DNA of 38,364 bases from Myxococcales bacterium. GTDB taxonomy: Bacteria; Myxococcota_A; UBA9042. Below the pieces are notes generated by a model. The model searched no databases, was not told where the DNA came from, and worked only from the letters and a program-made list of their open reading frames with translations. Positions 1-38,364 of the stretch are shown piece by piece (within the stretch, counting starts at the first letter, position 1; each line of letters begins with the position of its first letter). The stretch covers positions 1 through 38,364 of the forward strand of contig JAGSHB010000039.1 in assembly GCA_023954815.1 (NCBI GenBank), read 5' to 3'. The position numbers were made by a program, and so were the translations under genes.

Positions 1-64
1 CAGCACCTACCTAGGGATGGGGAAGCCGCGGCATGCCGCGGCTGGGGGCGCTCTTAGCCCCCCC

Positions 65-126
65 AATAAAAAGGAAAACTAGGTAGGTGCTGCGATAGTC
101 ATTTTAATGACGCAGCACCTACCTAG
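65..126 (-). terminator. Intrinsic terminator, second tandem copy
   Basis: The same 16-bp stem and T-run as the first terminator recur exactly 112 bp further downstream on the minus strand (stem arms 126-111 and 94-79, T-run 78-65). It would act as a back-up terminator, if the duplication is real and not an assembly artefact. Confidence 0.7.
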
Positions 127-176
127 GGATGGGGAAGCCGCGGCATGCCGCGGCTGGGGGCGCTCTTAGCCCCCCC

Positions 177-238
177 AATAAAAAGGAAAACTAGGTAGGT
201 GCTGCGATAGTCATTTTAATGACGCAGCACCTACCTAG
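177..238 (-). terminator. Intrinsic terminator of the Cys-rich NHL lipoprotein gene, copy 1
   Basis: Read on the minus strand, 238-223 pairs with 206-191 in a perfect 16-bp stem. The loop holds a second small hairpin (TCATT-AA-AATGA). The stem is followed at once by the T-rich run TTTTCCTTTTTATT (190-177). This is a textbook rho-independent terminator. It begins inside the gene: the TAG stop codon (237-235) is part of the stem, so a ribosome at the stop would cover its base. Confidence 0.8.
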
Positions 239-3200
239 GGCGCGCATTTTGGGATAGGGACGTGCTTGCAGCCGCCGTCGACGCAGTAGTCACCGGTGCA
301 GTTGTTGTTGTCGTCGCAGTTTTTCGGCTGGCCGGAAACACACTTGCCCGACTGACAAATCTGGGTCAGGAAGCAGCCCTTTCCGCACGACTGCCCCGTC
401 TTCTTCGGCGTATAGCCGCACTTTCCGCTCTTCCCATCGCACAGGTCATCGGTGCAGACATCCCCATCTGAGCAAAAGGTCACGCTCAACTTGAACCGAT
501 GCAGCCGGTTGCTTCCGAAGCTCGCCACCCAGCCCGTACCGTTGCCATCGATGGCGACACCAAAAGGATCATTGAGCATCTTGAGGGAGCCGTCGCCGAA
601 TACGGTGTAGACCAGCCCATCGAGGCCATAGCGCCGAATCCTGCGATTGCCGCGCTCGGCGATGTAGAGGGTGCCGTCATTGCCGATGCCGAGACCATAG
701 GGTGTATCGAAGAGCGCGTTTTGAATCGAGCCATCTTGGAACCCCTTCTTCGAGCCAGCGACCGTCACGACCTGGCCGTTGTAGGAGACGAAACGCAACC
801 GATGATTGTTCGAGTCGGCCACGTACAGCCCGCCCTGAATACCCCGCGCGATGCCGTTGGGGCTGGAAAACCGCGCCTGAGCGCCTGGGCCGTCCTTGAA
901 ACCCGCCTTTCCGTTGCCTGCCAGCGTCACGACCTGGCCATCGATGGTGATGAGGCGAATCGCGTGGTTGCTAAAATCCGCCACGTAGACGCCCGACTCG
1001 TCGACCGCCAAACTCGTCGGCTGGTTGAAGCGCGCCACCGTCTTGTAGCCGTCGACAAATCCTGACTGCCCCTTGCCCGCGAACGTGCTGACCACTCCCT
1101 TGCTGTCGACCATGCGAATGACGTTGTTTTGCATGTCGGCCACGTAGACTTCGCCCTCGAGTCCCATCTGAGCATCCGCTGGCACAGTGAAGCGCGCTTT
1201 GTCCTTGGGGCCATTGAGCAACCCTGATTTACCGGTGCCCGCCCACGTGCTCACGACGCCGTCTTGATCGATCGCCCGGATGGTGTTGGAGCCGAGTTCT
1301 GCGACCAAAATCAGCCCGTTCGGTCCCGGCTTCGCACTCCACGGCTGGTTGAATTGCGCCTTGTCCGCGGGACCGTTCACGAAGCCCGCTACGCCCGTCC
1401 CCACAGGCGAGAGCGCGAGGGCGTCAGTGGTCAATTTGCAGGCGCCCTTGTCGCACTTTTCGCCGTGTGTACAAGCGTTGCCATCATCGCATGGCTGCCC
1501 GCTGGTCTTGGTGTGGACGCATCCGCCGGTTTTCGGTTCGCAGGCATCGACCGTGCAGAGGTCCTTGTCATCGCAGGCCTTAGGCTGACCGGCGGCGCAT
1601 TTGGCGAAGGCGCACTTGTCGCCACTGGTGCAGGGGTCGCCGTCGTCGCACGGATTGCTGTTGCCGGTAAAGACGCAATGACCCGTCTTTCCGTTGCACG
1701 TATCGGTGGTGCAAGCGTTGCCGTCCGAGCAGTCCGCTTTCTTACCGCCAGTGCACGATCCCGACTTGCAGGTGCCGCTCAACCAGCACTTGTCCCCATC
1801 TTTGCAGGCGCCCACGCGGTCCTTCTTCTTGCAGGCGCCGCTGCTCACGTCGCACGTGTTGATGGTGCAGCCGTTGTTGTCATCACAGTCCGCATCTTCG
1901 GCGCAGAAGTTGCCGCAGCCCGCGATGGGCGTCGCTGTGCAGACGCCCTTGTTGCAGGCGTCCGTCGTGCAGGGCTTGCCGTCGTCGCACTTCTTGGCAG
2001 CCCCCGGTACGCAGCTGCCTTTGACGCAGGAGTCAGAGGTGGTGCACGCGTCGCCATCGGAGCACTTGCCGGCGTTCGTTGTATGCGCGCAGCCGGTCTT
2101 TGGGTTGCAGCTGTCGGTGGTGCAGCTGTTGTTGTCGTCACAAGCGAGCGCCTTGCCCTTGGCGCACACACCGTTGGCGCAGGCATCCCCAACCGTACAG
2201 ACCGAGCCATCCGCGTCGCACGCGTCGCCGTCAAAGCCCTTGCCATCATGACTACACAGCCCAGTTTTGGGATTGCAGCTGTCCTTTGTGCACGACGAGC
2301 TGTCATCGCACTTCTTCTTGGGGCCGAGGGAGCAGGCTTTGTCCTTGCACACATCCGACGCGGTGCACTTGTCCCCGTCGGCATCGCACGGCGCGCTGTT
2401 GGCCTCCGCCCGACAACCAGCCTTCGGATGACAGCTATCGTCGGTGCAGGGATTGCCGTCATTACAGTCCTTTTTGCCGGTCGTAATACACGTCCCATTT
2501 TGGCATTGGTCGCCGGATGTGCAAACGCTCCCATCATCACATTGGCCTGAATTTGCGGGGTTTTTGCAGACTCCACTGTCGCACACATCGTCGGTGCAGG
2601 GGTTGTTGTCGGTGCACTCAGATGCTTTGACGCATTTTTTCGAGCAGCCCACGATTTCAACAAAAGTGCAGGACCCAGTCTTGGTGTTGCAGCTGTCGAG
2701 GGTGCATTTGTCGCCGTCGATGCAAGGTTTGACCGAGCCCGACTTGCAGCCGCCATTGCTGCACGCATCGCCGACGGTGCAGCCGTTGCCGTCGCTGCAT
2801 GGCATCGCGTTCTTGCCGTTGGTGCAGCCGGTCAATGGATTGCAACCGTCGGTCGTGCAGGGGTTGCTGTCATCGCAGGGCAACGCCTTTCCTGGCTTGC
2901 AGGCGCCATCCTTGCATGCATCGCCCCAGGTGCAGATGGAGGCATCCGCGTCGCACGGCTGGCCGTCATTGGTCTTGGCGACGTGAACGCATTTGCCGGT
3001 CTTGGCATCACAGCTGTCGGCAGTACACGGTTTTCCGTCACTGCAGGGTTTGGTGGCGCCCGGTACACAGGCGCCCTTTTGGCAGTAGTCGTCGGTGGTG
3101 CAGGCGTTGCTGTCCGCGTCACACGGCTTGTTGTTCGGGCTGTGCAGGCAGCCTTGCTTGGCGTTGCAGGCGTCCGTCGTGCAGGGGTTGTTGTCGTCGC

Positions 3201-4386
3201 ACGTCGTGGTCTTGCCCGGCTTGCAGGTCCCCTTGTCGCAGGCATCCGCGACCGTGCAGGCGTCGCCATCTGCGTCACATGCGGAGCCATCCTTGCTAGC
3301 TGATTTTTCGCAGAGACCCGTTTTGGCGTTGCAGGCCGACGAACCGCACGCGCTCGGGCCAGCGCACACAACGACGCTCTTTGGGTCGACGACGCATTGC
3401 TTGGACGTGGGATCGCAGACCAATTTGCCGAGGCACAGGTTGCCGCTGCCCACCTTGGCGCAGTCCGCGTTGGACGCACAACCGCACACGCCGGTGCCGA
3501 CACACTTGCCGGAAGCGCAGGCGTCGCTGGCCGTACACGGGTTGCCGTCGTCACAGTCATTGCCGTCGGTGGTCTGATGCACACAGCCCTTTTTCGCATC
3601 GCAGCTGTCTTTCGTGCAGGCGTCACCATCGTCGCAGAGCTTGGCTGCGCCGGATGCGCAAGCACCAGCCTTGCACACATCCGAAACTGTGCAGACATCG
3701 CCATCATCGCACCCGCCAGCCGCTGCGGTGTGGGTGCAGCCAGCGCCGTCTCCGGTCGGGTTGCAGCCATCGTTGGTGCAGGGGTTGCCGTCGTCGCAGC
3801 TGATCCCGGTGCCCTTGCAGCTCTTGCCCACGCAAGCGTCTTTCGTCGTGCAGGCGTTGCCGTCGCTGCAAGGCGCTTTGGTCGCCTCATGGCTACATGC
3901 GCCCGTCTTTGGATCACAACCATCAGCCGTACAGGGTTCCGTGTCGTCGCAGCTCTTCGCAGTGCCCACGCAGCCCGACTTGGTGCAGGCGTCCCCGGCC
4001 GTGCAGGCATTGCCATCATCGCACTGACCGGTACTAGCGACGTGCACGCAGGCGCCGTCCTTGCAGGAGTCCGTCGTGCAACTATCGCCGTCGTCACACA
4101 CCTTGCTGACACAGGGATCGCCCGCCGCATCCGCGCCAGTATCCTGGGCCGATCCAGCATCCGTGGTCGGCACATCGACGGCGATGGCATCGCCGGAGGA
4201 CGGCAGGTGCAGCTCGTAGGGGCCGATATGCAGCTTGTCCGGATCTGCACAGCCACCCATCGCGAGCAGCAGCACGGCCAGCGTCGGCACGCATGACGAC
4301 GCCCCTGCAGGCCAGACGCGCGCGATCATTGAGCGGGGCGGTTGAGGACGGCGTTCGGTGACAGCCACGAGACGATTGAACAACAA
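235..4386 (-). CDS. Giant Cys-rich CTDC-repeat lipoprotein with an inserted six-bladed NHL beta-propeller
   Basis: 1383 residues. A basic N-terminus leads to a hydrophobic segment and a lipobox-like end (LLAMGGC), so it should be a lipid-anchored exported protein. A short acidic linker follows. Then come about 31 Cys-rich modules of roughly 25 residues of the Dictyostelium CTDC type (CDDGNxCTxDxC...GxC). Near residues 1000-1310 there are six NHL blades, each with a YVAD..NNxIR-like core and AGxGxxGFxDG-like linkers, enough for one closed propeller. About three more Cys modules end the protein. Modules alternate between CTxDxC and CTxxDxC forms. The start is TTG, chosen because AGGAGG lies 5 bp upstream; an ATG at residue 20 lacks such a site. 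Extracellular adhesion or carbohydrate/protein binding is a guess from architecture. It stands alone, with terminators directly downstream. Confidence 0.9.
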   Translation of the reverse strand: MLFNRLVAVTERRPQPPRSMIARVWPAGASSCVPTLAVLLLAMGGCADPDKLHIGPYELHLPSSGDAIAVDVPTTDAGSAQDTGADAAGDPCVSKVCDDGDSCTTDSCKDGACVHVASTGQCDDGNACTAGDACTKSGCVGTAKSCDDTEPCTADGCDPKTGACSHEATKAPCSDGNACTTKDACVGKSCKGTGISCDDGNPCTNDGCNPTGDGAGCTHTAAAGGCDDGDVCTVSDVCKAGACASGAAKLCDDGDACTKDSCDAKKGCVHQTTDGNDCDDGNPCTASDACASGKCVGTGVCGCASNADCAKVGSGNLCLGKLVCDPTSKQCVVDPKSVVVCAGPSACGSSACNAKTGLCEKSASKDGSACDADGDACTVADACDKGTCKPGKTTTCDDNNPCTTDACNAKQGCLHSPNNKPCDADSNACTTDDYCQKGACVPGATKPCSDGKPCTADSCDAKTGKCVHVAKTNDGQPCDADASICTWGDACKDGACKPGKALPCDDSNPCTTDGCNPLTGCTNGKNAMPCSDGNGCTVGDACSNGGCKSGSVKPCIDGDKCTLDSCNTKTGSCTFVEIVGCSKKCVKASECTDNNPCTDDVCDSGVCKNPANSGQCDDGSVCTSGDQCQNGTCITTGKKDCNDGNPCTDDSCHPKAGCRAEANSAPCDADGDKCTASDVCKDKACSLGPKKKCDDSSSCTKDSCNPKTGLCSHDGKGFDGDACDADGSVCTVGDACANGVCAKGKALACDDNNSCTTDSCNPKTGCAHTTNAGKCSDGDACTTSDSCVKGSCVPGAAKKCDDGKPCTTDACNKGVCTATPIAGCGNFCAEDADCDDNNGCTINTCDVSSGACKKKDRVGACKDGDKCWLSGTCKSGSCTGGKKADCSDGNACTTDTCNGKTGHCVFTGNSNPCDDGDPCTSGDKCAFAKCAAGQPKACDDKDLCTVDACEPKTGGCVHTKTSGQPCDDGNACTHGEKCDKGACKLTTDALALSPVGTGVAGFVNGPADKAQFNQPWSAKPGPNGLILVAELGSNTIRAIDQDGVVSTWAGTGKSGLLNGPKDKARFTVPADAQMGLEGEVYVADMQNNVIRMVDSKGVVSTFAGKGQSGFVDGYKTVARFNQPTSLAVDESGVYVADFSNHAIRLITIDGQVVTLAGNGKAGFKDGPGAQARFSSPNGIARGIQGGLYVADSNNHRLRFVSYNGQVVTVAGSKKGFQDGSIQNALFDTPYGLGIGNDGTLYIAERGNRRIRRYGLDGLVYTVFGDGSLKMLNDPFGVAIDGNGTGWVASFGSNRLHRFKLSVTFCSDGDVCTDDLCDGKSGKCGYTPKKTGQSCGKGCFLTQICQSGKCVSGQPKNCDDNNNCTGDYCVDGGCKHVPIPKCAP

Positions 4387-4894
4387 AGGAGCCTCCTCGG
4401 AGTGCTAGCGCATGCAACCCTCCCTGGACTGATTGTAGCGATTCGGCGAGGCAAATGTACGCGGCCTTGCTCTATCTTCATCAAGTTCAGAAAATCCCAG
4501 CTATCAGCCCGGAAACTCAGCTTTTCCGCGTAAAATCGACATCTCAAATAACACCAGTCCCTGCACAAGATAGTCCCGCGGCGCCACAGAGGGAAGTTTG
4601 TCGCCATGTCGATTGCGTGCCGCGCTACGGGACGCAAACCCGCATCGTGTGCGCACAGCGATGTGGGTTGGGTCGTCAAGGCACAGGGCAACAGGCGGGG
4701 CTCACCCACTTGGCTCTTGTACTGCGCGAAGATGGCCATAGCATCCTCACGTGCGTGGCAAGCGCACAGCTGCCGTGCCAGATCCCCCACGGGCATAACG
4801 GTGGTACGGTGCGGCGGACGTGGGCTGGGTCGCGGGTGCACACGACGAGCGCCTGGGCTGGATGACCGGTTGGATTCACGTCAGGGAGCGCGAG
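4387..4894. other. 508-bp divergent intergenic region
   Basis: This lies between the Cys-rich lipoprotein gene (minus) and glgC (plus) and must hold both promoters. The part next to the lipoprotein (about 4440-4570) is clearly more AT-rich than its surroundings, as expected of a promoter region. I could not place a convincing -35/-10 pair. Short open frames cross it, but none has a ribosome site or a recognisable product. An extension of glgC upstream to 4820 is open, but it lacks family similarity and was not used. Confidence 0.6.
4392..4397 (-). promoter_or_regulatory. Shine-Dalgarno that fixes a TTG start
   Basis: AGGAGG on the minus strand ends 5 nt before TTG at 4386-4384 (a second TTG follows directly). 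This strong site makes the TTG start more likely than the in-frame GTG or ATG further in. Confidence 0.65.
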
Positions 4895-6268
4895 ATGCAG
4901 ACGCTTGTGATGATCATGGCTGGCGGTAAGGGCTCTCGCCTTGCGCCGTTGACCTGCCACCGCGCCAAACCAGCGGTGCCCTTTGGTGGGCGCTATCGCA
5001 TCATCGACTTTGTCCTGAGCAACTTCGTGAACTCGGGCTATCGCCACGTCTATGTGCTGACGCAGTTCATGGCGTCGAGCTTGATCCAGCATCTGAGTCG
5101 CAACTGGGGGTTGTCGGGGTTCGGTATGTTTATCGAAGCGGTGCCCGCGCAGATGCGACGCGGTGCGCATTGGTACGAAGGTACGGCCGACAGTGTCTGG
5201 CAGAACATGAACCTCATTCGAGACGCGCACTGCCAGCATGTTGCGGTGTTCGGTGGCGATCACATCTACCGTTTCGCCGTGGACCAGATGGAAGCCGCCC
5301 ACATCGAGCGCAAGGCCGACCTCACCATCGCGGCGTGCCCCATGCCCGCCGCCGAGGCGTCACGCTTCGGTGTCATTGAGGTGGATGAGACGGGGAAAAT
5401 CACTGGTTTTCAGGAAAAACCGGACGTGCCGACCGAGATGCCCAATCGCCCAGGCTGGTCCCTGGTCAGCATGGGGAACTACATCTTCCGGACGGGCGTC
5501 TTAGAGGACGTGCTGATCGAAGACGCGACGCTGGACAGCAGCGGTCACGATTTTGGCAAAGACATCATCCCGAAAATGGTGAGCGACGGGCGCCCGGTCT
5601 ACATCTACGACTTCCATCAAAACAAGATCCCAGGCGAGGGCCCCGAAGACAGCCGCTATTGGCGTGACGTGGGCACGATGGACAGCTATTTCGACGCCAA
5701 TATGGACCTGCGGGCGGCGCTGCCAGAGTTCAATCTCTACAATCGGCAGTGGCCCATTCGCTCGGCGCAACGCAACTATCCGCCCGCAAAATTCGTCCGT
5801 GATGGCGGAACGGGCCGCAGCGGAGAGCTGGTCGATTCGCTGGTTTGCGAGGGCACCATCGTCAGCTCGGCCAGCATGGTCAACGTCATGGCTGGCTACG
5901 GCTGCCTGTTCGAAGCCAACTGCCAGGTCGACGAGTCGGTGATTCTCAGCGGCTGCACCATCGGGCAAGGCGCGAGGTTGCGCCGGGTGTTGATGGACAA
6001 GAACTGCTCCATCGCGGCGGGCACGGTCATCGGCTACGACAAAGAGGCCGACCGCAAACGCTTTCCGTGGATGACGCCAAACGGTGTCGTCGTGCTGCCC
6101 AAGGGTACCCATGTGCCGTTCAAGGGCCCGATTGAGTTGGCCTGGGACATGGTTTCGGTGCTCGAGAACGACCCCCATGCGGGGCCGATTATGCGGGGCA
6201 ATCGCGATGCGTACGTCTCGGCTGGCCGCGGTCGCCACTCGCACGATTCGACGGTACCGGACGCGTAG
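4895..6268 (+). CDS. glgC: Glucose-1-phosphate adenylyltransferase (ADP-glucose pyrophosphorylase)
   Basis: This enzyme makes ADP-glucose from glucose-1-phosphate and ATP, the committed step of bacterial glycogen synthesis in the cytoplasm. The 457-residue protein opens with the nucleotidyltransferase loop GGKGSRLAPLT (residues 10-20), followed by HRAKPAVPFGGRYRIIDF, both signatures of GlgC. The C-terminal third has the left-handed beta-helix character of the family (isoleucine-rich runs such as VILSGCTIGQGARL). The start at 4895 is supported by AGGGAG about 6 bp upstream and by the start of homology; an in-frame ATG 25 codons earlier adds unrelated sequence. glgA follows 22 bp later, so the two probably form an operon. 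Confidence 0.96.
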   Translation: MQTLVMIMAGGKGSRLAPLTCHRAKPAVPFGGRYRIIDFVLSNFVNSGYRHVYVLTQFMASSLIQHLSRNWGLSGFGMFIEAVPAQMRRGAHWYEGTADSVWQNMNLIRDAHCQHVAVFGGDHIYRFAVDQMEAAHIERKADLTIAACPMPAAEASRFGVIEVDETGKITGFQEKPDVPTEMPNRPGWSLVSMGNYIFRTGVLEDVLIEDATLDSSGHDFGKDIIPKMVSDGRPVYIYDFHQNKIPGEGPEDSRYWRDVGTMDSYFDANMDLRAALPEFNLYNRQWPIRSAQRNYPPAKFVRDGGTGRSGELVDSLVCEGTIVSSASMVNVMAGYGCLFEANCQVDESVILSGCTIGQGARLRRVLMDKNCSIAAGTVIGYDKEADRKRFPWMTPNGVVVLPKGTHVPFKGPIELAWDMVSVLENDPHAGPIMRGNRDAYVSAGRGRHSHDSTVPDA

Positions 6269-6290
6269 TTGTCCCCAAAGGTAGGTTGTC

Positions 6291-7766
6291 ATGCCCCCGG
6301 TTCGCATCGTTCATCTCGCGTCGGAAGCTCAGCCCTGGGCGAGTACCGGTGGTCTGTCGGAAGTGTCTTCCGCACTGAGCGCAGCGCAGCACGAGCAGGG
6401 CCACGACGTCTGGCTGTGGATACCGGCCTATCGCCGCGCAAAGACCGAGGCTGCGCAGCGAGGTCTCGAACTCATCGACACCGGCATCGGCGGACAGGTG
6501 CGTTTTCCGGTGGGAGTCTGGCAGTGGCGGGCGTTGACGGTGAAGGAGATGGACGGCACGGCACAGCGCCCGGTTGGCTTCATCGAATGCGACCCGCTCT
6601 TTGACCGTGAGGGCCTGTACGACGACGCGCAACACCGGGCCTTTGGCGACAACGCCCTGCGGTTTGCGGTGTTCACCCGGGCAGTTTTGCAGGCCGCACC
6701 ACAACTGATGGGGGCGGCGCCTCACATCCTCCATGCGCACGATTGGCAGACCGCCCTCGGCCCCTACTGGCTGGCCGAAGACCCTTCCATCACCGGCTGG
6801 TCTGGGTGCAAGAGCGTATTTACCATCCACAATCTCGGCTATCCGGGCCGGTTTCCAGCCCACGTCACGACGGAGCTCGGTCTCGGTCACTTCGACCCAG
6901 AAGGGCTGGAGTTCTACGGTGACCTGGCCCTGATGAAGGCCGGGATTCGGTGGGCGGACCTGATTACGACGGTGAGCCCAACCTATGCGAGAGAGATTCG
7001 TACGCCCGACCACGGCGAGGGGCTCGATGGCCTCCTGCGGCACAACAGCGACAAGCTCGTGGGGGTCATCAATGGCATCGGCGCCGGCTGGAATCCAGCG
7101 ACCGACCCCCATCTGCCAGCCACCTACGACGCCAATGACCTAGCCGGAAAGACCGCCTGTCGCACAGCGCTGCTCCGTGAGATGGGGTTGCAGGCGGATG
7201 AGACGCAACCGGTGTTTGCCAGCATCAGCCGCTTTGCCCATCAAAAAGGCCTCGACTTGCTGGCCGACGTCGCGCCAGAGATCGTCCGTGCAGACGGTCG
7301 CTTGGTGGTGCTCGGCAGTGGCGATCCCGCGCTACAAGACCGGTTTTTGGCCCTGCAAGCGCGTTTTCCGCATCACGTCGCCGTGCGCATCGGCTACCAC
7401 GTCGGGCTCAGTCACCGGATCGAGGCGGGGGCCGACGCGTTCATCATGCCGAGTCGCTACGAGCCCTGTGGCCTCAATCAGATGTACTCCATGGCGTACG
7501 GTACGCCGCCCATCGTGCACCAGACCGGGGGGCTCGCCGATACCGTGCGCCACTGTGGTGGACCGTCTGATACCGCAGCGACCGGGGTGGTGTTTCAGCA
7601 CGCCAATACAGAGGGCCTGTCTTGGGCCGTGCGGCATGCGACCCATCTGTTTCGGCATCACCCAGATGCATGGAGCCGCATGCAGCAAATCGGGATGCGC
7701 ACGGATTGGCGCTGGTCGGCCTCGGCGGAACGCTATGGGGCCCTATACGACACGCTGATGGCGTAA
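6291..7766 (+). CDS. glgA: Glycogen synthase, ADP-glucose dependent (GT5)
   Basis: This enzyme adds glucose from ADP-glucose to the growing alpha-1,4-glucan. The 491-residue length is normal for GlgA. The N-terminal half starts VRIVHLASEAQPW and contains HAHDWQTAL, typical of GT5. The C-terminal half carries SRYEPCGLNQMYSMAYG and then TGGLADTV, the acceptor and nucleotide sites of the family. The N-terminal ADP-glucose motif, normally KTGGL, reads STGGL (residues 18-22), so the usual lysine is replaced by serine. The gene follows glgC closely, with AGG-rich sequence before the ATG. No branching enzyme or phosphorylase gene is nearby. Confidence 0.94.
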   Translation: MPPVRIVHLASEAQPWASTGGLSEVSSALSAAQHEQGHDVWLWIPAYRRAKTEAAQRGLELIDTGIGGQVRFPVGVWQWRALTVKEMDGTAQRPVGFIECDPLFDREGLYDDAQHRAFGDNALRFAVFTRAVLQAAPQLMGAAPHILHAHDWQTALGPYWLAEDPSITGWSGCKSVFTIHNLGYPGRFPAHVTTELGLGHFDPEGLEFYGDLALMKAGIRWADLITTVSPTYAREIRTPDHGEGLDGLLRHNSDKLVGVINGIGAGWNPATDPHLPATYDANDLAGKTACRTALLREMGLQADETQPVFASISRFAHQKGLDLLADVAPEIVRADGRLVVLGSGDPALQDRFLALQARFPHHVAVRIGYHVGLSHRIEAGADAFIMPSRYEPCGLNQMYSMAYGTPPIVHQTGGLADTVRHCGGPSDTAATGVVFQHANTEGLSWAVRHATHLFRHHPDAWSRMQQIGMRTDWRWSASAERYGALYDTLMA

Positions 7767-7821
7767 CCCTTCGCGCCGCAAGCCGAGATGGGGTAGGATA
7801 ACCGCCCAGCCGGGAGCTATG

Positions 7822-8424
7822 ATGGGAGTTGGTCGTCACCCTCTACACGTCGTCTTGCGTTCGCCAACAGGTGCGCGGCGTGGGCTGTCGTTGGTCAGCA
7901 TCCTCGGTCTCTTCGGGCTCTCGCTACTCCTGACCAGCTGCTTTGTCGTACCACCACGCTGTCACGGCGGCCGCGTCTATCGGGGCGGCATGTGCGTCTG
8001 CCCGAGCCCATATGCTTGGTCCGGCGTGCAACGACGCTGCGTTCGCCCGCGGGTCATCACGGCGCCGCCCGCAAGAAGTCGGGTGATCACCTGCGGCGGA
8101 GGCCAAGTCTACGTGGGTGGGCGATGTGTCTGCCGCAGCCCGTACGTCTGGAGCACCATGTCCAGGCGCTGTGTCGTGAGCGGGGTCATCCATCGCCCGT
8201 CGCCACATGTTCACCGCCCCGCACCGCGGGTGCGACGACCGGTGCCGCGGGTGCGACGACCGGCGCCGCGGGTGCGCGCCCGTCGTGTGGCCTGTCGCGG
8301 CCGAATGGTGTTTAGAGGCGGCAGATGCGTATGCCCGAGCCCGTGGGTCTATAGCGCTGCGGCACGAAAGTGCGTGCGGGTCCTGCGGCCTGGCTACAAA
8401 CGGGTTCGCGTGCGTCGACGGTAA
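7822..8424 (+). CDS. Small lipoprotein with three Cys-containing GGRC-C repeats
   Basis: About 200 residues; not a family I can name. A basic N-terminus and hydrophobic stretch end in a lipobox (LLLTSC), so it is probably an outer-membrane or periplasmic lipoprotein. The mature part has three repeats of the form GGxVYxGGxCVCxSPYxWSxxxRRCV, at the start, middle and end, each with three or four cysteines. Between repeats two and three is an Arg/Pro-rich tract of RPAPRVR heptads. GGGAG sits 5 bp before the second of two adjacent ATGs, so 7822 is preferred over 7819. It lies 55 bp downstream of glgA and may be cotranscribed, but a link to glycogen is not implied. Confidence 0.8.
   Translation: MGVGRHPLHVVLRSPTGARRGLSLVSILGLFGLSLLLTSCFVVPPRCHGGRVYRGGMCVCPSPYAWSGVQRRCVRPRVITAPPARSRVITCGGGQVYVGGRCVCRSPYVWSTMSRRCVVSGVIHRPSPHVHRPAPRVRRPVPRVRRPAPRVRARRVACRGRMVFRGGRCVCPSPWVYSAAARKCVRVLRPGYKRVRVRRR
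8221..8276 (+). repeat. 21-bp in-gene tandem repeat encoding RPAPRVR heptads
   Basis: About two and a half near-identical copies of a 21-bp GC-rich unit (core CCGCGGGTGCGACGACCGG) encode the repeated Arg/Pro heptad of the small lipoprotein. A whole number of codons per unit keeps the frame, so copy number could vary without breaking the gene. Confidence 0.75.
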
Positions 8425-8459
8425 CGCGCGCAGCGAATGGTGACGCGCGCAGCGAGTGC
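8422..8459. repeat. 19-bp imperfect direct repeat between convergent genes
   Basis: ACGCGCGCAGCGA occurs at 8424-8436 and again at 8443-8455. The first copy begins in the stop codon of the small lipoprotein gene. No function is apparent. Confidence 0.5.
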
Positions 8460-8542
8460 ACGTGGTCGCCAAGACGCCGCCAACTCCAGCTAAAATCCCG
8501 ATTTTATCGGTTCATTGTCGACTGCTGTGGGCCATTGACGGG

Positions 8543-10012
8543 CTAATCACCTAGCCGTGCAGGGCGCTCCGCCAGATGCCAAGCGAGGGTCGCCATGGCC
8601 GCCGCAGACAGACTCAACTCCTGGGGGTCCACCTTGTCCACCGTATCGGCCTTGGTGTGGTGGTAATCGAAGTAGCGCTCGCCGTGGGTAAATAGACCGA
8701 GCGCTGGCACCCCATGACGCCGGAACCAGCCCACATCTGGTGCTGATGACCCTGGCTTGACGGTCATGCTGGCCACCGCTGGCGCCACCGCACGCGCCCG
8801 CGGAAGAAAGGCTGCGACGGTCTCGGCGGCGCGCCGCTGGCGCTCGGGATCACGCACCGAGACCCCCCATCTGACGGGCAGAAAGCCGCCCGCGTCCGCC
8901 TCGATTGCAGCGACGTGATTGGGCAGCTCCGCCTTGTGTCGCTTCAAGTAACTCCGCACACCAGCCATGCCGTTTTCCTCGTTGGTCCACAGCACCGCCC
9001 GAATCGTACGGCGCGGCTGCAGCCCGAGTCGCTTGAGGGTCATCAGCGTCTCCATGGCCATGATCACACCCACGCCGTCATCGTGCGCGCCCTGCCCCAC
9101 ATCCCACGAGTCGATGTGGCCACTGACGATGACCACCTCCTCGGGACGCTCTCGACCGATGATCTCCGCGACCACGTTGGCGCTCTTGCTCGGGGTCTTA
9201 AATGACGCGCCCATGGTCAGCCGGACGCGCACTTTGTGGCCGGCTTGAGTGAGCCGGTCGATGCGATCGGCATCCTCGGTGCTGAGGGCGGCTGCCGGTA
9301 TTTTCCGCGTTTTATTGTCATATCGCAGCATGCCGGTGTGAGGAGAGCGCAGGCTCCGGGCGGTCACCGAACGAATGAGCACAGCGACGGCGCCTCTCTT
9401 GGCAGCCATGATCGCACCTTTGACCCGATAGACCACGGTCTTGCCGTAGCAGGCACCATCGTGCTCGGTCCACGCTGGCATGGGATTGTTGAACAGGACG
9501 ATTTTGCCGTGAACCCGGTCTCCAAGCGCGTGGAATTCGGCGTCGTTGTGAACCACCAGCACCTCGCTCGTCACCCCGGCGGGCGGCGTCCCCACGGAGT
9601 TGCCCAGGCCAAGCATCGCCATGGAAACAGACTGCCCAGCGATTTTGGGGGACAGCAGCGTGGCGCTCTCTTGGCCACGGACCCAGTGAGGGACGATGAC
9701 CTCTTCCCGCCGAGCGTTGGTGATTCCGCCAGCTTTGAGGGTCTGCACGGCCCAATCGATGGCGCCCTCAAGGCTCGCGCTGCCGCTGAGACGGTGGCCC
9801 CACGTGTCACATAGCGTCGCCAACAGCCGCCAAGCGTGCCCGTCTTTGGTGAGGTCCTTTGCAATAAGAAGGACCGGATCGCTGGGGTTTGAGACGGAAT
9901 CCGGCTTCGGCGGGTGCCCGCAACCTACGCTCCAGATGAGGCAAAAAACGACGACCCCACGGCCGACAAACGGACGCGCGATAGATCCCCATTCCTGTTG
10001 GCTTGCGCCCAT
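8543..10012 (-). CDS. M28-family zinc metallopeptidase lipoprotein (carboxypeptidase Q-like)
   Basis: 489 residues. An N-terminal hydrophobic stretch ends at SVGC (Cys31), a plausible lipobox, so it is probably a periplasmic or outer-membrane exopeptidase. A PA-like region occupies about residues 100-260. The peptidase domain then shows the M28 two-zinc ligand order: His299 in SGHIDSWD, Asp311 in GAHDDG, the Glu pair in TNEENG (about 345-346), Asp373 in EADAGG, and a late His in DYHHTKADT. The order matches aminopeptidases and PGCP-like dipeptidases; the exact substrate cannot be told. AGGAG lies 6 bp before the ATG. The gene is divergent from the Sel1-like lipoprotein. Confidence 0.9.
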   Translation of the reverse strand: MGASQQEWGSIARPFVGRGVVVFCLIWSVGCGHPPKPDSVSNPSDPVLLIAKDLTKDGHAWRLLATLCDTWGHRLSGSASLEGAIDWAVQTLKAGGITNARREEVIVPHWVRGQESATLLSPKIAGQSVSMAMLGLGNSVGTPPAGVTSEVLVVHNDAEFHALGDRVHGKIVLFNNPMPAWTEHDGACYGKTVVYRVKGAIMAAKRGAVAVLIRSVTARSLRSPHTGMLRYDNKTRKIPAAALSTEDADRIDRLTQAGHKVRVRLTMGASFKTPSKSANVVAEIIGRERPEEVVIVSGHIDSWDVGQGAHDDGVGVIMAMETLMTLKRLGLQPRRTIRAVLWTNEENGMAGVRSYLKRHKAELPNHVAAIEADAGGFLPVRWGVSVRDPERQRRAAETVAAFLPRARAVAPAVASMTVKPGSSAPDVGWFRRHGVPALGLFTHGERYFDYHHTKADTVDKVDPQELSLSAAAMATLAWHLAERPARLGD

Positions 10013-10266
10013 GATGAACTCCTGATGGGCCGGAGACTATGCCGTGTTCTCAGCGCAAACAACGTCGATGAGCTAGGTGGCCCGCCGGATGCGGACAACA
10101 GCCACATGCGCGCTCGCTAGCGCCGCTGAGACGGGCAATCGTCACGTTCTAGCGCCCGGAATGTCAGCGGGAACGGGGCCGTCAACACCTTCCATCACGC
10201 CCGTGGTCGGTGTACGGTGCCGAAGGTCACCTCGTTCGATTGTTATTCCACTCACAGGAGCTGGCG

Positions 10267-10899
10267 ATGAGCCGTCTATCTTCTCCGATCTCAAAATGGC
10301 TACTACCCGTGCTGATCATCGCGCCCACATTCGCTGCATGCGGCGGCGGTGGCGGTGGCATCGGCGCCGTCAACAGCATGCCGAGTCGCGCCACAAACAA
10401 GGCGATGAGCAAAGCCGAGGACTGTGACGACGGCGACATGAAAGCCTGCAACTGGGTCGGCATCTGGTTCATGGTTGGCGGCGCCGGCAAGGACCGAAAA
10501 TACGAGGGCAAGCGCTACATGCGCCACGCCTGCAAGAACGGCTACCGGCCTGCCTGCAAGCTCGCGCGGGCGCTGGGCAAGCGCCGCACCAAGTCGTCGT
10601 CATCAACGACGCGTCGCAGGACGAGCGGGCAACGTGCGGAAGCTGCGTTGCCCTACAGCGCGCCGGACAATGTTCGTACCGTCGCGCGCCGCTGTGACCG
10701 TGGCAATCTGAAGTCCTGCCACACGATCGGCGCTTGGTTGCTCCTCGGAAAGGGCGATACGCCGGGCAAGAAGCGCCGGGTGGCAGGCCTGAAGATCATT
10801 CAGAAGAACTGCAAGGCCGGTTACTCGAAGAGCTGCACGCTGATCCAGAAGCTCAAAGAGATGATCCGCAAGAAAAAGCAGCGGCAGGGCTCCATTTAA
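10267..10899 (+). CDS. Lipoprotein with two Cys-containing Sel1-like repeats
   Basis: 210 residues. The signal peptide ends in a lipobox (PTFAAC) followed by a Gly run. Two similar blocks follow, each with the pattern C-D-x-G-(D/N)-x-K-(A/S)-C-x-x-(I/V)-G-x-W and, about 35 residues later, a second C-K-x-G-Y-x-(P/K)-(A/S)-C. This is the Cys-paired variant of Sel1/TPR-like repeats known from Helicobacter Hcp proteins, where each disulfide ties an alpha/alpha hairpin. A Ser/Thr/Arg-rich linker separates the blocks and the C-terminus is Lys/Arg-rich. AGGAG 6 bp upstream fixes this ATG over one 19 codons earlier. Probably a protein-binding scaffold; the partner is unknown. Confidence 0.8.
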   Translation: MSRLSSPISKWLLPVLIIAPTFAACGGGGGGIGAVNSMPSRATNKAMSKAEDCDDGDMKACNWVGIWFMVGGAGKDRKYEGKRYMRHACKNGYRPACKLARALGKRRTKSSSSTTRRRTSGQRAEAALPYSAPDNVRTVARRCDRGNLKSCHTIGAWLLLGKGDTPGKKRRVAGLKIIQKNCKAGYSKSCTLIQKLKEMIRKKKQRQGSI

Positions 10900-10930
10900 C
10901 CCAGCCTGCCCATCATTGAACCGACGCGCC

Positions 10931-11803
10931 TCAATCGAGACCGAACACGGCGCGTGCTTGCGCGGGCGTGGCGATGGGCCGACCCACGTCGGTCGCGGTC
11001 TGCACCAACGCCTCCACCAGCGGCCCGTTGCTGGTGACCTTGGTGCCATCGGGCAAGTAGAAGGTGTCCTCTAGACCGGTGCGTAAGTGCCCGCCCAGCT
11101 CGGCAGTGGCGCGGTGGACCGGCCAGATCTCCTGCCGGCCAATCGCGATGGTCTGCCAGTGCGCGCCTTCGGGCATCTCATCGACCAGCAGCGGCAGCCA
11201 CGCCGCCTTCGCGGGCATCCCCGACGCCACGCCCATCACCAAGCTGATATGCACCGGATCGGGCAGCATGCCGGCCTTGCGGAACATGGCGACGCTGCGA
11301 ACGATACCGGTGTCGAAGCACTCGCATTCGGGGACGATGTTGTGCTTTGCCATGGCGTCGGCGAAGGCCTGAACTTTGGCCACAGGGTTGTCAAAAAGCA
11401 TGGGTGGCCAGGCCCAACTGCCGTTACTCCGCAGCTTGAGATAGTTGAGGGAGCCTGCGTTTAGGGCCGCAATCTCGGGCTTTCCGCTCTCCAAGCACGC
11501 CAGCGGCCCGGAAAGTTCGTCTCCGAAGACACCCGTGCTGAAATTGAGCAGCATTTGCGGGCACCGGGCGCGAATCGCGTCCGCGATATCTTTGGCTACG
11601 GTCGGGTTCCAGGTCGGCAGGTGGCCCTTGCCTTCGCGCTGGTCGCGAAAGTGCAGGTGGACCACCGTCGCGCCTGCATTGAACGCCCGCTCAGCCTCAT
11701 CAGCCATCTCCTCGGGTGTCACCGGTACATGGTGCCGCGCCGGGTCGGTGAGCACGCCAGTCAGGGCGCATGTCACCACGGCGGGCTGGGTTGGATCACT
11801 CAT
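10931..11803 (-). CDS. BKACE (DUF849) beta-keto acid cleavage enzyme
   Basis: 290 residues, a cytoplasmic TIM-barrel enzyme family. Known members condense a beta-keto acid with acetyl-CoA and release acetoacetate and a new acyl-CoA (Kce, from lysine fermentation, is the model). Zinc ligands are visible as His49 and His51 in VVHLHFRD. The block RTGLED gives Arg241, Glu245 and Asp246 with the spacing of Arg226, Glu230 and Asp231 in Kce, so it should be active. The substrate cannot be read from sequence. The start at 11803 has AGGAG 7 bp upstream; the longer open frame would run into the biotin carboxylase gene. It is the last gene of the carboxylase operon, 50 bp after the alpha subunit, which suggests a role in the same catabolic path. 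Confidence 0.88.
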   Translation of the reverse strand: MSDPTQPAVVTCALTGVLTDPARHHVPVTPEEMADEAERAFNAGATVVHLHFRDQREGKGHLPTWNPTVAKDIADAIRARCPQMLLNFSTGVFGDELSGPLACLESGKPEIAALNAGSLNYLKLRSNGSWAWPPMLFDNPVAKVQAFADAMAKHNIVPECECFDTGIVRSVAMFRKAGMLPDPVHISLVMGVASGMPAKAAWLPLLVDEMPEGAHWQTIAIGRQEIWPVHRATAELGGHLRTGLEDTFYLPDGTKVTSNGPLVEALVQTATDVGRPIATPAQARAVFGLD

Positions 11804-11853
11804 GGGATACTCCTGCGAAGGCGGCTCTGGGTCATGACAACGGACTATACGGG

Positions 11854-13824
11854 CTACAGCGCGACGAGCACTTGGCCCGCAGCGACGTTGTCGCCATCTG
11901 TACAATGGAGCGCTGTGACGGTGCCGTCCGTGGGCGCGCGCAATACCGTCAGCATCTTCATCGCCTCCAAGGTCACCAGCGGCTGACCGGCGGTGACGGC
12001 GTCTCCCACATCCACGTGCACAACGCCGACCATCGCGGCGCTCGGTGCGATGATGGCGCCGACTGGCAACTCCGGCGGCGCTGGCACGGGCAGAAGCGAC
12101 CGTTCGATCAATGCTTCGGCGTCGTGACCCGGTCGCTGAATCCAGAGTTGCTCACCATCTTCGCGCACGCGGTAGGTCTGCACGCGCCCCTGCACTTCGA
12201 GCCGAATCCAGCCGTCCCCATCAGCCAGCCAACGAAGCTGGCCAGTGGGCGCAATCGGCGTCATGAGCGCGTCGTCCGGCTGATGATCGACCGAAAAGAG
12301 CCAGTCCTTGCCGCCCGCGTGCTCGAGAAACACGTGCGCTTCGTCGCCGGCGGGCGTCACAATCACCGTCACATCGGCGCGCCAAGGGTTGCTCCGAAAG
12401 CGGCTTTGCAGGGCTGAACCATGCCGAACCAGCGCGGCGGCAACGAACCACGGATCAGTCATCGCCTCCTGAGGCGCCGCGATGCCCAAACGCTGAAGCA
12501 TCTGGGTAGACGTGCGACCGGCGCGGAAATCGGGGTGATCGAGCACAGCCATCAAAAAAGCGCGGTTGTTGGTCAGGCCGAGCAGCTCGGTAGCGTCGAG
12601 CCCCCGATGCAACTTCCGAATGGCGGTGTCCCGGTCGGGAGCAAAGGCGATGAGTTTGGCGACCATGGAGTCGTAGTAGACCGAGACCCGGTCTTGACGA
12701 AGCAGCGCCGTGTCCACCCGAACGCCATCTGGCGCGACGAACGAGCGCACCTCTCCCGCCTGGGGCCGATGGTCGTCTCTGGCATCTTCGGCACACAGCC
12801 GCGCTTCGATGGCGTGCCCCCGCTGGGTGATGTCGGACTGCGTCAGCCACAGCGACTGCCCCATGGCGATCCGCAGCTGAGAGACCACCAAGTCGATGCC
12901 GGTGACCAGCTCAGTCACCGGATGCTCGACCTGGATGCGGGCGTTGACCTCCAGGAAGTAGGCCTCGCCTGTCTGGTCGTCGACGAGGAACTCAACCGTC
13001 CCAGCGCCGGCATACCCAATGTGACTGACCAGCTTCAGGGCATCATTGCAGAGCTGATCGCGGGCTTGTGGGCTCAATCCTGGGGACGGGGACTCCTCGA
13101 TCAGCTTTTGATGCCGGCGCTGCACCGAGCACTCTCGCTCGAAGAGATGCACGCCCTTGCCGTGGTGATCGCACAGCACCTGAACCTCGATATGGCGCCC
13201 ACTGGCGACAAAGCGCTCGAGCAGCAGAGCGTCGTCACCAAAAGCGTTGGCTGCTTCTTGGCGCGCCTCGGTCCAGGCGCTGAGCAGCTCACGAGGCTCG
13301 GTCACGACGCGCATCCCCCGCCCACCACCGCCAGCGACGGCTTTGATGAGCAGCGGAAACCCGAGGGCGGTGGCGGCCTGTGCGATACTCTCAGCATCGA
13401 GATTTCGGCCTTCCACACCCGGCACCACGGCGATACCCAAGGCCAGCGCCTGGTTCTTGGCGGTGTCCTTTTCGGCCATCGCAACCATGGCGTGGGGCGG
13501 CGGTCCGACCCACACCAAACCTGCGTCGATGACCTGCCGCGCGAAGTCTGGGCGCTCTGCCAAGAAGCCGTACCCCGGATGCACCGCCTGGGCGCCCGAT
13601 TGCGCTGCAACGGCCAAAATCCGGGGAATTTGCAGGTAGGGGATGCCGTCGGCCTCGTCCCCCAACCAGTACGCCTCATCGGCTAGCGCGACGTGCATGG
13701 CGTCTCGGTCCTCGCTGCCGTACAGCGCGATGGTGCGAAGACCGAGCTCCTTGGCGGCGCGGATAATGCGCACGGCGATCTCACCGCGATTGGCGATGAG
13801 TAGGCTGTCAAAGGGTCCGTGCAT
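11854..13824 (-). CDS. Acyl-CoA carboxylase alpha subunit (biotin carboxylase plus BCCP)
   Basis: 656 residues. The N-terminal biotin carboxylase domain starts LLIANRGEIAVRIIRAAKELG and contains the Gly-rich ATP lid (GGGGRGMR) and EVNARIQVEHPVTE. A linker region follows, and the C-terminal biotinyl domain carries EAMKM with the biotinylated lysine near residue 623. This full-length form is that of methylcrotonyl-, geranyl- and AccA-type subunits. It fixes bicarbonate onto biotin for the carboxyltransferase encoded 51 bp upstream. GGAGG precedes the ATG. Whether the acyl substrate is 3-methylcrotonyl-CoA or another compound is open. Confidence 0.95.
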   Translation of the reverse strand: MHGPFDSLLIANRGEIAVRIIRAAKELGLRTIALYGSEDRDAMHVALADEAYWLGDEADGIPYLQIPRILAVAAQSGAQAVHPGYGFLAERPDFARQVIDAGLVWVGPPPHAMVAMAEKDTAKNQALALGIAVVPGVEGRNLDAESIAQAATALGFPLLIKAVAGGGGRGMRVVTEPRELLSAWTEARQEAANAFGDDALLLERFVASGRHIEVQVLCDHHGKGVHLFERECSVQRRHQKLIEESPSPGLSPQARDQLCNDALKLVSHIGYAGAGTVEFLVDDQTGEAYFLEVNARIQVEHPVTELVTGIDLVVSQLRIAMGQSLWLTQSDITQRGHAIEARLCAEDARDDHRPQAGEVRSFVAPDGVRVDTALLRQDRVSVYYDSMVAKLIAFAPDRDTAIRKLHRGLDATELLGLTNNRAFLMAVLDHPDFRAGRTSTQMLQRLGIAAPQEAMTDPWFVAAALVRHGSALQSRFRSNPWRADVTVIVTPAGDEAHVFLEHAGGKDWLFSVDHQPDDALMTPIAPTGQLRWLADGDGWIRLEVQGRVQTYRVREDGEQLWIQRPGHDAEALIERSLLPVPAPPELPVGAIIAPSAAMVGVVHVDVGDAVTAGQPLVTLEAMKMLTVLRAPTDGTVTALHCTDGDNVAAGQVLVAL

Positions 13825-13875
13825 GTCTCCTCCGATCGGTCGTTAAGCGGGGCGGTCCGGCTAGGGCTCGTTTCA

Positions 13876-15489
13876 TCACATGCGGAGCACGCCGAACTTC
13901 GGCTGTCCTGCCCCGCGCACATCCCGGTTCCAGGCGGCGGCGAGCCCCATCGCCAGTGCCTGCCGGGTGTGTCTGGGATCGATGATGCCGTCATCCCACA
14001 GGCGGCTGGTGGCGTAGTAGGGATCGGCCGTGCGGTCGAACTCAGCGATGACGGTCGCTTCCATGTCAGCCATATCGGACGGCAGCGGCTCGCCGCCCAT
14101 GCGCCGGATGGCCGCCTCCTGCACGATACGCATCACGCGCGCGGCCTGCGGGCCACCCATCACGCCGATCTTGGAGCAGGGCCAGGTCAGCAGCAGCCGT
14201 GGATCGTAGGCTCGGCCGCACATCCCGTAGTTGCCGGCGCCATAGCTACCGCCCACGAGCACGGTGAACTGCGGCACCGTGGCCGTGCTGACGGCGTGCA
14301 CCATCTTCGAGCCGTCTTTGACGATGCCGCCGCGCTCGGCCTCCTGCCCCACCATGAAGCCAGTGATGTTTTGCAGGTAGACCAGGGGGGTGCGTTGCTG
14401 ATTGCAGAGCTGAATGAAGTGGGTCGCCTTCTGCGCTGCGCTCGAATATAGCGGGCCGTTGTTGCCCAAGATGCCGACCCGATAGCCATCAATCCAGGCG
14501 ATGCCGCACACCAACGTGTCGCCGTAGCCGGCACGAAACTCGTCAAATTCACTGCCGTCGACAATACGCGCGATGACCTCTCGCATGTCGAAGGGCAGCC
14601 GCAAATCTGGCGGCACGATGCCCAAGAGTTCATCGGGATCGTACTTGGGCGGCTTGGGTGCTCTGCGCTCTGTATGGTGGGTCGAACAGCCGAGGTTGCC
14701 GATGATCTCCCGGCCAATACGGATGGCGTCGGCGTCGTCTTCGGCCAAGTAGTCACACAGACCGCTGACCGTGTGATGCATCTCGGCGCCGCCCAGCTCG
14801 GCGTCGGTGGCGTCCTCGCCCAGCGCTGCTTTGACCAGGGGCGGGCCCGCCAGATAGACGCTGGCCTTGTCCCGCACCATCACGTTGATGTCGCTCATCC
14901 CCGGCACATAAGCCCCGCCAGCGGTCGACGAACCAAAGACCAAGCTGACCTGCGCCAGCCCCTCGGCGGACATCTGCGCTTGGTTTGCAAACCCCCGACC
15001 GCCGCGGTTACCCATGGCGAAGAGCTCGGCTTGGTAGAGCAGGTTGGCGCCAGCAGATTCGGTCAGCGCGACGCTGGGAAGCCCGTTTTCTCGGGCGATT
15101 TGCTGCGCACGCACCAGCTTGTCGGCGGTCGCCGGATAGATGGCCCCGCCTTTGACCCGGGTGTCGTTGGCCGAGATCACACACAGCCGCCCAGCCACGT
15201 GACCGATGCCGGTAATGCAGCCTGCGCCCGGGCTCTCGTCGTCGTATTGGCCCCAAGCAGCCAAGGGAGACAGCTCCAGAAAGCTGCCGTCGCGGTCGAG
15301 TAGGCGCTCGAGTCGTTCCCGGGCGTTGAGCTTGTCTCGCTTACGCAGTTTGGCCGCTGCGCGCGGACCGCCAGCGTTTCGGGCTTTGGCCATGCGTTGT
15401 TGCAGCTCAGTGAGCAGCGACAGGGTGTGCGCACGGCGCTGCCGATAGTCGTGGCTGTGGGTCATCAGATGCGAGGGCAGCACTGCCAT
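13876..15489 (-). CDS. Acyl-CoA carboxylase beta subunit (carboxyltransferase), MCC/AccD2-like
   Basis: 537 residues with both halves of the carboxyltransferase fold. The first half has RLCVISANDTRVKGG, then SAGANLLYQAELF and GSSTAGGAYVPGMSD, the acyl-CoA and oxyanion sites of MCC-beta and mycobacterial AccD2-type proteins. The second half has LGNNGPLYSSAAQKATHFIQLC and GGSYGAGNYGMCGRAYDPR. It transfers carboxyl from biotin to an enoyl- or acyl-CoA. By eye the sequence is nearer to AccD2 and methylcrotonyl or geranyl forms than to propionyl-CoA carboxylase. AGGAG 5 bp upstream fits the start at 15489. It is the first gene of the beta-alpha-BKACE operon and is divergent from the flavoprotein gene. 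Confidence 0.94.
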   Translation of the reverse strand: MAVLPSHLMTHSHDYRQRRAHTLSLLTELQQRMAKARNAGGPRAAAKLRKRDKLNARERLERLLDRDGSFLELSPLAAWGQYDDESPGAGCITGIGHVAGRLCVISANDTRVKGGAIYPATADKLVRAQQIARENGLPSVALTESAGANLLYQAELFAMGNRGGRGFANQAQMSAEGLAQVSLVFGSSTAGGAYVPGMSDINVMVRDKASVYLAGPPLVKAALGEDATDAELGGAEMHHTVSGLCDYLAEDDADAIRIGREIIGNLGCSTHHTERRAPKPPKYDPDELLGIVPPDLRLPFDMREVIARIVDGSEFDEFRAGYGDTLVCGIAWIDGYRVGILGNNGPLYSSAAQKATHFIQLCNQQRTPLVYLQNITGFMVGQEAERGGIVKDGSKMVHAVSTATVPQFTVLVGGSYGAGNYGMCGRAYDPRLLLTWPCSKIGVMGGPQAARVMRIVQEAAIRRMGGEPLPSDMADMEATVIAEFDRTADPYYATSRLWDDGIIDPRHTRQALAMGLAAAWNRDVRGAGQPKFGVLRM

Positions 15490-15591
15490 GGGCGGCTCCT
15501 GTTCTGGGTAGCGCCGGGAGAGTAGCGCGTGTCATAGCGATCGTCGAAGGGCGCCTTTCATTGTGGGGGCAATCGCGCTACAGCGGGGCCC

Positions 15592-16851
15592 ATGAGCGTC
15601 CTCCCTGACAACTCGCCCGATCAGCCCTTACCCGTCGTGGTGGTTGGCGCGGGCGCCGCCGGCTTGATGGCAGCCCTGTTCGCCGCACGGGCAGGTGCAG
15701 ACGTAACGCTGCTGGAAGGCGGCAAAAAGCCAGGATTGAAGATCCTCGCCAGCGGCGGTGGCCGGTGCAACGTGTTGCCGTCCGAAACCCAGTTGAGCGA
15801 CTTCTTCACCCACGGATCGGAAAAGGCGATGCGCAATGTGCTGCGCAGCTGGCCGCTGGATGCAGTCACCCGCTTTTTCACCGATGACCTGGGCATCCCG
15901 CTCAAGACCGAGGCGAGCGGCAAGGTCTTTCCGCGGAGCGACAGCGCCCGTGATGTACTTCAGTGCTTGTTGGATGCGTGCGGCGCTGCCGGCGTGCGCC
16001 TCGTCACGCGGGCCAAGGTTCACGCGGCGACGCAGGTCGACGCAAACACCTGGCAACTGCGGCTCGCCGACCGTCCGGCGCTCTACGCACGTCAGGTGAT
16101 CTTGGCCACCGGCGGCTTGTCGTTGCCCAAGTCGGGTAGTGATGGCACCGGCTGGCGCGTGACGACACAGCTCGGTCACACGCTCACACCGAGGTTTCCA
16201 GCGCTCGTGCCACTGACGATCTCTGAGCCGACCTTTCGCGCGCTTGCGGGGGTCAGCATCCCGGCGACGCTCGAAGTCCGGCAACACAACAAGCTCATCG
16301 GCCGAGAAGTGGGCGACATCTTGTTCACCCACCGGGGGCTTTCCGGCCCCGCCATCTTGCAAGTCAGTCGCCATCTGGCCTGTGACGGCGGACTGGAGCG
16401 CCAACTGACGATGCATTTCGGCGAGGTGGATTGGCGTGAGCAGCTCGCTGATGGCCGCGGTGGTCGCACCGTGGCCATGGCGATTCGCCCCCACCTACCG
16501 AGACGACTCGCAGATGCATTGATTGAGCGAGCTGGGGTGCCGCCAGAGACCCGACTCGCCGGGCTCAAGAAGCCAGCCCGCAAAGCGCTCATGCAACAGC
16601 TCGAGCGCTGCCCTGTCGCGGTCAATGGCACGGAGGGCTATCGCACCGCCGAGGTGACGGCGGGCGGTATTCCGCTCACGGAAGTACAGCTGAAAACCCT
16701 CGAAAGTCGCGTCGCGCCGGGGCTTTTTCTGTGTGGAGAGCTTTTGGATGTGACCGGCAGACTCGGTGGCTACAACTTTCTGTGGGCCTGGGTCAGCGGA
16801 CGGCGGGCGGGGCAAGCCGCGGCCAAGCGCCTCCTTGATACGGCGGGATAG
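15592..16851 (+). CDS. YhiN/BaiN (HI0933)-family flavoprotein
   Basis: 419 residues, soluble, with an N-terminal FAD-binding Rossmann motif (VVVVGAGAAGLMAA, GxGxxG at 19-24) and the family block GLKILASGGGRCN (48-60). The C-terminus has the second family block, VTAGGIPLTEV...LFLCGELLDVTGRLGGYNFLWAW. Members are NAD(P)/FAD-dependent oxidoreductases; BaiN reduces bile-acid enones in Clostridium, but most have no known substrate. The gene sits on the opposite strand between the acyl-CoA dehydrogenase and carboxylase genes and shares a 102-bp promoter region with the latter. A metabolic link is possible but unproven. Confidence 0.93.
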   Translation: MSVLPDNSPDQPLPVVVVGAGAAGLMAALFAARAGADVTLLEGGKKPGLKILASGGGRCNVLPSETQLSDFFTHGSEKAMRNVLRSWPLDAVTRFFTDDLGIPLKTEASGKVFPRSDSARDVLQCLLDACGAAGVRLVTRAKVHAATQVDANTWQLRLADRPALYARQVILATGGLSLPKSGSDGTGWRVTTQLGHTLTPRFPALVPLTISEPTFRALAGVSIPATLEVRQHNKLIGREVGDILFTHRGLSGPAILQVSRHLACDGGLERQLTMHFGEVDWREQLADGRGGRTVAMAIRPHLPRRLADALIERAGVPPETRLAGLKKPARKALMQQLERCPVAVNGTEGYRTAEVTAGGIPLTEVQLKTLESRVAPGLFLCGELLDVTGRLGGYNFLWAWVSGRRAGQAAAKRLLDTAG

Positions 16852-16890
16852 CGACACCGGCTACCAGCGCTCGGAATCGCCTACGGCTTT

Positions 16891-18063
16891 TCAGATTCCC
16901 TGCACCTTGGTTAGGATCTCGCGCATGATGGCGGACGTGCCTCCGCCGATTGTGATCAGTCGCACGTCGCGCCAGATCCGGCTCACTTCGGTCTCGGCCA
17001 TGTAGCCCATACCACCGTGCAGCTGTAGACACTGATCGACGACCTTGATCGCCAGCTCACCGCAGATCAGCTTGGCCATGGAGATCTCGCGGATCGCCAT
17101 GTCATCGCCGAGATTGGCGAGGTGCACGGCCCGGTAACACAGCTGCCGGCCGGCTTCGATCTCGGCTTCCATTTGCACGAGCTGATGTCGCACGGTCTGA
17201 AAGCCGGTCAGCGGCTTGTTGAACGCGCTGCGATCGCGGCAGTACTGCACCGTCATGTCCAGGCAGCGCTGCGCCCCGGCGATGGTCGACAGCGCGCCGA
17301 CCAGTCGTTCGCCCTGGAAGTTCTGCATGATGTAGACAAAGCCCATGTTCTCGAGACCAAGCAGGTTCTTCGCTGGGATTCTGCAGTTATCGAAGGCGAT
17401 CTCTGCCGTGTCTGAGCAGTGATTACCCACCTTTTCGAGTTTTCGTGTCACCCGATAGCCAGCCGTATCGGTCGGAAAGAGCACCAAGCTAATGCCGCCG
17501 TAGCCCGCCTCGCCGGTGCGCACCGCCAGCGTCACAAAATCAGCGCGCGTGCCGTTGGTGATGTAGGTCTTGGCGCCGTTGATGACGAAGTCGTCGCCCT
17601 CGCGCACCGCAGTGGTCCGAATCGACGCCACATCACTGCCGGCATCTGGCTCGGTGACCCCCAGCGCCGCGATCGCATCGCCGGCTACCGCGGGCTGCAG
17701 AAAGTTGCGCTTGTGGTAGTCGTTGCCGATCTCGCCGATGACCGGCGTAGCCATGTCGCTCTGCACCAGCAGCGCCATGCCCAGCCCAGCCATGCCGCAC
17801 GAAGACAGTTCCTCGGCCCACACCGCCGTGTACCACCAGTCGAGCCCCAAACCGCCGTACTGCTCGTCGACGCGAATGCCCAAGAGTCCCAAATCCGCGG
17901 CCTCCTTGAAGATCTCACGTGGAAAGAGGCGCGCCGCCTCCCACTGCTCCGCGTTGGGATGGAGCCGATTGACGCACCAGTCGCGAATGGTTCGGCGCAG
18001 GGCGTCGTGCTCCTCGCTGAATTGGGGATAGTGACGCTGACGCTGGTTCATCATTTCGCTCAT
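16891..18063 (-). CDS. Acyl-CoA dehydrogenase, isovaleryl/long-chain type by catalytic residue
   Basis: 390 residues, FAD-dependent alpha,beta-dehydrogenation of an acyl-CoA with electrons passed to ETF. Visible are ALGVTEPDAGSD (133-144), the flavin/substrate site, and the C-terminal block LQLHGGMGYMAETEVSRIWRDVRL. The usual base of medium-chain enzymes, a Glu before GT in the last helix, is Gly here (IGGGTS, 372-377). Instead Glu252 in GERLVGA lies where isovaleryl-CoA and long-chain dehydrogenases keep their base. This and the carboxylase genes point to a branched substrate (isovaleryl- or citronellyl-CoA). The start is the ATG with GGGAG 7 bp upstream, not one eight codons earlier. Confidence 0.94.
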   Translation of the reverse strand: MSEMMNQRQRHYPQFSEEHDALRRTIRDWCVNRLHPNAEQWEAARLFPREIFKEAADLGLLGIRVDEQYGGLGLDWWYTAVWAEELSSCGMAGLGMALLVQSDMATPVIGEIGNDYHKRNFLQPAVAGDAIAALGVTEPDAGSDVASIRTTAVREGDDFVINGAKTYITNGTRADFVTLAVRTGEAGYGGISLVLFPTDTAGYRVTRKLEKVGNHCSDTAEIAFDNCRIPAKNLLGLENMGFVYIMQNFQGERLVGALSTIAGAQRCLDMTVQYCRDRSAFNKPLTGFQTVRHQLVQMEAEIEAGRQLCYRAVHLANLGDDMAIREISMAKLICGELAIKVVDQCLQLHGGMGYMAETEVSRIWRDVRLITIGGGTSAIMREILTKVQGI

Positions 18064-18160
18064 ATGAGGGCTCCCTGTGCGGATCAAGTGAAGTCACGGG
18101 CAGATCAGGCGAATTTTCGGGCTCATTGCCGGAAATCGACTTTGCGTTGTGGGCGGCGCC

Positions 18161-18190
18161 AGCATAGGGAGGCGCCCGTGGATGGGTCAA
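18161..18190 (-). promoter_or_regulatory. Sigma-70-like promoter of the acyl-CoA dehydrogenase gene
   Basis: On the minus strand TTGACC (18190-18185) and TATGCT (18166-18161) are separated by 18 bp. They lie about 98 bp upstream of the start codon and just past the end of the radical SAM gene. The -35 box matches five of six consensus positions and the -10 four of six. Confidence 0.45.
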
Positions 18191-18212
18191 CGTCTCAGCA
18201 GGACTGCGCTGT

Positions 18213-19163
18213 CTACAGGTCCAAAATGGACCCGCGTGGATCATAGCCCAAGGCGAGCTCAGCGGAGACGGGCTGCAACTCCTCATCCCCATGCAACATC
18301 ACGTAGTCACTACGCATACCGTGACACCATTGTCGCACGGCGCAGCCCTCGCAGCGGGCGACGTAGATCCCCTGCTCGATGGAGCTGGTCTCCAACATGA
18401 ACACGTGACCGCCCGGGTTCACCACTGCCAGATCCATGCCGGCCGCGTCGAACTGCATGTCCCAGTGGGTCGGCGGCAGCATGCACTGTGGCGTATTCAG
18501 GCTGCAGACGGTCGCTCCCAGGCGCTTGGCCACGTCACGAGCGGCGATCATCGCGGGCACACAATCACTGATCCGCGGAACCAGTCGCCGCAGATCGCGG
18601 CTCCCCTGATCGACCAGCGAAAACAGCCAAATATTGAAGTGTACCAGCCCCAGCTTGGCGTAATGTTCCACCAGCTCAGGCAACTCTTGCCAATTGCGCG
18701 CGGTCATCAGGAAGTCGCCTTCGAGTCGCAGCGGATGGTCGGCGCTCACCTCGCGGAGCCGATCGAGTCCTTTCGTCAGCAGTTCGTGAGAGCGCGGCGT
18801 ACGATTGAGGGCGTCGTGAACCTTGGGATCGAGGCTCTTGAGGAGCAGGTTGACCTCGTTCATTCCCGCGGCACATGCCCGCTCAGCGAAGCCCTCATAG
18901 GCGAATAGCATGCCGTTGGACTGCACCTTGATGCGCTCGTAGCCGAGGTGCTTGGCCAGCCGCAGGGTCTTCAGAAAATCGCGACGCAGGGTGGGCTCAC
19001 CACCCGAGAGCCACAGGTGTTTCGCTCCTTTCTTTCTGCCGTAGTGAAGCCAGCGCTGCACTTCTGGCCAGTCCATCTGGGCCTCGGCGTCAGCAGAGCA
19101 GGAAAAGCAGCCGGAACAGCGGCAATTGCAGGCGAAACCAGGCGACAATTCGATCCAGCGCAT
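18213..19163 (-). CDS. Radical SAM protein with C-terminal SPASM/twitch-like Cys cluster
   Basis: 316 residues. The N-terminal CX3CX2C (Cys12, Cys16, Cys19) binds the SAM-cleaving 4Fe-4S cluster, and LSGGEPTLRRDF is the SAM-binding GGE motif. Near the C-terminus CEGCAVRQWC (CX2CX5C, about 271-280) is the kind of motif that holds an auxiliary cluster, as in peptide- and protein-modifying members; further Cys lie in VCSLNTPQC. The start has GAGGAG just upstream; a longer frame 23 codons earlier has no such site. It is the third minus-strand gene after two kinase genes, 114 bp from the second, so it may be read from the same transcript. No precursor peptide gene was found next to it and its substrate is unknown. 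Confidence 0.88.
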   Translation of the reverse strand: MRWIELSPGFACNCRCSGCFSCSADAEAQMDWPEVQRWLHYGRKKGAKHLWLSGGEPTLRRDFLKTLRLAKHLGYERIKVQSNGMLFAYEGFAERACAAGMNEVNLLLKSLDPKVHDALNRTPRSHELLTKGLDRLREVSADHPLRLEGDFLMTARNWQELPELVEHYAKLGLVHFNIWLFSLVDQGSRDLRRLVPRISDCVPAMIAARDVAKRLGATVCSLNTPQCMLPPTHWDMQFDAAGMDLAVVNPGGHVFMLETSSIEQGIYVARCEGCAVRQWCHGMRSDYVMLHGDEELQPVSAELALGYDPRGSILDL

Positions 19164-19277
19164 GACACTCCTCACAGCTCGCCGTGGCCGCGATTGAACG
19201 TGGGTGATTGCGGTAGCGCTGGGAGTCAGCACGGTGGGGATCGCGCCTTTTTAGGCTAATCGACGGAAGCGGCAAGC

Positions 19278-20237
19278 TCAACTCACTTTGGCTGCGTCGC
19301 CGACCAGCGTCACTGTCTCGCCGGTCGGGTCGGTGACACGCTCTCCCCGATCCTCAGCCGCCCGCGCGATGGCATCTGTAACCGGTTCGTATTGCGCGAC
19401 CAACGTGGCCAACCCGGCGGCGCTGCCGTGGGTGCCCACAGAGGTGATCAGGGCGCGTGCCGTACAGCGCGTCTCTGGGATGGACGAAGGCAACCGTAGG
19501 GCTGTCGCGAGCAGGGACGCAAGCTCGGCGGACACCTGCTGGAGTGCTTGATTGACCACCGGCAGATCCAGCTCGCAGCGGGCCGCACGCCCGCGCAGAA
19601 CGGCCCGATCTCCCTGCCCCAGCGGAGACTGGCCTGCGACCAGCCGCACAACCAAGAGCGCCAGACTGAACAGGTCGCTATCTGTCGTCCGCGGAAGTTC
19701 ATTTGCCGCTTCTGGGTCGACAAAAGCAGGCGTTCCGGCGCCAATCGGCCTGGACGGGCCGCCAACAACCGTCGCGAGTCCGAAGTCGATCAGACGCACA
19801 TTTCCAGTGCGATCCACCAGGGCATTGCCAGGGGTGATGTCACCGTGAAGAACCCCCGCTTGATGACAGGCGTCGAGGGCGCGGGCCAGATCAGCCAGCA
19901 CCGCCAAGGCTGCGGGAACAGCCAGCGGTTTGCTGCCGATGAGCTGGGACAAGCTCACCCCATCAACAAGCTCCAAAGCCAGCCATGGCAGCTTGCGGGT
20001 ATGCCCACTGTCGACCAGACGCACGATATGAGGACTCTCAATCCGCCCCAGCGCGCGCCGCTCGGCCTCGAATGCACCGAGAGCCGCCGGCCTGTCCGCC
20101 CACATCGGTAGCAAGCGTTTTAGCGCGACCACCTGACCTGTTTCAGCATGGGTAGCCCGACGTACTTCCGCCGCGCCGCCCAGACCGAGAACCTGCCCTA
20201 GATGCCACGCGCCAAAGGTGAGCGGGACGTCTGTCAT
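19278..20237 (-). CDS. Soluble Ser/Thr protein kinase
   Basis: 319 residues, a Hanks-type kinase with little beyond the catalytic core. Visible are a Gly-rich loop (GLGGAAEV, 18-25), Lys40 in VALK, an alpha-C glutamate in FEAERRALG, HGDITPGN with Asp133 and Asn138 in the catalytic loop, and DFG at 151-153. HGD in place of HRD marks the non-RD type. There is no transmembrane helix or PASTA domain, so it acts in the cytoplasm. Its ATG is 3 bp after the TAG of the large kinase/sigma-54 gene, so the two are almost certainly translated from one mRNA. Its target may be that regulator; this is inference from position. Confidence 0.92.
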   Translation of the reverse strand: MTDVPLTFGAWHLGQVLGLGGAAEVRRATHAETGQVVALKRLLPMWADRPAALGAFEAERRALGRIESPHIVRLVDSGHTRKLPWLALELVDGVSLSQLIGSKPLAVPAALAVLADLARALDACHQAGVLHGDITPGNALVDRTGNVRLIDFGLATVVGGPSRPIGAGTPAFVDPEAANELPRTTDSDLFSLALLVVRLVAGQSPLGQGDRAVLRGRAARCELDLPVVNQALQQVSAELASLLATALRLPSSIPETRCTARALITSVGTHGSAAGLATLVAQYEPVTDAIARAAEDRGERVTDPTGETVTLVGDAAKVS

Positions 20238-20240
20238 GGG

Positions 20241-23200
20241 CTACATCACCTTATAAGCGCGCAGCTTGTTGTAGAGCGTGCCGCGATCGATCCCGAGACT
20301 CATCGCAGTCTGGCGCTTGTTGCCGCTCATCTGCTCGAGCCGGTCCATGATGATGCGCTGCTCCAGGTCAGCCAGCGTGCCCTCCGACGGCAGGACGCCG
20401 CCCGTCGGTTGACTGGCGCCACCAGGCACTTGGCCGCCGCGCTCCAACAACCCGGCGACATCACCCGCGTCCAAAGTGTCCCCCTCGGCGAAAATACAGG
20501 CGCTTTTGAGGAACATCTCCAACTCACGCACGTTGCCCGGCCATGAATAGCGCTCCAGCACCCGCAGCGCCCTGGGCGTGATGCGCGACACATCTCCGAT
20601 ACCCGCCTCCCGGTGCTGACGCAGGAAGAACTCCACCAATACCGGGATGTCACCCACCCGAGACCGCAGTGGCGGAATCATCAGATCCACCACCCGCAGC
20701 CGATAGAGCAAGTCCTCGCGGAAGCTGCCTTCGCGGACCATCTCATCCAGATCGCGATGGGTCGCTGCCAGCACCCGCACATCGACGCGGCGAACCCGAT
20801 TGCCACCGACGCGCGTCAGCTCGCCGGTCTGCAACACGCGCAGCAATTTGACCTGCATGGCGAGCGGCATCTCCCCGATTTCGTCGAGAAATAGCGTGCC
20901 ACCATCCGATTGCTCAAAGAGTCCACGACGTTCTGCGACGGCACCTGTGAAAGCACCGCGAACATGGCCGAAAAGCTCACTCTCCAGCAGGTTCTCTGGC
21001 AACGCGCCGCAGTTGATGGCGACAAAAGGCCCGTCTTTTCGGCTGCCAGTGAAGTGAATCGCGCGCGCAACCAGCTCCTTGCCCGTGCCGCTCTCGCCGA
21101 TAATCAGGACGCTAAATGGATGGTCGCGCACCCTGTCCATCAGGGAAAAGAGGCGATTGAGCTGCGGACTCCGGCCCTTGATGGCGTCGTAGTCGCTGCG
21201 CCGGGCCAACTCGTGACGCTCGGCTGCCAGGGCCTCCCGTGCACTGCTCAGGGCGTCGGAGGTACTCTCGAGTTGCTCCTGCAGCTGGGCGTTGAGCTCC
21301 TCGACCTCCGACTTGCTCCGCGCCAACGCGGATTCACTGGTCTTGTAGCGGGCGATCATCCGAGCCGTGTTCAGCGCGATCGCCGCTTGGGACGCGAGCG
21401 CCTCGAGCACGGCCGCTTGCTCGTTGGAAAACGCCCCCGAGGTGAAGCGATTGTCGACGTACAACACGCCGATCGTCCGGCCACGCAGGTTCATTGGCAC
21501 ACACAAGATCGACCGCAAATTGGCGGCGTGCACACTGTGATGGCTCTGGTACCTGGGGTCGGCCTGCGCATCGATGGACAGCACCGGCTCGCCGCGCGAA
21601 AACACCTCCAGCGCGATGGAGTGACTGAGCTTATGGGCCGGTTTCTTGAGGTTTTCGTGATCGAGGTTCCGCGCAACAGCGATGTCGAGATCGTCGGGAC
21701 CGGGCAGATGATCGGCGTCCGGCGCATCCCGCGTGTCGAGCAAGAGGAAGCCCCGTTCGCCGCCAGTGAGCGCTACCGCAGCGTCCATCAACACTTCGAG
21801 CAGACGCGCCATGTCGTGCTCTGCGCTGAGGCGACGATTGAGCGCGAGGACGGCCGAGAGCGTGCTACGCCCCCGAATACGACTGGTCTCACTGAGCTCG
21901 GCGGTCGACGTCATGCTGGGCCCGTTGAGCAGGCGAAGCAGCATCCGGGTGGCGCGATGATCGGGCGCGTCCCGTAAACGTCGGCCTCTGGCAGCGTCGA
22001 GTGAGCCGATGACCCGCTCCATGCGCGCAAGCTGTAGGTCGGCGACGCGAGAAGCCTCACCACGGCGGCCACGCAGCGCCAAGACCAACGCCCTGTCGAC
22101 CTCAATGGCCAGCGTGGTCATGCCCTTGCCTGCCGGTAACCCCTGCGCGGCGCTATCGAGGTGCTGGGCGGCATCACGCAACGCGGACTCACCATTGTCT
22201 GGGTCGCGATCGAAGCGCGCCAATGCCACACGACCGGCGAGATGGGCTGCACGGGCACACAGCTCTTCGCTACTGAGGGATTCGCCAGCGGCAGCCACCT
22301 CGGTTGCAACCCGCTCTGCATCATCGAGTCGACCGGCGCTGAGGTGCTGCCAACCACGTTCGAGACGGATCTCTCGCAGCTCATTGCTCGCCCCGGCTTC
22401 GCGGAGAGCGGTCTCAGCGGCGACGATCCAGCGCTCGGCCTCGGTCGGCCTGCCCCCACGGCGCGCGAGCTCGGCCAGCACACAGCAAACATTACCCACG
22501 AGGTAGTGATTGCCGACCGCGCTCAAGTCGGCGTAGGCGGCCTTCAGATCGGCTTGTGCATCCTCGACGTCACCGAGCAACGCCAGCAGATTTCCGCGGT
22601 TGTTGAGCGACCGGGTCAGCGCCCCGGCATTGCCGGCTTGGCGCGCGCTGGCGATCACACGGTCGTAGCCCGTCAGCGCGCGGCCGAGATCGCCTGCCTC
22701 GTGATCAATCGTCGCGATATTCATGGTCATGTTGACCACTCGGGCCCGATCTCCGGCGGTTTCAGCCAGCTTTCGGCTTCTGTCATAGGCGGCGCGGGCC
22801 GTCTCCAGGTCACCTGTCCGGTGAGCGACCAACCCGAGCCCAGCCACCGCAGCGGCCTGCACAGCGAGGGGCGTGTCGCCGGCGTCCAGGGAGATGAACG
22901 CGTCGCGCGCCTCGTCGAGCTGGCCGCCGTAGTAGGCAGCCAGCGCGGCAAGGTAGCGGAACTGCGTGTGGAGTTGCGGCCGACCAAGGGCGGCATCCAC
23001 CCCCGTTGTGACGTCCGTCGCAGCGATGCGAGATTCGCCCTGCCAAGTTCGTGCGAATGCCCGCCAGAGAAGGGCGAGCGCAGCTAGATCTGGCCACGGT
23101 CCCGATTCGGGGAGGGTGGAGGCGTGCAGGGCGGCATCCGCCGCAGAGATCGCCGCGGGGTAGTCACCGCGCCGGAAAGCCAATTCGGCGCGCACGACCT

Positions 23201-25280
23201 GCACATTTGGGTCATCACCGGCAGTCGCGCCCTCATCGATGCGCGCCTGTGCTGCCGCAAAGCGGCCAAGAGCAACCTCGGCGCGAACCGCTGCGAGTCG
23301 CACGTCGCTCGCAACGAGCGGCGTCTCCTGGCGCGTATTTGCACTCAGCCAACCTTCGGCCAGCACGAGCGACCGTTGCGCCTCGGCGTGTTGGCGTAGT
23401 CGCTCGCAGACCTTGTGTACGGCGCTGGCGGCTGGAAGCGGCTGTGTGCCGTGAAAAGAGGCGACCACTTGCATCGACAGCGCCGTGGCCGGATCTCGAT
23501 CGGCCAACCACTTCGCACGTAGCTCGGCGGCCTGAGCCAGCGCGTCTGCGGGCAGTAGCTCAGACCACCGCCGCGCCTCGGCGGCGCTGATGCGCAGACC
23601 GCCGCCTGGCAGCTTTCGAATCGCCGGGCGCGATCTGAACAGAGGCGGCATCGGATCGCCATCTTGACCAGGCGCGCAGGTCCGAGCCACAGCGAGATGG
23701 CAGAGCGGCGCGAGCTCAGCTTCCGTCGCGTCGCTGAGATCATCGTATGCCATCCCCAATACGCCAGGCAGGTCAGCAGCGACCCCGGTGGCCTCCACCC
23801 TGTCGGGGGATTGGGCGACAGCGGCGTCGCGCAGGAGGTGAGCGGCCAGACGCCATATGCGCGTGCGATCGGTGCCAACCTCTGTGGCGATGGCGTCGCA
23901 CAACGCAAGATCCCAATCACGGCCTCCGTCCGCCGCGTGCAGCGCCGCCGCGACCTCTTCCGAGGTGCACGCTGGCAAAGCGATCTGCGGTACGGGCAGG
24001 TCCGGCGAATGGTCCGCGAGTCCGACACAGACGATCCGTGGACCACGACCACCGAGAATCAACAGGCGCGCGACCGCGGCACCGACCACTTCTGGCAATG
24101 CATCGCAGTCGTCGATGAGCAACAACCCGTCTTCATCTAGGGCGGACACGATGCGCGCGAGACGCTGGTCGACATGAGCGGCGACCTCTCCGCCCGGCTC
24201 GCCGAGCGCTCCTGCCTGGGCAGCGATCTGGCCAAACGCCGCGCCAGGGACCGCCAATCTCCCCTGCCGCACCAACTCGGACTCGACACGGCGCAGCGGA
24301 TCGGCGCCCGGCAATCGCGTCGGCTCCAGCCAGACCACATCGCCTTTTGCCGCGAGCGCCAGTGCCCGCAGCGCGCCGGTGCGCCCCGCGCCTTCCTGAC
24401 CATCGATGGCCACGACGCGACGCTGCTCGGGCCAGCCGAGCGCGGGTTGCCCCTGCCACTTGCCCCATCGCCAGGGGCGGTCAGAGAGGGCTTCGAGTCG
24501 CTCAGGGCGCGCGATGTGAGCCTTGGTGTCTGTGCACCACGCTCGCAGCGCAGCCTCGGCGTCAACGGGCCGATCGACGCGCCGCGGTCGCAGCCACGTC
24601 GCGATGTGGCTCACCAAATGAGCGTGTGGTGCATTCGGCGGGACCGCCGGCGCCGCGCTGTCTTGAGGAAGGGCTGCTGGATAAGCCGGCCATGGCGAAT
24701 CGAGACCGAGGGACCGCCACAGAGCGAGGCCAAACGAGAACAGGTCATCCCTGGGATCGACGCCTTCACCGCGCAAGCGCTCCGGGGCCGAAAATGCCGG
24801 TAATCCGGCGCCCCAAGCTGCAACCTCGCCTGGACTTTGTGCCAATCCAAGATCGAGCAGGGAGACGTGATCGTCGCTGTCGACCAGCATATTTCCGGGG
24901 TGTAAATCGCCGTGAACCAACCCAGCAGCGTGCAGCGCCCGCAGCGCCTCCAGCCCCTCAGCCACGACCTGAATCAGGCGGTGTTCATCACAACCAGCGA
25001 GCGCATCCGTGAGATTGGCGCCGGGCCGTCGCTCCATCACCAGCGCAGCCGCGCCGTCCACACCCGGCGCCAGCCACGCCACCGGCGTCGGCAGCGCAGC
25101 GCACGGCACATCGAGCAACGCCCGGTACTCGCGCTTGAGCGCCGCAATCTGATCGCCATCGTGGGCACGCGTGTGTTTGAGAACGACTGTCTCGCCGCCC
25201 CCGACCCGCCGGGCCAGCCACACTTGGCCGCCGCCACCCTCGCCGATCAACCTTTCCGCCCGCCAACTACCGAAGCGCAT
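20241..25280 (-). CDS. Ser/Thr kinase - NTPase - TPR - GAF - sigma-54 activator fusion protein
   Basis: 1679 residues. Residues 1-250 are a kinase: GEGGGGQV loop, Lys35, HGDLHPGN (123-130), DLG in place of DFG (143-145). At 294-301 GQEGAGRT is a Walker A variant and LLLIDDCD (386-393) a Walker B, as in STAND-like NTPases. Helical TPR-like repeats fill about 600-1080. A GAF domain (about 1150-1308) and a coiled coil lead to the sigma-54 AAA+ domain: GESGTGKE (1395-1402), GAFTGA (1442-1447), Walker B LFLDEIG, and [10 protein letters not shown] Fis-type helix-turn-helix ends the protein (about 1650-1679). So one chain can sense, phosphorylate, bind DNA and open sigma-54 promoters. GGGGAG precedes the ATG. 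A divergent sigma-54 promoter lies next to it. Confidence 0.95.
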
Positions 25281-25411
25281 CTGCTCTCCCCTGGAGTGAT
25301 GAATCTTGGAACAGTAGTGGAAGGATTGAACATACCGGCGACAAGCGTCAACTCTGCGTAAAGCGCAAAGGCTGCTGAAACCGCGACGAGATCGACCTAG
25401 CTGCGGGATTT

Positions 25412-25428
25412 TGGCACAATGATTGTAA
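25412..25428 (+). promoter_or_regulatory. Sigma-54 (-24/-12) promoter of the twin lipoprotein genes
   Basis: TGGCAC (25412-25417), five bases, then TTGTAA (25423-25428). The -24 element is a perfect match and the -12 element differs from TTGC in one base, with correct spacing. Transcription would start near 25440, about 30 bp before the lipoprotein start codon. The short inverted repeat GATTG-TAAC-CAATC (25421-25434) overlaps the -12 region and could be an operator. The gene of a sigma-54 activator starts 132 bp away on the other strand. Confidence 0.62.
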
Positions 25429-25469
25429 CCAATCCTACCCGCGATGATCTTTTGACAGGCAGAGGTCCC

Positions 25470-25925
25470 ATGTCTATCCCCAACTACGCTGGCACTCCCA
25501 TGGTGATTTGGTCACCGCAGCGTGACGACGGCCGGGTGCGAAAGCAGACGTCCCGCCGGCTAGACCGTACGCTCATGGCGCTGCTGGTTGGGTCGTTGCT
25601 AGGGATGACTGGGTGCGTGGTCAACCCGGTTCCAACGCCTGGGGACAAGGCCGCCGTCTCCAATGACACAGGCTTCCAGTTCGACAATGACGCCATGACA
25701 GCGGCGGATACGGGCGCGTCCCACACGGATACCGGCGGGGCGGGGACCAGTGACGCCAACAGCGCCGAAGACACGGGCAGGGCGAGCGATGCGGGAGCGA
25801 CCGACGCCAGCGCGGTCGATAGTGGCGAAGACGATGGTGTGGGCGATGCGGCCGATTTGCCTGACGCCGCAACTGCTGACGGGATGACTGCCGATGGCGG
25901 TCTCGTCACAAGCGATGGGGAGTAA
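25470..25925 (+). CDS. Acidic lipoprotein, first of a tandem pair
   Basis: 151 residues; no family recognised. A longer than usual N-terminal region with several Arg leads to a hydrophobic stretch and a lipobox ending GMTGC. The mature protein starts CVVNPVPTPG and is otherwise low in complexity and acidic, built of Asp, Ala, Gly, Ser and Thr (DTG, DAG, DAS units) with no cysteine after the lipid site. It is likely a disordered surface or periplasmic tether. AGAGG sits 4-5 bp before the chosen ATG; an ATG 17 codons earlier overlaps the predicted promoter. The second gene follows after 3 bp. Confidence 0.75.
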   Translation: MSIPNYAGTPMVIWSPQRDDGRVRKQTSRRLDRTLMALLVGSLLGMTGCVVNPVPTPGDKAAVSNDTGFQFDNDAMTAADTGASHTDTGGAGTSDANSAEDTGRASDAGATDASAVDSGEDDGVGDAADLPDAATADGMTADGGLVTSDGE

Positions 25926-25928
25926 GCC

Positions 25929-26252
25929 GTGAAGCAACTAGCTGGCATATTGATAGGTTTACTGATCGTCTTGGGCGGCTGCGTGGTCAATCCCGTGCCC
26001 ACGCCCGGTAATACGGGAACAGGCGGCGGGGTGACGGACGCAGGCGCCACTGCGAGCGATACCAGCGCGGGCACAGACGCTGGCGCCTCAGACGCAGGCG
26101 TGGATGCGGGAACGCAGGACGCCAGTGAAAGCGATACCATCTCAGGAGATGCCGGCGCGGAAGACGGGGCAGGAGATGCCGGCGCGGAAGATGGCGCTGA
26201 CAGCGACCTGGATGGGCTGGAAGTCGACGGTGGGCAGCTAGACGCAGGCTAG
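25929..26252 (+). CDS. Acidic lipoprotein, second of a tandem pair (GTG start)
   Basis: 107 residues. A short signal peptide ends in a lipobox (IVLGGC). The mature protein starts with the same ten residues as its neighbour, CVVNPVPTPG, then becomes an Asp/Ala/Gly-rich tail with repeated GDAGAEDGA units. The start is GTG, with GGGGAG about 6 bp upstream inside the end of the first gene, so the pair is one operon. No known domain. The shared N-terminus suggests duplication and a common anchoring or sorting signal; the tails have diverged in length. Confidence 0.75.
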   Translation: MKQLAGILIGLLIVLGGCVVNPVPTPGNTGTGGGVTDAGATASDTSAGTDAGASDAGVDAGTQDASESDTISGDAGAEDGAGDAGAEDGADSDLDGLEVDGGQLDAG

Positions 26253-26267
26253 TCGCATGCTAGTGGG

Positions 26268-28097
26268 TCACAGCACGCGGGCCGTCCTCACCGCATGGGC
26301 AGATGTCTTTGGGGTTAGCCCTTCGAGGCGCGCGCGATCGGCGGCGGCCCAGCGAGCCCGATCTGGCGAATCATTGTGGTACACGTCGGGATAGAATCGG
26401 ACGCGCCCATTGGCACCAACATCTGCCGTCCAGTACACCAAGTGCACGTCGACTTTCCGCCGCAGGGGCTTCCACTTGTTGATGTACCTTTTCATCATTT
26501 TGTCCCACTTTTTCTCCGTAATTGCGCGCTTGTGGGGCTGTTTCAACAGGTACTGAGCCAGCTTGTCGGCATCCTGAACCCGCACGCAACCATGACTTGT
26601 GGTGCGGCGTGGACGCTGAAAGGCCCACTGACTCGGCGTGTCGTGCAGATAGACCAAATGCTGATTGGGAAAGAGGAACTTCACCCGCCCGAGCAAGTTG
26701 CCGGCGCCTGCCTTCATCACCAATGTTGTGCCGGCCTTTGAGGTGCGCTGCTCGAACCCATGTTTTGCGAAGTAGTCGGGGTCGCGTTTGACCTTGTAGC
26801 GGTACTCGCGCCGAATCGATGTCGGCACGACCCACTCGGGATTGAGCACGAGGTAGCGCAGACGTGAGCTAATCAGCGGCGTTTTCAGACCGGGCACCCA
26901 ACGTCCACGACGGCGCTTGATGCCTTTACCCACCTGGGTTCTGTGCTGGCGCATCAACTTTCCATCCCGCCAAACATCGAGCCGAAAAGCGGGAATATTG
27001 GCGACCAATACATCGCCCGTCGCCCTCACCGCCGTATCCCGAACGCGCTGCAAGGCGAGGCGAATTGTGGTCACGCGTTCACTCATGGGCACGGCGAACG
27101 CGCGGAGCGTGGCCTTGTCGAGCAGACCGTGGTCTCGCAGCCCACGGTCCCGCTGCCACGCCCGCAATTGTGTGTGGGTGGGAAGGGGTAGCACCGTCTT
27201 GCGCACGCGGCGGCGACGCTTTCGCTTGGCAGGTTTCGGGGGCTCAGGCTGCGGTGCGAGTTGGGCGGCACAGTAGCCTTCGAAACACAGGCGCGTCCGG
27301 ACCATCTCTTTGTGCGCCGCCGTGATCCGACGAGCCCATTTGCGCCGCAGCTTGCGCTTTTTCCAAGCGTATCGATGGGCGACGGGCATCTCAGCGGGAA
27401 GCGCAGGCATCGAAAGGGTAGTGAGCTTGCGGTAGCGCCCCAGGGCGCTCACCAGGGCGATGTAGGGCTGCCAGCCGCCAGGCCCCAAAGCGGTCAGCCA
27501 TTGTTGCACCTGCGGCTCAATCTGATGGGGATGGGTCGCCAGCGCCGCGACTTGTGCGACGGCACGGGCCCTGCGATTGGCGTGATCCAGCGCACTGGCT
27601 GCCTTCATCTTGCGCGAGGGGCGCTTGAGGTGGGGGGGCAGCGATTGGGAACGGGCGCCAAGTGCGGCCCCGTCGACAAAGAGATGGTGCGCCCAGACCA
27701 CGACATCTAGCCAGCATCCGACCCGCTGCGGCTCGCTCAGCGGCTCCCGACACAAGCGCTGGACCAAGCCGCCTCGCTCATTGTCGTCGGCGATCATCCC
27801 ATGTTTCTGGGCCATCACCAGGAGGCGGGCGATGCCACCGGCCGGGCGCTGAATCTGACCACTGGTCTGGAGTATTAGCCGTTTTGGCGGGACATCATTG
27901 GGAAGTTGAATCTCAACTTCTCCCTTGGAAATCAAGGCTCTGACTAGTTCTGCCCGCTCTTTCAGTTCGCCTCGCAATCGGGTTGGCGCGATGTCTCCAC
28001 GACTGAGCGCATGACCCAACGGCATCGCCGCAGCAGCCACCAATGTGACAGCCACTAGTGCTGCAACATGGACACGTGGCTGGGACCCCGCTGTCAT
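26268..28097 (-). CDS. L,D-transpeptidase, YcbB/LdtD-like, with peptidoglycan-binding domain
   Basis: 609 residues. A signal peptide (AALVAVTLVAAAAMPLGHA) sends it to the periplasm. The middle holds a PG-binding-type helical unit (THTQLRAWQRDRGLRDHGLLDKATLRAF is its region). The YkuD catalytic domain follows, with LHDTPSQWAF and the active-site block TTSHGCVRV. The tail containing FYPDVYHND is typical of the YcbB class. It should form 3-3 crosslinks between peptidoglycan stems or attach proteins to them. A long Lys/Arg-rich linker precedes the PG-binding unit. GGAGG 4-5 bp upstream selects this ATG over one 50 codons earlier. It lies 229 bp downstream of the HEAT-like gene. Confidence 0.92.
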   Translation of the reverse strand: MTAGSQPRVHVAALVAVTLVAAAAMPLGHALSRGDIAPTRLRGELKERAELVRALISKGEVEIQLPNDVPPKRLILQTSGQIQRPAGGIARLLVMAQKHGMIADDNERGGLVQRLCREPLSEPQRVGCWLDVVVWAHHLFVDGAALGARSQSLPPHLKRPSRKMKAASALDHANRRARAVAQVAALATHPHQIEPQVQQWLTALGPGGWQPYIALVSALGRYRKLTTLSMPALPAEMPVAHRYAWKKRKLRRKWARRITAAHKEMVRTRLCFEGYCAAQLAPQPEPPKPAKRKRRRRVRKTVLPLPTHTQLRAWQRDRGLRDHGLLDKATLRAFAVPMSERVTTIRLALQRVRDTAVRATGDVLVANIPAFRLDVWRDGKLMRQHRTQVGKGIKRRRGRWVPGLKTPLISSRLRYLVLNPEWVVPTSIRREYRYKVKRDPDYFAKHGFEQRTSKAGTTLVMKAGAGNLLGRVKFLFPNQHLVYLHDTPSQWAFQRPRRTTSHGCVRVQDADKLAQYLLKQPHKRAITEKKWDKMMKRYINKWKPLRRKVDVHLVYWTADVGANGRVRFYPDVYHNDSPDRARWAAADRARLEGLTPKTSAHAVRTARVL

Positions 28098-28326
28098 TTT
28101 GCCTCCGGAGCGGTCGTGGAAAACACGGGTCCAATGGCCTGCACCGGACCTCAACCGCGCTGGACAACAAGGTGCGCCGATTCGGCCGTCAATGCCAAAA
28201 AATACTGTGATGCCAACGCGCAAGCACGGGTTATCGGGCGCACGCAACGGATACAGGGGATGAATGGGCGCGTGGGCTCCGGGAGGTTAACGCTGGGAGG
28301 TCAGCTTTCGCGTCTCACACATCGCG

Positions 28327-29547
28327 TCAGCCCAGCCAAGCGGCCTCTTCCGCGACCAACGCGGCGCGATCGGTATCGCTGAGCAGCTCACACCATGGAA
28401 CGCTGTCCACAGTCGCCGGCTCTAGCCCATCGCCATCGAAGAACGACCCCACCAACCGGCCATCTGCAACCAAGGTCAACTCTTCGGCGGCTCGCTGCTG
28501 TAGCGCGTCTGCAAACGTGGGGTCATCCGCAGCAACCACTGCGGCGCGCCGAGCGATTCGCGGACTGTGACTCAAGATGCGCTGCCGGAGATCGGGCAGC
28601 GGTGGAACCTGGGGAAGCGCTGTATCGAGCGGCGCTGGGCACGTACCACCGAGGCTCAGGATGCGAGCCTCCACCTGCGCTAGGTACCAGGGCGCGTCCG
28701 TATCCTCACCGCCTGCCGCATGAGCAGCCTGCAAAATCGGCAACGCTGCCTCGCCAACCAGGCGCGAAATCAGGTCCAGGGACATCCAACGAACCCACCC
28801 ATCACCTGTGGCCTGAGTCTCATCGACGTTCGCTGCCGCGAGCAGCGCGGCGACCACGCGCTCCAGACCGGCTTCATCGCCCGCAGCGTGCACGCGGCTC
28901 GCCACGTGACTGAGCGCCTGGAGTGCTTCCATCGAGGCGGCATGGGCTCGAATCACCCCATCGAGCCAGCCAGCGATTCGATCATCGGAGAACCGGCCAA
29001 GACCGGACAGCGCAGCCAACCGGTCTTCCGCGTCTTCAGGACCGTCACGAAATGCGGTTAATACGACCGTCGGAAAGCAGCCTGCGGGACCGCGCTCGGC
29101 GACCAACACAGCGGCATCGATGTCGGGCACAGCGCTGTGGCGCTGGCGACGTGCCACCGCACAAATACGGCGCCAGCCGGCTGGATCGAGCGCATCATCG
29201 GCGGCTTCCCTGAGCACCCGCAATGCCGCGTTGGCCGAGTTCTCGTGAATCCGCGTCGTGGGCTGCTCTCCATTGGCCCCGCCATCGATGCAATCCAAGA
29301 GTGCACCGACCAATTCGCTACCCAAAACCAAGCCATCGAGCGCGTCGCGCAAAGCGTGCACACGCACCCCCGCATCCGCATCACGCCAAGCGGCGGCAAA
29401 GAGCTTGTCGGCAGCGGCACGCGTCGGGCCAATCTTCATGAACAGGCCACGCAACGTGCCCGTGTCCTTGGTATCGAGCGCCCCCAAATGGCTCGCGCGC
29501 CGGAGCAGTTGCCCGAGTTGATCGAGGTCTGACGGGGAATCATTCAT
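28327..29547 (-). CDS. HEAT-like helical repeat protein of unknown function
   Basis: 406 residues with no signal peptide or membrane segment. The chain is Ala/Leu/Asp-rich and looks like stacked helix pairs (for example LFAAAWRDADAGVRVHALRDALDGLV and RLAALSGLGRFSDDRIAGWL regions), as in HEAT/ARM scaffolds; no catalytic motif stands out. Its ATG overlaps the TGA of the gene before it (ATGA at 29547-29544), so the two are translationally coupled and probably work together. AAGGAG precedes the start. The assignment rests on overall character, not on a specific profile. Confidence 0.72.
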   Translation of the reverse strand: MNDSPSDLDQLGQLLRRASHLGALDTKDTGTLRGLFMKIGPTRAAADKLFAAAWRDADAGVRVHALRDALDGLVLGSELVGALLDCIDGGANGEQPTTRIHENSANAALRVLREAADDALDPAGWRRICAVARRQRHSAVPDIDAAVLVAERGPAGCFPTVVLTAFRDGPEDAEDRLAALSGLGRFSDDRIAGWLDGVIRAHAASMEALQALSHVASRVHAAGDEAGLERVVAALLAAANVDETQATGDGWVRWMSLDLISRLVGEAALPILQAAHAAGGEDTDAPWYLAQVEARILSLGGTCPAPLDTALPQVPPLPDLRQRILSHSPRIARRAAVVAADDPTFADALQQRAAEELTLVADGRLVGSFFDGDGLEPATVDSVPWCELLSDTDRAALVAEEAAWLG

Positions 29548-31181
29548 GGGCGTCTCCTTCTTCTCCAGAGGCCGTATAGCAACAGGAGTACCAGTGCGAG
29601 TGCAGCGCCTTCGCCGGCGGCCCAGCGTGGGTCGCGCACCCACCTCGGATCACGCGCGCGCAGATCCCAGGCTTTTCGCGCAGGCGCTTGCTGCAGCAAC
29701 GCAATCGTCCGCACCCTGCGCAGGCGATCCAGCGCCGCATGGGGATTACCATTGAGCCACGCATCGAAGGCCAGCGTCGTCGCAGCGGCACCGCGCCGCA
29801 ACGCCCGCCCTTGAATCTCCTCGATGTCCGCCCACGCGGTCGCACTCCCGGCTTGCCAAGGCTGCTGCTTGAGGGCCCCGTGTTCAGCGAGCAACGTCTC
29901 GCCAGTCGTCCAAGTGGGAGCGCTCACCGCCATCAACGCGTCGTACAAGCGTGCACCATCCTCAGCGCCAGCGGCAGCCAAACTGTCGACTAACACGCTA
30001 ATCGCACCCCGCCCCTTGGCCGATGGCTCCGTCTTTGTTGGACGCTGAAGCCACGGCTCAAGCCCTGGTCGCACGGCGTCGTCAAACGCCTGATCGCCAG
30101 CCTGCAGATTCGCCATCGCGCTAGCGATTGCCGGAGAAGTTGGCAGGTCGTCCAGCGCTGAACTGACCTGCTTGGAGAGCCACCTGTCGCCAATAATTCG
30201 CAGGTTGCGGCGTACCCGAAGGCCACCGATAACCGGATTGGGTAGCGGCCGCCATAGACCGCCGCCACTCTTGAGAGCTGCGACCCAATGCCGCCGGGCT
30301 ATGTTGGCCAAGAGCTCAGGGCTACCCAGCTGCACGTTATGAAGCGGACTCGCCGCCTCCTGGACGTAGTGGAGCGCAGCGCCCAGCCAGACCAGACTCA
30401 TATACTCGGCCGTCTGCTTGAATTGAGAGTCGCCCCAGTACATGGCGAGCACACTCATATCCATGTGCAGCTGCGCCATCTCGGCCGCGCCACCACGCAC
30501 AGCAAGACCTGGCATGAAGGGCACGACCCGATGGCCCGAGGAAGGTGCTGCATGCGTGGACGTCAGCCCGGTTGGCAGCGCCGTGTGCGCCCACGCCCCG
30601 CTGCCATCCCCCGAGGCCGGCCCAAAGTTCAACGCCCTTGGATCCAAAGGGACTTCAGCGCCAAAACGGCCTATTTCCGGCTTGAATGACGCGTCTACAG
30701 CTACGCGATTGTGGTCCCGACGATCCATAATCGGTCGCGCACAGGCATCTGCGGCCACACTGAATCGGTCGGGCTCGGCTTCCTTGGTGACGCTCGAGAT
30801 CCCCCAGACCTCGATGTTGGGATCGAGCGACAGCGACAGCAGCCGCCGAATGCCGATGGCATCGAAATCCTGCCGCTCCGGATACATCGCGCGAAAGCGC
30901 GCCTTGCCGGCCTCGTCGCCACCGCGCTTGGCCAGGGACCAACCCAGCCAGCTGTAGAAATCCATGAGCGCGGCGAGGTCCGGCGGCAAGACGGTGCCGT
31001 GTTTGATCTGACCGCGCAGCGTGCGCACCGTCATAATGCGGTGAACATCCGGCGAAAACGCCTGCGCGACTTGGGGCAGGACACCAGTGCAAGCCAAAAC
31101 GAGCGCAACGGTTAGCAGTCGCCTTCTGGAGCTGCCGCAGCGCAGGGTTTGACACCGAATTTTGAGGGGCCTGTCGCTCAT
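29544..31181 (-). CDS. Membrane-anchored protein with zinc-PLC / S1-P1 nuclease-like metal motif
   Basis: 545 residues. Signal peptide, with likely cleavage after QVAQA (residue 41); the mature chain begins FSPDVHRIM, with a His close to the new N-terminus as in this fold. Residues 267-282 read LGAALHYVQEAASPLH: His271-x3-Glu275-x5-His281 has the exact spacing of the H-x3-D-x5-H zinc motif of zinc-dependent phospholipase C and S1/P1 nuclease, with Glu for Asp. The C-terminus has one membrane helix (ALALVLLLLYGLW) and a basic tail, so the catalytic part faces the periplasm. The start is the ATG nearest the signal peptide; its ribosome site is weak. It overlaps the HEAT-like gene by ATGA. Substrate unknown. 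Confidence 0.75.
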   Translation of the reverse strand: MSDRPLKIRCQTLRCGSSRRRLLTVALVLACTGVLPQVAQAFSPDVHRIMTVRTLRGQIKHGTVLPPDLAALMDFYSWLGWSLAKRGGDEAGKARFRAMYPERQDFDAIGIRRLLSLSLDPNIEVWGISSVTKEAEPDRFSVAADACARPIMDRRDHNRVAVDASFKPEIGRFGAEVPLDPRALNFGPASGDGSGAWAHTALPTGLTSTHAAPSSGHRVVPFMPGLAVRGGAAEMAQLHMDMSVLAMYWGDSQFKQTAEYMSLVWLGAALHYVQEAASPLHNVQLGSPELLANIARRHWVAALKSGGGLWRPLPNPVIGGLRVRRNLRIIGDRWLSKQVSSALDDLPTSPAIASAMANLQAGDQAFDDAVRPGLEPWLQRPTKTEPSAKGRGAISVLVDSLAAAGAEDGARLYDALMAVSAPTWTTGETLLAEHGALKQQPWQAGSATAWADIEEIQGRALRRGAAATTLAFDAWLNGNPHAALDRLRRVRTIALLQQAPARKAWDLRARDPRWVRDPRWAAGEGAALALVLLLLYGLWRRRRRP

Positions 31182-31248
31182 GGCGGCCCATCGTAGAGCC
31201 ACCTGACCAAAAAACGCGAATCCCTCGTTGAGCGGGAGTTGGACTCTC

Positions 31249-31277
31249 TTGCCGACGCAGTGCGCTTCCCTTATCGT
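31249..31277 (+). promoter_or_regulatory. Possible sigma-70-like promoter of the sugar ABC operon
   Basis: TTGCCG (31249-31254) and TATCGT (31272-31277) are 17 bp apart, 34 bp upstream of the ATPase start codon, in the 129-bp divergent gap. Each box matches four of six consensus bases, so this is only a candidate. Confidence 0.3.
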
Positions 31278-31310
31278 CGCGCCGCCTTCCACCCTAGTCC
31301 GAGTACCGAA

Positions 31311-32444
31311 ATGGCCAGCGTCACCCTTGCCGGAATCAACAAGCGGTTTGACGATGTGCATGTCGTGCATGACCTCGACCTCGCGGTCGACGACGGCGAA
31401 CTCGTGGTCCTGGTCGGCCCCTCCGGCTGTGGTAAATCGACCACGTTGCGGATGGTTGCGGGGCTAGAGGGCATCACCTCGGGCGAGTTGCGTATCGGTG
31501 ACCGCGTGGTCAACGACCTGAGTCCGCGGGATCGGGACATCGCCATGGTGTTTCAGAGCTACGCGCTCTACCCCCACATGACGGTCTACGAAAACATGGC
31601 TTTCGGCCTGCGAATTCGGAAGATGGCGGCCAGCGAGATCGATAGCCGTGTGCAAGAGGCCGCCAAGCTGCTCGGGTTGTCGGATCTACTGCAGCGGCGA
31701 CCGAAAGCGCTCTCGGGTGGGCAGCGTCAGCGTGTCGCCATGGGGCGCGCCGTGGTTCGTGAGCCGGCCGTCTTCCTGTTCGACGAGCCGCTGAGCAACC
31801 TCGACGCCAAGCTGCGTGTGGCCATGCGTCTCGAGGTGGCCCGCCTGCACAAGCGGCTCGGTGCGACCATCATGTACGTGACGCACGATCAGGTTGAGGC
31901 CATGACGCTCGCCGATCGCATCGCGGTGATGAGCCTCGGTGTGCTGCAGCAATGCGCCTCACCTGACGAAGTCTATCGGCGGCCGACCAACACCTTTGTG
32001 GCGACCTTCATCGGTTCGCCCGCGATGAACCTCTTTCCGGTGACGTCCACCACTGCCGCAGACGGCCAGGTGACGATGGTCGGGCGCGGCATACAGATGA
32101 CGTGGACCAGCGGTGCCGAGCAAGCGATGCCCGGCGAGTTGACGGTGGGTGTTCGCCCGCAAGATCTACAGGTGGTGGCTGAATCCGACGCCGATCTGCA
32201 CCTGCGTGTCGACGTCTTGGAGCCCCTCGGCGCGGAGACGTTTGTCTATGGCGCGCTCGAAGGTGGAGCCGATGGCGCCACAGGCCAGCGGGACGCAGCG
32301 ACGCAAGAGCGGTGTGCGTCCCCGTTCATCGTTCGTTTGCCGCCTGACCAATCTGTCCGTTCAGGCGACCTGCTTCACTTGAAGCTCGCGCTCCCTCATT
32401 TCTTCGATACGCAGGGCGAGCGCCTGAGCCAGTTCGACGACTAA
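31311..32444 (+). CDS. Sugar ABC importer ATPase (MalK/UgpC/MsmX type)
   Basis: 377 residues, the cytoplasmic ATPase of a CUT1 carbohydrate importer. Walker A GPSGCGKST (36-44), Q-loop at Gln82, signature LSGGQ (134-138), Walker B VFLFDEP (154-160) and the switch His192 are all present. The C-terminal 140 residues form the OB-like regulatory domain of MalK-type proteins. The start is the ATG where homology begins, 24 codons inside a longer frame; its ribosome site is weak. It heads a four-gene operon with a binding lipoprotein and two permeases. Sugar specificity cannot be set from the ATPase. Confidence 0.95.
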   Translation: MASVTLAGINKRFDDVHVVHDLDLAVDDGELVVLVGPSGCGKSTTLRMVAGLEGITSGELRIGDRVVNDLSPRDRDIAMVFQSYALYPHMTVYENMAFGLRIRKMAASEIDSRVQEAAKLLGLSDLLQRRPKALSGGQRQRVAMGRAVVREPAVFLFDEPLSNLDAKLRVAMRLEVARLHKRLGATIMYVTHDQVEAMTLADRIAVMSLGVLQQCASPDEVYRRPTNTFVATFIGSPAMNLFPVTSTTAADGQVTMVGRGIQMTWTSGAEQAMPGELTVGVRPQDLQVVAESDADLHLRVDVLEPLGAETFVYGALEGGADGATGQRDAATQERCASPFIVRLPPDQSVRSGDLLHLKLALPHFFDTQGERLSQFDD

Positions 32445-32480
32445 TCCTGGCCCATCACGACTGGGCACTGCGAGGTCTCA

Positions 32481-33821
32481 ATGAAGCAGTCGCATATCGC
32501 ATTTATCCTTATGGCGTGCTGCCTCGTGCTCTTACCGGCATGCGGTAAGAAGCCAGCTGCACCGGTCGACAAAGCGACGAACTCAGCTGCCAGGACCGCA
32601 GCTGCCGGCGGCGCGGACAAGGGCGCCAAAGCCGCGACCAAGAACGGCAAAAAGAAGGCTGCCAAACCCAAGAAAGCAGGGCCGCCACAGAAGGTGGTTT
32701 TGTGGCATGCGTACCGAGATACCGAGCGAAAAGCGCTCGATCAGCTCATTGCATCGTGGAACAAGAAGCATCCAGAGACCCAAGTCACCGCGCTGGCGAT
32801 TCCGTTCGACGCCCTGATCGACAAGGCCCAAATCGCGATTCCGCGGGGCAACGGTCCGGACCTCATCATCTTCGCCCACGACAAGGTCGGTGTGTGGGCG
32901 CGCGACAAGCTCATCGCACCGCTCGGTGATTTTGCCACCAGCGAGCGGCTCAAGCGCTTCCTGCCGCAGACTGTGAAACCGCTGGTCTTTGAACGCGCGG
33001 TCTACGGTCTGCCGCTGGCGTTCAAGAGCCTGGTGCTGTTTTACAACCGGAAGTTGGTGCCGAAGCCGCCGAAGACCGTCGCGGAGATGACGGAGATCGC
33101 CAAGAAGCTGACCAACAAGGAAAAAGGCGCGTTCGGCTTGGCCTATGATGCCGCCGACTTGTACTACCACGCTGGCTGGTTACACGCGTTTGGCGGTCAG
33201 GTTTTCGACCCGAAAGCTCGCACGTTGGCGATCGACAGCCCGGCAGCGATTCAAGCCGTCGAGGCCGTGCGTGAGCTGCACAAGAAGCACAAGGTGCTGC
33301 CCAAGGGCATGACTGGCTTTGTCATCACGGCGATGTTCAACGAAGGCAAGGTCGGCATGGTCTTCAACGGGCCGTGGTTTCTCAGCGAGATTGAAAAAGG
33401 CGTGCCCTTTGCGGTGGCGCCGATGCCGGAGGTCGCTCCTGGAAAGCCGATGCGGCCCTACCTCGGCAGCGAGGGGCTGATGCTGAGCGCCAAGACCAAG
33501 GTGCGGGCTGCAGCGCTGACCGTCGTCGACTATCTCACGAGCGACGAGGCCGCCCTGACACGGATGGCGGTGGGCAAGCAGCTCGTCGCGAACAAGAAGA
33601 TCTACGAGGATCCGAAGTTCGGAAACGATCCAGTGGTCAAGGTCTTCCGGGCCCAAGCCGATATCGCTGTGCCGATGCCCAACGCCGTCGAAGCCAACGT
33701 CGCGTGGGCGCCTTACAGCAACGCGCTGCGCAAGGTGATCTTTGGCGATACGGCCGCCGCGGTTGCGCTTAAGTCGGCTGCCGTTCAAGCCAACTCCGCC
33801 CTTGAGAAACTGCGCAAATAG
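32481..33821 (+). CDS. Sugar-binding lipoprotein of the ABC importer (MalE-like)
   Basis: 446 residues. The signal peptide ends in the lipobox LLPAC (Cys21). An unusually long Lys/Ala-rich linker (about 22-70) precedes the binding domain, which opens VVLWHAYRDTERKALDQLI and contains GPDLIIFAHDKVGVWARDKLIAPL, the typical start of maltose/maltodextrin binding proteins. Later blocks include GKVGMVFNGPWFLSEI and APMPEVAPGKPMRPYLG, which match MalE-like proteins closely. Being a lipoprotein in a Gram-negative, it is tethered to a membrane. GAGG lies 5 bp before the ATG. Maltose, maltodextrin or trehalose is likely. Confidence 0.94.
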   Translation: MKQSHIAFILMACCLVLLPACGKKPAAPVDKATNSAARTAAAGGADKGAKAATKNGKKKAAKPKKAGPPQKVVLWHAYRDTERKALDQLIASWNKKHPETQVTALAIPFDALIDKAQIAIPRGNGPDLIIFAHDKVGVWARDKLIAPLGDFATSERLKRFLPQTVKPLVFERAVYGLPLAFKSLVLFYNRKLVPKPPKTVAEMTEIAKKLTNKEKGAFGLAYDAADLYYHAGWLHAFGGQVFDPKARTLAIDSPAAIQAVEAVRELHKKHKVLPKGMTGFVITAMFNEGKVGMVFNGPWFLSEIEKGVPFAVAPMPEVAPGKPMRPYLGSEGLMLSAKTKVRAAALTVVDYLTSDEAALTRMAVGKQLVANKKIYEDPKFGNDPVVKVFRAQADIAVPMPNAVEANVAWAPYSNALRKVIFGDTAAAVALKSAAVQANSALEKLRK

Positions 33822-33863
33822 CCAGGTTCATGCGGTCTCTTTCCACGAGGATCGACCACGTTC

Positions 33864-35651
33864 ATGTCATCGGACTCCCCCACACCCGCTAGCGCTCCTC
33901 AAGCGATGCGCGGACGCTTTGCCGTCGAAGCTGTGGTCGCGGCGTTAGCTGCGGTGTGTGTGGTGTGGCTGGGTAATTGGGGATACGCGTCCCTGCAATC
34001 GACGCGAGAGGTCGGCCATCGCGCCCAGAGAGCCGTGGCCATTGCCGATGCCGTTGCGTCGAGCGCTGGCCGCGACTTGGTCAAGCCAGGCGCGCTAGAC
34101 ACGGAAGCCAAACGGTTACTTGCGCTGCACAAGCCGCTTATCGCCGGTATTTTCGTCACCGAACAGGGCGGCGTGGACGAGTTTGGCATCGCCCGTGGCG
34201 CGCGCATCAAATGGGGAGAGCACGGCCTCAGCGCAGCGACGAAACAGGCGATTGTCAATCAAGAAAAAGGCCTGATCGCGGCGGCTGAGCAGGCGATGCG
34301 CGCCAAGAAACGGCTGTCGTGGAGCCGCCTCATCACCGGGATCGACCAAGGCCAGGCGCTCATCGCCGTGCCCTACCGCAAGTCTGCGGCGTCGGCGGTG
34401 TCGGGTGTCGCAGGGGTCATCGTCCGGGCGACGCCAGCGCCCGCTCGGAGTCCGGATTGGGTCTGGCTCGCGCCCTTGTTGGCAGCGCTGCTCACATTTG
34501 TGGCGTTGATGGCAGGACTGCACGTGATGGCGGCCGGAACCATCGGCCAACTCGGCGCCGCTGCGATGGTGATTTTCGCTGCACCGGCCCTGATTTCCGC
34601 GGCAGAAGGCGGCGTTCAGATTCTCGCGGCAGACCATCTGATGCCCCACGATGCTCCGCCGGTGAATGCCGCGCTGGCAGCTGCCGAGGGCTGGTTGGCC
34701 GGTTCGCTGTGCGTTCTCGCTGCCGTGCTCGGCGGCATTTTGGGATTCTGTGCTGGATTGCTGCGGGCGATTCGGCGTGACCCAACCCCCTACGCCTATG
34801 TCGGCCCTGCCATGGCTGCCACCGGCGTCCTCATCTTCGTGCCCTTTTTCGTCGGCGTCGGGCTGAGCTTCACCGCGGTCGACGGCACGTTCATCGGCAT
34901 CGACAACTACGTCGAGGTCATTCGCTCCCTCGCCGACCCAAACAGCGCGACCCAATTCGGCAGGACGCTGGTCCATACGATCATCTGGACGGTGCTCAAC
35001 GTCACCGCACACGTGACCATCGGCCTGGGTCTGGCGCTGATCCTCAATCGGCCCAATCTACGGGGCCGCAAGCTGTACCGACTGTTGCTTATCGTGCCTT
35101 GGGCGGTGCCCAACTACATCACCGCGCTCATTTGGAAGTGGATGTTCAACACCCAGTATGGCCCGGTCAACGTGATGCTGGGCATGTTGGGCGTCGACAC
35201 GGTGGACTGGCTCGGCGAGTCGATGCTGACCAACTTCCTGGCCAACCTGGTGACCAACATCTGGCTCGGCTTTCCCTTCATGATGGTCATCAGCTTGGGC
35301 GCGCTGCAGTCGATTCCGGCCGATCTGTACGAGGCGGCGTCCATCGATGGCGCGTCCGGCTGGCAGAAGTTCAAACACATCACCGTGCCCTTGCTCAAAC
35401 CAGCGCTGTTCCCGGCCATCATCCTCGGCACGATTTGGACGTTCAACGCCTTCAACGTCATCTACTTGGTCAGCGGTGGCGGCCCCGATCACCAGACGGA
35501 GATCTTGATCACCGAGGCGTACTATCTCTTCACCGTGTTGCGGCGGATGGGGCTGGCTGCGGCCTACTCCGTGCTGATCTTCGTGCTGCTGATGGCCTAC
35601 ACGCTGATCACCAATAAGCTGACGAGCGCGACCGAGGCGGTGGACGAATGA
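33864..35651 (+). CDS. Sugar ABC permease 1 (MalF-like) with extra N-terminal sensor-like region
   Basis: 595 residues, about twice the usual 290-310. The last 285 or so form a standard MalF-type permease with the EAA loop YEAASIDGASGWQKFKHITVPLLKP region at 489-513. In front are a first helix (about 20-40) and a 150-residue periplasmic stretch (about 45-190) that ends ALIAVPYRKSA...GVAGVIVRA, resembling single-Cache or chemoreceptor ligand domains. Further helices lie at about 199-225, 230-245 and 277-300. E. coli MalF also has an extra periplasmic loop, but that loop lies between later helices. The next permease gene overlaps by ATGA. Confidence 0.9.
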   Translation: MSSDSPTPASAPQAMRGRFAVEAVVAALAAVCVVWLGNWGYASLQSTREVGHRAQRAVAIADAVASSAGRDLVKPGALDTEAKRLLALHKPLIAGIFVTEQGGVDEFGIARGARIKWGEHGLSAATKQAIVNQEKGLIAAAEQAMRAKKRLSWSRLITGIDQGQALIAVPYRKSAASAVSGVAGVIVRATPAPARSPDWVWLAPLLAALLTFVALMAGLHVMAAGTIGQLGAAAMVIFAAPALISAAEGGVQILAADHLMPHDAPPVNAALAAAEGWLAGSLCVLAAVLGGILGFCAGLLRAIRRDPTPYAYVGPAMAATGVLIFVPFFVGVGLSFTAVDGTFIGIDNYVEVIRSLADPNSATQFGRTLVHTIIWTVLNVTAHVTIGLGLALILNRPNLRGRKLYRLLLIVPWAVPNYITALIWKWMFNTQYGPVNVMLGMLGVDTVDWLGESMLTNFLANLVTNIWLGFPFMMVISLGALQSIPADLYEAASIDGASGWQKFKHITVPLLKPALFPAIILGTIWTFNAFNVIYLVSGGGPDHQTEILITEAYYLFTVLRRMGLAAAYSVLIFVLLMAYTLITNKLTSATEAVDE

Positions 35652-36523
35652 GCGGCAAGAAGACCGGAACCGATCGCAATCCAAGCCAGCAGGGATCGGG
35701 GCCCAGTTGGCTTCCTCACCTATTTCTCGTCCCGTTTTCCGTGGCGACGCTCTATCCCGTCCTCTACGTCGTCAAACTCGCACTGTCAGGCAACGACGGC
35801 GCCTCAGCCTCGCCCATTCCGACCTCGATCAGCATGGACGCGTTCGCCACCGTGGTGGGGAACACCGACAGCCACGGCAACTGGCTCTTCGGCCAACAAC
35901 TGCTCAACTCGCTGGTCATCGCTGGGCTCACCACGGTCGTCGGTATCGTCCTGGCCTGCACGGCCGCGTACGGCTTCGCCCGTTTCGAGTTTCCAGGCCG
36001 CCGCGTCGGGTTGCTAGGCTTCCTCGCGACACAGATGTTTCCCGGTATTCTGACGATGATTCCGCTGTACGTCTTGATGCAGAAACTCGGACTTCTCGAC
36101 TCGATCGCTGGCCTCACGCTGGTCTACGCGACGACGTCCATTCCGTTTTGTACGTGGACCCTGAAGGGCTACTTCGACACCCTGCCCCGCGAGCTGGAAG
36201 AGTCAGCCTACATCGACGGCGCGAGTCGCTTGACGATCTTCACGCGCATCATCTTACCCCTATCGGCACCGGCGATCGCCGTCACAGCGCTCTTTTCGTT
36301 CATGAGCGCGTGGAACGAGTTCGTGTTGGCCTACACCTTTCTGAGCTCCGAGCAGGCGTTTACCCTGCCGGTTCAGATCCGTAACTACGTCGGGGACAAA
36401 GACGTGCAGTGGAGCCTCTTCGCGGCCTCGTCGCTGCTGGTTTCCTTGCCGGTGATGGCCCTATTTTATGCGCTGGAAAAGCATCTGGTCGGTGGCCTGA
36501 CCGCAGGCGGCGTCAAAGGGTAG
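35648..36523 (+). CDS. Sugar ABC permease 2 (MalG-like)
   Basis: 291 residues, normal length, six predicted membrane helices. The EAA loop reads EESAYIDGASRLTIFTRIILP, the site where the ATPase couples to the membrane part. It ends in a MalG-like tail (LEKHLVGGLTAGGVKG), a hallmark of the CUT1 MalG subunit. Its ATG overlaps the stop of the MalF-like gene (ATGA), so both permeases are made in step. It is the last gene of the operon; the next gene is convergent after 15 bp and no intrinsic terminator is visible between them. Confidence 0.95.
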   Translation: MSGKKTGTDRNPSQQGSGPSWLPHLFLVPFSVATLYPVLYVVKLALSGNDGASASPIPTSISMDAFATVVGNTDSHGNWLFGQQLLNSLVIAGLTTVVGIVLACTAAYGFARFEFPGRRVGLLGFLATQMFPGILTMIPLYVLMQKLGLLDSIAGLTLVYATTSIPFCTWTLKGYFDTLPRELEESAYIDGASRLTIFTRIILPLSAPAIAVTALFSFMSAWNEFVLAYTFLSSEQAFTLPVQIRNYVGDKDVQWSLFAASSLLVSLPVMALFYALEKHLVGGLTAGGVKG

Positions 36524-36538
36524 CGGCTCCTTGGCCGA

Positions 36539-37069
36539 TCAATCCGCACTCAACCACGCTGCCGGGAGTCGCACGGTGACCCGCACGACCGGGTCGACCT
36601 TCAACGCACCCATCGCTGCACGGAAGGGTTTAATCCCGTAATCGCGTTGGTCGAGTTCAGTCGACAGCTCAGCGAATTCCCCGGAAACTCGGCCTAGAAG
36701 GCGCACGGGCCGCGTCACGCCGTGCAGAGATAGCGCCCCATCCACACGGACCTGCCCTGGCGATTGACTCACCGTCGTCCACCGGTAGCGCACCGCTGGA
36801 AACCGATGACTATGCAAGACATCTCGGTGTAGATTCTCGATAATCCGCCGCTCATCACCCCGCCCAAAGGGGACGATTTCGCCGCCCTGCTCGGCGCCGA
36901 GCAGTCGAAGGTCAGCGACAGGCACGGTGACCTCGCCCGGAGCTGTCAGAGACCACTGGCCAGTTAGTTTGTCTACGGAGAAACAAAGATCGTGTGCGAT
37001 CTTCGACAGTATACCCTGCTTGCGTGTATGCACACGGCAGCGAACGTCGTCGGCAGTGAATTGGATCAT
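36539..37069 (-). CDS. YceI-like lipid-binding protein without signal peptide
   Basis: 176 residues. YceI proteins are beta-barrels that bind isoprenoid-like lipids. Family blocks are RDVLHSHRFPAVRY, GALSLHGVTRPVRL and the closing DYGIKPFRAAMGALKVDPVVRVTV. Unlike E. coli YceI, the N-terminus (MIQFTADDVRCRVHTRK) has no signal peptide. A longer frame starting at 37159 adds 30 residues that also do not look like a signal, so the protein is probably cytoplasmic. The ribosome site is weak. It is convergent with the ABC operon and divergent from the last gene. Confidence 0.85.
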   Translation of the reverse strand: MIQFTADDVRCRVHTRKQGILSKIAHDLCFSVDKLTGQWSLTAPGEVTVPVADLRLLGAEQGGEIVPFGRGDERRIIENLHRDVLHSHRFPAVRYRWTTVSQSPGQVRVDGALSLHGVTRPVRLLGRVSGEFAELSTELDQRDYGIKPFRAAMGALKVDPVVRVTVRLPAAWLSAD

Positions 37070-37215
37070 GATGGAGCCCGTTGTGATTGGCGAACGGCGG
37101 TCATGGCCAGCAAAACCCTTGCCATGACCCAATTCGTCGGGCAGACACGACCCCGACACGTGTCAACATAGTCCACCTGCCAATACGATGCAGAGCGGGC
37201 TTGCGGGAGGCAGAA

Positions 37216-38364
37216 ATGAGCGCGACACATCGGCAAACCCAACCATCTCGAGGCCTGATTCGAGCCCTATTGGGAGGACTGGCCCTGCTGTTGCTGACCG
37301 CCGCTGGATGCGGTCCAATGTACGTGCAGCCCCAGAACGACGCCTACTACAGGGGCGCTCCTGCGCCGCAGCCCACGCAACCTGCATACACGCAGCCGGT
37401 CGCACCGGCCGCCGCGCCGGCGACGACGGTCGCGCAAGACGACCCCAGCGCCTACTTCAGCGATCTCTCCCGCTACGGCCGCTGGCTCTACTTGGCCGGC
37501 TACGGCCGCGTCTGGTTCCCGCGGGCCAACCGCACGCCGGGCTGGCGTCCCTACTACCTCGGCTACTGGGAGAACACCGCTTACGGGTGGACCTGGGTCA
37601 GCAACGAGTCCTGGGGATGGGGTCCGTATCACTACGGTCGCTGGTTCTGGAGCAACCAACTTCGCGGTTGGGCCTGGCAGCCTGGCTACGAGTGGGCGCC
37701 CGCTTGGGTGACTTGGCGCACCGGCGGCGGCTGCGTGGGTTGGGCGCCGATGGGGCCCCGCAACGTGCGCGTCAACCACTACAGCTACTGGATCTTTGTC
37801 CGTCACAACAGCTTCTATCGCCAGCGGGTCAACACCGTCGTGGTGCAGCCGGCAGTGGCATCGCGGATTTACACGCAAACCGTTGTTCTCGGCCACCGCG
37901 GCAGCGTTCGCACGCGCGGCGGCACGGTCGTGACCTACAACCGTGGCCCGCGCACTCGAACGGTGCAGACGTGGACGCGCAAGCCCGTCACCGCTCGGAA
38001 GATCAGCGCAATTCCGTCGGCGCGACCACGCAACGTCCCCACACCTCGCACCCGCCGCCCGGCACCTGGCGCACGACCCGCGAAGCCGCGTGTCGACACA
38101 GGAACCCGCCCTCGCCCCGGCACATCGGCCCGCCCGGGACCCGGGGCTTCCATGGGAGGCACCCCTGGCGCTCGCCCCACCCCAGGCACGCGTCCAGCGC
38201 CAACAGCTCGCCCGGCTCCCGGCACGCGCCCAGCGCCGACCTACCGGCCACCACCCGGTACACGGCCGGCACCCACGTATCGCCCGGCTCCGGGTACGCG
38301 GCCGGCACCCACGTATCGCCCAGGAACTCGGCCAGCGCCTGGGGTTCGTCCCGCGCCGACCTAC
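37216..38364 (+). CDS. DUF6600-like Trp/Tyr-rich lipoprotein with Pro/Arg repeat tail (cut by window end)
   Basis: 383 codons with no stop; the gene runs off the end. GGGAGG lies 5 bp before the ATG. The signal peptide ends in the lipobox TAAGC. A Pro/Gln/Ala linker leads to an aromatic domain at about residues 78-200 with YGRWLYLAGYGRVWFP, GYWENTAYGWTWVSNESWGW and GWAWQPGYEWAPAWVTWR, the pattern of DUF6600 (YXWGWGP-type) proteins, whose function is unknown. From about residue 280 the chain is Pro/Arg/Thr-rich and ends in repeats of GTRPAPTYRP, probably disordered. The opposite strand also has open frames here, but they are shadows. Confidence 0.82.
   Translation, partial: MSATHRQTQPSRGLIRALLGGLALLLLTAAGCGPMYVQPQNDAYYRGAPAPQPTQPAYTQPVAPAAAPATTVAQDDPSAYFSDLSRYGRWLYLAGYGRVWFPRANRTPGWRPYYLGYWENTAYGWTWVSNESWGWGPYHYGRWFWSNQLRGWAWQPGYEWAPAWVTWRTGGGCVGWAPMGPRNVRVNHYSYWIFVRHNSFYRQRVNTVVVQPAVASRIYTQTVVLGHRGSVRTRGGTVVTYNRGPRTRTVQTWTRKPVTARKISAIPSARPRNVPTPRTRRPAPGARPAKPRVDTGTRPRPGTSARPGPGASMGGTPGARPTPGTRPAPTARPAPGTRPAPTYRPPPGTRPAPTYRPAPGTRPAPTYRPGTRPAPGVRPAPTY
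38227..38364 (+). repeat. In-gene Pro/Arg-coding repeats, 36-bp period
   Basis: CGGCCGGCACCCACGTAT occurs at 38263-38280 and again at 38299-38316, and related copies extend on both sides. They encode GTRPAPTYRP-like units of the DUF6600-like lipoprotein. The window stops within the repeat, which is a common place for a short-read assembly to break. Confidence 0.8.

Follow-up and report, generated by a model that had tools for sequence, protein, structure and literature searches.

The 189-bp gap between an activator gene and two lipoprotein genes in the window (the whole stretch of DNA analysed, 38,364 nucleotides) is very probably a sigma-54 control region, in which the divergently encoded activator would bind tandem palindromes and turn on the lipoprotein operon. 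A sigma-54 promoter fires only when driven by a dedicated activator, and its pairing with a divergent activator gene is a textbook arrangement. The sequence-only reading had proposed that the kinase/sigma-54 protein binds this gap and activates the lipoproteins. Comparison with relatives supports such a circuit because the site is conserved in 15 of 16 related gaps, tandem palindromes lie at enhancer distance, the activator carries GAFTGA and a helix-turn-helix (HTH), rpoN is present and the same elements accompany an unlinked lipoprotein gene (L053). The features are as follows.

18213-19232, minus strand: radical SAM protein, 339 aa, next after the small kinase and in the same direction
19278-20237, minus strand: small Ser/Thr kinase, 319 aa, its gene immediately following that of the activator
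20241-25280, minus strand: activator gene, 1679 aa, identified by Pfam domains, motifs and full-length orthologs
25281-25469, 189 bp: divergent gap, bounded by the start codons of the activator (ATG, complement, 25280) and of lipoprotein 1 (ATG, 25470)
25297-25313, strand unassigned: predicted upstream activating sequence (UAS), first palindrome, TGATGAATCTTGGAACA, from PWM match and conservation
25316-25332, strand unassigned: predicted UAS, second palindrome, AGTGGAAGGATTGAACA, from PWM match and conservation
25412-25417, plus strand: -24 element TGGCAC, with matching GG in 15/16 related gaps
25418-25422, plus strand: spacer AATGA between the -24 and -12 elements
25423-25426, plus strand: -12 element TTGT, with GT as in E. 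coli pspA
25438, plus strand: predicted transcription start (+1), from the element positions and the usual sigma-54 register
25470-25925, plus strand: lipoprotein 1, 151 aa when read from ATG 25470; lipobox ...LGMTGC-VVNPVPTPG, the part after it rich in Asp/Ala/Thr/Gly
25929-26252, plus strand: lipoprotein 2, 107 aa, GTG start, lipobox ...VLGGC-VVNPVPTPG

The promoter site and its chance level

The full motif, TGGCAC-AATGA-TTGTAA, was found at 25412-25428 on the plus strand (TTGTAA at 25423-25428), with the spacing and the 132-bp distance from the activator start that had been described for it. The GG at 25413-25414 and the G at 25425 are separated by ten nucleotides, and TGGCAC is perfect. 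The part that departs from the consensus is the -12 dinucleotide, which is GT and not GC, so that the site alone constitutes modest evidence. The C that typically, but not indispensably, follows the -12 G has been reported to be conserved in 96% of sigma-54 promoters and to help restrain basal transcription (PMC4551910). TTGT is not disqualifying, because it also occurs in the proven pspA promoter of E. coli (TGGCACGCAAATTGTATT).

The scoring weights were chosen manually from the known consensus. Among dinucleotide-shuffled versions of the gap, 0.6% scored at least as well on that strand, and 1.6% did so when both strands were counted. Since the 38-kb window holds three more positions with a score no lower, the promoter site on its own is not decisive. 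At the genome scale, TGGCACN5TTGC occurred 36 times versus 9 for the reversed control, a count weakened as proof of sigma-54 use by the fact that several matches fall within tandem repeats. Specifically, a repeated TGGCACCTnGTTTGC element clusters in tandem at 11-45 bp (L061 123-200 on G000:C17 and L062 1911-2057 on G000:C21), inflating genome-wide counts of sigma-54 patterns.

The short inverted repeat noticed at the -12 region does exist (GATTG-TAAC-CAATC, 25421-25434) and is not conserved in relatives, on which ground it was ruled out as an operator. A third, weak UAS-like match (TGCGGGATTTTGGCACA, 25402-25418), seen in the window only, overlaps the -24 element.

Conservation of the site in relatives

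Relatives of the activator were searched with its N-terminal 249 aa, and 16 species-level loci were defined by the same kinase/sigma-54 activator standing divergent from a short lipoprotein gene. Conservation in relatives had been suggested as a check of the promoter, and a sigma-54 site was present in the gap of 15 of these loci. Its -12 pair was GC in 13 (GG-N10-GC), GG in L025 and GT in the window; in sister species, the same gap reads CGGCAT-GTTGG-TTGCAT (L009/L013) or TGGCAC-GCCTG-CTGCAC (L014). Shuffle tests on 14 loci gave p values between 0.0005 and 0.034 in 13 of them, and their Fisher combination gave p 5e-21, related loci not being fully independent. A chance match, with the lipoproteins using a sigma-70 type promoter, would agree with the 0.6-1.6% of shuffled gaps and the three equal places in the window, but this positional conservation makes it extremely improbable.

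In the remaining locus, L018 (G011), activator, palindromes and lipoprotein were present and no recognisable sigma-54 site was found in the gap; there, just 224 bp separate the lipobox from the activator match. The gap DNA was identical in L012/L045 (G009:C458) and in L013/L031 (G003:C328), genomes assigned to different genera, which suggests that G009:C458 was misplaced in the G009 bin. A second module, belonging to G009 itself, is found on C253 (L046).

Tandem palindromes upstream of the promoter

Side-by-side reading of the gaps revealed tandem 17-bp palindromes that the sequence-only reading had not mentioned. Their family consensus is TGTnGnAAATTnCnACA, with a perfect copy in L017 (TGTGGAAAATTTCCACA). 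In those gaps of the family that were inspected, they adjoin the activator, with a centre spacing of 19-21 bp as a rule. A UAS matrix built from 12 sites of the same family, into which those of the window, L018, L046, L053, L077 and L078 were not entered as such, found the pairs in the window, L018, L046 and L078. In the genome of the window, the genus-level tandem pair occurred only in this gap, even when up to 3 mismatches were allowed.

The pair stands where activators of this kind usually dock, roughly 95 bp ahead of the -24 element and within the distance of about 80-150 bp expected of a UAS. In the window, the centre of the pair lies 97 bp upstream of -24; over 20 cases the distance had a median of 94 bp (range 79-126), with the palindromes on the upstream side. 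Helical phasing between UAS and promoter showed no significant periodicity (Rayleigh p 0.07-0.28).

The window palindromes were weaker matrix matches than those of other genera. Together with the GT found at -12 in the window alone, where a C keeps basal transcription in check (PMC4551910), and with the longest lipoprotein 1 ORF opening upstream at 25419, this weakness could mean that the promoter has partly decayed in the source species, leaving the operon leaky or driven from elsewhere and no longer under tight sigma-54 control. We regard such decay as unlikely, given that the proven pspA promoter has the same TTGT, that the -24 element is perfect and that the sister species keeps exactly the same 97-bp spacing.

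The same elements at unlinked loci

A distance of 16-52 bp separates the palindromes from the activator start codon, placing them where the activator's own promoter may be, and many enhancer-binding proteins are reported in Myxococcota (PMC12316311). The sigma-54 site could then be real but driven by another activator, the palindromes serving an unrelated repressor or the activator's sigma-70 promoter. Two observations make this quite unlikely. First, the palindromes also stand beside activators that have no adjacent NPVPTP lipoprotein (L019, L026 and L078). Second, they recur at the same distance before unlinked sigma-54 promoters (L053, L069 and L071-L074); this recurrence led us to reject the reading of the conserved block as merely the activator's own promoter.

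The clearest case was G007, whose activator carries palindromes without an adjacent lipoprotein gene of the NPVPTP kind. Its lipoprotein gene, the neighbour of a peroxiredoxin-like gene on a different contig (L053), is preceded by TGTGGAATTTCGCTACA-TG-TGTGGAAATTTGCGACA at 94 bp from TGGCACACTCCTTGCTCC, a near-perfect sigma-54 site. Enhancer and promoter therefore stay with the lipoprotein gene.

Beyond the activator gaps and L053, a search of relatives for tandem pairs returned eight further places in or near the family. At five of the eight (L069 and L071-L074), a sigma-54 site scoring at least 26.7 lay at 79-97 bp, against a base rate of 0.4% for such a site (binomial p 8e-11). The gene that follows each site encodes a lipoprotein or a secreted protein; among these products are two Kazal-type lipoproteins, a DUF2330 protein and further lipoproteins. 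These candidate regulon members belong to G005, G007 and G008, and may be served by the same activator or by a paralog. The remaining matches (L063, L064 and L070) had no strong sigma-54 site nearby and were treated as chance. We give even odds to the broader proposal that a kinase/TPR/GAF-sigma-54 activator of uncultured Myxococcota controls, from the tandem palindrome, a previously undescribed, dispersed regulon of NPVPTP lipoproteins, Kazal-type inhibitor lipoproteins and DUF2330 proteins, perhaps as a response that remodels or protects the surface.

The activator and the proposed mechanism

The activator has the following domain organisation.

Residues 8-198: Ser/Thr kinase domain (Pfam)
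Between the kinase and the TPR region: degenerate ATPase-like stretch
About residues 805-1079: TPR region
Residues 1154-1303: GAF (Pfam)
Residues 1368-1533: sigma-54 AAA+ domain with GAFTGA (PF00158, E=6e-70)
Residues 1635-1676: Fis-type HTH (PF02954, E=5e-9)

The sigma-54 AAA+ domain with GAFTGA, Walker A (GESGTGKE) and the HTH are the parts expected of an enhancer-binding protein, and the catalytic loop of the kinase (HGDLHPGN) is also present. Full-length orthologs were 42-79% identical (42-48% outside the genus), and every one of them carried GAFTGA or GSFTGA. The 6.44-Mb draft genome contains rpoN (PF04552 match, G000:C24).

Taken together, the activator would bind the two palindromes at 25297-25332, probably as dimers, while its kinase, TPR and GAF parts would report a signal, presumably cytosolic. 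The AAA+ domains would then assemble, and the GAFTGA loops would remodel sigma-54 RNA polymerase at TGGCAC-N5-TTGT about 97 bp away, so that transcription would start near 25438 and lipoproteins 1 and 2 would be made. Because the palindromes lie so close to the activator's start codon, their occupation probably also damps the activator's own transcription, by analogy with PspF at pspF/pspA.

The small Ser/Thr kinase gene follows the activator in most relatives and the radical SAM gene in some; the two are kept together in several genera, and both proteins may be part of the signal path. The radical SAM protein resembles HxsC/MoaA/viperin-type enzymes and reaches no cut-off. A defence-system reading was discarded, the PADLOC matches being generic kinase, AAA+ and radical SAM ones.

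The lipoprotein genes

Lipoprotein 2 begins 3 bp after lipoprotein 1, and the two are likely to belong to the same operon. Neither matched a Pfam or NCBIfam family. The longest ORF of lipoprotein 1 opens at ATG 25419, inside the promoter spacer and ahead of the predicted +1 (~25438), and use of the promoter would therefore make ATG 25470, just upstream of which AGAGG is found, the real start. The twin genes described by the sequence-only reading are indeed adjacent here, but the pair reflects a local duplication, most relatives having a single gene. The mature N-terminus of the divergent lipoprotein in relatives is C-x-(V/I)-N-P-V-P-T-P, with NPIPVP in L015.

In the window, C-x-V-N-P-V-P-T-P is encoded at 25611-25640 and 25977-26006. 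The motif is also carried by otherwise unrelated lipoproteins (L055-L059), most without a sigma-54 site, and could act after the lipobox as a signal for sorting or export. A variant lipoprotein (L049 on G000:C248 and L051 on G002:C133) has GVNPVPTPG about 20-30 residues past the lipobox cysteine; a conserved NTGLSQAGAQDFGLFRQILE stretch comes next. Convergent with the lipoprotein genes is an L,D-transpeptidase (YkuD) gene (26268-28247), which the genus retains; CinA is the neighbour in several other genera. Anchoring of the lipoproteins by this enzyme through a C-terminal Lys was dismissed, since inspection showed no Lys at that end.

Comparison with known systems

Through these analyses, a guess from a single sequence has become a regulatory module that is conserved, can be tested and has named candidate binding sites. 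They provide regulatory context for a lipoprotein family without a Pfam or NCBIfam name, and a way to trace which genes a kinase-fused sigma-54 activator controls in bacteria for which metagenomes are the only source. Earlier work describes sigma-54 as a controller of the bacterial exterior (PMC3162934) and the sigma-54 regulons of Myxococcia as rich in cell-wall genes (PMC12316311). The likeness lies in the output of presumed envelope proteins, here lipoproteins; the portions consulted of both papers contained no description of the activator, the UAS or the lipoprotein family. Similarly, a literature search of incomplete coverage returned neither the activator architecture nor the UAS nor the lipoprotein family.

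Among the closest known parallels is the E. coli phage-shock locus pspF/pspABCDE, in which an activator gene likewise stands divergent from an envelope-related operon with the same TGGCAC-N5-TTGTA promoter. Two UASs have been reported at pspA, from which PspF represses its own gene (PMC3709507). PspF (about 325 aa) is held off by PspA and has no kinase, TPR or GAF part, unlike the present activator, and the psp output includes PspA, whereas here it consists of low-complexity lipoproteins. The activator scored 256.5 bits against the PspF model TIGR02974, below the cut-off of 443.55, as it was below every NCBIfam equivalog cut-off among the matches listed. The locus resembles psp in its layout without belonging to the phage-shock system. 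With enhancer-binding proteins of the NtrC/NifA type, the activator shares GAF, AAA+ with GAFTGA and a Fis-type HTH in the same order, and differs from them in the additional N-terminal Ser/Thr kinase, ATPase-like and TPR parts, which span ~1100 residues. Altogether, the circuit is ordinary in kind, an enhancer-binding protein acting with sigma-54, and what is new is the regulator and its regulon.
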